Below, piece by piece: positions 1 through 46,487 of a stretch of DNA of 46,487 nt. The first letter of the stretch is position 1, and each line of letters opens with the position of its first letter. Both the position numbers and the translations under genes were made by a program. Below the pieces are notes generated by a model. That model saw only the letters and a program-made list of their open reading frames with translations. It made no database searches and was not told the origin of the DNA. The DNA comes from a virus: positions 1 to 46,487 of IMG/VR virus record IMGVR_UViG_3300006802_000155; one strand, written 5' to 3'.

Positions 1-88
1 CCCGCTTGAGGTTGGTGCGGCCGCAGTGTGAACAAGTCTCCTCGTCGTTGTTGACGCCCTTGACGGTGTACTTGCTGATCTTCTCCAT
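1..88 (-). CDS. Partial CxxC protein, N-terminus only
   Basis: The gene runs off the left edge, so only 29 residues are visible, beginning MEKISKYTVK and containing a CSHCGRTN segment. The CxxC could be half of a zinc ribbon. The ATG at 88 is preceded by a strong Shine-Dalgarno sequence (AGGAGGG, 91-97). The reading frame stays open upstream through the structured leader, but that stretch translates to arginine-rich, uneven sequence, so I take the ATG at 88 as the start. The function cannot be named from this fragment. Confidence 0.6.
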   Translation of the reverse strand, partial: MEKISKYTVKGVNNDEETCSHCGRTNLKR

Positions 89-101
89 GTCCCTCCTCGA
101 A

Positions 102-239
102 ACACGAGAGCGGGCACTCCCCACCCCGCATGGCGGCTTCCCGTGGCCGTTGGGAACCCTGGCTGATCGGCTGGCATCCGCTGCGCTTGCGGCATTCCCA
201 TACCGGGCCATGCGAGGCGGGCAATGCCCGCTCTCGTGT
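102..239 (-). promoter_or_regulatory. Highly structured 5' leader of the left-edge gene
   Basis: Two perfect 15-base arms (102-116 and 225-239) form an outer helix. Inside it are an approximately 8 bp GC/GU helix and a further 7 bp helix (128-134 with 207-213). The centre holds TTCCC at 138-142, GGGAA at 152-156 and TTCCC at 195-199, so the middle element can pair with either neighbour. The Shine-Dalgarno sequence of the next gene begins five bases beyond the outer helix. I do not recognise a known riboswitch or ribozyme class here; a regulatory leader is inference. Confidence 0.55.
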
Positions 240-263
240 AGTGGTCGGTTACTCACGGAGGCC

Positions 264-291
264 ATTGTATCGGCCCATCTGCTGATTGCAA
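264..291 (-). promoter_or_regulatory. Candidate sigma70-type promoter
   Basis: On the minus strand TTGCAA (286-291) and TACAAT (264-269) are separated by 16 bp. The -10 differs from TATAAT at one position. Transcription would start near 257 and enter the structured leader at 239. The same -10 hexamer occurs in the other good promoter candidate at 6458-6463. Confidence 0.4.
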
Positions 292-293
292 CA

Positions 294-374
294 TCAATGC
301 CGAGGTTTGCTGAACCACCACGAGGCAATGATCGAGGCGAGGCCGAAGAACATGACGAGCGCTGCTGCTGTCAC
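294..374 (-). CDS. Small single-pass membrane peptide (26 aa)
   Basis: A GTG start at 374 follows a weak GAGAAG about six bases upstream and lies close behind the stop of the lipoprotein gene. The peptide is short and hydrophobic (ALVMFFGLASIIAS followed by WW and a basic tail), as expected for one membrane helix with a cytoplasmic basic end. It could be a lysis-related or accessory membrane peptide. Length and weak start signal keep confidence low. Confidence 0.35.
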   Translation of the reverse strand: MTAAALVMFFGLASIIASWWFSKPRH

Positions 375-390
375 AACGGCTTCTCAGTGA

Positions 391-1005
391 TCATGACGTG
401 GGTTGTTCGCAGTAGTAGTCGCCGTAGTTCCACGGGCCACGCCCACACACTGACCACAAGTGCGCGCAAGCATCCGCGTTGTACCCGAAGTCGACAGCGA
501 AGCGGAACCTGTCGTACCATGCGACGATGCCGTTACTGCCGAAGTGACCAGCGAGTGCATTGATCTGGCACAAGCCCCACGAGTCATCGCCTGTGCGGCG
601 GTTGCCGTTGTGCGCTGCACTGTCGCAAGTCGACTCCCTCGAGATCATGCCAAGCGCCCACAGCACTGTGTCGTCCGTCGCACCACGCGTCCAGAATGCT
701 CGAGCAACGATGCCCGCTTCTTCACGTGTGCAACCAGAACCTGCACCGTACTGCTCTGGGATCGGACCCTCCCACTGCCGTAGCGGTGGGAGCGTCGAAG
801 TCGTCGTCGTCGGAACCTGCACGCGCACAGCACGTGTCTGCACAGTCGCTGGCGCTGGAGTGACAGGCACAGTAACGTAAGCTGTTGGAGTCGGTGATGG
901 CGGTAGGCTCACCGTAGCGGTGGCCGCCGCAGGCCCACACGCAGTGAGCACTAAGAAGGGTAGGTACTTCCACATGCTGAACACCGTATCGAACAGTGTG
1001 CGCAT
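391..1005 (-). CDS. Lipoprotein with lysozyme/transglycosylase-like domain
   Basis: The 204-residue protein has an N-terminal hydrophobic segment ending in the lipobox LTAC, so it should be lipid-anchored outside the cytoplasmic membrane. A Pro/Thr-rich linker (about 30-75) follows. The C-terminal domain has RESTC, with the likely catalytic glutamate, and SWGLCQIN, the pattern of the lysozyme-like lytic transglycosylase fold, plus several cysteines that may form disulfides. It probably cuts or binds peptidoglycan. The ATG at 1005 is chosen because AAGGA lies eight bases upstream; it overlaps the preceding stop by one base. A role in superinfection exclusion or in host wall processing is possible but not shown. 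Confidence 0.7.
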   Translation of the reverse strand: MRTLFDTVFSMWKYLPFLVLTACGPAAATATVSLPPSPTPTAYVTVPVTPAPATVQTRAVRVQVPTTTTSTLPPLRQWEGPIPEQYGAGSGCTREEAGIVARAFWTRGATDDTVLWALGMISRESTCDSAAHNGNRRTGDDSWGLCQINALAGHFGSNGIVAWYDRFRFAVDFGYNADACAHLWSVCGRGPWNYGDYYCEQPTS

Positions 1006-1226
1006 CAGCAGTGTCCTTGATAGGTGTCAGTGTGCGCAGTGCCGCAAGCTTCGCACTCCCATGTGGAAGCAGCGTACCCGTCGCGCCACCACTCGACGTG
1101 CACCGTCGTCCGCACTTCCTTCTCGTATGCTTCGCACTCCTCAACATCACAAGCTCTTAGCTCGTCGTCGTGCCATGCCTCACCAACGATCGTATGGCTG
1201 AAGTGGTCGCTCTGACGTCGTCCCAC
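1005..1226 (-). CDS. Small Cys-rich protein, possible zinc ribbon
   Basis: The gene encodes 73 residues from a GTG at 1226, preceded by AAGGAGGACACA, the same Shine-Dalgarno context used throughout this genome. A CDVEEC motif near residue 25 and CEACG near the C-terminus give two Cys pairs, suitable for one zinc site. The protein is acidic with many His and Trp. The stop overlaps the start of the lipoprotein gene, so the two are probably translated together. No family is recognised. Confidence 0.6.
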   Translation of the reverse strand: MGRRQSDHFSHTIVGEAWHDDELRACDVEECEAYEKEVRTTVHVEWWRDGYAASTWECEACGTAHTDTYQGHC

Positions 1227-1344
1227 TGTGTCCTCCTTCTGTGTGTCGTGTGTCGGATGCAAACCCTACTCGATGAACGATGTGAGACGACCCGATAAGA
1301 ATGTGACGAGACACATCGAATGGACCGGGTTTGGAAGTGGGGTG

Positions 1345-1389
1345 CCCCCCAGACCCCAGCCCGCTCCCATTCCCCAGAGCGAGCCCCCC
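1345..1389 (-). other. G-quadruplex-type G-run cluster
   Basis: On the coding (minus) strand six G runs of three to six bases follow each other with short spacers: GGGGGG, GGGG, GGG, GGG, GGGG and GGGGGG. This satisfies the usual G3+N1-7 pattern several times over. It lies in the untranslated region ahead of the Cys-rich gene. It could stall a polymerase or structure an mRNA; only the sequence pattern is seen. Confidence 0.55.
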
Positions 1390-1391
1390 TA

Positions 1392-1471
1392 ACGTGTGAT
1401 GCGTGCTGCCGTGCGAGATCGATCTCGTGTGTGCGCTCGCCCGTCGTAAGCACACATCGCGCATCACACGT
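1392..1471 (-). other. Inverted-repeat element with predicted three-way junction
   Basis: Perfect 12-base arms (1392-1403 and 1460-1471) enclose two further hairpins: a 7 bp TGTGTGC/GCACACA stem and a self-complementary CGAGATCGATCTCG. Together they make an 80-base three-way junction in RNA, or a cruciform in DNA. No coding gene is convincing here. It may be a non-coding RNA or part of a replication origin. Confidence 0.5.
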
Positions 1472-1550
1472 CGTGCAATGCCGGGCGATGATGGGAGAGC
1501 CTGTGTCACACACGCTGGAGCGGCCTTTCTCCCCACCGTCATCACTTGCT

Positions 1551-1821
1551 GTTCCTAGGTGTTCCAGTGTTCCTAGTTCCCCTCTATTATCGGCGAATCC
1601 AAATATCTGCCTTGGGTTACTTACTTACTCATATACTTTCCATTTCCTAGGAACACTAGGAACACCTCTCCATTTCCCGAGAGTACTACGTCACACACTG
1701 TTCCCTCCTGCTCGGAACGTTCCTACCTTCAACTAGGAACACCTTCCTTCACATACGTGTAATGCGCTTATGCTCATCATCACATTCCTTCTGTTCCTAG
1801 TTCGATTCTCAAAGTAGGAAC
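1551..1821. repeat. Iteron-like GTTCCTAG/CTAGGAAC cluster, possible origin
   Basis: Six exact copies of the octamer occur in both orientations (1551, 1569, 1647, 1656, 1733, 1793) with two one-mismatch copies (1719, 1814), all within 271 bp. Several pairs form short hairpins, for example 1719-1740 and 1793-1821. The stretch is visibly richer in A and T than its surroundings and lies immediately 3' of the primase-helicase gene. Repeats with this layout usually bind an initiator or repressor. A replication origin is the best guess but is inferred. Apart from this cluster, the G-runs and the junction element, I see nothing else in 1227-1836. Confidence 0.55.
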
Positions 1822-1836
1822 AGCACGTCACGTACG

Positions 1837-4200
1837 TTATGCAGTGTGTTCGTTCGTGTTGCGTACACGGATGCCCCACCATCCTGTCTGTGGATTGCCT
1901 GTGCCTCCCGCTCGACTCTTCGTCGGGGATACACGGCGTGTGAGGCCTACTCCTGCTTTCATCCTGCTTCGTAGTTCACGCATGAACACATCAGCGTTCA
2001 TCGTGACGCCTTCCACAGCACTCCACCATACGTACTTGGTGCGGACATCAGCGGCGAGAAGGAACTCACTGCCTTCGGCTGTTGGTGTTTGGTGTCCGAG
2101 ATCTTCAAGGCATTCACGGATGAACAGCCCGACGATGTCTTGCTCAGCGATCGCTTCACTACGTTCCTCGAGAAGCGACGGGCCAAGCAGTCCCGTGAGA
2201 TCGCCTGGGAGCACGCCGCCTGACTCTTCAAGTACTCGTTGCAAACCACGCCACGCCCAAGCAAGGATACCGCTTGCTTCGAGCTTGAGCCGTTCGGCCA
2301 CGATCGCCCTCGAGACACGCGCCGCATGGGGTACTGGTGCCAACAACCCGATGGAGATCATGCGCTCTTCTAGGGCAGGAGATACGTCACGAAGCCGTAA
2401 CGGGTGGTTCGTATCGATCAGTGGTTTCACTTCAGTGCGGAACGAGTAGAAGTCTTGCCGCATACGGCGTGCTTTGAGTTCAGCACCACCTGTGACGTCC
2501 TTGATGAGCTCCACATTCAGCTCTTCACCAGCACCCGGTTCTGACGCATACACGAACCGTCGTCCTTCGAGCTCAGTGAGGATCGTCGGGTGTGTTTCGT
2601 TGCTCCCGCGCCGCATTGTGAGAAGGCCTCGAGGTGCAGCGGTTGCGTAGTCACCCAGTGCATAAGCGAAGGCTTCGATCAGTGACGACTTACCTGTGTT
2701 TCCTGGGCCGTGTAAGACGACGAAGTTCTTCACGTTTGCGCCTGTGAGACACACGCCGAAGAACACTTGTATCGCAGCGGCGATCTCAGCGGCGACATCA
2801 TCGGACTCGCCGGCGATGCCATACCCAAGTGTCTGCTTGAAAGTGGGTGCGTCGACTTGCCCGTCGTACCATTCAGCGTTCGCACGACGAGTGATGTAAT
2901 CGTCGCGGTTGTAATCTTGCAGTTCGCCTGTGCGAAGGTCAAGCACGCCGTTCATCACGCACAGTAACCACGGATCCTTGTCCAAGTCGTTCACATTCAA
3001 AGTGGGCTCTGATTCAAGCATCATCAGTGCCGCATTCACACGTGCTGTTGCACCGCACGCTTGCCGCCATTTCGCAAGTGCCGCAGCGTGCTCCATGTCG
3101 ACGAGCTGCATCTCTCGTGTGATGATCTCGTGCAGCTTGTGCGCTGCATCAAGAGACGGGCGCTCCGCACGCTTCCAAAGCTCTCCGTTCCACACAAGCC
3201 AGCCACCGCCGATCAAAGCGCGTGCGTCATCCCACAACGCTTTGAGGCGTTCGGCGTTGTCACGATCGGTCGTACCTCCAAAGCCAGGCCACAGGCTTTG
3301 ATCGTCATTCTCAGCACTTTCTGACCCATTACCGCCCGATACCCCAGCGGTCGCAGCCCAGTTCCTTAGGGACGAATCGACCGACCCATCCTTGTCCCGT
3401 CTAGCACGCTCTTCCTCGTCGTACTTCCAAGCGGCGTCCACCTTCGATCTTGCTTGATCAAGTGGGAAGGGCGGGGAGCATCTGAGCGCGATGCGCTCGA
3501 CGATCGCCTCAGCTTCAGTGCGTCGCATTCCACTGCGCTTCAACGTGAGCGCTGCATGGAACATTCCGTCATCACGTCGGCCTTCGGGCAAGCCGCCTTT
3601 GAGCATATCTGTGATGCTTGGCCACTCGTCTTTGATCTCGTCTGACGGATCGCCTTTCACCCAGCGAAGTAAGTCGTCTGGCGCGGGCACTGGAGTGCGC
3701 TCTTCTTCCCAAGTGTATCGTGCTCCTGACGCGTGACGTGATGGCGGAGCGACGACGAACCCGTTCGCTTTGACGTCCACACCAAAGCGTGCGCCGATCT
3801 TCGTACGCAATCTCGCCTCATCACGCCACGTCCAGAATAAGTGCAGACCGCCGCTGCCCGTTCGTACACGTGATGTCGATGGGAGTGCGCCTCCGTCACG
3901 CCCTTGCTCGAAGTCTTCAAGCTCCATCATGCCGTGAGCACCATCGATGTCAAGCACCCATATGTTACTGATCTTGCCGCACACGATTCCGATGTTCGCA
4001 TCGGGCCATGTGACCCACCATTGACCTACGATCGTTGGGTCAGTGCTTGCGTACTTATCAAACGCTCCCGCCATGATCGGATGCTTACCAGGAGTGTGAC
4101 ATCCTGGACGACCGCAAGTGCACGTGCCATCGTCACGTACTCCGTGCACAGGGATGACGTGCCATCCACGCGCCGCATATGCAAGTGCTTCATCGATCAT
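1837..4200 (-). CDS. PrimPol-type primase fused to SF3 helicase
   Basis: This 787-residue protein joins two replication activities. The N-terminal archaeo-eukaryotic primase/polymerase domain shows VLDIDG (catalytic acids at about 84-86), GSGGLHLFW (about 115-123) and an ANGFVVAPPS strand. The C-terminal half is a D5/P4-like superfamily 3 helicase with Walker A GPGNTGKSS (about 498-506), the Walker B strand around ELEGRRFVYASE and a sensor IDTNHP. It should prime and unwind DNA at the phage fork. I choose the ATG at 4200 because AAGGA sits six bases upstream and the ATGA overlaps the preceding stop; an in-frame ATG 15 bases earlier has no such signal. The iteron cluster begins just past its 3' end. 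Confidence 0.9.
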   Translation of the reverse strand: MIDEALAYAARGWHVIPVHGVRDDGTCTCGRPGCHTPGKHPIMAGAFDKYASTDPTIVGQWWVTWPDANIGIVCGKISNIWVLDIDGAHGMMELEDFEQGRDGGALPSTSRVRTGSGGLHLFWTWRDEARLRTKIGARFGVDVKANGFVVAPPSRHASGARYTWEEERTPVPAPDDLLRWVKGDPSDEIKDEWPSITDMLKGGLPEGRRDDGMFHAALTLKRSGMRRTEAEAIVERIALRCSPPFPLDQARSKVDAAWKYDEEERARRDKDGSVDSSLRNWAATAGVSGGNGSESAENDDQSLWPGFGGTTDRDNAERLKALWDDARALIGGGWLVWNGELWKRAERPSLDAAHKLHEIITREMQLVDMEHAAALAKWRQACGATARVNAALMMLESEPTLNVNDLDKDPWLLCVMNGVLDLRTGELQDYNRDDYITRRANAEWYDGQVDAPTFKQTLGYGIAGESDDVAAEIAAAIQVFFGVCLTGANVKNFVVLHGPGNTGKSSLIEAFAYALGDYATAAPRGLLTMRRGSNETHPTILTELEGRRFVYASEPGAGEELNVELIKDVTGGAELKARRMRQDFYSFRTEVKPLIDTNHPLRLRDVSPALEERMISIGLLAPVPHAARVSRAIVAERLKLEASGILAWAWRGLQRVLEESGGVLPGDLTGLLGPSLLEERSEAIAEQDIVGLFIRECLEDLGHQTPTAEGSEFLLAADVRTKYVWWSAVEGVTMNADVFMRELRSRMKAGVGLTRRVSPTKSRAGGTGNPQTGWWGIRVRNTNEHTA

Positions 4201-4991
4201 GTGTGGTCCTTCCACGGTTCGAATGTCTTACGACACACCCATACATTGTTACGTGCGGCATCAGGAAAGAGTGGTGCGAGGTAACACGCCATCACTTCAT
4301 CGCCATAGAACTGCCGCTGACGATCGTACACTTCAACAAGTGACTTACGTGGGTCGTCTTCATCGAGTGCAACGAGCGTGTTCATCACATCAGTGTATGA
4401 CGCGAACGTGCCGAATCGATCTGTGACATCAAAGCCGGAGTGTGTCAGCTTACTGTGCAGCTCATCAATGGTGTACTCACGAATGTGGTTACGTGCTTGT
4501 GCGCGGCCAAGCACAGGCGTTGAAAGTAAGAGCGTGGCACCCATCGGCAGCATCGCATTGATGGCCCACAAGTATGTGTCACCGTGTGCTTCGGTCATGT
4601 GCTCGATCACTTCAAAGGACACCGCAAGATCAAAGCTTTGTCCATACTCTGTGTACAGCGTGCGCCACTCTTCTACGAAGTTGAAGTGCTCATACAAGCG
4701 GTACGTGCTCTCCGCCGCAGTACCGCTTCGACGCGTGCGTAAGTATGGGATGGCATTGATGTCCACGCCTACGTAAAGCTCAGGTCGGAAGCTCGTGCCA
4801 GGAACTCGCATAAGTGACTGTGCGAGTGGTGCGTCACTGCCGCAGCCAGGCTCAAGAACACGACGATGCTTATTCACACCGATGTAACGCGTGGCCCATC
4901 CCCAGCGGAAGACGTGCGCTAAGTAATCACGATGGATCTTTAGTCGGTGTTGCGAGTGTGTGAGTGACGTGGTATCGAACTCACGTGTCAT
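4197..4991 (-). CDS. Class I SAM-dependent methyltransferase
   Basis: The 264-residue product has the Rossmann-type signature VLEPGCGSDAPL (motif I), an acidic strand end in YVGVDIN and the post-motif segment FDLAVSFEVIEHM, followed by LLLSTPV. The layout resembles small-molecule or sugar methyltransferases rather than DNA methylases, as no NPPY or PC motif is present. The target is unknown. A GAGG Shine-Dalgarno precedes the ATG at 4991. The gene is translationally coupled to the primase-helicase through a 4-base overlap. Confidence 0.8.
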   Translation of the reverse strand: MTREFDTTSLTHSQHRLKIHRDYLAHVFRWGWATRYIGVNKHRRVLEPGCGSDAPLAQSLMRVPGTSFRPELYVGVDINAIPYLRTRRSGTAAESTYRLYEHFNFVEEWRTLYTEYGQSFDLAVSFEVIEHMTEAHGDTYLWAINAMLPMGATLLLSTPVLGRAQARNHIREYTIDELHSKLTHSGFDVTDRFGTFASYTDVMNTLVALDEDDPRKSLVEVYDRQRQFYGDEVMACYLAPLFPDAARNNVWVCRKTFEPWKDHT

Positions 4992-5036
4992 GTGTCCTCT
5001 TTCTTTGCATAAGCACTAACGGTACAACGGCGATGC

Positions 5037-5570
5037 TCATAAAGCAGTCGCACATTCACCGCACGTGATCACGCCGTTCTTTGGGTACGTGTCTAAGCTG
5101 CCACACTGTGGGCATCGTCCATGTGTCCCACCGCGGCGCTGAAGTTTGATGCGCTTGCTACGCGTGAGTCCGCCCCAGATGCCGTACTCACGTGTGCCAG
5201 CGAACGAGAGACACTCACGCTGCAGCGTGCACTCTTTGCACACAGCTGCAGCGCGAGCAACGTTTCTCGGTGCTTGTTCGTTGAAGAAGTCAATGCGCTT
5301 GCGCGCAAGCTCATCAGGAATCAGTCGGCATAAGCCGTCCCTGAGGACTTCAAGTGCGTCACGTATTCCGCTGAGGTCCGGGAGATCGTAATCGCTTTCG
5401 GTTGCCCTGGGATTGTGACTGTGATCGTGTCGCCCGTCTGCGTCTTCAGTGCGTGTGTCAATCGCGCTGTCGGCATGATCGTTAGGTCGTACATGCCGAC
5501 TCGCGTTCCTTCCGCTGAACGCAACGCGTGACGAGGGTCCGGTGTGTGCTCGTCGCGCACACGGCCCCAT
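5037..5570 (-). CDS. WhiB-like Fe-S protein with C-terminal zinc ribbon
   Basis: The C-terminal 120 residues carry the WhiB pattern: a lone Cys in GLCRL, DFF, CKECTLQREC (CxxCx5C) and GIWGGLT, followed by a basic segment. These four cysteines bind a 4Fe-4S cluster in WhiB proteins, which are transcription regulators found in actinobacteria and their phages. An unusual added CPQCGS...CGEC pair follows, a likely zinc ribbon. The start is unclear. The frame has no ATG, GTG or TTG between the ATG at 5570 and the first Cys, yet the stretch from 5560 to 5321 also carries a better-looking gene in another frame. The core identification is firm; the N-terminus is not. Confidence 0.75.
   Translation of the reverse strand: MGPCARRAHTGPSSRVAFSGRNASRHVRPNDHADSAIDTRTEDADGRHDHSHNPRATESDYDLPDLSGIRDALEVLRDGLCRLIPDELARKRIDFFNEQAPRNVARAAAVCKECTLQRECLSFAGTREYGIWGGLTRSKRIKLQRRGGTHGRCPQCGSLDTYPKNGVITCGECATAL
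5321..5560 (-). CDS. Unknown small beta-rich protein overlapping WhiB
   Basis: This frame encodes 79 residues from a GTG at 5560, or 57 from the ATG at 5494. The C-terminal part (TGDTITVTIPGQPKAITI, then EYVTHLKS) looks like a natural beta-strand protein. Its codon choice matches the rest of the genome better than the WhiB frame over the same bases. It stops at 5321 inside the WhiB coding region. The frame is open further upstream without a good start, so it might also be the true N-terminal part of WhiB joined by a frameshift. No family is recognised. Confidence 0.5.
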   Translation of the reverse strand: MRDEHTPDPRHALRSAEGTRVGMYDLTIMPTARLTHALKTQTGDTITVTIPGQPKAITISRTSAEYVTHLKSSGTAYAD

Positions 5571-5619
5571 TTCGACTTCTTCGCTGTCTTTGGCGTTGGC
5601 TCCCGCTTTACGCGGGTCG

Positions 5620-6432
5620 TCAGTTTCCCAGATCAGCGCTCGAGTCGGCCGTGACTTTGCGACCACGCTTGGGCGATTCGATCGTGCCACCGTTCTTGAC
5701 GATCGAGAGCATCTCAAGCAAGCGCGACTTGCTGTACGAGACCGGCCCGTCGTACCCAGCAGCGCGCAGTGAATCGATCGTCTGCTCACGATTCATATTG
5801 CTTGGGCTGCTTGGTGCAACGCGCGGAGCGGGAGCATCATTGTCAGTGGTGATCATGTCAGTTTCCATGATGGGTGGTTCACTTTCTTGTGTGGGTGCGT
5901 CACTTGCGGTATGCGAGTGACTGTGGGTAGGAGATGTGTGTGATGTTGGCACGGGCCAAATGTACGGCAGGTCATCAGGTTCAGTCCAGCCGAACTGCCC
6001 GTACCAGAGTGGTGCTTTACGCAAGAGGTTACTCCTGTGAGACGCGTGCAGCTCTTCGTTGCCAAGCCAGAGCGGTAGGCCGCCGTACGAGGCACCAGTT
6101 TGTCCAGCGATGATGTCTTGATGCGCTAGCCCTTCAAGACCGTCACGGTCCATGCCAAGCTTCGCACTGACTTCGTCGAGTGCTTTGTCGCGCACACTGT
6201 CTTTGTACCCGCGTGACGTCCACTCGTCACACGTGTCAAGCAAGTACGCAAGCAATGCAACACCGTGCCCACGCCACATTCGAACAGCTGGATGGTTGGC
6301 CCAGCCAACGTCGGCGCCGGCAAGCAGTGTGCGAATGATCTGGTAAGCCTCGACGCGTTGCTTGCCGAGACGTTGTCGATCAAGCACACGTACTGACTGC
6401 TTGAAGTCTTCGTAGGGTAAGAATGTTTGCAT
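5620..6432 (-). CDS. Pyrimidine-dimer glycosylase-like (MSMEG_6728 family)
   Basis: The first 165 residues match the MSMEG_6728/T4 endonuclease V-like family: MQTFLPYEDF, VLDRQRLGKQRVEA, NHPAVRMWRG, SHRSNLLRK and DDLPYIWP in order. Members are thought to excise UV-damaged pyrimidines, which would be DNA repair for the phage. A His/Ser/Thr/Pro-rich linker (about 170-215) leads to a small C-terminal SAP- or HeH-like helical segment (TIDSLRAAGYDG) and a basic tail (PKRGRK), which may bind DNA. The ATG at 6432 follows AAGGAGGACACATC; the longer frame upstream runs into the promoter region. Confidence 0.7.
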   Translation of the reverse strand: MQTFLPYEDFKQSVRVLDRQRLGKQRVEAYQIIRTLLAGADVGWANHPAVRMWRGHGVALLAYLLDTCDEWTSRGYKDSVRDKALDEVSAKLGMDRDGLEGLAHQDIIAGQTGASYGGLPLWLGNEELHASHRSNLLRKAPLWYGQFGWTEPDDLPYIWPVPTSHTSPTHSHSHTASDAPTQESEPPIMETDMITTDNDAPAPRVAPSSPSNMNREQTIDSLRAAGYDGPVSYSKSRLLEMLSIVKNGGTIESPKRGRKVTADSSADLGN

Positions 6433-6457
6433 GATGTGTCCTCCTTCGTGAATAAGC

Positions 6458-6487
6458 ATTGTACTTCAATGAACACTCGCACGTCAG
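6458..6487 (-). promoter_or_regulatory. Candidate promoter for the glycosylase/WhiB block
   Basis: On the minus strand CTGACG (6482-6487) and TACAAT (6458-6463) are 18 bp apart. The start site would fall just ahead of the Shine-Dalgarno sequence at 6440-6446. The -10 is identical to that of the promoter candidate at 264-269. It lies directly after a strong hairpin that probably closes the upstream transcript. Confidence 0.45.
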
Positions 6488-6495
6488 AACGCACA

Positions 6496-6523
6496 CACGC
6501 TCTGTGCGTGAGCACAGAGCGTG
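6496..6523 (-). terminator. Strong 12-bp hairpin after the XRE gene
   Basis: A perfect 12 bp stem (CACGCTCTGTGC with its complement) has a four-base loop. It lies between the stop of the HTH gene and the next promoter, the place for a terminator. It has no U tract afterwards, so it may act as an mRNA 3' end stabiliser rather than a classical intrinsic terminator. Confidence 0.5.
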
Positions 6524-6553
6524 ATGCACAACCCAAGATTCACAAGTCACTCC

Positions 6554-6997
6554 TCACATCGGGTTCACACGTGAGAGTGCGAAGCTTCGTGCGTGGTCAG
6601 GGTAGTTACGTTCACCGCCGTAGCAGTCGATCCATTGCACGCCGTTGTGGTTCGTCACCATACGTACGAATACGAACACGCCATCTTCACCCTGAACTGT
6701 GAAGCGTGATTGCGATGCGAGACCCATGTATTCGTACGCGATCGTCCACGTCGGATGCGCCTCTTCATAGAGCTTGAGGTTTCGCTCTTTGAACGCACCA
6801 GGCGTATGCCCTGCATCAGTCTTCGTGTTCGGATTGATGAGCAGGTCAAGTGCCTTGTGGATCTTCTCTTCAGCCGCTTTGTCGCGGGAGCCGCGCCCAG
6901 CTTCGATCGACGCCACTGCACCCACAGTCACGCCTGCGAGATCAGCGATCTCTTGACGTGACATACCTAGTGCTTTGCGGTTCACTTCGTAGTCCAT
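6554..6997 (-). CDS. XRE-type helix-turn-helix protein
   Basis: The 147-residue protein opens with a helix-turn-helix of the Cro/XRE kind (MSRQEIADLAGVTVGAVASI then EAGRG). It continues with a domain having many aromatic residues (WTIAYEYMG, GVFVFVRMV, WIDCYGGERN) that may sense a ligand or form dimers. It is probably a phage regulator. The ATG at 6997 is chosen with GAGGA nine bases upstream; a GTG six bases earlier would leave no room for the ribosome site. It overlaps the stop of the small acidic gene, and this is the only junction in the array without a ribozyme. Confidence 0.75.
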   Translation of the reverse strand: MDYEVNRKALGMSRQEIADLAGVTVGAVASIEAGRGSRDKAAEEKIHKALDLLINPNTKTDAGHTPGAFKERNLKLYEEAHPTWTIAYEYMGLASQSRFTVQGEDGVFVFVRMVTNHNGVQWIDCYGGERNYPDHARSFALSRVNPM

Positions 6998-6999
6998 TG

Positions 7000-7140
7000 T
7001 CACACATCCTCATCGTCGTAGTAATCGTCGTACGGGCTGTCGTTGTACTCCGGCTCATAGTAACTTTCGTCACTCCAGCCGATGACCTCACCCGCATCGT
7101 TACGGTAGATGGTGCTGTGAGCTGTTGGGAACATGCTCAT
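7000..7140 (-). CDS. 46-aa very acidic small protein
   Basis: This short gene follows ribozyme 1. AAGGAGG (7149-7155) lies eight bases before the ATG at 7140. The C-terminal half is almost all Asp, Glu and Tyr (NDSPYDDYYDDED), giving a DNA-like negative surface. Small acidic phage proteins of this type often mimic DNA or bind host proteins, but nothing shows this here. Its stop overlaps the HTH gene start by a few bases, so the two should stay on one mRNA after ribozyme cleavage. Confidence 0.7.
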   Translation of the reverse strand: MSMFPTAHSTIYRNDAGEVIGWSDESYYEPEYNDSPYDDYYDDEDV

Positions 7141-7163
7141 GATCTGTCCTCCTTCGAATGACC

Positions 7164-7235
7164 TGACTCTTCAGAGCGTAGGCGGTCACCCTACACTGAC
7201 GAGCACTCGTCTTGTGACGAGTACTCGTTTCGTCA
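7164..7235 (-). ncRNA. Hammerhead ribozyme 1 (type II)
   Basis: The core reads GAAA, UC and CUGAAGA, a permitted CUGANGA variant. Stem II has 4 bp, stem III 12 bp with an ACAA loop, and stem I 8 bp with loop GUGACCG. Cleavage is predicted between 7198 and 7197. Loop I UGACC can pair with GGUCA just 3' of stem II. The element starts two bases after the stop of the DUF6011 gene and ends ahead of the SD of the 46-aa gene. Confidence 0.88.
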
Positions 7236-7237
7236 TA

Positions 7238-7738
7238 TCAGTACGTGATCTTGTTCACACACTCTGGGCCGTATCCTTGATTCACAGACGCGGGCACAGT
7301 GAGCTTACGACCGCAGCGTCGACAGCGAGACGCTTTAAGCGCGTAAGCCATGCCCGTTTCATCAGGGTCGCGATGCAGGACTTCAAGCGCATGCGCGAGA
7401 CGCCCGTTGTCTTTGAACCGCTTCCAGATCGACCACTTATGTGTACTGGACTGGATGAACGCGAAGCCCGTGTAATCCCTTTCGTTATCAGGGCCGGACA
7501 AGTAGTCCACAACACGCCAGCCGCGTTGGCCGTTGTCTGGGTTCCAGTGATCACGAACGCGCAGTGTGATTCGATCATCATCGGCTTCGTTGAAGACGAT
7601 GGTGTAGAACCCGTTAGGAACGCGTGCGTGCACTGCGTGTGTGTCGTCGTTCGCGGTGAGCGATATGCCGTAGCACTCTTTCACCGCAGTGACGCTTGCG
7701 TGGGTCTCTTTGCACGACCCACATATGATGCTTGACAT
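7238..7738 (-). CDS. DUF6011-type Cys-rich protein
   Basis: The 166-residue protein has an N-terminal CGSC...AVKEC motif and a C-terminal CRRCGRKLTVPASVNQGYGP followed by EC, the pattern of the DUF6011 zinc-binding domain common in actinophages. The middle (about 35-120) has alternating beta strands (YTIVFNEADDDRITLRVRD, FAFIQSS) and may be a substrate- or protein-binding module. The function is unknown. The ATG at 7738 follows AAGGAGGACAC. Ribozymes flank the gene on both sides, so its mRNA should be released alone. Confidence 0.75.
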   Translation of the reverse strand: MSSIICGSCKETHASVTAVKECYGISLTANDDTHAVHARVPNGFYTIVFNEADDDRITLRVRDHWNPDNGQRGWRVVDYLSGPDNERDYTGFAFIQSSTHKWSIWKRFKDNGRLAHALEVLHRDPDETGMAYALKASRCRRCGRKLTVPASVNQGYGPECVNKITY

Positions 7739-7760
7739 GTGTCCTCCTTCGATTACACCT

Positions 7761-7829
7761 AGCTCATCAGCCCGAGGTCGGTGAACTCCTCGAGGACGTC
7801 GCCACTCAAGTGAGTGACGACGTTTCGCT
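7761..7829 (-). ncRNA. Hammerhead ribozyme 2 (type II)
   Basis: GAAA, UC and CUGAUGA are all present. Stem II is 3 bp, stem III 11 bp with an ACUU loop, and stem I 7 bp with a 10-base loop. Cleavage falls between 7795 and 7794. Loop I CACC can pair with GGUG 3' of stem II. The last A of the upstream UAA stop is the first base of stem II. Confidence 0.9.
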
Positions 7830-8212
7830 TACTTGTCTTCGCTCGTGTTGACCCAGTCAGCGATCGTTGCCCATTGGTGTCGCTGACGACGGGTCAGCTT
7901 CTTACGTGGGCAGAGGATCACTTTGCCGCATTCATCGTGTGTGAAACGCGGCAGTGTGAAGAAGTCTGGGTACGAGACGTCCAACGTGGCGTGCACTGGT
8001 ACTTGTGCACCGTCGATCGACACAAGAACAACGCATCGCACCACGTCAACATCCACAAGATGATTGTGGATGACGGTGTGCAACCCGGTCGGTTTCACTT
8101 TGTGCGAGAACGCTTGTGACAGCGTTCGACCGTAACGGGCGTCCTTTGCGCGACGGTTCAACCAGAACAAGTAGTCCGTCGTGATCAACGTGAATGTGTC
8201 CATGCTTGGCAT
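7829..8212 (-). CDS. Unknown 127-aa protein in ribozyme array
   Basis: I recognise no family. The protein begins MPSMDTFTLITTDYLFWLNR and ends with a basic helix (PRKKLTRRQRHQWATIADW). In between is a beta-rich section (VIHNHLVDVDVVRCVVLVSI) with scattered His and Cys. It may bind nucleic acid through the basic end. AAGGAGG sits four bases before the ATG at 8212; a second ATG at 8203 is also possible. The UAA stop runs directly into ribozyme 2, and ribozyme 3 precedes it. Confidence 0.65.
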   Translation of the reverse strand: MPSMDTFTLITTDYLFWLNRRAKDARYGRTLSQAFSHKVKPTGLHTVIHNHLVDVDVVRCVVLVSIDGAQVPVHATLDVSYPDFFTLPRFTHDECGKVILCPRKKLTRRQRHQWATIADWVNTSEDK

Positions 8213-8236
8213 GGGTCCTCCTTCTATGTCGTAGCT

Positions 8237-8310
8237 GGCTCATCAGCACCAGATTGCTAGGCCTGGTGGACGGTCTGCAAGCACTTTAGATGCTCGCAAA
8301 CCGTTTCGCC
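8237..8310 (-). ncRNA. Hammerhead ribozyme 3 (type II)
   Basis: The core is complete (GAAA, UC, CUGAUGA). Stem II is 3 bp, stem III 13 bp with two G-U pairs and a 7-base loop, and stem I 6 bp with loop GCCUAGCAAU. Cleavage is between 8269 and 8268. Loop I UAGC can pair with GCUA in the 3' flank. It has the longest gap to the upstream stop in the array, 15 bases. Confidence 0.9.
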
Positions 8311-8325
8311 GCAGGTATTGCTTGC

Positions 8326-8763
8326 TCAATCAGAATGTCGAACGCAGCGCCATTCTGGAGCACGCTTGCCAACGTGCACACGCTCAAGTACACCTTGCTT
8401 GTGCAAGCGGTAGATGCTCAAGTACGCCAAGCTGCCTGGCATCTTGAGCATGCTTGCAACTTTGTCACGTGAAGCTGTCTCGTCGGCAGCAAGCTCGCCA
8501 AACAGAGCGCGCACTTGCTGATCACGATCTGTCACAGCAGCACGTCGTGCTTCTCCCAAGTTCGAACCGCTGTTCGTCTGCTCGTTGAGCTTGAAGAACG
8601 GGCCGTCCTTGATGACCTTCGATTCACGGCACAGGCGGTCCATCAGCTTACGTGTTGACGTCTCGCTGAGGTTGGCCGCTGTCTTCAAGACAGTGACCTT
8701 GCTTGGGCCGTGAATGAGCAGATGCTCAAGCACTTGCACTTCAGGGATAGGTGATGTGCTCAT
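8326..8763 (-). CDS. Putative winged-helix DNA-binding protein
   Basis: The 145-residue protein looks like two winged-helix units in a row. The first is about residues 5-58 (VLEHLLIHGPSKVTVL, TSTRKLMDRLCRESKVIK, then FFKL). The second is about 85-140 (VRALFGELAADETASRDKVA, SIYRLHKQGVLERV). This pattern suits a small regulator, perhaps of phage or host promoters. The ATG at 8763 is preceded by AAGGAGG at 8771-8777. Ribozymes 3 and 4 flank it. Family assignment rests on pattern only. Confidence 0.6.
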   Translation of the reverse strand: MSTSPIPEVQVLEHLLIHGPSKVTVLKTAANLSETSTRKLMDRLCRESKVIKDGPFFKLNEQTNSGSNLGEARRAAVTDRDQQVRALFGELAADETASRDKVASMLKMPGSLAYLSIYRLHKQGVLERVHVGKRAPEWRCVRHSD

Positions 8764-8788
8764 GTGATGTCCTCCTTCATTGTCGCCT

Positions 8789-8848
8789 GTCTCGTCAGGC
8801 AGGGTAGGCGAGTGATTCCCTGCGACCCGACTCTCGTCGGGTTTCGAC
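8789..8848 (-). ncRNA. Hammerhead ribozyme 4 (type II)
   Basis: The core has GAAA, UC and CUGACGA. Stem II is 3 bp, stem III 6 bp capped by a GAGA tetraloop, and stem I 6 bp with a 13-base loop. Cleavage is between 8824 and 8823. Loop I UCGCCU pairs perfectly with AGGCGA 3' of stem II (6 bp). The ribozyme begins at the base directly after the upstream UGA. Confidence 0.92.
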
Positions 8849-9106
8849 TCAGTCCTTGGTGGGCGGTTGCGGCACGTACGTCACAGCGTGACGATGGCCG
8901 ATCATCTCGTTCATCTTCGCGTGCTTGGCGCAGAACGGACGCACCTCAACGGTTGCGTGCGTGCTGCCCAACATCGCGATGCTGATGACAGTGGCCGGAT
9001 CGCTGCACGACCCCCAGTCGCACTTCGCTTGAATGCCGAGACCGTCGGGGTCAGCAAGGAACCACGTCGACGACGACGGGTTCGTTGGTGCCTTCATTGA
9101 ACGCAT
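8849..9106 (-). CDS. 85-aa protein with Cys/His zinc-like motif
   Basis: The ATG at 9106 is set by AAGGAGG close upstream; the longer open frame only reads through ribozyme 5. The protein has CDWGSC around residue 29 and FCAKHAKM around residue 58, a Cys4/Cys-His layout suited to a zinc site. Between them is a hydrophobic strand (ATVISIAML). It resembles small actinophage proteins of unknown role. Ribozymes lie directly on both sides. Confidence 0.65.
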   Translation of the reverse strand: MRSMKAPTNPSSSTWFLADPDGLGIQAKCDWGSCSDPATVISIAMLGSTHATVEVRPFCAKHAKMNEMIGHRHAVTYVPQPPTKD

Positions 9107-9127
9107 TGTATGTCCTCCTTCGATAGC

Positions 9128-9202
9128 TTGACTCGTCAGTGATTGGGTAGCTAGCCCAACCAGACGTTCCGCACGTCTAGGACGTGCAGAACGTTTCGTC
9201 AA
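9128..9202 (-). ncRNA. Hammerhead ribozyme 5 (type II)
   Basis: GAAA, UC and CUGACGA form the core. Stem II can reach 5 bp, stem III is 12 bp with a CCUAG loop, and stem I is 8 bp with loop CUAGCUA. Cleavage is between 9163 and 9162. Loop I UAGCU pairs with AGCUA overlapping the end of stem II. The UGA stop of the DUF2786 gene is inside the 5' strand of stem II. Confidence 0.92.
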
Positions 9203-9930
9203 CGGCCCAGAGCACCGCGCGTACCGCTACCGACTCGGGAGTTCCCGATGTCAGCGCGGTTCGCCGCCGCTCGACCTGCTTGTGCACCTGCCATGTCGGA
9301 CCGCTGCGCACCTCCACGTGCTTTGCCGATGTGGAAGTTCTGAGCCATGTGGTCCTTCACAGCGTCCTTCTTGCTGACGAGCGCCGGCAAGAGGTCCTGA
9401 CCTGTGGCATCCTTCACTTCCTTGATGTTCAAGTCACGCTGCTCTTTGAGCCGAGCACCGATACGCCAAGCGAACTCTTGGATGAACGATCGGCGGAAGT
9501 AGTAGTCGCCGCCACTGGCCTTCGACTCTCGTTGCGCTTCACGCTGTGCAAACAGCGTCAGCGACGTGACGAGCAGTTGAACCGTCGTCACGTCAGACTC
9601 GTAGCCAGTGAGGACCACTTTGCAGTTGCTCCCGTGCTTCGACTGCAAGACGATGCAGTCGTTCGAACGAGCAACTTGATCCCACAAGTGGATGAGTGCG
9701 GCGAAGTAGGTCGATGGAATCGACACGCGGATGGTCACGATCTTGTCGTCAAGTTGCTTGCCGCTGATCTTGAGCATCTGCTCGTCAATCGCCCACTTCG
9801 TCATCAGTGCTTGAGCCTTCGCGAAGAACGCTTCAGACTCCTCGGGCGTGCAGCCTTTGTCCTCTGCCTTGCTCAGCAGTGCGGTGATCTTGCTGATCAT
9901 GGCTTCACGCTTGTCACTGTTCTCTGTCAT
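9199..9930 (-). CDS. DUF2786 domain protein
   Basis: The N-terminal 45 residues match DUF2786 (ISKITALLSKAEDKGCTPEE, then AFFAKAQALMTKWAID). This short helical domain is found in many bacterial and phage proteins, sometimes in putative proteases or defence-linked proteins. The middle continues as an alpha/beta domain with TGYESDVTTVQLLVTSL, common to the DUF2786-DUF7168 pairing. The tail (from about 205) is rich in Gly, Ala and Arg and likely disordered. The function is unknown. The UGA stop lies in stem II of ribozyme 5, and ribozyme 6 precedes the gene. Confidence 0.8.
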   Translation of the reverse strand: MTENSDKREAMISKITALLSKAEDKGCTPEESEAFFAKAQALMTKWAIDEQMLKISGKQLDDKIVTIRVSIPSTYFAALIHLWDQVARSNDCIVLQSKHGSNCKVVLTGYESDVTTVQLLVTSLTLFAQREAQRESKASGGDYYFRRSFIQEFAWRIGARLKEQRDLNIKEVKDATGQDLLPALVSKKDAVKDHMAQNFHIGKARGGAQRSDMAGAQAGRAAANRADIGNSRVGSGTRGALGR

Positions 9931-9954
9931 GTGTCCTCCTTCAAAGAATCGCCT

Positions 9955-10012
9955 GTCTCATCAGCGACGGGTGGCGAAGTCCGTCGGACCCAGCAAGTGG
10001 CTGGGTTTCGAC
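9955..10012 (-). ncRNA. Hammerhead ribozyme 6 (type II)
   Basis: The 58-base element has GAAA, UC and CUGAUGA. Stem II is 3 bp, stem III a 6 bp GC-rich hairpin with a CACUU loop, and stem I 6 bp with a 10-base loop. Cleavage is between 9987 and 9986. Loop I UCGCC pairs with GGCGA in the 3' flank. The upstream UAG stop ends one base before the element. Confidence 0.93.
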
Positions 10013-10013
10013 T

Positions 10014-10217
10014 CTAGTGCCCGTACGTGCACATCGTGCATTTACGCAAGTAGTGGTGGCCAGCCCAGTGCAATGCGGTGCGCGTGGCTTCTTCCCACAT
10101 GACCTTGCACACAAGCTGTGTGATGTGTGGCACCCGATGGTCGGTGCTTAGCGGATACGCGATAAGCGCGAACAGCATAAGCGATTCGATCGGGATGTCA
10201 ATAGATGCATCTTGCAT
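10014..10217 (-). CDS. Unknown 67-aa protein in ribozyme array
   Basis: The ATG at 10217 follows AAGGAGG at 10223-10229. The small protein starts with a helical, acidic/hydrophobic part (IPIESLMLFALIAYPLS) and ends with a His/Cys cluster (HWAGHHYLRKCTMCTYGH), which could bind a metal. No family is recognised. It is isolated on its own predicted mRNA between ribozymes 6 and 7. Confidence 0.6.
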   Translation of the reverse strand: MQDASIDIPIESLMLFALIAYPLSTDHRVPHITQLVCKVMWEEATRTALHWAGHHYLRKCTMCTYGH

Positions 10218-10236
10218 CGTGTCCTCCTTCATTGAC

Positions 10237-10306
10237 CTGACTCATCAGCACAGGGTGGTCATATCCTGTGGACGTGGCCGAGTGACCTCGGCGCACGTTT
10301 CGTCAG
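10237..10306 (-). ncRNA. Hammerhead ribozyme 7 (type II)
   Basis: GAAA, UC and CUGAUGA are present. Stem II is 5 bp (CUGAC/GUCAG), stem III about 10 bp with one bulged C, and stem I 6 bp with loop AUAUGACCAC. Cleavage is between 10271 and 10270. Loop I UGACC pairs with GGUCA beginning in the last base of stem II. Four bases separate it from the upstream UGA. Confidence 0.92.
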
Positions 10307-10310
10307 TGCA

Positions 10311-10604
10311 TCAGTCGGCGCAGTACCGCTCGAGCATGTCGGCGACTTCCGCCAGCATCTTGCGGTCCGCGTCACTCAACCCGGACGGCCCGGTGAACGG
10401 ATGTGCGAGCAATCGAACATGGGTTGCGATCATCGCGACCTGCTGCGTCGGGCAAGCTTCTTCGTGGTGGGTCTGACGACTCACAGTGAAGTACTTCTTG
10501 CCGCTGACACGGTCCTCGGTGAGGTACCCAGGAACGAAGTACTGCACCGCACCGCACTCGGAGCAGCTCTCGCCGGTCGGGTTGTGGTTGGGATCGTTGT
10601 TCAT
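10311..10604 (-). CDS. 97-aa protein with CxxC motif
   Basis: The ATG at 10604 follows AAGGAGGACAACGTC. The N-terminus is Asn/Pro-rich, then CSECGAVQYF gives a CxxC pair. A second Cys near EEACPTQQ could complete a metal site with the His residues of QTHHEEAC. The C-terminal third is a helix (DADRKMLAEVADMLERYC). No family is known to me. Ribozymes 7 and 8 flank the gene. Confidence 0.6.
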   Translation of the reverse strand: MNNDPNHNPTGESCSECGAVQYFVPGYLTEDRVSGKKYFTVSRQTHHEEACPTQQVAMIATHVRLLAHPFTGPSGLSDADRKMLAEVADMLERYCAD

Positions 10605-10629
10605 GACGTTGTCCTCCTTCGATATGGCT

Positions 10630-10702
10630 TGACTCATCAGCGGGGTAGTTGCCAACTACCCCGGACAGCAGGTGCACTAGAAGTGCACCTGCCGTTTCGT
10701 CA
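10630..10702 (-). ncRNA. Hammerhead ribozyme 8 (type II)
   Basis: The core is GAAA, UC, CUGAUGA. Stem II has 4 bp, stem III 11 bp with a 7-base loop, and stem I at least 8 bp, up to 10 with a GGC loop. Cleavage is between 10664 and 10663. Loop I UGGC can pair with GCCA in the 3' flank, the weakest of the loop contacts. The upstream UGA is part of stem II. Confidence 0.9.
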
Positions 10703-10969
10703 GCGTGTAACGTACAGCACGTATTGCTTGGGTCGTGGCTGATTCGCAGCCGCGTACACACGAAGACAGCGGAACACCCGAGGATCGCGGTCCTCAGTGA
10801 CGCCGGCGAACTCGACAGCGTCGTCCCACTTGTAGTCGAAATACTTGACTTCACCTTCATCGTTCATGGCGTAGACCGTGCCAAGCATGCACTCCCAGAT
10901 TGCTGGGCGATGCTTAAGCGTCGGCTTCATCTTACGACCCAGGCGAAATGGATGCGTCGACTTGTTCAT
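10700..10969 (-). CDS. Unknown 89-aa basic/beta protein
   Basis: The ATG at 10969 is preceded by AAGGAGG; the longer frame upstream only translates ribozyme 9. The protein has a basic N-terminus (HPFRLGRKMKPTLKHRP), then short strands (WECMLGTVYAMNDEGEVKYF) and an arginine-rich end (RDPRVFRCLRVYAAA). This composition could suit RNA or DNA binding. I recognise no family. Its stop UGA is embedded in stem II of ribozyme 8. Confidence 0.6.
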   Translation of the reverse strand: MNKSTHPFRLGRKMKPTLKHRPAIWECMLGTVYAMNDEGEVKYFDYKWDDAVEFAGVTEDRDPRVFRCLRVYAAANQPRPKQYVLYVTR

Positions 10970-10990
10970 GATGTCCTCCTTCGATATGGC

Positions 10991-11049
10991 CTGACTCATC
11001 AGCGTTGGGTGGCCATTCCCAACGGACGGCCCGAAGGCCGTTTCGTCAG
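10991..11049 (-). ncRNA. Hammerhead ribozyme 9 (type II)
   Basis: This 59-base copy is the clearest. Stem II is 5 bp (CUGAC/GUCAG) and stem III a 5 bp GC stem with a UUCG tetraloop. Stem I is 7 bp with loop AAUGGCCA; GAAA, UC and CUGAUGA are exact. Cleavage is between 11025 and 11024. Loop I AUGGCC pairs with GGCCAU 3' of stem II. The upstream UGA lies within stem II. Confidence 0.95.
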
Positions 11050-11267
11050 ATGTGCTCGACGATCCAGAGCGCCAGCTCTTGGATGGCGATGGGCAGTGTC
11101 GACCAGTCCTGCGACAGGTCGAAGATTTGCCCGAACGGGTTCGTCAACTGATCGTACCCATCAGCATGGCTGACCAGCGTAAAGCAGCCGCGGTTGTTCG
11201 GACTGGAGATCGTGATGATCGTCATTCCGAGGTTGTCGTTGTCGACGCGGGAGATGATCTCGAACAT
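11046..11267 (-). CDS. Unknown 73-aa protein in ribozyme array
   Basis: The small protein starts MFEIISRVDNDNLGMTIITI and appears beta-rich at first, then ends with an amphipathic helix (PIAIQELALWIVEHI). AAGGAGG at 11276-11282 precedes the ATG at 11267. No family is recognised. The UGA stop overlaps stem II of ribozyme 9 and the gene is preceded by ribozyme 10. Confidence 0.65.
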   Translation of the reverse strand: MFEIISRVDNDNLGMTIITISSPNNRGCFTLVSHADGYDQLTNPFGQIFDLSQDWSTLPIAIQELALWIVEHI

Positions 11268-11292
11268 GGTGTTGTCCTCCTTCGTAGTGGCA

Positions 11293-11350
11293 GACTCATC
11301 AGCGTCGGGATGCCAACCCGACGGACGAGGCCTTGCGGCCTCGTTTCGTC
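11293..11350 (-). ncRNA. Hammerhead ribozyme 10 (type II)
   Basis: GAAA, UC and CUGAUGA are exact. Stem II is 3 bp, stem III 7 bp with a GCAA tetraloop, and stem I 7 bp with loop UUGGCAU. Cleavage is between 11324 and 11323. Loop I UGGCA pairs with UGCCA directly after stem II. The stop UGA of the 228-aa gene overlaps the first bases. Confidence 0.95.
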
Positions 11351-12035
11351 AGTTGTCGATGGCGTTCGGATCGAACGGCAACGACGTGTCCTGCGGCAGT
11401 GCGGCGATGATCTTGTTGAGACGTGCAAGGGCGAAGCGGAAGTTCGCGACTTCATTCATCTCCTTGACGATGTACCGCATGGCGGCACGCTCAGCGTCGT
11501 CGACGAGATTGCTGGAGAGCGAGGTGGAACGCCCCGGCCTCCAGTCAACCAGATCCTCGGTCATGGTGTCGAGGAACTGCGCGATGATCTCGTGGAACTC
11601 ATCGCCTTCCTTGCGGTTCTCGATCAGCCGACCCAGGTACTGAAGCTTGACTTCGACTTGCAGTTCGATCAGCATCGCTTCATTGTCCCAGCTCAGCGTG
11701 CGGAGCATTTCGTTCGTGTTGCCAGTGGCAAGCTTCTCCGCCCACTTGATGCGGGTGGAGCAGGCCATGGCATCCTCGACATAGAGCATGATGCCGTCAG
11801 TGTGGTGGCCGAGATGATCGGCAGCCGCGCTGAGCTTCTCTTGCCAAGTTTGCACTGCACGAACGATGATGACTTCCTTGTCGAGCGACCAGCGGCGCGG
11901 CTTGTCGATGTCGATGAACTTGACATCAGCATTGCGGTTGAGCCGCCTAATCGTTTGAACCGTTCCGATACCTTCGACGGTGTCACCGATCGTAAGATGG
12001 GCAACCGTGGTCGTGGTGTTCATGTGGATAGGCAT
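11349..12035 (-). CDS. Unknown 228-aa helical protein
   Basis: The ATG at 12035 follows AAGGAGG at 12044-12050. The first 55 residues look like a small beta domain (AHLTIGDTVEGIGTVQTI, VKFIDI). The rest is strongly helical and acidic (WQEKLSAAADHLGHHTDG, EAMLIELQVEVKLQYLGRLI, AAMRYIVKEMNEVANF), possibly a helical bundle. No motif points to an enzyme. It is the longest gene in the array apart from the DUF2786 gene. Ribozymes 10 and 11 bound it. Confidence 0.65.
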   Translation of the reverse strand: MPIHMNTTTTVAHLTIGDTVEGIGTVQTIRRLNRNADVKFIDIDKPRRWSLDKEVIIVRAVQTWQEKLSAAADHLGHHTDGIMLYVEDAMACSTRIKWAEKLATGNTNEMLRTLSWDNEAMLIELQVEVKLQYLGRLIENRKEGDEFHEIIAQFLDTMTEDLVDWRPGRSTSLSSNLVDDAERAAMRYIVKEMNEVANFRFALARLNKIIAALPQDTSLPFDPNAIDN

Positions 12036-12059
12036 TGCGTTGTCCTCCTTCGTAGTGGC

Positions 12060-12121
12060 CTGACTCATCAGCACGGGTAGGCCAGATTCCCGTGGACCGG
12101 CCTTGCGGCCGGTTTCGTCAG
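12060..12121 (-). ncRNA. Hammerhead ribozyme 11 (type II)
   Basis: Stem II is 5 bp (CUGAC/GUCAG), stem III 6 bp with a GCAA tetraloop and stem I 6 bp with an 11-base loop. GAAA, UC and CUGAUGA are exact. Cleavage is between 12095 and 12094. Loop I UGGCCU pairs with AGGCCA (6 bp, sharing the last base of stem II). The upstream UGA is inside stem II. Confidence 0.95.
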
Positions 12122-12525
12122 TCGTTGAACACCGACGGCCAGATGCCGTCGATGATGAGCATTGGGTCGGCGAGTGGTCGGGCCACGATCGTTCCGGTGA
12201 TCGTACGGCCATCGGTCAGATCGACTTCGATCTCATCTCCGATTGTGAGGTCACCCTCATACGTGAGGCGAGTGCGTCCGTCGATCACCACCGACTTTGC
12301 TGAGATCAGCACACTGATCTCGTCAGTCGTTGACTTGCCGGATGGATCGATGTATCCGCCGAACCCATCGGGTCGGCCGGTGTTCGACCACACCTCCACG
12401 ACGTGTGGGTGGTGCGGGTTGTGCAATCCTCTGCCGTGCATCCGATACTTACCCGACCTGTACAGCAACCCGTAGTCTTTGCGGAAGCTGGCCGGTGCAT
12501 CGTGAACGGCGATGACGGTAGTCAT
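12118..12525 (-). CDS. Unknown 135-aa beta-rich protein, first gene of array
   Basis: The ATG at 12525 is preceded by AAGGAGG at 12534-12540. The protein has a His/Gly/Arg section (GKYRMHGRGLHNPHHPHVVE) and a C-terminal half made of strands (SVLISAKSVVIDGRTRLTYE, IGDEIEVDLTDGRTITGTIV) that could be a small SH3-like or beta-barrel domain. No family is recognised. As the first gene after the control region it is the only one whose Shine-Dalgarno sequence is paired with an upstream anti-SD across ribozyme 12. Confidence 0.65.
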   Translation of the reverse strand: MTTVIAVHDAPASFRKDYGLLYRSGKYRMHGRGLHNPHHPHVVEVWSNTGRPDGFGGYIDPSGKSTTDEISVLISAKSVVIDGRTRLTYEGDLTIGDEIEVDLTDGRTITGTIVARPLADPMLIIDGIWPSVFND

Positions 12526-12532
12526 TGTGTTG

Positions 12533-12632
12533 TCCTCCTTCGTAGTGCCTATCTCATCAGCACCTGGGCGGCAAGGCCAAGTGTACGAGCAGTGCGGCTT
12601 GCACCGCACCGCTCGTTTCGATTGAAGGAGGA
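12533..12632 (-). promoter_or_regulatory. SD/anti-SD inverted repeat enclosing ribozyme 12
   Basis: The nine bases GAAGGAGGA that form the Shine-Dalgarno sequence of the first array gene (12533-12541) are exactly complementary to UCCUCCUUC in the leader (12624-12632). The two arms bracket ribozyme 12, so they would extend the ribozyme's closing helix and hide the ribosome site in the uncut RNA. Cleavage inside would put the arms on separate fragments. The pairing is seen; control of translation is inference. Confidence 0.55.
12551..12622 (-). ncRNA. Hammerhead ribozyme 12 (type II, leader)
   Basis: GAAA and CUGAUGA are exact; the cleavage triplet is GUA instead of the GUC or CUC-type UC end seen in the others, still within the UH rule. 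Stem II is 3 bp, stem III 12 bp with a 6-base loop and stem I 7 bp with a 9-base loop. Cleavage is between 12584 and 12583. Loop I UGCC can pair with GGCA in the 3' flank. It precedes the first gene, so it would free a leader RNA rather than an mRNA. Confidence 0.88.
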
Positions 12633-12765
12633 GGACTTGTGAATCTTGCGAAGACTGGGTGCCTGGGTCCCAAGAGCAGGTTCAGCTTATCCGCTCAAGG
12701 TTGGGTTCAGCCGGTCTCTGGCTCGCAAGCGAGGTGATCGTCAGCTTAGCCTTCCGGGCGGACTC

Positions 12766-12795
12766 ATTACATCCGCTGCCTTGGGGGCTTCCCAA
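12766..12795 (-). promoter_or_regulatory. Candidate promoter of the ribozyme array
   Basis: On the minus strand TTGGGA (12790-12795) and TGTAAT (12766-12771) are 18 bp apart. Transcription would begin near 12759, leaving a leader of about 175 bases before the cleavage site of ribozyme 12. The -35 is poor, so this is only the best candidate I can see. Confidence 0.3.
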
Positions 12796-12878
12796 TCTTC
12801 TAGGTTGTCAAGGATCAGTGCCAGCGTCCAACTTGGGGGCCGTATTTGGACTACCCCGGACCGGCTATGTCGATGTTG

Positions 12879-12893
12879 CGTGACGTGGTCACG
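12879..12893. promoter_or_regulatory. Palindromic operator-like site CGTGAC-N3-GTCACG
   Basis: Six-base arms separated by GTG make a 15 bp dyad typical of dimeric regulator sites. It lies about 85 bp upstream of the candidate array promoter. Confidence 0.4.
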
Positions 12894-12936
12894 TTATCTC
12901 GGGTTTGGGCAGTTTGACAACCTCAGTGTTCGAAAG

Positions 12937-12965
12937 CACACGTTTATCGTGCGAAATGACGTGTG
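12937..12965. promoter_or_regulatory. Inverted repeat CACACGT-N15-ACGTGTG
   Basis: Two perfect 7-base arms are separated by 15 bases. The spacing of about two helical turns between arm centres suits binding of a dimer, or the sequence could form a hairpin in RNA. Confidence 0.4.
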
Positions 12966-13002
12966 ACACAGTGCATCTACCAGGAGCTTTCTCCCATTTA
13001 TC

Positions 13003-13019
13003 AAGATTCGATCAATCTT
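13003..13019. promoter_or_regulatory. Dyad AAGATT-N5-AATCTT
   Basis: This 17 bp site has six-base arms around CGATC and stands in a short AT-rich stretch. It resembles a repressor or initiator half-site pair. The XRE and winged-helix proteins encoded nearby are possible binders. Confidence 0.4.
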
Positions 13020-13127
13020 TCTGAATGTGACGAGTTTCGCGCCCAAATGGCACGCGCTCTTCACATCACAGGGAGACGCTTGTGGGCGTGGAACCGTGGG
13101 CTCGACTGACGAGTCGAATGACGACGA

Positions 13128-14375
13128 CTACGCGAGCGTTGCGGCTGCCGCGGTGCGGTAGTCGTACGGGATCGCGTTCGTGTGATCGATCAAGAACTCC
13201 CGCTCGCCGATCTGCTCGCCAGTGTCCCAGCCCGGCCAGCCTTCAAGTGACTCACGCACCCACGTACTGATCCACCGTCCGCACTGCACTGGGATGCCTT
13301 TCCCCCAAAGCATTGGTGCGTGGCTGACCGTCTCAAGCGGTGCAATGCGCCAGTCGTCCGGGAACCCTTGAATGCGAGCGCATTCACGAAGTGTCAATGG
13401 GCGGAACTCCCAAGGGTTGAGGACCAGCTGCGATCCGCCGCCAGTGATGACACGTGCGTGTCGGTCCGCGTGCCAACGACAAAGCTGATGGAAGCCCATG
13501 TGCCAGTCGTTGTCCAACCACTTCTGCACTGGATGCCACTTCTCCCAAAGGTCAGGCAGCGTCCCGTTCTTTGCGTAGTACGCTTGTGCCACTTGGGAGA
13601 TCGTCATCCCAGACTTCCATTCGACACCACGCACAGGGTCGGCGTGAACTGTGAGGTCACGTGCCCGTTGGATGTTCGGCGAGTTCGTTCGTGTCCAGTG
13701 GCCGTCGACGAGGCCATCTTGACGACGATGATAGGACGCCCACTCACTGCTTGGCTTGTGTGCGTATGGCTGGTCCGTCCACTGCAGCTTTAGCCCACGC
13801 AAGTCGCTGATGGCGTCCTCGAGGCTAGGCATAGGTCGTGGGTCAAGCGGCTCCACGCCAAATGGGATGCGGTGCAGCACCATGAAGTATCGTCGGCGGA
13901 TCGCCGCACCACCTACCGCAATCGCGTTGTGCAGCACATGCGTCAATGTCCACTCTTCACCAGTGCGAGCTTCCATGACAGCACGCAAGTTCTGCATCAG
14001 CGGCCGCCCTTGTGTGTATGCTTGTTGCACGGATTCGAACACTGTCATGTACGGCTTACAGCGTGCAGCGAACTCGACGAACGCGAACATGCACGAGTTC
14101 ACTGGTGAGTCGATCCCACGAAAGTGAGATGCGCTCATCAGACTGAACCCGCTGCATGGCGGGTTGCCGAAGACGTATGGCACTTGACGTGGCTCCCATT
14201 CTTGCCACTGACTGACTTGGCTTTCCCAGTCGTCGCCAAGCAAGTGTCGGTTCGCCTCACATGACGAGATGCCAAATGCGCCAGGCAGTTCACGTTTCCC
14301 TACAAGTGTGAAGCCAGCCTGCACTGTGCCCATTGTGAATCCACCAGCAAACGACTGGCAGTCGATCGCGTCCAT
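13128..14375 (-). CDS. C5-cytosine DNA methyltransferase
   Basis: The 415-residue enzyme has the ordered motifs of the C5 family: SFAGGFTMG (motif I, SAM binding), GNPPCSGFS (motif IV, catalytic Cys), FESVQQ in place of the usual ENV (motif VI), RRRYFMVL (motif VIII), RPLTLRECARIQGFPDDW (motif IX) and GKGIPVQCGRWI (motif X). The long stretch between VIII and IX would recognise the target sequence. It probably protects phage DNA from host restriction. No restriction enzyme is adjacent. The ATG at 14375 follows AAGGAG; upstream GTG and TTG codons sit too close to it. The motif VI variation is unusual. Confidence 0.87.
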   Translation of the reverse strand: MDAIDCQSFAGGFTMGTVQAGFTLVGKRELPGAFGISSCEANRHLLGDDWESQVSQWQEWEPRQVPYVFGNPPCSGFSLMSASHFRGIDSPVNSCMFAFVEFAARCKPYMTVFESVQQAYTQGRPLMQNLRAVMEARTGEEWTLTHVLHNAIAVGGAAIRRRYFMVLHRIPFGVEPLDPRPMPSLEDAISDLRGLKLQWTDQPYAHKPSSEWASYHRRQDGLVDGHWTRTNSPNIQRARDLTVHADPVRGVEWKSGMTISQVAQAYYAKNGTLPDLWEKWHPVQKWLDNDWHMGFHQLCRWHADRHARVITGGGSQLVLNPWEFRPLTLRECARIQGFPDDWRIAPLETVSHAPMLWGKGIPVQCGRWISTWVRESLEGWPGWDTGEQIGEREFLIDHTNAIPYDYRTAAAATLA

Positions 14376-14396
14376 CAACACTCCTTCTTATGTGTG

Positions 14397-14777
14397 TCAG
14401 TCGATCTCGCGACCTTGTGCGTCTTTCTCTCCTGTGTACCCCTCAAGTTGCCTGCGATGGTTCTTCTCATTCTTTGAGAGGTACCGTGCGTGGAACTCCT
14501 CGGGTGTGACACCAACCACAAGACACAAGTTCACGATGAAGTGCATCGCGTCGATAAGCTCACCGACGTACTCGTTGCGATTAATGTGACGGGCTGATGC
14601 CCATGGCTTCCATCCGACTTCGTTCAGTGCTTCGTGAAGTTCGTCAGTGCATGCAACAACGTTCCACAAGATGAACTCCAGCGCGTCATCCCGCGCCATT
14701 TGACTTGGGTCGCGGAAGCGCTGAACTTGCAAGTCAAGTTGGTGCTTGAAGATGTCAGCAAGCATGTCGTCAGTCAT
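14397..14777 (-). CDS. All-alpha dNTP pyrophosphatase (dUTPase/dCTPase-like)
   Basis: The 126-residue protein has the helical pattern of the all-alpha NTP pyrophosphatase superfamily (dUTPase_2, MazG, T4 dCTPase). CTDELHEALNE gives the first acidic metal site, and ELIDAMHFIVNLCLVVGV the second. The C-terminal FHARYLSKNEKNHRRQLEGY matches dUTPase_2 proteins. It would convert dUTP or dCTP to the monophosphate. With a dCMP-type synthase in the same genome, removal of dCTP is an attractive role, but substrate choice cannot be read from sequence. The start overlaps the end of the glycosyltransferase gene. Confidence 0.75.
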   Translation of the reverse strand: MTDDMLADIFKHQLDLQVQRFRDPSQMARDDALEFILWNVVACTDELHEALNEVGWKPWASARHINRNEYVGELIDAMHFIVNLCLVVGVTPEEFHARYLSKNEKNHRRQLEGYTGEKDAQGREID

Positions 14778-16071
14778 GCATCTGAACCTTACTTTGCTGA
14801 AGGATGCGATCACGTAGTGTATTGCCGAGTGTGTCCTGCGTGAAGACTCGCTCGAGGAATCGACGTTGTGTCGTGGCCAACCACAAGTACGTGTCGTCGT
14901 TCGACGCCACCGCAGCGACGCGCTTCTTCAGATCGTCTGGAGTCTTCACGCGCAGCCAGTCGTACAGTGGCTTCTCGTCTTCTTGCAGTTGGCCGAGGAT
15001 GTGGTCTTGCTCGTCGTACTTTGGATGAAAGAAACACACCGTACCCATGAGGAAAGCTTCCCACGGCTTTGCGGTCGCCCACCCACTGCCGCTTGCCGGC
15101 GTTGTGAACGTTGACCGCCACGTACCCATCGCATGCATTGCTTCAGCGTGAGGTAGCGGCTGGATGTCAACACCAAGCATCCGCAACGATCTCTCAGACC
15201 ACGTACCGTGCACGTTTGCCATCGGAATGCCTGGTAGTACCACCCATTCAGTCAACACGTCTAGCCTCGTCGGTTTGCGGTCTTTCGCGTTCTCGTTGAT
15301 GAGCATTCCGAACGGTACACGCCCATCAAGGCTTGGCATCGATTGCACGGCTGGGTTCGTGATCGCGGCAAGCTCAACACCTGCGTACCGTTGCTGCACA
15401 GTGGTCACCCATACGCTGTGCTCCCACACAGCATCAAAGCCAAGCTCTTCAGGTGAGCGTGGGTCGAGCCACCGTTCGAACTTCGCTTGATGATCCTTGT
15501 CGTACTGCGCAAGCATAGGCTCACGAAGCGGCCACTTGAGGTCACGACCCTTGAAGTAGTTCCTCACGTCAGGAAGCAGCCATGCTTCTTCACGCTGGCC
15601 ATCGACCGCATCGCGCCACTCGTTGATCCCAAGCGTGATGAAGCCGACGTAGTTTAGGAATGAGTCCTGTGGATTCGTTAGCACGTTATCGTCCCAGTCA
15701 GTCCCGACGTTTGGGATCGGTACGTTTGAAGTGCCGTGCTGCCCAACCCACATTACGATTGCATCAGCGTTGAGGAAGTGTGGACGTGTGTACTCCCGTT
15801 GCACATTCATCTTGTCGATCACGCGCTTATGGCGCAGCATCTCTTGCCGAACGTTGTCCGCATCGTGCCATACGTTCACGATGTTCTGTGGCAGGCCCAC
15901 AGCCTGTGGGTGCTCACCAGTGTTACGACTGACGATGACGATCTCATCGTTTGGAAACATGTGTGCGAGTCGCTCAAGCTCGTTGAGTACATCGACGTCG
16001 CCGCCGAGTGTGGACATGTTTGCGCGGTCAAGGTTGAACGATCGACCGATCTTCCCATAAGCGATCTTCAC
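14770..16071 (-). CDS. Putative glycosyltransferase (GT-B-like)
   Basis: The 433-residue protein begins with MKIAYGKIGRSF and a GGD-type early loop (LGGDVDVLNELERL), like nucleotide-sugar enzymes with two Rossmann domains. The C-terminal part has SGWATAKPWEAFLMGTVCFF, the donor-binding pattern of GT-B enzymes, where a Glu contacts the sugar nucleotide. It starts with GTG, overlapping the stop of the nucleotidyltransferase gene. It ends the sugar cassette that begins with the kinase at 17912. The acceptor could be modified DNA or a wall polymer. Confidence 0.65.
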   Translation of the reverse strand: MKIAYGKIGRSFNLDRANMSTLGGDVDVLNELERLAHMFPNDEIVIVSRNTGEHPQAVGLPQNIVNVWHDADNVRQEMLRHKRVIDKMNVQREYTRPHFLNADAIVMWVGQHGTSNVPIPNVGTDWDDNVLTNPQDSFLNYVGFITLGINEWRDAVDGQREEAWLLPDVRNYFKGRDLKWPLREPMLAQYDKDHQAKFERWLDPRSPEELGFDAVWEHSVWVTTVQQRYAGVELAAITNPAVQSMPSLDGRVPFGMLINENAKDRKPTRLDVLTEWVVLPGIPMANVHGTWSERSLRMLGVDIQPLPHAEAMHAMGTWRSTFTTPASGSGWATAKPWEAFLMGTVCFFHPKYDEQDHILGQLQEDEKPLYDWLRVKTPDDLKKRVAAVASNDDTYLWLATTQRRFLERVFTQDTLGNTLRDRILQQSKVQMHD

Positions 16072-16658
16072 GGCAGCACTCCCATATCCTCAATGCCATC
16101 CTGCTCGTGCATCGTGAACTGGATGTTGTCAAATGCTTCAAGCCAGCTCTTTGCTTCAAGCGTGTACATCTCTTTGTGAAACGTCAGCGGCCCAAGCCAT
16201 CGTATGCGGGAGTGCTGATCATCAGTGAAGAACCCATCAGTGTCGATAGGATGCAGTGCGTGATCATCTGATGTGGTGACACACACACTAGGAGCGAAGC
16301 CGTGGTTCGTGCGCCAGTGCTTGATGAAGTTGTCAGCCATGAGGAGCATGATGCTGTGGCTCTTTGTTACTTCAAGACCCAAGTCGACTGCGTGTGTCGG
16401 TCCGATGGCATCCAGCTGTACGACAATGCGTGGGCTGAACTCCCGTGTGGCGAACGCGATGTCGTCTGTGTTACTTGGGTTCGTTACCACGACGAGCCGT
16501 GATCCTGGTGAGAACCTGCTTGCGTTCTCAAGTGCTTGACGACACAAGCGACGTACGAGCACCTCACCTTCACGGTACAGCAGTGGCTTCTTTCCTGGCG
16601 GTATGCCCGCCGCTTGCAGCCTTACGTTCTCGCCTGCTGCAAGAATGATCGTGTCCAT
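16068..16658 (-). CDS. Sugar-phosphate nucleotidyltransferase
   Basis: The 196-residue product opens with DTIILAAGENVRL and then PPGKKPLLYREGEVLVRR, the nucleotide-binding loop and lysine of the NTP-transferase (GT-A fold) family that make NDP- or CMP-sugars. Shorter than bacterial RmlA-type enzymes, it resembles minimal phage and MobA-like versions. LLMADNF may supply a metal-binding Asp. GGAGG precedes the ATG at 16658. It lies between the HAD gene and the glycosyltransferase with overlapping ends, so the three are probably one pathway. Confidence 0.75.
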   Translation of the reverse strand: MDTIILAAGENVRLQAAGIPPGKKPLLYREGEVLVRRLCRQALENASRFSPGSRLVVVTNPSNTDDIAFATREFSPRIVVQLDAIGPTHAVDLGLEVTKSHSIMLLMADNFIKHWRTNHGFAPSVCVTTSDDHALHPIDTDGFFTDDQHSRIRWLGPLTFHKEMYTLEAKSWLEAFDNIQFTMHEQDGIEDMGVLP

Positions 16659-17182
16659 TCAACGTCCTCCCTAAGCTCATCGGTATTCTGACCACAGTAC
16701 ATAATGAACGATGCGTCTAGCGGCATTGAAGGCGCGACTCGCTCATCATCGTCGATGTAGATGACGTCGTACTCGTCAACGCTGATCAGCCGCTGGATGT
16801 CCTCACACTTCTGACTCAACGACCGTGACCACCGAAAGACCGTCACATCATCAAGTACACCTTCACGTTCAAGCAACGCTGATGCAGCTTCAAGACTTGC
16901 GCTTGTGATGACAGCGATGTGGTCACCCGCATCACGCCATTCACGCATGACTGTCAGCGCCGGCAATGCTGGTGTCGCGACAGCATCATCACACGCGCTG
17001 CGGTACCGTCTCACTTTCTCAGAGTGCTCGCTGATCGAACACCAAGTGTTCCACGGCTGACCCCAGTGCTCAAGCACGCGGTCAGCTTGAACACCTGCTT
17101 CGCCATATGCGACGATCACAGCGTGCTTCGTATCGAACAACGTCCCGTCAAGATCACAAACGAGCAATGGTTTCTGCGGCAT
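16622..17182 (-). CDS. HAD-superfamily phosphatase
   Basis: The 186-residue protein has the HAD nucleophile motif VCDLDGTLFDT at residues 8-18, motif II VITSAS and motif IV in VIYIDDDER. The small cap between motifs I and II is helical. It should remove phosphate from a small metabolite, probably a sugar phosphate given its neighbours. I chose the ATG at 17182, inside the end of the kinase gene, over a TTG 36 bases earlier. It overlaps the nucleotidyltransferase gene by 37 bases. Confidence 0.8.
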   Translation of the reverse strand: MPQKPLLVCDLDGTLFDTKHAVIVAYGEAGVQADRVLEHWGQPWNTWCSISEHSEKVRRYRSACDDAVATPALPALTVMREWRDAGDHIAVITSASLEAASALLEREGVLDDVTVFRWSRSLSQKCEDIQRLISVDEYDVIYIDDDERVAPSMPLDASFIMYCGQNTDELREDVEWTRSFLQQART

Positions 17183-17912
17183 GTGTAGCCCACTCTCTGT
17201 TCTTGCCCTCACGTGCAACGTAAGGGATCAGTCGTATGATGTGTAACACGCCGAAGAACTTTGCGGCGCGCCACTCATTGCTGCTCATACACAAGTCTTG
17301 CGCCCAGAACGGATCTATGAGTCCAAAGTCTTGACCCAAGATCTCACGTTCGTAGCCCATGCTTGTCTGCAGTAGCTTGCCGATGTCCTTCGCACGGATG
17401 TCTGGCACATCCCATGTAGATGGGAGTGGATCGATCAGCACAAGCTCGCCGTGCGTATCGCACATTGTGTTTGCGAATGTTGGATCTCCATGCGTGAGAC
17501 ACCTCGGCAGCATGTGCCAGTCAACATCGTGCATCAGCTGGGACGCGAGATCCAGCAGCGATGATCCATCGTGTAAGAGAGCCGCGCGGCACCGCGTGAG
17601 CTTGTGTTGCATCGGGTACATGCCTTCGCCAGTGTGCATGGGCGGGCGTGACCACACCCACGTCTCGAGAAGATGCGTGAGTCGATCCCACAAGTCTCGC
17701 GCAACGATCGGCGGCTGCCAGTCGTTGAGTACAGGCATCACGTACGCGTTGCTTGTTAGCATCGTCACTGGCACGATGCCGTCGCCACGAACAGCGTGAA
17801 GCCATTCCGCTTGTTCACCGACACGTGCGCCCACCTCGCCGTCGCCCAGCTTGATGATGTGCTCACCAAGCTGGACGACGATGGCGCCCGACGTTGATCG
17901 TCGGAGGAGCAT
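17154..17912 (-). CDS. APH/choline-kinase-like small-molecule kinase
   Basis: The C-terminal half has LTHGDPTFANTM (Brenner motif with catalytic Asp and Asn) and LVLIDPLP (metal-binding Asp), as in aminoglycoside and choline kinases. The N-terminal lobe (IVVQLGEHIIKLGDGE) has the short strands and a Lys that contact ATP. At 252 residues it is close to family length. Antibiotic resistance is unlikely; phosphorylation of a sugar or aminosugar for the downstream nucleotidyltransferase fits better. The ATG at 17912 follows the stop of the SSB gene without a clear Shine-Dalgarno sequence, so coupling is likely. Confidence 0.75.
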   Translation of the reverse strand: MLLRRSTSGAIVVQLGEHIIKLGDGEVGARVGEQAEWLHAVRGDGIVPVTMLTSNAYVMPVLNDWQPPIVARDLWDRLTHLLETWVWSRPPMHTGEGMYPMQHKLTRCRAALLHDGSSLLDLASQLMHDVDWHMLPRCLTHGDPTFANTMCDTHGELVLIDPLPSTWDVPDIRAKDIGKLLQTSMGYEREILGQDFGLIDPFWAQDLCMSSNEWRAAKFFGVLHIIRLIPYVAREGKNREWATHAAETIARL

Positions 17913-17913
17913 G

Positions 17914-18465
17914 TCAGAACGGAACAGAAGGCGGCTGCACGTTGGGTGCTGCGGCCTCGGCTGCCGTAGTGGTAGGTGCGGGCTCAGCCACAGGAGCAGG
18001 AGCAGGCGCGGGTGCGGCCGCAGGAGCAGGCGCAACAGGTGCAGCGGTGTGCATTGCATTGCCCACAGCAGACGCGATGCTCTTGACCTCATTTCGCACT
18101 TCGTTGTTCCATGTCTTCTGCGTCAGCGTGACCATGCACTGCTTGTCGATCAGCGCGGCTGCGGTCGCTTCAAGCGATGGGTTCATCGCAAAGAAGTTGT
18201 GATCCAAACCCATGACGCCCATGTTCTTGAAGAACCATGAAAGCGCGTTCGGGTTGTCTTGTGTGATGACGAAGTTGTTCCACACAAGACGGCCAGCGAA
18301 CGGGCCGGCCAGCACTTGGAACTTCGTGACGATCATCGGCTTGCCCGTCGTCGAGTTCTTTGCTTCGGCACTTGTGACTTTGACGTGGTACTGCCCATCA
18401 GGCAATGCCTCGTACGTGCCTCCATCAGATGCCTGCTGCAGCAAGTCGTTCCAGTTCATACTCAT
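17914..18465 (-). CDS. DUF669-type single-stranded DNA-binding protein
   Basis: The first 120 residues fit the phage DUF669 pattern: LLQQASDGGTYEALPDGQYH, AEAKNSTTGKPMIVTKFQVL and GPFAGRLVWNNFV. Such proteins bind single-stranded DNA next to Sak4 recombinases. A long Ala/Pro linker (about 140-175) leads to a short end (PPSVPF) rather than the acidic tail of bacterial SSB. The ATG at 18465 overlaps the stop of the ATPase gene by four bases. Confidence 0.75.
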   Translation of the reverse strand: MSMNWNDLLQQASDGGTYEALPDGQYHVKVTSAEAKNSTTGKPMIVTKFQVLAGPFAGRLVWNNFVITQDNPNALSWFFKNMGVMGLDHNFFAMNPSLEATAAALIDKQCMVTLTQKTWNNEVRNEVKSIASAVGNAMHTAAPVAPAPAAAPAPAPAPVAEPAPTTTAAEAAAPNVQPPSVPF

Positions 18466-19178
18466 TGTGCTCTGTTCTCCTTCATGTGAATCGTGGTGAG
18501 CATTTGTGTTACGTCAGGCGCGTCTACGACGTCACCTAAGCGTCCTGTGCGGTCTCCCGCGTCGAAAGTTGGATGATGCGAGACAAGCAAGCGACGGTGT
18601 ACGTTGCCGTCTTCACCTACTTGCGTGAACGCGTACCCGACGACATCGATGTAGTAGGGCAGTGTCACACCAAGCTGTCCTTGCACATACGGGATCTTTC
18701 TCCCGTTCAACTCACGTGTCATTGCGATGAACACAACCGCACCAAGAGGTGCTGTGGGATGCGTGACGAGATCACGGAATGAGCGAACGAGAGCACTCAT
18801 TTGCCGAAGCAGGTCGCCCCAGTTCTGTTGCGTCATTTGATTCTGACCAGCGATGCCATCCACACACCGCTGCTGTACTTCACTAAGTGAATCGATCACA
18901 ACCGTCTTGAACGGGTGCTTGCCTGAGTTGAGCCACTGATACGTGGACTGCATCGTGTTGAAGTTCCTCACTGGGACGATGCACACTTCCCATGACCCAT
19001 CATATGTCGGCGGCTCACTAAGCCCATCCCATTGCACTGTGTTGTACGGAAGGAAGCGTGTGCCGCCTTCTGCATCGAGGAACAGCACTGGGCGTGGGCC
19101 ACTTGCGCCAAGCCATGTCTTGCCGACCTTGCTTTCACCATGAATAAGAAAGCATACTCCCGGTCCTTGCGTTGTCAT
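18462..19178 (-). CDS. Sak4-like RecA-fold ATPase
   Basis: The 238-residue protein has Walker A GESKVGKTW at about 14-22, an acidic residue in LFLDAEGG and Walker B TVVIDSLSEV. A RecA-core strand ends in VVFIAMTRE, and the end has FDAGDRTGRL like other Sak4 proteins. These short RecA relatives anneal or exchange single strands in phage recombination. The SSB next to it and the exonuclease before it complete a recombination module. Confidence 0.8.
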   Translation of the reverse strand: MTTQGPGVCFLIHGESKVGKTWLGASGPRPVLFLDAEGGTRFLPYNTVQWDGLSEPPTYDGSWEVCIVPVRNFNTMQSTYQWLNSGKHPFKTVVIDSLSEVQQRCVDGIAGQNQMTQQNWGDLLRQMSALVRSFRDLVTHPTAPLGAVVFIAMTRELNGRKIPYVQGQLGVTLPYYIDVVGYAFTQVGEDGNVHRRLLVSHHPTFDAGDRTGRLGDVVDAPDVTQMLTTIHMKENRAQ

Positions 19179-20194
19179 ACCGTCTCTCCTTCGTTGAGAT
19201 CGCTTGTGTTGTCAGCGTACCGTGCAAGTGGATCGTAGTTCACGAAGGCAGTGTTAAGAAGCCCTTCAACATGGGAGCCATCATCAAAGAGTGGGCACGC
19301 CATGTAGTAATCGCACGACCACACACAGTCACGTGACGGACGTGGGTACGCAAGCGTGTGCTGTTCCTCGAGCGGCGTGCGTGCGAGCATCGTTGACAAC
19401 TGCATGATGTCAGCGATTGTTCGCATCGTACGGAAGTAGAACGATCGGAGCTCATGCACGTTGTGCCGAATCTCTTCACGTCCGTAGTACGGGGGCTTTG
19501 AGCGAGACGATCGTTTCACACGACGGAGCATGTTATACACGCCACCATCACAACGAGGAACCTCTTCAAAGGGTGTGCCATCGCGCATCCCGTCAAGGAT
19601 CTCAAGTAAGTGATACATCAGCATCTGCTCGTCCATGTGAAGAGTGGCTGTCGCTTGTGAGAACGAACCGACAGTCTTGTGATCCAAGAACATGCGTGCG
19701 CCGTCGATCTCTCGTATGAACCGCGCATCAAGACGGCCAAGCAGTGACACAGGCGCACCTGTGCTCGCGTCCGTGACACCAGCAAGCTCCGCACTGATCT
19801 CGTCTTCAGTTGCGTACACTTCGATGCCAACATCGGCGCCTTCTTCAGCGGTCCAGTCGAAGTACCCCTCAAGCATCGTGATCGCAAGATCGCGATCTTT
19901 CATGAGCTCCTCTGCCTCGTTGTACTGCCCTAAATCATTGAGCCGTACCAGATCGGCAGCGTAACTGTCTGAGAGCATTACAAGTGCATCAGCCTCGGTG
20001 CCATCTGGTGTGTAACGTGCCGCGAGTGCGAGATGCAGTCGAGTTCCGATGCTGCGCACGCCAGTGACGTCTTCTCGCAGTGGAGTGAGCCGTCTCCAGT
20101 ACGCAAGCCACCACTTGCGCTTGCACGTCTTGAATGTTTGAAGCTCAGAGTTTGTGATGTACCTAACGCTTCCGTCGCGTACTGGCATCGTCAC
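19175..20194 (-). CDS. Cas4/AddB-like PD-(D/E)XK exonuclease
   Basis: The 339-residue protein starts with ITNSELQTFKTCKRKWWLAY, the N-terminal Cys and aromatic pattern of the Cas4/RecB-type nuclease family. GTRLHLAL gives the motif I His, and MFLDHKTVGS the catalytic Asp and Lys. A C-terminal CVWSCDYYMAC supplies three more Cys, so a 4Fe-4S cluster is likely. It should trim DNA ends for the recombinase. The GTG at 20194 is five bases after AAGGA; an ATG two codons later is an alternative. Confidence 0.82.
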   Translation of the reverse strand: MTMPVRDGSVRYITNSELQTFKTCKRKWWLAYWRRLTPLREDVTGVRSIGTRLHLALAARYTPDGTEADALVMLSDSYAADLVRLNDLGQYNEAEELMKDRDLAITMLEGYFDWTAEEGADVGIEVYATEDEISAELAGVTDASTGAPVSLLGRLDARFIREIDGARMFLDHKTVGSFSQATATLHMDEQMLMYHLLEILDGMRDGTPFEEVPRCDGGVYNMLRRVKRSSRSKPPYYGREEIRHNVHELRSFYFRTMRTIADIMQLSTMLARTPLEEQHTLAYPRPSRDCVWSCDYYMACPLFDDGSHVEGLLNTAFVNYDPLARYADNTSDLNEGETV

Positions 20195-21984
20195 ACCTGT
20201 CCTTTCTTTGTCTTTGGCTTTGCTTTCGTCTTGCGTGATCCTGCGCCAAGCAGTGACGCGAGTGTAGCACGATCACGGACAACTTCTTCAAGACGATCTT
20301 GCTTCGTAACGAGGACGTCGATGATATGCGAATCGACTGTGCCTTCACTAACGAAGTCGATGATGAGCACGCTTTCATGCACTTCACTACCGATGCGGTG
20401 TACACGTGCTTCAGCTTGCACGTTGTTCACGAGTGAGAAGTCTCGTTGTAAGAAGACGAGGATGCGAGCACGTGTCAGTGTGACGCCTACGCCACCTGCC
20501 TGCACTGTGCACAAGATGACTTGCACGCTGCCGTTCTGAAACGAGTCAATCGCTTGCTGCCGTTCAATGTCAGTCTGCCCACCGATGATCAGTGCGGTCT
20601 TGACGCCGTTCTTCTCAAGCGCTTCTTGCGCGAGGAGAACAAGCTGACGTGATTGCGCGAACACAACGACGCTCTCTTGTGCGCCAACGTCATCCATGAA
20701 ATCAACGAGTGCATCCACTTTGTTGGATGGTGCCGCAAGACGTACGTCACCTTGCTCGTTCAACTCAGCGTACGCACTTGAGAACTGGACGAGACGCGTG
20801 AGCTGTGCGATCGGATTCGTTGTGATGATCGTGTCGCCGTTCTCAAGACGCGCGATCATTGATGTTGCCATCTCTTCATACGCGGCGCGCTGCTTTGCGC
20901 TCATCTCGATGTACCGCGTCTCTCGCATGATCGGTGGGAGATGCGAAAGCACAAGCGCTTTCGGCATGCGACGGAAGTATGGGTCTACGACGGAGTAGAA
21001 CTCCTCCGCTGTGTCTGGGCGTAAGCCGATGATGTCAAGACCGCCGAACGCATTCCATGATTGCAGGCAATAGCGGTCAACGAAACGTGTCTTGCTTGGC
21101 CACTCCTCAGGTGCAAGCCCGTGCAAGAGCGCCCACATGTCATGAGGTGCATTCGCGATCGGCGTGCCAGTGAGAGCGTACTTGTAACGAACACTCTCTT
21201 GACGACACACAGCCCATGTTGCGCGTGTCTGTTGGCTCTTCGGGTTCTTGAGCTTGTGCGCTTCATCCATGATGATCGACGCCCACGGCACAAGGTTGAG
21301 CTCTTTCGTTTCCTTGTCCTTGTCACTAAGTGCGATGCTCCCATACGGAGCGAGACGCGAATGCAGACGAGCGATCTCCCAATGCATGATCGCGACATCA
21401 AGGTCACCAGCGCGGCAATCGTCAAACACTTTGCGACGTTGTGTCGCGCCACCGCTTACGACACCAATGCGCAAGCCAGGCCACCATGTGTTCAGCTCTC
21501 GTTCCCATGTCCGCTTCATTGAGTTCGGACACACGATGAGTACCGGGAGCGCAGCACCTTTGTGTTCGTTCGCCCAACGAAGAGCGACGATCGTTTGCAC
21601 CGTCTTACCGCTGCCCATCTCATCACCAAGCAGTGCTCGTTCATCGTGTGCAAGAAACGCAACACCTGCTCGTTGAAAGTCAAAGAGGCGCGGCTCGTAC
21701 TCACCCATGACTTCATGATCAAGCGCTGTGCGCAACTGCATCGCGGGATCGATGAACGTATGGCGGTGTTCGTACGCCCATTCACGAAGACGGTCGCCGA
21801 TCACAAGACGATCACCGAACACTCCACGCATTGCTTTACAGAACGCCCAAGAGCGCTGTGCTCGCCACACTTTGTCAGTGGCGTCCCACCTTACGCCTGG
21901 GAGCGTCTTGATGAGATCCTTGTCTCGGAACTCGCTGAGGAGGACGATGTCTCCTCGTTCACTTATCTCTGCTGTAACGGTCAT
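20191..21984 (-). CDS. SNF2-family DNA helicase/translocase
   Basis: The 597-residue protein has the Swi2/Snf2 motifs: GDEMGSGKTVQ (I), IIMDEAHKLKN (II), ALTGTPIAN (III), an SNKVDALVDF strand (IV), VQAGGVGVTLTRA (V) and QAEARVHRIGS (VI). The N-terminal 90 residues (GVRWDATDKVWRAQ) resemble the HARP-like annealing domain of SMARCAL1-type helicases. It probably remodels replication forks. The ATG at 21984 follows AAGGAGACAGC. Confidence 0.9.
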   Translation of the reverse strand: MTVTAEISERGDIVLLSEFRDKDLIKTLPGVRWDATDKVWRAQRSWAFCKAMRGVFGDRLVIGDRLREWAYEHRHTFIDPAMQLRTALDHEVMGEYEPRLFDFQRAGVAFLAHDERALLGDEMGSGKTVQTIVALRWANEHKGAALPVLIVCPNSMKRTWERELNTWWPGLRIGVVSGGATQRRKVFDDCRAGDLDVAIMHWEIARLHSRLAPYGSIALSDKDKETKELNLVPWASIIMDEAHKLKNPKSQQTRATWAVCRQESVRYKYALTGTPIANAPHDMWALLHGLAPEEWPSKTRFVDRYCLQSWNAFGGLDIIGLRPDTAEEFYSVVDPYFRRMPKALVLSHLPPIMRETRYIEMSAKQRAAYEEMATSMIARLENGDTIITTNPIAQLTRLVQFSSAYAELNEQGDVRLAAPSNKVDALVDFMDDVGAQESVVVFAQSRQLVLLAQEALEKNGVKTALIIGGQTDIERQQAIDSFQNGSVQVILCTVQAGGVGVTLTRARILVFLQRDFSLVNNVQAEARVHRIGSEVHESVLIIDFVSEGTVDSHIIDVLVTKQDRLEEVVRDRATLASLLGAGSRKTKAKPKTKKGQV

Positions 21985-22050
21985 GCTGTCTCCTTCATCA
22001 TGAGCCACTTGCTGGCTTGCGACGAATAGTACCGCACACCGATGCAATAC

Positions 22051-22521
22051 CTACAACGTGATGACACCACGTCGGACTGCGTGCACAAGCATATGTCGTA
22101 ACGCATCGTTCGCGTGGTCACGGCCTGGGACGTACCAGCCTACTTCACGCAATCGATCATTAGGCACCATGTGCTTTGCAGCGCTTGCCGCTTGCAGCGT
22201 TATGTCGTGCTGTCGCAACCACGCAGCCCACTTTAGAAGCCCGATATGCTCTAGGGACCATGTCTGGCTGGTGCCTTTCACAGTGCGCTGCGAAATGACG
22301 AAACTCTCACATACGATGGTGTGCGTGAGGTGCCCATCCACAAGCGTGTCACGTACCCACTGAAAGAACTCGTCAACACTTAGCTGCGCGGTGTACGGCG
22401 CGCTGCCCACTTCAAGATCCCACATCGCGATGCCTGTCGTCTTGCCAGGATCGACAGCGATCATGCACCCACTCGTTGTGAGTGTGTTCTCGCCCTTGTG
22501 AATCGTCCATTCGTTACTCAC
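22051..22521 (-). CDS. RuvC-like Holliday-junction nuclease
   Basis: The 156-residue product has MIAVDPGKTTGIAMWDL (first acidic residue of the RNase H fold), VCESF (second) and DHANDALRHML (last acidic pair), in the RuvC order. It would resolve recombination or branched replication DNA. A GTG at 22521 with GGGGAG upstream is preferred to the later ATG before IAVDPG. It overlaps the polymerase stop by eight bases. Confidence 0.8.
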   Translation of the reverse strand: MSNEWTIHKGENTLTTSGCMIAVDPGKTTGIAMWDLEVGSAPYTAQLSVDEFFQWVRDTLVDGHLTHTIVCESFVISQRTVKGTSQTWSLEHIGLLKWAAWLRQHDITLQAASAAKHMVPNDRLREVGWYVPGRDHANDALRHMLVHAVRRGVITL

Positions 22522-24271
22522 GGTACTTGTCTCCCCATCGCTCATACGGTCCATCTACTCCAGCGGTGATCGGCACCGCCCATCCTTCGGTGATGTTCAT
22601 CGCTTGTGAGATGACCGGGATGAGCTCGCTTACTTCACTACGTGGAATGTCAAACACGACCTCGTCGTGCACTGGCAGCGTCATGTATGGACCGAGGCCG
22701 GCAAGGTCTAGGTTCCGCAGCTGCATCTTGAGCACATCTGCCGCTGTGCCTTGTATGAGGTAGTTCACAAGCTTATACGCGGTGCGCACATCGTCAGCAA
22801 CGTGCTTACGTCCTGTAGGCGCGGTCACGTATGCTTGTCTCTCTTCGATGAATCGCTGTTGCGCGACAGCATCGACGTGCTTCTGAAATGCTTTCACACC
22901 AGGGAACTGCCGATCGTACTCGCTAAGAAACGTGCGTGCTTCTTCGATGCTCACACCTGCGGTTGCGGCGAACTTGTCCACACCAGCCATGTACACTTTC
23001 GCGAATGCGGCGTTCTTTGCTGTTTGCCGGCGCGGATCTTTCTTGCCGATGCTCATGTCGCCGTACACACGACGCGCTGTGTCTGTGTGTAAGTCACCTG
23101 AGTTGATCGCTGTGATGAGTCCTTCATCACGACAGAAGTGCGCAAGCAGTCGCATTTCGATCTGATCAGAGTCGGCCATCACAAGCACATTGTCATCAGA
23201 TGCGATGAAGGCGTCACGCACCATAGGTCCTCGAGGTAACGTCTGCAGTGCCGGCGAGTTGACACTCATACGACCAGTACGTGCGCCTAGCTGATTGATG
23301 CTTGGGTGCAGCACTTCATTGTCGTGCAGTGTGATGAAGTTGTCAAAGTAAGTGCTCTTAACTTTCGTTGCTTTCCGCACGCCACGCACCGTCGTTGCGA
23401 GGACGTTCCCTTGCAGTTCAAGACCTGAGAGCACGTCATCATCAAGAGCCCAGTCGCCACTCTTCGTACGCTTCGTTAGCGTCACGCCATCAGCGAGCAG
23501 TTGGCGCGTCACTTCTCTGTTCGATCCTGGGCGAAACCCATATGTGTCAAGACACCACTGTGTCGCTGACTCGATGAACTCACCAAGCTGATCACGTGCA
23601 CGAGCACAGTATGCGAGGTCTACCCGTGCACCGCGTTTCTCCATGCTTGCGACGATGTGCATCGTGGCCATTTCAAGCTCGTACAGATCTTCGTAGCTTG
23701 ACTGTACTTGTGGATGCAGAATGTCGTACAAACGTGCTGTTAGCACGGTATCGATGCATCCGTATCCCCAGTACATCGGGAACTCAATCGGTACAGTGGC
23801 CCATGTCCATCGGTTCTTTGCCATCGCTTCATCAAGTGCGCGTTGCAGTGATGATGCATACGCGCCCATGTGCTGTGTGCACAACGACTTCAAAGCTTTG
23901 GACGTGTGAGGCGACACGAGGTGACCCATGATCATCGTGTCATGCAGCTGCGCACGCGGCACTGTGAATGAAGGCGCGTGATGCTCGATCATCACAGTGT
24001 CGAACTTCGCGTTGTGCATAACGATAGGCCCGTCATATGCGCTGATCGCGGCAAGAGCTGGACCAGCCCAATGCGGCCATGGGAACGCCCACCCAGTACG
24101 TGCGTCACCCACTTGTATCAAGCGCACGCCGCACTTCCAGAACTCAAGTCCTTCCGTCTCTGTGTCGACAGCCAAGCACGTGCGTCGTTCGTTCAGCCAT
24201 GTGAGGAACTGTCCCAGCTTATGTGTGTCGTCCACAAATGTGATAGGCACATCTGTGTCAACATCACCCAT
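22514..24271 (-). CDS. Family A DNA polymerase with 3'-5' exonuclease
   Basis: The 585-residue enzyme has an intact proofreading domain: AVDTETEG (Exo I), MHNAKFD (Exo II) and GCIDTVLT (Exo III). The polymerase has motif A VMADSDQIEMRLLAH, motif B RRQTAKNAAFAKVYMAG and motif C LPVHDEVVFD. In motif A the residue after the first Asp is Ser, where Tyr or Phe is common, and motif B has Met where Gly usually follows Tyr. No 5' nuclease domain is present. The ATG at 24271 overlaps the deaminase stop and has GAGG nine bases upstream. Confidence 0.93.
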   Translation of the reverse strand: MGDVDTDVPITFVDDTHKLGQFLTWLNERRTCLAVDTETEGLEFWKCGVRLIQVGDARTGWAFPWPHWAGPALAAISAYDGPIVMHNAKFDTVMIEHHAPSFTVPRAQLHDTMIMGHLVSPHTSKALKSLCTQHMGAYASSLQRALDEAMAKNRWTWATVPIEFPMYWGYGCIDTVLTARLYDILHPQVQSSYEDLYELEMATMHIVASMEKRGARVDLAYCARARDQLGEFIESATQWCLDTYGFRPGSNREVTRQLLADGVTLTKRTKSGDWALDDDVLSGLELQGNVLATTVRGVRKATKVKSTYFDNFITLHDNEVLHPSINQLGARTGRMSVNSPALQTLPRGPMVRDAFIASDDNVLVMADSDQIEMRLLAHFCRDEGLITAINSGDLHTDTARRVYGDMSIGKKDPRRQTAKNAAFAKVYMAGVDKFAATAGVSIEEARTFLSEYDRQFPGVKAFQKHVDAVAQQRFIEERQAYVTAPTGRKHVADDVRTAYKLVNYLIQGTAADVLKMQLRNLDLAGLGPYMTLPVHDEVVFDIPRSEVSELIPVISQAMNITEGWAVPITAGVDGPYERWGDKYRE

Positions 24272-24746
24272 AAGTGATGACCTCGAGGCCACTCGTTTCG
24301 AGCATCTCTTTGCTTCGTTCTGGTTCGCGGTCTGCATCTTCAGCATTGTGGCGGTACACCACACGTGCGATGCCACTGTTTGCGATGCTCTTTGCACATG
24401 TGAAACACGGCATGCGTGTCACGTACAATGTGCCACCTTCAAAGCGTGCGCGTGAGCCGCGGATCAGTGCGTTCATCTCAGCGTGAGACGCGACACAGTC
24501 GTCGTAATACGCGGCGGCACCACCTGTGCGAGCACGCGGACACCATACGTCGCAGCGCTCGTCTTGTTCGTAGTACCACCCGGCTGGCGGGCCGTTGTAC
24601 CCGACAGCTACGACAGCATTCTTAGGTGTGACTACGACACATCCACATTGCGATCGTGAGCAGTGAGACCGCTGTCCGATCGTGTGTGCCATTGTCATCC
24701 ACACTTCGTCCCATGTGTATCTTATGAGAGTTGCTTGCTGTACCAT
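24264..24746 (-). CDS. Deoxycytidylate deaminase
   Basis: The 160-residue protein has the zinc-binding deaminase motifs ASHAEMNAL (catalytic Glu) and PCFTCAK. The insertion between about 50 and 85 (CDVWCPRART) has extra cysteines, as in dCMP deaminases with a second zinc site. It makes dUMP from dCMP and so competes for dCMP with the neighbouring synthase-family enzyme, if that enzyme uses dCMP. The ATG at 24746 overlaps the stop of that gene. Confidence 0.88.
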   Translation of the reverse strand: MVQQATLIRYTWDEVWMTMAHTIGQRSHCSRSQCGCVVVTPKNAVVAVGYNGPPAGWYYEQDERCDVWCPRARTGGAAAYYDDCVASHAEMNALIRGSRARFEGGTLYVTRMPCFTCAKSIANSGIARVVYRHNAEDADREPERSKEMLETSGLEVITYG

Positions 24747-25570
24747 TGCGCCATCTCCTCTGTGACGTGCACATACGCGTCGTGCGTATGTGAGAACTCT
24801 TTGCTCAGCAACAAGCGAGCGATCTCCGCGGCGGTACTGTACGGCGTGCCTCTCTTTGTAAGAGCACCCGTCTCGTACACAGTCGCATTTGGCGTGGATT
24901 CCTCGTAAGCGTCGATCATGCTTTCAACGAGTGGCACATCCGTCTCGTACAAGTGAAGACTTGAGACGTGATGATAGTACGTGCCAGCACGAAGAGACAA
25001 GTCAGACGCGATCACCTGTTGCAGTTGTGTGAACACAAAGAGATCGTACGCGAGACCGCGCCACACATCGTTTGATCGCATGTGCGTGTGCATAAGAAGC
25101 TTGTCTCCACGGATCATGAACTGCAATGCAACAGTGCACGGGTAGTCCTTCATCCCGTCTGTGAATAGGTCGTGCAGTGGATCCCACAATGTCACGACAG
25201 CTTGTCGTGAGTGCGGGTCGCCGCGCAGTCGTTTGATCGCGATTGGGATTTGCCCACGTGTGCGTTGCCCGTACCCGCCATGAAAGGTGCCACCATCCAT
25301 GTACTGCTTGAACGCTGACGAAGCATTCAGCATCGCTGTGGGATCACAGACACCGCCGATAAGTTGTGCCGCTTCAACCGCCGCGATCTTCATGTTGAGG
25401 CCACGCCCAATACCGATTGGGAGTGCTCGCATTGGGTTGTGCAGTTGAATGCTTACATCCAGCAGCTCACGCGTCGCTTGTCCTCGAGGCGCGTGTACTT
25501 CACCATACTTGAGTATGTGCTTTACGATGTCGGTGTAGTCGTCTCGGATGTCATCGCTGACGAACCGCAT
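24722..25570 (-). CDS. Thymidylate synthase family, likely dCMP-type
   Basis: The 282-residue protein has the synthase catalytic Cys in KDYPCTVALQF (about 145), the phosphate-binding MRSNDVWRGLAYDLF and a C-terminal HHVSSLHLYE segment. In thymidylate synthases an Asn (E. coli N177, in LGLPFN) reads dUMP. Here that position is Asp (GLAYD, about 176), the hallmark of dCMP methylases and hydroxymethylases such as T4 gp42. A dCMP hydroxymethylase or methylase is therefore more likely than a thymidylate synthase. The ATG at 25570 follows AAGGAGAACAT. Confidence 0.8.
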   Translation of the reverse strand: MRFVSDDIRDDYTDIVKHILKYGEVHAPRGQATRELLDVSIQLHNPMRALPIGIGRGLNMKIAAVEAAQLIGGVCDPTAMLNASSAFKQYMDGGTFHGGYGQRTRGQIPIAIKRLRGDPHSRQAVVTLWDPLHDLFTDGMKDYPCTVALQFMIRGDKLLMHTHMRSNDVWRGLAYDLFVFTQLQQVIASDLSLRAGTYYHHVSSLHLYETDVPLVESMIDAYEESTPNATVYETGALTKRGTPYSTAAEIARLLLSKEFSHTHDAYVHVTEEMAQWYSKQLS

Positions 25571-26096
25571 ATGTTCTCCTTGCGTGTTCAATGACACGTG
25601 CAACCGTGTCCGCTGTTGGGATACCTTCGATCTTTGTGCATTGCGGCATGTATGGGCCGACGCGATAAGAATCGTACATATCACGGTACGCGCCAAGCAC
25701 GCTTTCTAAGTGCGGCAGCACATGCGCATCGTCACCACGTTCCGTGATACGTGCACGCACAGCTTGCTCTTGATCGTCAATCAGACAAACGAGTGCACCC
25801 AGCTGCCACAAGTATTCGTTCACAGCTGCGAATGATTGCGTTGTGAACGATGTCTTACCACGGAAGAGCGGCCCGTACACAAGCTCTCCCCAATGCCAAC
25901 GATCGCAGACGATGTGCATGTCAGGATCTGCGAGTGTGTGGATCTCAATGTCCAACGTGTACTCAAGCAGTGGATGCACTTTAGGTGGACCACGATGCAG
26001 TACTGCGGTGCCACCGTCCGCGTGCAGTGCTTCAACAGTCAAGCTGACAGCTGTGGTCTTACCCACGCCGTCAGCACCTTCGTAGATGATGATCAT
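25551..26096 (-). CDS. Deoxynucleoside monophosphate kinase
   Basis: The 181-residue protein has a P-loop near the start (YEGADGVGKTT), CDRWHWGELVYG (DRW region of thymidylate kinases) and a lid helix with RARITERGDD. It may phosphorylate dTMP or a modified dCMP produced by the enzyme whose gene it overlaps by 20 bases. AAGGAGGACAC precedes the ATG at 26096. Confidence 0.8.
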   Translation of the reverse strand: MIIIYEGADGVGKTTAVSLTVEALHADGGTAVLHRGPPKVHPLLEYTLDIEIHTLADPDMHIVCDRWHWGELVYGPLFRGKTSFTTQSFAAVNEYLWQLGALVCLIDDQEQAVRARITERGDDAHVLPHLESVLGAYRDMYDSYRVGPYMPQCTKIEGIPTADTVARVIEHARRTYAVRQR

Positions 26097-26120
26097 GTGT
26101 CCTCCTTCATATGTATGAGC

Positions 26121-26477
26121 TTACGCTACGTGTTCAGTTGCGTATGCTCGCTTGATGCTGTCGTCGACTCTACTTGCGTCCTCGAGAAGACGGCGCGAAG
26201 TGCGTGGGATGTACTTGGCACCAGTGTCATCATTGAAGAGGTACAAGCGATCAATGATCCCGTACGGGTCTTCTGATTGCTGCACCCATGGCCTGTCTGT
26301 TTCACCAGGCACGACACTCTTGCCGCATCCAGCAAGCACGTACATTCCACCGCGTGTCTTATAAAGTGAAAGCTCGATCCATCGTGACTTGCCGTCCTCG
26401 TTTGAAGACACACTTGCAAGTTCGACACCAGTGAACTCGATGTGACGGGTTGCGTCACGTACCACGTATTGCTTCAT
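26121..26477 (-). CDS. Unknown 118-aa protein
   Basis: The protein reads like a small beta-sheet domain with helices at the end (IEFTGVELASVSS, WIELSLYKTRGGMYVLAGCG, DPYGIIDRLYLFNDDTGA). It has some resemblance to EXLDI-type proteins seen in actinobacteria and their phages, but I am not sure. GGAGAGCTGCAGGAC precedes the ATG at 26477. It is the first gene after the lysis cassette, so it may be early-expressed. Confidence 0.55.
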   Translation of the reverse strand: MKQYVVRDATRHIEFTGVELASVSSNEDGKSRWIELSLYKTRGGMYVLAGCGKSVVPGETDRPWVQQSEDPYGIIDRLYLFNDDTGAKYIPRTSRRLLEDASRVDDSIKRAYATEHVA

Positions 26478-26503
26478 GTCCTGCAGCTCTCCTGTTCGGT
26501 CAG

Positions 26504-26522
26504 TTGCATTCTACTGATGCAA
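26504..26522. promoter_or_regulatory. TTGCAT-N7-ATGCAA dyad over a possible -10
   Basis: Six-base arms surround a minus-strand TAGAAT (26508-26513), which could be a -10 for the replication block beginning at 26477. No good -35 is visible. A repressor bound here would block the promoter. Confidence 0.3.
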
Positions 26523-26550
26523 CACAATGACGACGTACGTTGACGATGAG

Positions 26551-26802
26551 TCAAGACGAGTGCGGCAGCACGCCGTACTCGTCTGGAGCAACAGGCGTCA
26601 CCCGACGAATGATCGTCGTCGCGGTTGCGATCCATACTGTGATGCGCCACAAGAACGTGATCACGCTGTCGCCTGTTTCACCAGGCCAGAGATCACCGAC
26701 TTCATCAGCGATGATCGTGAGCACGACACCGATGAATGTGAGCCACGTAACCGTGGCGTTCGCAATCACTTTGATGCGGCTAAGAAGATTGTGTGGGTTC
26801 AT
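26551..26802 (-). CDS. Putative holin (two TM helices)
   Basis: The 83-residue protein has two hydrophobic segments (ATVTWLTFIGVVLTIIA and VITFLWRITVWIATATTII) joined by a short acidic loop, with a basic N-terminus. Its position after the endolysin gene and its size match phage holins that form holes in the membrane. The ATG at 26802 is chosen with AAGGAG ten bases upstream. Confidence 0.7.
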   Translation of the reverse strand: MNPHNLLSRIKVIANATVTWLTFIGVVLTIIADEVGDLWPGETGDSVITFLWRITVWIATATTIIRRVTPVAPDEYGVLPHSS

Positions 26803-27103
26803 TGGGTGTACGCTCCTTTGTGCGAGTGCGTGCGGCATTCAACTCCGCGATGACTTGACTGGGATCTCCACCGTGCTCGCGTACGAGTGCGGCAAGTTGG
26901 TGTACGGCTTTCCACAAGATACTTACGTCATGTGAAAGTCGCTCATTCTGCGCTTGCATTTGATGCATCACACGATCAGCGGCTTGTGTGATTAGGTTCG
27001 TCGTCTCCGCTTTCGTTCTCTTCCTAAAGATGAGTCCGCCGAGAACAGTGACGACACTTCCACCAAGAATGCCACCAACAAAGTTGAGAAGTGCGACGTC
27101 CAT
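26780..27103 (-). CDS. Membrane-anchored coiled-coil protein in lysis cassette
   Basis: The 107-residue protein has one N-terminal membrane segment rich in Gly and Val (FVGGILGGSVVTVLGGLIF), a basic RKR stop-transfer and a long helix that looks like a coiled coil (HQMQAQNERLSHDVSILWKA). It overlaps the holin gene. It may help the holin or act as a lysis regulator. The start at 27103 has no strong ribosome site. Confidence 0.6.
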   Translation of the reverse strand: MDVALLNFVGGILGGSVVTVLGGLIFRKRTKAETTNLITQAADRVMHQMQAQNERLSHDVSILWKAVHQLAALVREHGGDPSQVIAELNAARTRTKERTPNEPTQSS

Positions 27104-27132
27104 TGTGATCCATTCTTAGGTGGGCGGTTGCG

Positions 27133-27906
27133 TCACGGAAGTTCGATGAGGACTTTCCATGTCTTAGGCCCAACGACACCATCCACGTGCATCTGCAAGA
27201 ATGCTTGCACACGTCGCACTGCTTCTTCAGTGCGAGGACCGAACACGCCATCAATAGGTCCGATGTCCTGCTTGCAGCAATGCGCAAGCAGTGCTTGGCA
27301 TCGTACGACATCCGCGCCAGTTGACCCTCGTCGTACTGTTGAGAGCGTGACATCCATTGTGAACTCCTTCGTAGGGTCTAGTTCATGTGGTGTGATTGGT
27401 GGCGCTTGCTCGCCTACTTTCTCAGCGATGCTTCGACCATCTTGCAGTGCAGCGGGATGAAACTCGATGTGAAGCCACAACGCCCACGTCTGTCCCATTT
27501 GTGAAGCAACTGGTTGTGTCCGCCAGCCGTCGCTATTTGCAGGTCTTCCAGACGTGCCAGGCGGCCGCCAAACCTGCGATCGACGGTAATGGTGCAATGC
27601 TTGCACGCCAGTTTCACGTGATGTGCTGATCAGCCACGGAATGATCTCAGTGTCACACACAAAGAGGCCTGGCCCAGGGTTCTCGTATCGCATATCAAGT
27701 GCGGCACCGAATGCGTGAGTGCTTACTGACGTACCACCTACGATCGCACGATCTCCATGGCAGCCGAGGTATGTAAGATCCCATCGTGCTTCGAGGTACT
27801 TGCGCATCGACTGCGCGGCTGGCCCACACGACTCGTATGGAGGTGCGTTCCAGTCAAGATGATCATCGTTGCGCTGGTAGTTGTAGAACTCGGTCTGCAC
27901 AGTCAT
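27133..27906 (-). CDS. Endolysin: M15 peptidase plus PG-binding domain
   Basis: The 257-residue protein has an N-terminal D-Ala-D-Ala carboxypeptidase-like (M15/VanY) domain with STHAFGAALDMR (zinc His and Asp) and LWLHIEFH (catalytic Glu/His end). The C-terminal 75 residues are a peptidoglycan-binding type 1 repeat (GADVVRCQALL, DGVFGPRTEEAVRRVQ, DGVVGPKTW). It should cut wall peptides at lysis. AAGGACACACA precedes the ATG at 27906. Confidence 0.85.
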   Translation of the reverse strand: MTVQTEFYNYQRNDDHLDWNAPPYESCGPAAQSMRKYLEARWDLTYLGCHGDRAIVGGTSVSTHAFGAALDMRYENPGPGLFVCDTEIIPWLISTSRETGVQALHHYRRSQVWRPPGTSGRPANSDGWRTQPVASQMGQTWALWLHIEFHPAALQDGRSIAEKVGEQAPPITPHELDPTKEFTMDVTLSTVRRGSTGADVVRCQALLAHCCKQDIGPIDGVFGPRTEEAVRRVQAFLQMHVDGVVGPKTWKVLIELP

Positions 27907-27915
27907 TGTGTGTCC

Positions 27916-29787
27916 TTACGCGTTGAGCATCGGGTCGCCGTTTGGCACAACTTGCCACCACTGATCCGGCAGCGTTAGTTCATACGTGATCTTCATGTTC
28001 TGTGTGTTCTGCTTTGTCACAGGTGTGTCAAGCAGTGCTCTTGAGAACATGTTCCAACCATTCACTGTCGCAATCGTACGATGATGCTCTGTGGATGCTC
28101 CTGTTGGGAACGTGGAAGCGATGTCACGATCACGTGGACCGATAAGGTACAGCTGCCCGTCGTACCACAATGGTGAAGGTGCATTCTCACGTGAGTTTGA
28201 GAACACCATCACGTTGCCTGTACTTGCGAAGAACAGGTCAGCGACCTCCGTTCGTGTGTATGGAGATGGGTACGCGGTGCTCGAGTTCTCCATGTCGTTC
28301 CCCCATGCGAAACCATGCCGACCCATACGAGAGCCATGGTACAAGTACCCATTTGGTGTGCCGCGATAGAACACATCATTCGTAGACATCGGTGCAATGA
28401 GTATATCGCTCATTCGTCCAGTCTGATCAAGACCTGTGGCTCGTTCAAGCCACGGAAGCCCAATGTTGTACGGCGACACGTGAGCACCAGCTGTGCTTAG
28501 AACTTGAATGCCTTGATCCGTTGACACCCACAAGTTCGTACCGTCAGTACCGATGCGACCAGTGAGTGCCATACCTGTGGGTACTGGGATGCTCGCTTCG
28601 TAGTTTCCTGTGGCGGGATCAAAGCGGAAGATGTTCGTGACACTTGGGTTCGTAGCGATCGTGTCACGAGCATATGAGTTGTTATCAGTGAAGACAGCGT
28701 AGATCTTCCCACCTAGATATACCGCGTCAGATTCATTCGTAGTGTTTGCTGTCAGTGTGGGTGCAGCAAGGCCTGTCGACGTGTTCGAGTACACGAGTGT
28801 GCCAGCCGTAGTGAAGCGTGTGGTGCGCACTGCACGGTTGTTCCCAATCGACACAATGATGAAGTCGCCCGCCGACGGCAGCTTGATGAATCCGGTCCAG
28901 CATATGTAATAGTGGCTGCTTGATCCGGTACTCGTACTGCTGCTCCACGGCGTGCTTGGCACTGCGCACACAGACGCAGGTTCAGCGATTGAACGATATC
29001 TGAGCAGCGCGTCTTGATACGTCGTATCAGCGATCTGTGCTGCGGTGTACTTGTACACGTATGGTGTCGAGCCCACCGTTGCGTTGAAGGACACCACGTA
29101 CACGTCGTTATTGTCAGGATCGACAGCCAAAGCGTTCGCTTGCCCACCTAGCGCGGCAGGTGGTCGTGGGAGGCAGAAGCCAGTCTCACCGAATGCTACG
29201 CTGTACGCGGCGGACGTGCTGTCAGTCAGAGGACCGTACGCGCCACCCATGTGCAGTGATTGAAACGTCCCGTTTCCTTGCTGGGTGGTCCAGTCCCACA
29301 CCCACGTAAGAGTGCGAAAGTTAGACGACATTGTCGATTCAGCTTCGTTGATCTGTCCACGTGATCCTGCGGCTGGGACAGAGCACTTATACTTTGACGC
29401 CCAAGCTGATACAGAGCCGCGCATCCATGTGTCATCGGTATCTTCAGCACCAGCGAAGTTCGTTGCGATGATGTCAGTGTCGTGCACCGCGGGGGCAGTG
29501 AATGGGCTCCACGCTGGCCGCCGCATTCCTGCGGCAGTCGCAGCGGAGCTGTCCCACGGACTGTACGTCTGCCAAGAATCACTAAATAAGAACCCGTGCC
29601 GGTATCCTGCGACGAATCCGTGCAGCCAGCGTGTGAACGCGTCGTGCTGCTTTGTGACGTAGTTCGTTGACTCGTACTGCTGCTTCACTTTGCCGCTATC
29701 CGCGTCGAGCAAGTCAACGCGGTACCGACCGCCAGGCTCTTTCACACTCAAGTGACCAAGATGTGTCTGCGACTTTAAGATGTGCAT
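27916..29787 (-). CDS. Tail fibre/receptor-binding protein, propeller-like
   Basis: The 623-residue protein is rich in Ser, Thr, Gly and aromatic residues and lacks enzyme motifs. Stretches such as ANALAVDPDNNDVYVVSFN, TNIFRFDPATGNYEASIPV and GTDGTNLWVSTDQGIQVLS have the strand spacing of a beta-propeller. It lies last among the tail genes, just before lysis, as receptor-binding proteins often do. GGGAG nine bases ahead supports the ATG at 29787. Confidence 0.65.
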   Translation of the reverse strand: MHILKSQTHLGHLSVKEPGGRYRVDLLDADSGKVKQQYESTNYVTKQHDAFTRWLHGFVAGYRHGFLFSDSWQTYSPWDSSAATAAGMRRPAWSPFTAPAVHDTDIIATNFAGAEDTDDTWMRGSVSAWASKYKCSVPAAGSRGQINEAESTMSSNFRTLTWVWDWTTQQGNGTFQSLHMGGAYGPLTDSTSAAYSVAFGETGFCLPRPPAALGGQANALAVDPDNNDVYVVSFNATVGSTPYVYKYTAAQIADTTYQDALLRYRSIAEPASVCAVPSTPWSSSTSTGSSSHYYICWTGFIKLPSAGDFIIVSIGNNRAVRTTRFTTAGTLVYSNTSTGLAAPTLTANTTNESDAVYLGGKIYAVFTDNNSYARDTIATNPSVTNIFRFDPATGNYEASIPVPTGMALTGRIGTDGTNLWVSTDQGIQVLSTAGAHVSPYNIGLPWLERATGLDQTGRMSDILIAPMSTNDVFYRGTPNGYLYHGSRMGRHGFAWGNDMENSSTAYPSPYTRTEVADLFFASTGNVMVFSNSRENAPSPLWYDGQLYLIGPRDRDIASTFPTGASTEHHRTIATVNGWNMFSRALLDTPVTKQNTQNMKITYELTLPDQWWQVVPNGDPMLNA

Positions 29788-29788
29788 G

Positions 29789-30430
29789 CTACGGTGCTCC
29801 CGGTGCAAGTTCGTACATGAGTGTTCCATTGAACACGGTATCACCATCTCCGAATGCCGCTGGTGTTACTGCATCGACATCGACGGATGATCCGTGCACA
29901 TACAAGCGCACTTCACTAGCGGAAATCGCACGTGCTTCAACGACGTACGTGGTGCTTGAGATGACGCACACTCCGTGCCCTACAACTTGTTCTTCTGACG
30001 TGTGTAGTCCTGATGCGGCAGGGCACGCGGTAGGTAGTCCGATTTCATAAGCACCAGTGCCACTTGTGGATGATGTGCCGAACGTGATCTCTGCGTGTAC
30101 GACACCAAGCGTCCCAAGTCGAAAGTATCGTCCCTTCTGTACAGGACTTGTGCCTAGCGTCGGTGGTGTTGCCGCATCGAGTGTTGGTGTGTATGAGCCC
30201 CATTCACCCCATCGACCGAACTCCACCCATTCATCATTGACGACACCAACGCTGAACGCGTCTTCTGTTCGGTCAGCGGTGAGCATGCCTTCTGGGACAG
30301 CGGTAATCGCGGTCGTCCGTGATGATGCATCAGCGAATGATGCAACGACTTGTCGTTGCACGTACCCTTGCATCTCATTTGCGTCAACGACTTCATCAGC
30401 CCAAACTTTGTACCCTGATCCGTCTGCCAT
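29789..30430 (-). CDS. Minor tail/fibre protein
   Basis: The 213-residue protein begins ADGSGYKVWADEVVDANEMQ and YVQRQVVASFADASSRT, a segment often seen at the start of actinophage tail proteins. It continues with beta-strand-rich sequence (FGRWGEWGSYTPTL, YFRLGTLGVVHAEITF) like a head-binding or jelly-roll fibre domain. The ATG at 30430 follows GGAAGAGT. It is probably part of the tail tip. Confidence 0.65.
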   Translation of the reverse strand: MADGSGYKVWADEVVDANEMQGYVQRQVVASFADASSRTTAITAVPEGMLTADRTEDAFSVGVVNDEWVEFGRWGEWGSYTPTLDAATPPTLGTSPVQKGRYFRLGTLGVVHAEITFGTSSTSGTGAYEIGLPTACPAASGLHTSEEQVVGHGVCVISSTTYVVEARAISASEVRLYVHGSSVDVDAVTPAAFGDGDTVFNGTLMYELAPGAP

Positions 30431-30446
30431 ACTCTTCCAGTCTATC

Positions 30447-32153
30447 TCACTCAGTCGCCGCAGGCGGAGCCAGTCTTGCGGGACCACCAAGCTTGCCAAA
30501 CACAGGATGCCCAAGCGTGAAAGGCAAGAGCACATCAGCTGTGATCGGGTCAAGGTTCACAGCTGTGATTTCATTGCTGGCTGACACACTTATGATGTCA
30601 GATGTGACCGTGGCTGTGACACCTTCACTCATTGCATCAAGTGGTGCCAGAGCTGTCACGGTCTCAGTCACTTGTGTGTTCGGTGACGTTGCAAAGCCGA
30701 TGCCTACAGCGCCTCGCACAAGCATCCATGCACGCCCAGCTTCAATGGGCAGTGTCACGCTTCCAGCACCAGACGAAACGACAGCGCGCCAGTCGATTAC
30801 GTACGTGCCTTCAGCGACGTCAGCAACGAACGTCGGCCATGATACTTCAACTTGCTCACCATCAGTGAAGCTGACGCTGATGCGCTGTCCGATGTCTGCA
30901 CCATCAAGTGTCGCGTACACATCAAGCACGCCTGTGCCTGTCGCGGTTCCAACGAATGTGCCACCCATAACAGGAGTCGTTGTGCCAGCAACCGTAAGTG
31001 TGATCTCCGCCCATGCTTTCGTTGATCCGGGTGAGAACGTCATCTCATCATCGTTATTGTCAACGATCACTGACATCGAGCTGTAATCAGTGCCACGCTG
31101 TGAAAGCGTGAGATCGGAATCTGAAAGTCCAGGACGCAAGAACTCGAGCTCAATGCTGTCGTCTTGTGGACTAAGTGGATGGCGTACACGACGCACGATA
31201 CGTGTCGTCAAGTCGATCCCAAACTCAGTGTCAGTGACAGGCACAGTGTCACCAGTGACGTAGTCACCTTCAGCGAGGGCGGTCTGCTCACTTAGCGTCG
31301 CAACATCTACAGCATATGAGATGATCGGTTGCGCGAGACGGCTAATGCGAACGAGCGCCGCGTCGTACAAGTTGATCCCAAGCAAATACTTTGTGTCCAC
31401 CCACACTTGATCTTTGCGGTACAACGCGCGTGCTTCAGCAAGTGTGAGTCCTAAGTTCACGTACCACGTGTAGTCTTCCACGTAGTCATTTCCGCTAGGT
31501 TCATTCGCGGAGATGCCTACATCATTCGCGCCGTATGGGTACAGCCGTGTCGCGGCGGGTGGTTCGTATTGCCGTTCAATGCCTCGCAAGTTTCGTCCGT
31601 ACCGGAATGGCACTTGACGTGCGGTGCCTATTGTCGTTGTTAAGTTCACCGTCTTTGAACTTGTGTTGAACGACAACTCGTATCCTGTGACTTCAGCCCA
31701 TGTGCGCAGTACTTGAATGACTGTCGCGTCATTTGTTTCGGCGGAGTACAAGCTGGAATCTGTAGGCGTGTCACCGACTGTCCACCCAGTGTTCTGTAAG
31801 ATGCGGACCATTCCTTGCTCTGGCGTCTTCCCAAGCAAAGGAAAGTTCCCGACACGCACTCGCTTCTGCAAGTCGTACCACAGTGCTTCACAGTACACTT
31901 CAACGATGACTTCTGATCCTTGCCGTCGATCAGTCTGCAGCGTGTTCCGGTACAAGCGGCCGTCCCATCGCACGATCTGATCTGGTTGCAAGTACGCGGC
32001 TTTCTGGTCATCTCGCCGCATCGTGAATGTGAGTGTCTCTTGCTTGAAGAGACGATCATCCGCCATCAGTGATAAGAGCTCATGCACGGGCACTTTCGCA
32101 TTGCCATACAGATCGTACAGCCACACCATCTGATCGCTGACTCGTGCGCTCAC
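30447..32153 (-). CDS. Tail hub/endopeptidase-like tail protein
   Basis: The 568-residue protein has the order of siphovirus tail-associated (Tal, Prophage_tail) proteins: an N-terminal beta domain (LYDLYGNAKVPVHELL, then LTFTMRRDDQK), a hub section (EALWYDLQKRVRVGNFPLL, VIQVLRTWAEVTGYELSF) and a C-terminal strand-rich domain from about 340. It would form the trimeric hub below the distal tail protein. I use the GTG at 32153, whose GTGA overlaps the previous stop and has GGAGAGAG eight bases ahead. Confidence 0.75.
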   Translation of the reverse strand: MSARVSDQMVWLYDLYGNAKVPVHELLSLMADDRLFKQETLTFTMRRDDQKAAYLQPDQIVRWDGRLYRNTLQTDRRQGSEVIVEVYCEALWYDLQKRVRVGNFPLLGKTPEQGMVRILQNTGWTVGDTPTDSSLYSAETNDATVIQVLRTWAEVTGYELSFNTSSKTVNLTTTIGTARQVPFRYGRNLRGIERQYEPPAATRLYPYGANDVGISANEPSGNDYVEDYTWYVNLGLTLAEARALYRKDQVWVDTKYLLGINLYDAALVRISRLAQPIISYAVDVATLSEQTALAEGDYVTGDTVPVTDTEFGIDLTTRIVRRVRHPLSPQDDSIELEFLRPGLSDSDLTLSQRGTDYSSMSVIVDNNDDEMTFSPGSTKAWAEITLTVAGTTTPVMGGTFVGTATGTGVLDVYATLDGADIGQRISVSFTDGEQVEVSWPTFVADVAEGTYVIDWRAVVSSGAGSVTLPIEAGRAWMLVRGAVGIGFATSPNTQVTETVTALAPLDAMSEGVTATVTSDIISVSASNEITAVNLDPITADVLLPFTLGHPVFGKLGGPARLAPPAATE

Positions 32154-32947
32154 AAGTACAGCTCTCTCCACACAACACGCATACGACCTGTCATACGTGA
32201 AAGCGTGATCGTAGACCCACCATCCCCACCAAGCACACCGAATGCACCAGTGACGGACGACATGTCAAGTTGCGCGCCGGCAAACGTGCCAGTGTCGAGC
32301 TCGATATCAGCGTATGCACCGGTCACAACCGTTGCAGACCTGCACGAGATCGTCTTTACAGCACCATTTGACACACTTCCGGCGTAATCCAACACGACCC
32401 CACCAATCGTCAGGGCGAACCCGTCTGAAGACGTTTCTGTGGCTGTGATCTCAATGATGGGTTCAACTTCAACTTGACTCGCGCCCACATCGATGACGAA
32501 GCTCTCTGGTGCGGCTGTGGCAGTCACACTCGTCTCGTATGTGGAGATCGACTCAGCGTACGGTGATGTGCGCCATTGCAGTTGGAATGAACCGCGTGCT
32601 TGTCGCTCTGTCACAGGGATCCCGCTGACGATCTTCGCAAGCCAGAACCTGTCAGGCTCATCACTGATCACAAGTCGCTTCGTTGACGACTTGCGTAAGT
32701 ACTGCGCGAGTGCACGCACAGCGGTGCGACGTTCCGACGTCCCACTCGCAATGAGCTGGCACGACATCAAGAGTTGACGATCACCGTCAACTTCAGAGAA
32801 CAGGAACGAGCCAACGTACCCAGGCACTTCAATGTACTCGTCTCTCACAGCCGGCAGCAGGTCACGATCGACGGTCTGGACGATAAGCTCAGGTACCGCT
32901 GTTGCGGATGATGACCCATCAAACGTAAGTGTGTATCCGTATGTCAC
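32150..32947 (-). CDS. Distal tail protein (Dit-like)
   Basis: The 265-residue protein has a Dit-like N-terminal domain (VPGYVGSFLFSEVDGDRQL, RTAVRALAQYLRKSSTKRL, WLAKIVSGIPVTE) and a C-terminal galectin-like strand region. It follows the tape measure and precedes the hub, the standard place for Dit. GTG start overlaps the tape-measure stop. Confidence 0.8.
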   Translation of the reverse strand: MTYGYTLTFDGSSSATAVPELIVQTVDRDLLPAVRDEYIEVPGYVGSFLFSEVDGDRQLLMSCQLIASGTSERRTAVRALAQYLRKSSTKRLVISDEPDRFWLAKIVSGIPVTERQARGSFQLQWRTSPYAESISTYETSVTATAAPESFVIDVGASQVEVEPIIEITATETSSDGFALTIGGVVLDYAGSVSNGAVKTISCRSATVVTGAYADIELDTGTFAGAQLDMSSVTGAFGVLGGDGGSTITLSRMTGRMRVVWRELYL

Positions 32948-35148
32948 GCTGTCACCTGCTTACCTTCTGCACGGAATGTGCGACGTGCATCTTCAGCGAG
33001 TGCACGTGACAGCCGTGTGATGTCTTGATCATTCCGAACAGTGATGGGCCCAGTGAAGTTGAAGTTCAACTGCTGTCCACCGCCGCCACTCACTCCTGCG
33101 AGCGCTGATGTGAGAACATCATTTGGCACAACCGTCCCGGTGCGATTCGGCACGAACAGTTCAACACCTTCTTCACCAACGAAGTGCGGCTTACCTGCGC
33201 GTGCAGTACCACCTGATGCGAGGCCGGGGATCACACTCCCAACGAAGCGTGCACCTGCACCAAGGACCTCGTCAACCGGGCCGAGTGCTTTGTCAGCGGC
33301 GTCTCTGATTTGTGCGAAGAGTCCAGAGAGTGCGTCCCACGCTTTACGTACCGCATTCACGATGCCATCCCAAGCAATCGTCGCCGCGGTCTGCAGTGAC
33401 TGCATTATGGTGATGAGACCTTCAATCGGTTTCATCAGCAAGTCGAAGACGCCTCTGATCACGTCCACTGTTGTGCTGATGACCGACTTGATGGAGTCCC
33501 ACACACCTTGCGTCACCGCTTTGATCGACTCCCACGCGGTGGTGAAGATCGCAAGATAGATCCCGACGTACGTTTCGATGACAAACTTGATCGCACCAAG
33601 CACAGCTTCAAACGATGCCTTGATCGCGTTCCACACCGTCTCTGTGATGGACTTGATGAAGTTCCACGTTGCTTCTGTCGCGGCAGTGATCGCGTTCCAT
33701 GTTGCGGAGAGTGCGGCGGAGATCGCGTCTACGACAGCAACGATCGCCACTTTGATCGCGTCCCACACAACAGTGGCGACAGCCTTGATCTTCTCCCACG
33801 TTGCTTTCAAGAACGCGACGATCTCATCCCAGTACTTGTATATGAGGATGGCCAGTGCGATCGTAGCGGCAATGAGTAAGATGTATGGGTTCGCAGCAAG
33901 CAGCTTCGTCAGTGCGGAGATCGCAGTGCCGATACCCTTGATGAGTTGTATCGTCTTTAGGATCGGCCCAGACAGCGCAAGCAACGCGCCTGCGAATCCG
34001 ACTGCACCAACGATCATCGCAAGAATAGGTCCTGGGATTTGTGACACGATCGTAAGGAAGTCAGCGAGTGCGGCACCCACGTCCTCAACGACTGGCGCGA
34101 GTGTTGTGCCAAGCTCAAGGAACGCAACTGCTAGTCGTGCTTTCACTTTGTCAAGTGAAGGCCCGATGCCTTTCTCCATTTGTTCGAATGCCGCATCAGT
34201 CGCGCCGGCGCCTTCTTGCACCGCAAGAAGGTTCGCGGCGGAGCGGTCAAGATCAGCTGACAAGCCAACGAATGCCTGCCCAGCTTCAATACTTCCGAAG
34301 AGATCGACCATCTCAAGACCGAGATCGGCGGCGCCCTCTTGCATGATCGCGGCGACGTCAATAAGCGAGCCACCATCAGCGATGAAATCTTTGAACGATT
34401 TGCCGGCAAGCTCAACGAAGATCTTCGATGCTTTAGTGCCTTCTTTACCCAACTCACTGATCGCACCCTTGAGCTGCGTTGCAACGACAGCGGTAGGTGT
34501 ACCTTGCGCAGTGAGCGTTGCGAATGCACCAGACACATCTTCTACAGACACACCAAAGCTTGCGGCGATTGGTGCGACGTTGAAGAGTGACGCGGACAGC
34601 TCACCTACGGTTGTCTTGCCGAGCTTGACAGCTGTGAAGAGCGCGTCGCTAACACGGCCTGCGCCTTCAGCGCCAAGGCCGAACGCGTTCACACCTGTTG
34701 TAAGTGCGTCAACACTCGTTGCGAGATCGACCGCGCCAGCTTTCGCGAATGCGTTCGCTTCCTCGAGGAACGAGAACACGTTCTCACGCGGTACACCAGC
34801 TGAGAGCGAATCGTACAGCGGCTTGATCACTTCATCAGGCAGTACACCAAACTCTGAAGCGAATGCTTTCGTATCTTCTGTGAGCTGATCGAATGCCGCC
34901 TGTCCAGCATCGGGAATGAGTGTGAAGACTTCATTCATTCCTCGTTCAAAGTCAACGAAGTCGGTGATGCCTTTGCCGAATGCTGCTGCAGCGGCTGCGG
35001 CCATCCCTGTGCCGATGGCTTTACCCGCTGGACCCCCAATGCCTGCTGTGGCTTGGCCTGTTGCTCTTGCGACTTCAGCACCGAATCCTGAAGTGTCAGG
35101 AACGATCTTGACGAACAACTCGCCAACAGCATCGCCTAACCCAACCAT
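32944..35148 (-). CDS. Tail tape-measure protein (TP901 type)
   Basis: The 734-residue protein has the TP901 core (KAFASEFGVLPDEVIKPLYD, ANAFAKAGAVDLATSVDALT, VGELSASLFNVAPIAASFGV), hydrophobic segments about 375-430 (FAGALLALSGPI, YILLIAATIALAILIYKYW) and a repeated section of WxxIKxxxxxxWxxI type (about 440-600). Its length sets tail length; at roughly 1.5 angstrom per residue the tail would be about 110 nm. The 40 N-terminal residues form an Ala/Gly helix. Confidence 0.92.
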   Translation of the reverse strand: MVGLGDAVGELFVKIVPDTSGFGAEVARATGQATAGIGGPAGKAIGTGMAAAAAAAFGKGITDFVDFERGMNEVFTLIPDAGQAAFDQLTEDTKAFASEFGVLPDEVIKPLYDSLSAGVPRENVFSFLEEANAFAKAGAVDLATSVDALTTGVNAFGLGAEGAGRVSDALFTAVKLGKTTVGELSASLFNVAPIAASFGVSVEDVSGAFATLTAQGTPTAVVATQLKGAISELGKEGTKASKIFVELAGKSFKDFIADGGSLIDVAAIMQEGAADLGLEMVDLFGSIEAGQAFVGLSADLDRSAANLLAVQEGAGATDAAFEQMEKGIGPSLDKVKARLAVAFLELGTTLAPVVEDVGAALADFLTIVSQIPGPILAMIVGAVGFAGALLALSGPILKTIQLIKGIGTAISALTKLLAANPYILLIAATIALAILIYKYWDEIVAFLKATWEKIKAVATVVWDAIKVAIVAVVDAISAALSATWNAITAATEATWNFIKSITETVWNAIKASFEAVLGAIKFVIETYVGIYLAIFTTAWESIKAVTQGVWDSIKSVISTTVDVIRGVFDLLMKPIEGLITIMQSLQTAATIAWDGIVNAVRKAWDALSGLFAQIRDAADKALGPVDEVLGAGARFVGSVIPGLASGGTARAGKPHFVGEEGVELFVPNRTGTVVPNDVLTSALAGVSGGGGQQLNFNFTGPITVRNDQDITRLSRALAEDARRTFRAEGKQVTA

Positions 35149-35513
35149 CAGCCCACCTCTCCAATGTCAGTGAGCAGCCGGCGGTTCCGATGCTTTACTC
35201 GCTCTGCTTCAGCAAGTGCTTCTTCGCCCGTCATCCAGATCGCTTCTTCGAACTTTGCACGGTCTTCTTTGCTCAAGTTCTCCATGATCATGGCGTGCAT
35301 GATGTTCAAGCACCTTCTTCCAGACAACGATACGACAGCGCAGCCAAGTCCCAACTGATCGATGCGTCCTTCAATGACCTCCCACTCCTCAAGTGCGAGA
35401 CGAGTGAGAATCAGGACGCCTGGGTAGGGCGGGCGGTAGCTTCCTCCACGATGTAGTTCACAATGGTTCCAAGTACGGCGATGTCTTGCATCTGCCCTAA
35501 GCAATCGTCCCAC
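35148..35513 (-). CDS. Tail assembly chaperone extension (GT-type)
   Basis: This frame overlaps the end of the first chaperone in the -1 frame and has no good start of its own, so it is most likely reached by ribosomal frameshifting, as in lambda G/GT. The meaningful part begins around LILTRLALEEWEVIEGRIDQ and ends with an acidic/basic helix (EEALAEAERVKHRNRRLLTD). It stops at the start of the tape measure. I do not see a canonical slippery heptamer in the overlap (35411-35513), so the slip point is unknown. Confidence 0.65.
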   Translation of the reverse strand: MGRLLRADARHRRTWNHCELHRGGSYRPPYPGVLILTRLALEEWEVIEGRIDQLGLGCAVVSLSGRRCLNIMHAMIMENLSKEDRAKFEEAIWMTGEEALAEAERVKHRNRRLLTDIGEVG

Positions 35514-35731
35514 TTCTCGCGGTCAGCTTCAATGAGCCATCCACGCAATAGCGCATCAAGTGCACGTGCTTGCTCTTGCTCTGACTTATCTACAGCGCGA
35601 GCAAAGAGGATGAGTTGCCCAAGTGGCAATGGTGTGCTTACAGTGAACGTGTGGTCGTACCCATTCACAGTGAACGTGACAGGTTCGCCACTCGCTTCTT
35701 TGACTGCCGCATCAAATGCTCGATGTGTCAT
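35411..35731 (-). CDS. Tail assembly chaperone (G-type)
   Basis: The 106-residue protein lies between the tail tube and the tape measure, the fixed position of the chaperone that escorts the tape measure. It has a beta start (PVTFTVNGYDHTFTVS) and an acidic helical rest (KSEQEQARALDALLRGWLIE, WDDCLGQMQDIAVLGTIVNY). The reading frame ends in the overlap with the extension. Confidence 0.75.
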   Translation of the reverse strand: MTHRAFDAAVKEASGEPVTFTVNGYDHTFTVSTPLPLGQLILFARAVDKSEQEQARALDALLRGWLIEADREKWDDCLGQMQDIAVLGTIVNYIVEEATARPTQAS

Positions 35732-35741
35732 GATGCGGTGA

Positions 35742-36305
35742 TCAGATCAAGCCACTGGCATTTGGGAACACCTTGAACGGCTTCGCTCCCGCGGGCTTCT
35801 GAATGTTGAAGTCAACCGGGATCGTTGCTTTATCAGGCGACTTGCGACGAGCGATCGACACCGAACCCGACGGCTTTGCGGACCTGAAGATCCAACGCAC
35901 GTTCTGGTCGTTGCCATCCGCCGTCTCGTCGGAATCCCACACAAGCATCACAGCAACTTCACTACCGACATCAGGCGGTTCAAGAGCCGATGCGCTGTCG
36001 GTTTCCGTCGCACCCCATCCAAGCACAAGTGCCAAGCGCTTGCGCGTCGTCTCCGCCATCTGCAGTGACAAGGTCGTCGTGCGCTTGCTGTTCACATACA
36101 AGATCGGGTCAAGTTCTTCAGCGACTTCAACTTCATCCACAGTGAGGTCGATCACAACCTCAGTGCCTTCTTCGGTGTACCCGATCGCTTGCCACGCCGA
36201 AGGGAGCGCAGCGGATGCGCTCGTTGGCTCAGCGGTACCGAGCGGTGCGTACCAGATTCGTCCAGGCCCAAGCTGAACATTTGCGGTGCTGCCTCCAGCA
36301 CTCAT
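35742..36305 (-). CDS. Major tail tube protein
   Basis: The 187-residue protein has alternating strands with EEGTEVVIDLTVDEVEVAEE and LYVNSKRTTTLSLQMAETT, the look of tail-tube proteins, and a C-terminal Lys/Pro strand. GGGAG six bases before the ATG at 36305 is a strong start. The 112-base gap upstream holds no clear gene, only an 18-codon frame without a ribosome site. Confidence 0.82.
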   Translation of the reverse strand: MSAGGSTANVQLGPGRIWYAPLGTAEPTSASAALPSAWQAIGYTEEGTEVVIDLTVDEVEVAEELDPILYVNSKRTTTLSLQMAETTRKRLALVLGWGATETDSASALEPPDVGSEVAVMLVWDSDETADGNDQNVRWIFRSAKPSGSVSIARRKSPDKATIPVDFNIQKPAGAKPFKVFPNASGLI

Positions 36306-36417
36306 AGCTTACTCCCATCTGATCACTACACGTGATCGTCTTCGGTCTCACACACAATGTATGAGTCATCAAGACAACTGTACATCGTGCGATACCGAAT
36401 GGTAAGAGTGACGCTTG

Positions 36418-38448
36418 CTACAGAAGTCGCTCGTTGCCGAGCATGACACGGTCAACGGCCGCTGGCCCAACACGCGCCGCGACGATGGCTGCGGACCCGA
36501 ATCGAATGCGACTCACACCTGTGCTCCAGAACGCGATACCTCCGCTCACACCAAGCCCAGTCGCAAGTCGCCTCCTAACACAACGAACTTGTGCGGTGCT
36601 TCCTCCAGCGCCATCAGCTGTTGAGCTTCTTACGAGAGATACTGTGCGGGCGGCGGTGCTTGCACCAGTACCAGCACCAGATGCAATGCGAGTGCGTGTG
36701 AGTACACTTGATGTGAGTTCTGTGCCAGTGCCAGTGCCGCTCGCAACACGCACCGCAATGCGCAGCCCGATTGCTTCATCACCAGTCGTTGCACCGCCAG
36801 TGCCGATCGCGGTGCGCAGCCGATTGACCGCGATGCTGTTTGATGAACCACCCGTACCTGAACCTACGCCCGTAGCAGAGCGACGAATATTCGCTTTAGA
36901 CGTGCCAAAGCCTGCACCGGACCCGGTTCTAGTGACGAACGAGATTACGAACCCAGATGCACTTTGAGCGCTTGATCCGATGCCAGTCGCTGTGCGGCTT
37001 GTCGTTGTGAAGAACGAAGCGGTCGCGGATGACGCGCCAGTGCCGGATCCGACCGCGCTACGAGCCGTGGTCACAAGCCCAGATGCGAGCTCTGTGCCAG
37101 TGCCAGTGCCCGTAGCTGTACGAAGAGATACTCGCGTGCTTGTTGCTAAAGATGTGCCAGTGCCAGCACCACTTGCTGTCCGCGACGAAGTGACTACCGT
37201 GGTCGTGGCTGATGCGCCAGTTCCATCTCCATTTGCGGTGCGAAGCGCGATGCGTACACTCGTTGCTGCACTTGCGCCAGAACCTGCACTTGTGGCTGTA
37301 CGGATACGTGTCGTTGCACCATTCGCGGTAGCGGCGCCGATGCCACTGCCTGTCGCGGTACGAATCGTGACGATCGTATCCGTCGATGTTGACGCACCAA
37401 CGCCAGCACCGATCGCTGTACGAAGCACGACACGCACACCAAGTGCTGATGCCGCGCCGGCGCCGTTCCCTGTCGCTGTGCGCGCAACGAGTACGTTGCT
37501 CGTTGCTGTAGAAGTACCAGTACCTGCACTTGACGCTGTGCGAGGTGTTGCGTGTACGCTTACCGCTGATGAAGCGCCTACAGCACTACTTACTGCTGTG
37601 CGAAGTGATGCGCGCAGTTCAGTGGCCGCCGAGGTGCCTGCACCGGCGCCCGTAGCGGTGCGTTGGACGGGTGCCGCAATCACGTTGCCGGTCGCCGACG
37701 AGGCGCCCGTGCCATCGCCCGAGGCGGTGCGCGACAGCGTTGCGCCTAACGAGCCATTGACGGTGAAGTTGGCGTTGACGAACCCGTCGGCGGCGGCGAA
37801 AGACCATTCCGATAGCAAGCCGCTGACCGAGCCTGAACCCAAGAACGTCGTCCACGCGGCCGAGACGCTGTTGCCGCCCGTGCTCGGCGCCAAGTACTGA
37901 TTATTCGCTACGAGCAAGCCGTTGCTTGTAGCGCGATCAGCGTTCTTGAAGTCCCACGGCGCTGCCGCGTTGCCGGTAATCCCCATTTCGCCGTCGCCGC
38001 CGTCGAACGTAAAGAACGTGAACGCAGCATAGTCGGTGGAGCCGCCCGTCGGTGACCTCACAAGGTCCGACCATGTGCCGGGACTCGCGGCCGTCGTCGT
38101 TGAGAAGTTGACGGCGGTCAGCGGCGTGGTCGTGTTGTAGTCCGTGAAGCGCAACACCCATGCAGTGGCGTCATCGCCCGCACCTTGTTTATTCCAGTCG
38201 AACGTGTAGGTGGACGGCTCGCTCGCCGTGGCGATGCGCCAGAGCACCGCGCTTTCAACGCCGTTCGCGTCAAGCTGATCGATGTTCCAAGAGACACCGA
38301 GCCCGCCCGTAACGGTGTCGCCGCCCTCAAGGCCGACGAGCGCAACGAGCAGATCACCGGCCTGCGTCCCCGCCGGGCGGTTGACGACGATCGACTGACT
38401 GTTTGTGGTCGTGTTGCTATTGAACGACCACAGTATGGGTTGCGCCAT
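36418..38448 (-). CDS. Virion protein with about 20 tandem GxGxS-type repeats
   Basis: The 676-residue protein has a globular N-terminal domain (1-239; SIVVNRPAGTQAGDLLVALV, WRIATASEPSTYTFDWNKQG) like the carbohydrate- or adhesin-type domains of phage structural proteins. About 20 repeats of roughly 20 residues follow. The C-terminal end (VSRIRFGSAAIVAARVGP, then AVDRVMLGNERLL) is more regular and may anchor it. It could decorate the tail or be a long fibre. The first 280 codons are richer in G and C than the rest, so the N-terminal domain may have been swapped in. Its place between head-tail genes and the tail tube is unusual for a fibre. Confidence 0.7.
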   Translation of the reverse strand: MAQPILWSFNSNTTTNSQSIVVNRPAGTQAGDLLVALVGLEGGDTVTGGLGVSWNIDQLDANGVESAVLWRIATASEPSTYTFDWNKQGAGDDATAWVLRFTDYNTTTPLTAVNFSTTTAASPGTWSDLVRSPTGGSTDYAAFTFFTFDGGDGEMGITGNAAAPWDFKNADRATSNGLLVANNQYLAPSTGGNSVSAAWTTFLGSGSVSGLLSEWSFAAADGFVNANFTVNGSLGATLSRTASGDGTGASSATGNVIAAPVQRTATGAGAGTSAATELRASLRTAVSSAVGASSAVSVHATPRTASSAGTGTSTATSNVLVARTATGNGAGAASALGVRVVLRTAIGAGVGASTSTDTIVTIRTATGSGIGAATANGATTRIRTATSAGSGASAATSVRIALRTANGDGTGASATTTVVTSSRTASGAGTGTSLATSTRVSLRTATGTGTGTELASGLVTTARSAVGSGTGASSATASFFTTTSRTATGIGSSAQSASGFVISFVTRTGSGAGFGTSKANIRRSATGVGSGTGGSSNSIAVNRLRTAIGTGGATTGDEAIGLRIAVRVASGTGTGTELTSSVLTRTRIASGAGTGASTAARTVSLVRSSTADGAGGSTAQVRCVRRRLATGLGVSGGIAFWSTGVSRIRFGSAAIVAARVGPAAVDRVMLGNERLL
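36514..37731 (-). repeat. Protein-level tandem repeats, RTATGxGxGxSxAT
   Basis: Units such as RTATGNGAGAASALGVRVVL, RTAIGAGVGASTSTDTIVTI and RTANGDGTGASATTTVVTSS follow each other about 20 times. The DNA copies have diverged strongly, so the repeat is kept at the protein level. Spacing near 20 residues suits a beta-solenoid or stacked beta-hairpins. Confidence 0.75.
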
Positions 38449-38477
38449 GGCGGACCAGCTTTATGCGGTACGCGTGC

Positions 38478-38843
38478 TCAGTCTAGCGTCAGCGTCAATG
38501 AAGTGATCTGAAACGTGTCACCTGCGGTCACAGCAGCCGACGCACTTAGTGCGCCGTACCACAACGGGTTGCCAGCCGTGCTGGCGTCCCACATGGACCA
38601 GTGCGTGTACGTCTCAGTCGTACTCACATTCGTCCATTCAACAGTTGCGGACGAAGCCATCGATCCACTCGAAGCGGCGGAGAACGCCACAAGCTTGCGC
38701 GTTGCTTCTGCGGCGGGATTGCCTGTGCAATCTTCGCCAGGATCACCGATGTGAAGCTTGAGGTACGTTGCGGTTGAGTTGTACGAGCCAAGACCGCCAG
38801 CGGCGTCGAGCAGCTCGTTCTCGAGAAAGTTTGAAATGGACAT
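38478..38843 (-). CDS. Phage tail-fibre-like virion protein
   Basis: The 121-residue protein fits a widespread phage family with the order ENELLDAAGG, YLKLHIGDPGEDCTG, EATRKLVAFSAASSG, HWSMWDASTAGNPLWYGAL and AGDTFQITSLTLTLD. Members are annotated as tail-fibre or minor structural proteins. It may be an adaptor for the larger fibres on either side. Confidence 0.7.
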   Translation of the reverse strand: MSISNFLENELLDAAGGLGSYNSTATYLKLHIGDPGEDCTGNPAAEATRKLVAFSAASSGSMASSATVEWTNVSTTETYTHWSMWDASTAGNPLWYGALSASAAVTAGDTFQITSLTLTLD

Positions 38844-38849
38844 GTTACG

Positions 38850-39779
38850 TCACTCCTTGATGAGGTAAAGTGTTGTGCTTACAGGAGATGGGATCGCATC
38901 GTATTGCGCTTGCGTCAGAATGGTGATCGTACGAACATCGCACTTAAATGAGTTATCCCACACTTGAGATGCCGCATCGTATTGCAGCAGGTCTCCGTCT
39001 TGTGGCACAGACACATGCACGTCCTCGGACTCAGCAAGTGAACCGGCAAATGTTGGACGGACGATGATCATGCCGTTCGACTTCTGATTGACAGCAACCG
39101 CCATCGTGACGATGTTGTTCGGTGCGATCGGTGCGGTTGACTGGAACCCACCCGCCACCGTCGTCGAGGCGTACAGGATGCCGGGCGTGAGAAGCGACGT
39201 GTCAAACGAGCGCAGCTTCCCCCGCCAGAGGACATGAATGAACTCACCCGTGCCGGCATCTTGCGTCGCCACACCTATCACGGTCTTGGACTCGTAGGTG
39301 CCATCGGCGAGGAACGGCGCGACAAGGATGTGGCCGCTCGCCCCATCAGTGCCGGTGTAATGGACGACCTGTCCTCGGATGATGGGCGTGCTTGCTTTGA
39401 CGTAGAAGTACTCGTCCTGCCCGACGTGCATCAGTGTCGGCGTAGCTGTGCCGTTGCGGAGGAGCACGTCGATCGTGTCAACATCGGCGTCCCACGTCAT
39501 CTGACCGACGGCTGACAGCGTCTCCGCCGCAAGCGCATCAAACGTGAGACGGTCAATCGTGATCTCGTCTTGCCACGCTGTGTCGTAGTTCGTGCTGGAT
39601 TGCTTGACGATAAGATCATTCGTAGTACCACCTGCGGGGCCAGGAGGACCGACGGGACCGATAGGGCCAGGCGATGCTACCGTCACCGCATTCGACACCT
39701 GCGTCACCGTCACCGTGTTGTCGGACTCGACAACGACAACCGAGTTCAGTGTCTCAGTCACGCTCACTGTGTTGCTCAT
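38850..39779 (-). CDS. Fibre protein with collagen-like segment
   Basis: The 309-residue protein has a Thr/Val-rich N-terminal segment (MSNTVSVTETLNSVVVVESD), a short collagen-like run (GPIGPVGPPGPAGG) and a large beta-rich C-terminal domain (YFYVKASTPIIRGQVVHYTG, GEFIHVLWRGKLRSFD). The collagen run should make it a trimer. The C-terminal motif YDAIPSPVSTTLYLIKE is common at the ends of phage fibres. It probably contributes to host attachment. Confidence 0.75.
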   Translation of the reverse strand: MSNTVSVTETLNSVVVVESDNTVTVTQVSNAVTVASPGPIGPVGPPGPAGGTTNDLIVKQSSTNYDTAWQDEITIDRLTFDALAAETLSAVGQMTWDADVDTIDVLLRNGTATPTLMHVGQDEYFYVKASTPIIRGQVVHYTGTDGASGHILVAPFLADGTYESKTVIGVATQDAGTGEFIHVLWRGKLRSFDTSLLTPGILYASTTVAGGFQSTAPIAPNNIVTMAVAVNQKSNGMIIVRPTFAGSLAESEDVHVSVPQDGDLLQYDAASQVWDNSFKCDVRTITILTQAQYDAIPSPVSTTLYLIKE

Positions 39780-40126
39780 CGAGTCACCTCACTTCGCACT
39801 GTGAACGTGCCCATCAGCAAGCGCTCAACGACGATGCCATTCACAAGCTCGAGGTCATACTTCATTGATCCTGCGGCGAGCGCGGCTGTATCACTTGCGG
39901 CGATCGTTAGCGTCACTGTACCAGCGACACCTCCCAATGTGATACGCCCATTCTCAGTTGTGAGCTCGATCACGATGTCTGACGACGATGGGATGCCTCG
40001 TACTTGCATACGAGCGGTGTACCCAACAAGTGACACTGGTGTACCAGCGGAATCCTTCCACGTAATCACTTGTGAGTACGTCGCTCCCTGATCAATGATG
40101 ATGTCGTATGCACCAGCGAGAGCCAT
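39776..40126 (-). CDS. Structural protein, Ig/BppU-like
   Basis: The 116-residue protein (YDIIIDQGATYSQVITWKDS, YTARMQVRGIPSSSDIVIEL, KYDLELVNGIVVERLLMGTF) has the strand order of a small domain found in many phages ahead of fibre genes, like the N-terminal part of BppU. It overlaps the collagen-type fibre gene by four bases and may help attach that fibre. Confidence 0.65.
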   Translation of the reverse strand: MALAGAYDIIIDQGATYSQVITWKDSAGTPVSLVGYTARMQVRGIPSSSDIVIELTTENGRITLGGVAGTVTLTIAASDTAALAAGSMKYDLELVNGIVVERLLMGTFTVRSEVTR

Positions 40127-40135
40127 GTCGTGATC

Positions 40136-40549
40136 CTACTCTGCGACCGCCGCCGTCACACGTGCGGTGAGGATGTAGCGTGGTGTGTCATCTTGTGGGT
40201 CTGGTGACCACACCACACTGTCGATGATCGGGATGCCATAAAGCGCGACACCGTTGTGAACTGTCACGCGACGAATACTTCTAAGTGATGTGCGGACAGT
40301 GTTTGTGACAGTCAGTGCTTCAAGCTTACTACGACCCCAGCAGTGAAGAGTGACGACCGCGTTATCGATCGCGGCCTCACTTACATCATCACCACCACCA
40401 ACGCGCTGCACAACAATAAGCGGCAGTGTGGGCGAGTTGCGCGGCACACCAAAGAACACACGTGTGCTCACAAGTGTTGTGATACTGGCTTGTGCAAGTA
40501 AGAAGCTCACAAGCCCCGCTTCAACATCGGGAAGTGCGCCTTCTGCCAT
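40136..40549 (-). CDS. Tail terminator/completion protein (DUF3168-like)
   Basis: The 137-residue protein has the alpha/beta pattern of tail completion proteins (EAGLVSFLLAQASITTLVST, LIVVQRVGGGDDVSEAAIDN, VVTLHCWGRSKLEALTVTNT). Its place after the HK97 gp10-like gene is as in other siphoviruses. AGGA eight bases upstream sets the ATG at 40549. Confidence 0.72.
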   Translation of the reverse strand: MAEGALPDVEAGLVSFLLAQASITTLVSTRVFFGVPRNSPTLPLIVVQRVGGGDDVSEAAIDNAVVTLHCWGRSKLEALTVTNTVRTSLRSIRRVTVHNGVALYGIPIIDSVVWSPDPQDDTPRYILTARVTAAVAE

Positions 40550-40881
40550 CACGGCCGTCCTAAGATTGCGTACGCGGCGGGTACAAGAAATGGACGTGCG
40601 GACATGCGTATCGTCCCAAGCTCAAGATACGGTGCGTACTTCACATTCGTACCGACGACACCGACGATCGCGTCTTTATCATCCACAAGACCTGAAGTGA
40701 TAGAAGCACGCAAGCGACCTGTGTCAACAGGGCACATGATCTTTGCGCGTGTCTCAATACGTAAGCACTGCTTGAGCACTTGTGCCGCGACAGGCCCACG
40801 CTCTCCCTTCAGCACTTTCTTAAGTTTGCGTTCGTCAATGACGACGCGAACATCGCTTGAGTCATACACGCTGTCAGACAA
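40549..40881 (-). CDS. HK97 gp10-like tail-completion protein
   Basis: The 110-residue protein has the family's CPVDTGRLRASI and VGTNVKYAPYLELGTIRM followed by SARPFLVPA. Members sit at the head-tail joint. It overlaps both neighbours by a few bases. Confidence 0.85.
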   Translation of the reverse strand: MSDSVYDSSDVRVVIDERKLKKVLKGERGPVAAQVLKQCLRIETRAKIMCPVDTGRLRASITSGLVDDKDAIVGVVGTNVKYAPYLELGTIRMSARPFLVPAAYAILGRP

Positions 40882-41206
40882 CGTGACCTGCCACGTACTC
40901 GAGGCCAGCCACTGTGTGGCCTAAGCCAAGCTCGTACCGCTTTCGCACCCACAACACGCGCCACTCTTCGTTTGATGTCTCATCGATTACGACGTCAGCG
41001 ATGCGCACATCGACGTCGCTCTCAACGAACAAGCGTGCGGTAAGGACTTGTTGCGCACCACCCACATCAGATCCTGTGCCATTTGAGCCTGAAATGGCCC
41101 CAAACACGTTCAAAGTCACAACCGTTGGGGTTGTGTCAGCGTAGGGATCAATGTTCGCAGGAACACGTTTGATCGTCAGTGTAGTCGTCGTCAGCGGGAG
41201 TGTCAT
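40874..41206 (-). CDS. Head-tail stopper
   Basis: The 110-residue protein (TLTIKRVPANIDPYADTTPT, DVRIADVVIDETSNEEWRVL, RKRYELGLGHTVAGLEYVAG) matches the small beta-barrel stoppers that close the connector. Gene order after the adaptor supports this. Confidence 0.7.
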   Translation of the reverse strand: MTLPLTTTTLTIKRVPANIDPYADTTPTVVTLNVFGAISGSNGTGSDVGGAQQVLTARLFVESDVDVRIADVVIDETSNEEWRVLWVRKRYELGLGHTVAGLEYVAGHVV

Positions 41207-41820
41207 CAGTACCGCACTCGCTTACGTCGGTACGGCTTGAGGCCGAGTGACATTCCTGGGACAAGCGCATCAAGCGGTGCTTGCGCTTTCGGGTACTGAA
41301 CCTGTATGTCACCCACGCGGACATTCGTCGCGCCGATGTTCGATGCAGGCGACCAGCGAAGCAGTTTGTACGTCAGTGTAGCGATGTACACTTTAAGTGT
41401 GTATGGGAGTGTCGCATTCGTGTACCCACCAGTGTATGTCACACTTGCGTAGTCTGGACGATTACGACTGAATGGTGACAAGCTGTCCACAGCGCTGAAC
41501 TGCGGCGTCGCTGTGGGCCATGCGACAACGGTGATCGCGTCAGCAACGACACCGCGGATGCGAGTGTCAAGTTCATCAATGACGTACCCAACACCAGATG
41601 GGATGTCTGTGACAGGAGTGCGCATCGGATACACGTACCCGATGTAATCGTCATACCAGACTTCAAGAGTCTCAGTCACTTCAGCACTCTCAAGTGAACG
41701 CTCGAGGTATTCCTCAATGAGATCCAGCGCGTTCTCCATACGTGCTGTGACAACGCTCGTCGCGGTTGACGTGTCGTTCGTGATGCTGCGGTATTCGAAC
41801 TCTGTGAGAAGTGTCTGCAT
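41206..41820 (-). CDS. Head-tail adaptor
   Basis: The 204-residue protein has N-terminal helices (MENALDLIEEYLERSLESAE), then EVWYDDYIGYVYPMRTPVTD and the YTGGY turn with LKVYIATLTYKLLRW seen in gp6/gp15-type adaptors. CAAGGAGTTCAC precedes the ATG at 41820. It is the first gene after the capsid protein and its hairpin. Confidence 0.8.
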   Translation of the reverse strand: MQTLLTEFEYRSITNDTSTATSVVTARMENALDLIEEYLERSLESAEVTETLEVWYDDYIGYVYPMRTPVTDIPSGVGYVIDELDTRIRGVVADAITVVAWPTATPQFSAVDSLSPFSRNRPDYASVTYTGGYTNATLPYTLKVYIATLTYKLLRWSPASNIGATNVRVGDIQVQYPKAQAPLDALVPGMSLGLKPYRRKRVRY

Positions 41821-41837
41821 GTGAACTCCTTGAGGGT

Positions 41838-41884
41838 GCCGCCTAAGAGAAGCAGAGAGGAGGAGCCTGCTTCTCTTAGGCGGC
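41838..41884 (-). terminator. Perfect 18-bp hairpin after major capsid gene
   Basis: Arms 41838-41855 and 41867-41884 pair without a mismatch around an 11-base loop (GCUCCUCCUCU in RNA). It starts 10 bases after the capsid stop and has no U tract. It may partly stop transcription or protect the capsid mRNA 3' end. The loop has a CCUCC run complementary to Shine-Dalgarno sequences, including that of the next gene. Confidence 0.75.
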
Positions 41885-41893
41885 GAGCGTCAC

Positions 41894-43084
41894 TCAGCTA
41901 AGGGTGCAGTCGACGAAGAAGTCGGGGCGGTGCACCGCAAGCGAGAGACGCGACTCAGCGAGGATCACGAGCTGGTTGCTCGTGAAGTACTCACCATGCG
42001 AGTCCGTCACTCGGATGGACACGGTGCTGCGGTCAAAGACCTGTGCACCCATCCGCCATGCACCGACGACAGCTTTGTTCGAAGCGATCGCACGGGAGCG
42101 AATGACCGGGAGTCCCCACAGCGTCTGCGGCGGCGACCCGAACGGCGATCCATCGTTTGCCTGTCCGGCATCAAACTGCGACGAGTAACGCGTCGTGGCC
42201 ATCGCCCAGAACTCCACTGGGTTGATCGCGATGCCATCAGCTTCACCGTCGACGTTCTCCACCTTGCCGATCGCGCGACCGATCGTCGTCGGCTTGTCAG
42301 TTGCAAATGCCTGCGTCTGAATGCCGCTTGTCTGGAGGATACCTCGAAGACGAGCACCAGTACCTGGGCCGTTCAAGATCTCTTCCTCTTCGCGCAGCAT
42401 CACCATGTACCCGAGGCGTCCATCGATGTACGACCGCATCGTGGGCACATCTTCCATGACTTGCATCGTGACAGGCACCCAAGCGGCGATCGTCCGCACA
42501 GGCGCGTCGGCCGGCTCGAACGAGATCGTCACTTCCGGCTTTGCCGACGCTTCAGCGACAGCGCTCGCTCCACCTTCATACGAACGCGGGTCAAGCTCGC
42601 GGACGTACGGGACGGAGTTGAGCGAGGTGGACCCACCGGCAATGACGTCGCGAACGAACAAGCGTCGGCGAGACAATGCTCCAGCGGCGATGAACGGTTG
42701 ACCCTGCGGCAACAATGCGCCACCGTCACCGCTCACGACCGTGTTGATGAGGTTGCGTCGTTCAACTTCAACCGCCGGCGAATGCCCGCGAGCACCGCGC
42801 GACAACCACTGCGTGAAGTCGTCGTGCGACGTAACGAGCGAGCCGATCGACCGCGTCTCGTTGCGATCGCGGAAGTCTTGCGTGCCAGCACGCGGTCCTT
42901 CCAGCGAAGCAACCCGCTCAGCGATCTGCAGTTCGGAATCCAGTGCGAGAATCGCGGAGCGCGTCTCGCGGATGTCGTCACTCCAGTTTGAAGTCCGCTC
43001 TTCACGAGGCTTGTCACGAAGTTCACGCATGCGGTCTCCGTGCTCAAGAAGCTGCTCTCGCAGCTCAGGGATGGTAAGTGCCAT
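41894..43084 (-). CDS. Major capsid protein (HK97 fold)
   Basis: The 396-residue protein starts with a coiled-coil delta domain (TIPELREQLLEHGDRMRELR to about 85) that serves as scaffold and is normally cleaved. The HK97 fold follows: LLPQGQPFIAAGALSRRRLF, VPYVRELDPRSYEGGASAVA, a spine helix with TMQVMEDVPTMRSYIDGRLG and AVHRPDFFVDCTLS at the end. The ATG at 43084 has AAGGAAGAGAG upstream. The 120 bases before it contain TATGAT but no convincing -35. Confidence 0.93.
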   Translation of the reverse strand: MALTIPELREQLLEHGDRMRELRDKPREERTSNWSDDIRETRSAILALDSELQIAERVASLEGPRAGTQDFRDRNETRSIGSLVTSHDDFTQWLSRGARGHSPAVEVERRNLINTVVSGDGGALLPQGQPFIAAGALSRRRLFVRDVIAGGSTSLNSVPYVRELDPRSYEGGASAVAEASAKPEVTISFEPADAPVRTIAAWVPVTMQVMEDVPTMRSYIDGRLGYMVMLREEEEILNGPGTGARLRGILQTSGIQTQAFATDKPTTIGRAIGKVENVDGEADGIAINPVEFWAMATTRYSSQFDAGQANDGSPFGSPPQTLWGLPVIRSRAIASNKAVVGAWRMGAQVFDRSTVSIRVTDSHGEYFTSNQLVILAESRLSLAVHRPDFFVDCTLS

Positions 43085-43204
43085 GATCAGTCTCTCTTCC
43101 TTGAGGAGGTGTGTGTTACCTGCAAGGTGGGTGGTCACTTACGTCCGTTCGCCCCTACCTATTACGAGTGATCATATCGCGGTGTGTGCATCAAGCGCGG
43201 CGTG

Positions 43205-43777
43205 TCAACGCTTCACGCCGTACCACGCTACGTTCAAGAACGACGCCGCGGCTGTGTTCCAACGCGTGACTTCCGCTGGCGGTCGAATCGAGCACGGGTA
43301 CTGGTACCCCACATCGAGTGTTGTCAGACCGACGTCCTCAAAGAGCGCAGCGAGTGCGCGGTCTGTGAAGCGGAAGTAGTCGTGTGGATACCCGTGGATA
43401 GGAAAGGTCTGATGTGTGCACACGAACGCAATCGCGTCTTGCGACATCAGCTGCGCCATTTGCGCGGCGGCGACCCACGGCTGTCGCAAGTGCTCCCATA
43501 CTGACACAGCGATGATCGCATCAAACGACCCATCAATATCTTCAGCCATTGTGTGCGCATCAGCGACGACATCCACATCGGTCCCAGGCGCAACATCGCT
43601 CATCACATACCGCGACGCGTGTGGTGCCCACACTTTGTGATGCGTGGGAAAGCCTGGGTCCCATCGCAGTGTGCCAAGTTCTAACACGCTTGGTGCGTCC
43701 TTCACTGAGAGCGCATCGCGGAATGCGGCTTCAGCGGCTGATGCATCACCGCTTCCGATATTCATCACATCAGGCAT
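43205..43777 (-). CDS. Class I SAM methyltransferase
   Basis: The 190-residue protein has VLELGTLRWDPGFPTHHK (motif I region), MSDVAPGTDVDVVADAH and FDAIIAVSVWEHLRQPW, the pattern of small-molecule methyltransferases (Methyltransf_11 type). GGAGG six bases upstream supports the ATG at 43777. It overlaps the dioxygenase gene, which with the glycosyltransferase forms an unusual block ahead of the capsid gene. Confidence 0.78.
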   Translation of the reverse strand: MPDVMNIGSGDASAAEAAFRDALSVKDAPSVLELGTLRWDPGFPTHHKVWAPHASRYVMSDVAPGTDVDVVADAHTMAEDIDGSFDAIIAVSVWEHLRQPWVAAAQMAQLMSQDAIAFVCTHQTFPIHGYPHDYFRFTDRALAALFEDVGLTTLDVGYQYPCSIRPPAEVTRWNTAAASFLNVAWYGVKR

Positions 43778-44645
43778 TAATGGCCTCCGATTTGTATGAA
43801 GAGGGCGTGCGGCCCTGCAATGGAAAGAACCACCCACCACTTGTGTGTTGCACCGCGGGCGGCATGTCTGGACGATGATCTATGCCAGAGTAGTGTGCGA
43901 TGAGTGCGCGGCGTGGACGCGTGACATCGTTCGGCACACTCCCGCGGTGAAGCAGTCGACCGTGCCACACAAGAATGTCACCACGTTGCGCGATGAACCG
44001 CTGGATGCGACCACCTGCACGTGCTGCACGAACAGTCGTCTCTTCAAAGAGTGGTGTGAGGATGCGCTCACTGTGTGTGGGCCAGTCCGCTCCGCGTTCA
44101 TGTGGCTCAAGCGCTTCTTTCATCTTTGCTTGCGACAGTGGTCGCGCTTTATGCGAACCCGGGATGAACTCGAACGGTCCTGCGTCTTCGTGAATGTCGT
44201 CCAGCGCGATCCACACCGCTGTGTAGAAGTCACCCACGTACTTCTCGTTGAGGTACTGATCACGATGCCAGTCACGCCGCGTGCTCACCCAGCCTGTGAG
44301 GTTGAGGTGCACACCCATTGATTCACCGGTAAGTTCTTTCAACACCGCGGCGAGTGCGCCATCGCAGACGAGTGCGCGCAATGCATCGTGCCGCATGTAC
44401 GGTGTCGCATCAGGCCATCCACCTGGACGTGACCACGTTTGTGGGATCTGCATCGTTGCATCCTCACCGCCGTTGTATGCCCACCACTCACGTTCATACG
44501 CAACGAGTGTCTCTTCAGGAATCACGTCACGCGTAACGATGAACCCGTGCGTGGCCCACTCTTGCTGAAGCGGTGTCGATGGATCACGCTCTGTGATAGG
44601 CGTGAGATGCGCGTCCCAATCATCCTCAAGATCTTCAAGATGCAT
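43770..44645 (-). CDS. PhyH-like Fe(II)/2-oxoglutarate dioxygenase
   Basis: The 291-residue protein has the HxD of the iron site in WHRDQYLNE, the stretch AVWIALDDIHEDAGPFEFIP then GSHK typical of the phytanoyl-CoA dioxygenase family, the distal His in LVWHGRLLHRGS and an Arg for 2-oxoglutarate in PRRALIAHYSG. It would hydroxylate a small molecule or a glycan. Its ATG overlaps the end of the glycosyltransferase gene. Confidence 0.85.
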   Translation of the reverse strand: MHLEDLEDDWDAHLTPITERDPSTPLQQEWATHGFIVTRDVIPEETLVAYEREWWAYNGGEDATMQIPQTWSRPGGWPDATPYMRHDALRALVCDGALAAVLKELTGESMGVHLNLTGWVSTRRDWHRDQYLNEKYVGDFYTAVWIALDDIHEDAGPFEFIPGSHKARPLSQAKMKEALEPHERGADWPTHSERILTPLFEETTVRAARAGGRIQRFIAQRGDILVWHGRLLHRGSVPNDVTRPRRALIAHYSGIDHRPDMPPAVQHTSGGWFFPLQGRTPSSYKSEAINA

Positions 44646-45855
44646 GTGCGGCCGCCCTTGTCTTTACAGTGTGAAGCAGTGCTTCAGCCCAACGGTACGC
44701 GTTGTCTTCCATCGTGTATTTCTGCCGCACGACTTCACGTCCGTGCGCGGCGAGATCCTCACGCATAGTCTGGTTCGTAAGAAGCGTGCGAAGATGCCTC
44801 TCCCAATCACGTGGACGCTTCGCGAGTAAGCCAACGCCATCCGCGTTTAGACGTCGGTACTCAGAGAGCGGAGACATGATCGGCACAACACCAACAGCCG
44901 CGGCTTCAATGCCCTTCAGCCACGACTTAGCGTGATTGAATGCGGAGTCCTCGAGGGGACAGAGTGCGATATCGAATGTTGCGTACTGGCGCATGTACTC
45001 ACCACTTGTCAAGTCCACCCAATCCGTCGTCGCGTCTGGCTCTTCACCCATTCGGACAGCAACGCCCTTGCCCGTGCCAACGACCTTCCACATGAATGTA
45101 GGTACGTCCTCACTCTTACGAACTTGTGTCACTGATGCTCTAAGTTGCTGCAGATCATTGGGATGCGTTGCGACACTACCTGTCCACCCAACGATTGGGA
45201 CCACATTATGAGGATGCGAGTAGTCACACCACTCTTTGCTCACGTAGTTATCGATGACGATTGTGTTACGTGCGTACTCACCATAATGCCGTGCGAGTGC
45301 GGGCGTGCTCGTGATCAGAAGGTCTGTGTGACGAAGTGCGTTCTTGATGTTACGTCGGTGCGTCGCACCTTCGTGTGCGGGTACGTAATGCCATTCACCG
45401 ATCGTAGTGCGCTTAGTGACAGTCACGTTCCCAAATATGCGTGCGATCTTCTGCACTTCATCGTGTTGCATCCAGTGCGGCTCTACTGAGTACCACGCAA
45501 CGTTCTGTGGTGATATGCGATCAAAGTTGTCGTCGATGTCAACGACGACGATAATGCCACGCTCTTGTAAGAGTCGGAAGTAGTGTGTGAGCTTACTGTG
45601 TAAGGGACGTTGAAACACAGCAACGTCAATCGCTGGCATGTCAAGAATGCGCTGTGGGACGTGGTACTGCGTTGGCTCACCATCACCCCACGGTCCGCCC
45701 GCCCATTCGATGAGCGTCTTCTCTTGCATCTCGTCAACCCACAAGACTTCAATCTCATCACCAAACTGACGCGCGACTTCACGCCACGGCCAGATCAAGC
45801 GGTAATGCCCACATCCACCTTGATCAGCTGGAAACACACCCACACGGATAGGCAT
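44635..45855 (-). CDS. Glycosyltransferase (GT-B, GT4-like)
   Basis: The 406-residue protein has two Rossmann-like halves. The N-terminal half has RVGVFPADQGGCGHYRLIWP and IVVVDIDDNFD. The C-terminal half has VPIVGWTGSVATHPND and the donor motif SWLKGIEAAAVGVVPIMSPL with EYRRL. The latter is the E-x7-E-like pattern of GT4 enzymes. It may glycosylate a wall polymer, a virion protein or modified DNA. Confidence 0.8.
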   Translation of the reverse strand: MPIRVGVFPADQGGCGHYRLIWPWREVARQFGDEIEVLWVDEMQEKTLIEWAGGPWGDGEPTQYHVPQRILDMPAIDVAVFQRPLHSKLTHYFRLLQERGIIVVVDIDDNFDRISPQNVAWYSVEPHWMQHDEVQKIARIFGNVTVTKRTTIGEWHYVPAHEGATHRRNIKNALRHTDLLITSTPALARHYGEYARNTIVIDNYVSKEWCDYSHPHNVVPIVGWTGSVATHPNDLQQLRASVTQVRKSEDVPTFMWKVVGTGKGVAVRMGEEPDATTDWVDLTSGEYMRQYATFDIALCPLEDSAFNHAKSWLKGIEAAAVGVVPIMSPLSEYRRLNADGVGLLAKRPRDWERHLRTLLTNQTMREDLAAHGREVVRQKYTMEDNAYRWAEALLHTVKTRAAAHAS

Positions 45856-45856
45856 G

Positions 45857-46487
45857 TCAGCGGTCAGTCCACACGGTGCTGTAGTCCACTTGTGCGGCTT
45901 CTTTCGCTGCAGTGATGCTGCTTGACGTCTTCACAACCTGTCCTCCTACTTCAGTTGCGAATGCAAGATGCGGCGCCCAGCCATTCTCACTCCACATCTT
46001 TGTGCGTGAGGTGATGACTTTCGTTGGACCATTCATCGACACGATTGCACCGGCAGGCTTTGATGCCCACGCGCTGTGCTCATCTTCTGGTGTGTCGATC
46101 AAACGCCCAACGTGCACAGAGCCTTTCACGTCCGACACATCAGCGCGTGAGTTCGTATGCTGGTTGCCCTGGAACGTTGCCGCACCACGGGTTTCAATGT
46201 GTGGCATACGAATGAGCATCTCAACGTCTGCAAGATCAGCGTCTATCTCATTGAGAAGCGCATCAGCATCGATAGTGAGCGCGGGCGGCGCCGTGTGTTC
46301 ACCGCCCGCGCTCTCTTCCTGCAATGCAGGAAGACTTTGCGCATCCTGCTCCGCGGCTGCGGGCGCTGTGTCACTGTCGTGACTCGCACTCTCTTCAGCT
46401 TGCGGTGCTTCTTGCGCAAGTGGTTCTTCTAGTGCAGGCTCTTGCTCTTGCTCTTGCTCTTGCTCTTGCTCTTGCTCTTGCTCTTGC
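45857..46487 (-). CDS. Partial protein with Glu-Gln repeats
   Basis: The gene enters from the right edge, so the N-terminus is missing; 209 codons are visible. The visible part begins with repeated Glu-Gln dipeptides, then an acidic Ala/Glu section (EEPLAQEAPQAEESASHD), and ends with a globular segment (VEMLIRMPHIETRGAATFQG, AIVSMNGPTKVITSRTKMWS). Its place upstream of the capsid genes suggests a virion or assembly protein, but no family is recognised. Confidence 0.65.
   Translation of the reverse strand, partial: QEQEQEQEQEQEQEQEPALEEPLAQEAPQAEESASHDSDTAPAAAEQDAQSLPALQEESAGGEHTAPPALTIDADALLNEIDADLADVEMLIRMPHIETRGAATFQGNQHTNSRADVSDVKGSVHVGRLIDTPEDEHSAWASKPAGAIVSMNGPTKVITSRTKMWSENGWAPHLAFATEVGGQVVKTSSSITAAKEAAQVDYSTVWTDR
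46441..46487 (-). repeat. CTTGCT hexamer tandem repeat at window end
   Basis: The hexamer CTTGCT occurs almost eight times in a row to the last base. It encodes alternating Glu and Gln on the minus strand. The window probably ends here because the repeat broke an assembly, so the true copy number is unknown. Confidence 0.9.

Follow-up and report, generated by a model that had tools for sequence, protein, structure and literature searches.

The question raised by this locus is why a phage should carry a predicted self-cleaving RNA at each boundary within a run of small genes, and whether these RNAs would cut a single transcript into gene-length messages. The window, by which we mean the whole stretch of DNA analysed here, is a 46,487-base IMG/VR virus record, assigned to a siphophage from its tape-measure, tail and capsid genes. 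The genome also codes for a Prim-Pol, DNA polymerase A, a helicase and thymidylate synthase, and a megablast search of the window against isolated phages returned no match. The small genes run from 12,525 down to 6,554 on the minus strand, all in one direction. The leader and every junction of the array carry a predicted self-cutting RNA, and this observation is real. The best explanation for it, to which we give a probability of roughly 0.85 judging from the sequence, is that one transcript would process itself at the leader and at eleven junctions into single-gene mRNAs. The features are as follows (the descriptor and the models R1 and RF02276 are described after the list).

12624..12632, minus strand: anti-Shine-Dalgarno UCCUCCUUC, a 9-nt perfect complement of the gene 1 Shine-Dalgarno GAAGGAGGA, immediately 5' of the leader ribozyme
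12551..12622, minus strand: hammerhead 1 (leader); predicted cut 12584/12583, after UA; R1 E 4.9e-5
12118..12525, minus strand: gene 1, 135 aa; no family match; 58-nt 5' UTR after the predicted leader cut
12060..12121, minus strand: hammerhead 2; predicted cut 12095/12094; above the RF02276 gathering score; R1
11349..12035, minus strand: gene 2, 228 aa; weak match to phrog_36273 (unknown function)
11293..11350, minus strand: hammerhead 3; predicted cut 11324/11323; above the RF02276 gathering score; R1
11046..11267, minus strand: gene 3, 73 aa; no family match
10990..11050, minus strand: hammerhead 4; predicted cut 11025/11024; 6-bp pseudoknot AUGGCC x GGCCAU; above the RF02276 gathering score
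10700..10969, minus strand: gene 4, 89 aa; no family match
10630..10702, minus strand: hammerhead 5; predicted cut 10664/10663; descriptor and R1
10311..10604, minus strand: gene 5, 97 aa; no family match
10237..10306, minus strand: hammerhead 6; predicted cut 10271/10270; RF02276 E<1e-4; descriptor and R1
10014..10217, minus strand: gene 6, 67 aa; no family match
9955..10012, minus strand: hammerhead 7; predicted cut 9987/9986; above the RF02276 gathering score; R1
9199..9930, minus strand: gene 7, 243 aa; DUF2786 and DUF7168, phrog_421
9128..9202, minus strand: hammerhead 8; predicted cut 9163/9162; descriptor and R1
8849..9106, minus strand: gene 8, 85 aa; no family match
8789..8848, minus strand: hammerhead 9; predicted cut 8824/8823; descriptor and R1
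8326..8763, minus strand: gene 9, 145 aa; winged-helix-like; TrmB E 1.4e-5, slightly under the family cut-off
8237..8310, minus strand: hammerhead 10; predicted cut 8269/8268; RF02276 E<1e-4; descriptor and R1
7829..8212, minus strand: gene 10, 127 aa; no family match
7761..7829, minus strand: hammerhead 11; predicted cut 7795/7794; RF02276 E<1e-4; descriptor and R1
7238..7738, minus strand: gene 11, 166 aa; C-terminal DUF6011
7164..7235, minus strand: hammerhead 12; predicted cut 7198/7197; descriptor and R1
7000..7140, minus strand: gene 12, 46 aa; no family match
6554..7003, minus strand: gene 13, 149 aa; HTH_3 and DUF7246; 4-nt overlap with gene 12, without a ribozyme

The strict descriptor consists of GAAA, stem III, UH, stem I, CUGANGA and a stem II of at least 3 bp. 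Applied to the whole window, it picks out exactly 12 motifs, which all lie on the minus strand, one before every gene from the first to the twelfth; in 20 dinucleotide-preserving shuffles of the window it picks out 0. The Rfam model RF02276, for which the initial annotation had proposed a search with twelve expected matches, places 4 of the 12 copies above its gathering score and 8 of the 12 at E<1e-4, with one genome as the search space. Since the gathering score alone leaves 8 of the 12 copies unconfirmed, we built another covariance model, called R1, from 37 hammerheads in eleven other phage records, with zero from the window. R1 returns exactly 12 matches, all at the predicted sites, with E-values from 1.5e-16 to 4.9e-5 (the leader copy is the lowest scorer), and up to E=10 it returns nothing in the window beyond these 12 sites. 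The descriptor and R1 both put twelve type II hammerheads where they had been proposed, at the leader and all junctions of twelve cistrons.

Two other kinds of match were discarded. A plain CTGANGA...GAAA pattern gave 4 matches versus 3.3 expected, as by chance; since this order belongs to other permutations (type I/III), the pattern is no test of type II. Twister-sister and microRNA matches in the Rfam scan fell under threshold.

All twelve copies carry the core elements CUGANGA, GAAA and UH in the permuted type II order, with a core joined by three helices, of which I and III are closed and II is open, and with covarying pairs. Stems I and III are fully paired at the tested positions, as compared with 53-58% pairing when strands are swapped between copies. 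In their core, their stem-II-open permutation, their cleavage-site rule and their pseudoknot of loop I with the 3' tail, the copies are like RF02276; they differ in the longer stem III of several copies, and it is only the four mentioned above that pass the Rfam cut-off.

In most natural type II hammerheads, loop I pairs with the tail that follows stem II, and fast cleavage requires the resulting pseudoknot (PMC3088659). This pseudoknot is demanded neither by the strict descriptor nor by R1, and it is present in 12 of 12 window copies, with 3-6 Watson-Crick bp that covary between copies (for example, UGACC x GGUCA in one and UCGCCU x AGGCGA in another). A copy's own loop and own tail form a mean of 4.83 Watson-Crick bp, versus 3.3 when permuted, and 0 of 20000 permutations was as good. 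Minimum-energy folding, which cannot represent pseudoknots, yields the canonical three-stem fold in only some of the twelve. The assignment of the twelve predicted elements to the type II hammerheads is supported by an independent covariance model, by covarying stems and by a covarying pseudoknot.

The position of the ribozymes relative to the genes is nearly uniform. In all twelve copies the predicted cut lies 53-60 nt from the start codon and 43-48 nt from the Shine-Dalgarno core, and the gaps at the array junctions consist of ribozyme plus Shine-Dalgarno; other neighbouring genes of the same phage often overlap by 4 nt. This geometry would therefore provide each gene with a standard leader, opening with a paired stem I, if the RNA is cut as predicted. 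A comparable arrangement is found in RiboJ, a ribozyme insulator of synthetic biology that was engineered from a satellite-virus hammerhead and is used once per construct. There, as is predicted for the window, a hammerhead in the 5' UTR gives a gene a defined 5'-OH hairpin leader, but the window hammerheads are natural, of type II, and present one per junction. The initial annotation had placed each ribozyme strictly between a stop codon and the next Shine-Dalgarno. The second half of that description holds for 12 of 12; the first half does not, since at 6 of the 11 junctions the stop codon of the preceding gene shares nucleotides with the 5' strand of stem II, and at 2 more it abuts stem II. 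Because a consensus scan located no promoter for the array, we take the co-transcription of all its genes from the layout.

If the transcript processes itself, each junction would act as a cassette in the order stop codon, type II hammerhead, Shine-Dalgarno, start codon. The ribozyme would fold shortly behind RNA polymerase, and pairing of loop I with the nucleotides just upstream of the Shine-Dalgarno would hold the fold. Cleavage would then occur after UC in the eleven junction copies and after UA in the leader copy. The downstream piece would have a uniform 53-60-nt leader and begin in a fully paired stem I hairpin that bears the 5'-OH, and the upstream piece would terminate in the hairpin of stem III, with a 2',3'-cyclic phosphate. 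Since genes 12 and 13 overlap without an intervening ribozyme, the expected products would be eleven single-gene mRNAs and one two-gene mRNA, the same count that had been predicted at the outset. The benefit may be that translation is uncoupled and that hairpin-guarded ends resist end-dependent host RNases. Cleavage in vivo, the single-gene mRNAs and this benefit are what we infer from the sequence, structure, covariation and geometry described here, together with the recurrence and the retention at orthologous junctions described below. In known cases, cleavage was seen in vitro, as expected, for the tandem hammerheads of A. tumefaciens, A. caulinodans and C. scindens, and in E. coli as well for those of A. 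tumefaciens (PMC3088659).

The same ends could instead lead to circular RNA, if a host RtcB-type ligase, or the ribozyme running in reverse, closed the pieces into circular mRNAs or regulators. Their chemistry (5'-OH and 2',3'-cyclic phosphate) is the one known from the circles of retrozymes and viroids (review: PMC7761336), and the layout that circles require is two flanking hammerheads. However, the Shine-Dalgarno and start geometry favours translated linear pieces, no phage RNA ligase was found among the subset of window proteins scanned, and when Perreault et al. examined clustered hammerheads for spliced or circular products, none turned up (PMC3088659). We consider the production of circles very unlikely.

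It is also important to ask whether cleavage is the main effect. The elements might act chiefly on translation or stability, as hairpin leaders or switches of Shine-Dalgarno access, with cleavage either of lesser importance or under control, for instance by the leader anti-Shine-Dalgarno or by ribosomes that sit on the overlapping stop codon. The overlap of stop codon and stem II at 6 of 11 junctions is consistent with such a role, and so is the 9-nt complement beside the leader ribozyme, which has counterparts in the 13-copy array G002 and its relative G009, in each case at the first ribozyme. A plain hairpin, however, has no need of the catalytic core that all copies keep, and an anti-Shine-Dalgarno was sought at the eleven internal window copies and found at none of them. 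We regard this role as unlikely to be the main one. As a general rule, the presence of an anti-Shine-Dalgarno at leader versus internal copies is not significant across all arrays, and it stands as an observation on two array families.

Another reading is that the ribozymes are passengers, selfish modules tolerated at gene junctions and useless to their carrier. In some other arrays (G011, L134/L140) the copies resemble one another, and copying between junctions therefore happens, as one might expect of a passenger. The twelve window copies, by contrast, are 53-75% identical in pairwise comparison (median 61%), with stems rewritten by compensatory changes, the core intact in 12 of 12, and a nearly fixed distance to the Shine-Dalgarno. 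Retention at orthologous junctions also argues against passengers. Protein comparison shows that G002, G009 and G015 are related and that G006, G010 and G016 form a second group; within these groups a hammerhead is kept before the helicase gene, a gene of ~190 codons and a DUF932 gene, across a large divergence in which stems are rewritten and proteins are 45-70% identical. The more distant G003 and the phage Dryad are without a hammerhead at the helicase and have hammerheads elsewhere. The window has mainly distant replication genes in common with the two groups, and almost no operon genes. The rewritten stems of the window copies and the kept orthologous junctions support the view of the initial annotation that the copies are selected rather than recent duplicates; that they are useless passengers seems to us highly improbable. 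A near-identical relative, contig L009/L131 (99.9% identity over 14.4 kb), has zero substitutions in any ribozyme, which is no proof of constraint because only ~1 ribozyme substitution would be expected anyway.

The search for the same layout in related phages, proposed as a check, shows that the arrays recur and that the core persists as its flanks change. Pattern scans of IMG/VR with three stem II variants gave at least 120 stretches for the first variant, the other listings likewise being lower bounds. Among the 338 loci listed, 57 have at least three hammerheads on one strand and 19 have at least five, and at least 10 other phage records among the matches listed have arrays of 6-13 hammerheads (13 in G002; 10 in G015; 9 in G003, G007 and G009; 8 in G014 and L120; 7 in G005; 6 in G006 and G011). 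Outside the window's family, 164 of 242 hammerheads (68%) have a stop codon upstream and a Shine-Dalgarno and start codon downstream, versus 6.8% of random same-strand positions, and in these other-phage hammerheads the stop-codon offset peaks 6-7 nt before GAAA (-6/-7). Prophages of named bacteria (40 genome stretches) have single matches in most cases; two triples, in Phycicoccus and Streptomyces iakyrus, are identical in sequence, which may reflect shared contamination.

How much of this is new? Clustered hammerheads in prophages are known to flank single genes, as in the A. tumefaciens triple around ardA, and it was already proposed in 2011 that long phage RNAs are cut into mRNAs the length of an operon or a gene (PMC3088659). 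Those clusters and the window are alike in having several close hammerheads on one strand that flank single genes or short blocks; they are unlike in that the clusters tested in 2011 were few-copy, whereas in the window a uniform stop-ribozyme-Shine-Dalgarno cassette punctuates all junctions in a run of twelve cistrons, and the leader has its ribozyme too. In the haloarchaeal phages HF1/HF2, a leader hammerhead lies with the mapped transcript 5' end at most 3 nt from the cut (PMC3088659). Like the window's leader copy, it sits a short way ahead of an operon's first gene (the early operon in HF1/HF2), but HF1/HF2 have a single core-variant copy, in the leader only. A 2017 review treats the role of natural prokaryotic hammerheads as an open question (PMC6155905). 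No later paper on full junction punctuation or its spread was found in the open-licence PMC literature, whose partial coverage makes this weak evidence of novelty. The earlier claim of novelty must therefore be narrowed: clusters and the processing idea have been known since 2011, and many phages have arrays, while the apparently new part, for which that literature gave no precedent, is that every junction is punctuated and that this layout recurs.

An operon with a ribozyme at every junction, a layout found again in many phages, suggests that RNA by itself processes mRNA in a systematic way. We see an even chance that this is a widespread, conserved strategy of phage expression, in which a whole operon would be turned into single-gene mRNAs that share a standard leader and have hairpin-guarded ends made by RNA, independently of host processing RNases, some leaders being gated by an anti-Shine-Dalgarno that cleavage separates from the first gene.

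The question of processing is testable in laboratory infection, since four isolated Streptomyces phages carry copies, mostly in annotated gaps. These phages have 4-9 copies each, with 7 R1 matches in Dryad, 6 in Wentworth, 8 strong and 1 weak in Yara, and 6 in phiRKBJ001; of the other actinobacterial phages, nine were scanned with R1 and none gave a match. In Yara and Dryad, 13 of the 15 strong R1 matches lie entirely inside annotated intergenic gaps, 12-17 nt before the next start, and at the remaining 2 the annotated start is probably too far upstream.

The leader ribozyme of the operon (hammerhead 1, minus strand) is immediately preceded by a short sequence that could pair with the Shine-Dalgarno (SD) sequence of gene 1. 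This element, and the other features of the window discussed here, are as follows.

Features of the window
12624-12632, minus strand: anti-SD sequence UCCUCCUUC, a perfect 9-nt complement of the gene 1 SD (near 12532-12541, minus strand)
12626-13110, minus strand: stretch of about 500 nt in which no gene is convincing, preceding the leader ribozyme
6534-6548 and 12634-12648: perfect 15-nt inverted repeat, CAAGATTCACAAGTC / GACTTGTGAATCTTG
41838-41884: perfect 18-bp hairpin with an 11-nt loop, adjoining the capsid gene

The anti-SD abuts the leader ribozyme on its 5' side; the predicted cleavage of the leader would place the anti-SD and the gene 1 SD on separate molecules, and their pairing could persist for a while after the cut. 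A like arrangement, with another sequence (UCCCUCCAA paired with UUGGAGGGA), is found at the first ribozyme of the 13-copy phage array G002 (locus L124, about 1640), and likewise in G009, its relative.

Upstream of the leader ribozyme, the minus strand of the stretch without convincing genes folds well (z of -3.3, equalled by 0 of 100 shuffles), and the plus strand folds more weakly (z of -1.8). A search of this stretch in Rfam returned no match, and no relative was found. The stretch may encode a structured RNA, in which case the predicted leader cut would generate its 3' end.

One arm of the inverted repeat lies shortly 5' of the leader ribozyme and the other right behind the stop codon of gene 13, the last gene of the operon. 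Because the arms flank the operon, the two ends of its transcript could base-pair with each other. By chance, a few such 15-nt pairs are expected per genome, though not at these two sites.

The hairpin beside the capsid gene is perhaps a terminator or insulator; a weak Rfam listing as a microRNA was judged to be a chance match.

Among the 35 records with matches to our strict structural descriptor, just 7 contain at least one copy that passes the gathering score of RF02276, the Rfam type II family, and most phage type II hammerhead copies are missed at that score.

Two coding sequences of Streptomyces phages (57763-58014 in Yara, 53917-54048 in Dryad) share the 5' portion of their annotated extent with hammerheads, and so both annotated starts are probably too far upstream. 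Separately, bacterial contigs of Phycicoccus jejuensis (L134) and Streptomyces iakyrus (L140), different actinobacterial species from one culture collection, share an identical three-hammerhead stretch with 100% identical proteins, which reflects either recent transfer or shared contamination.
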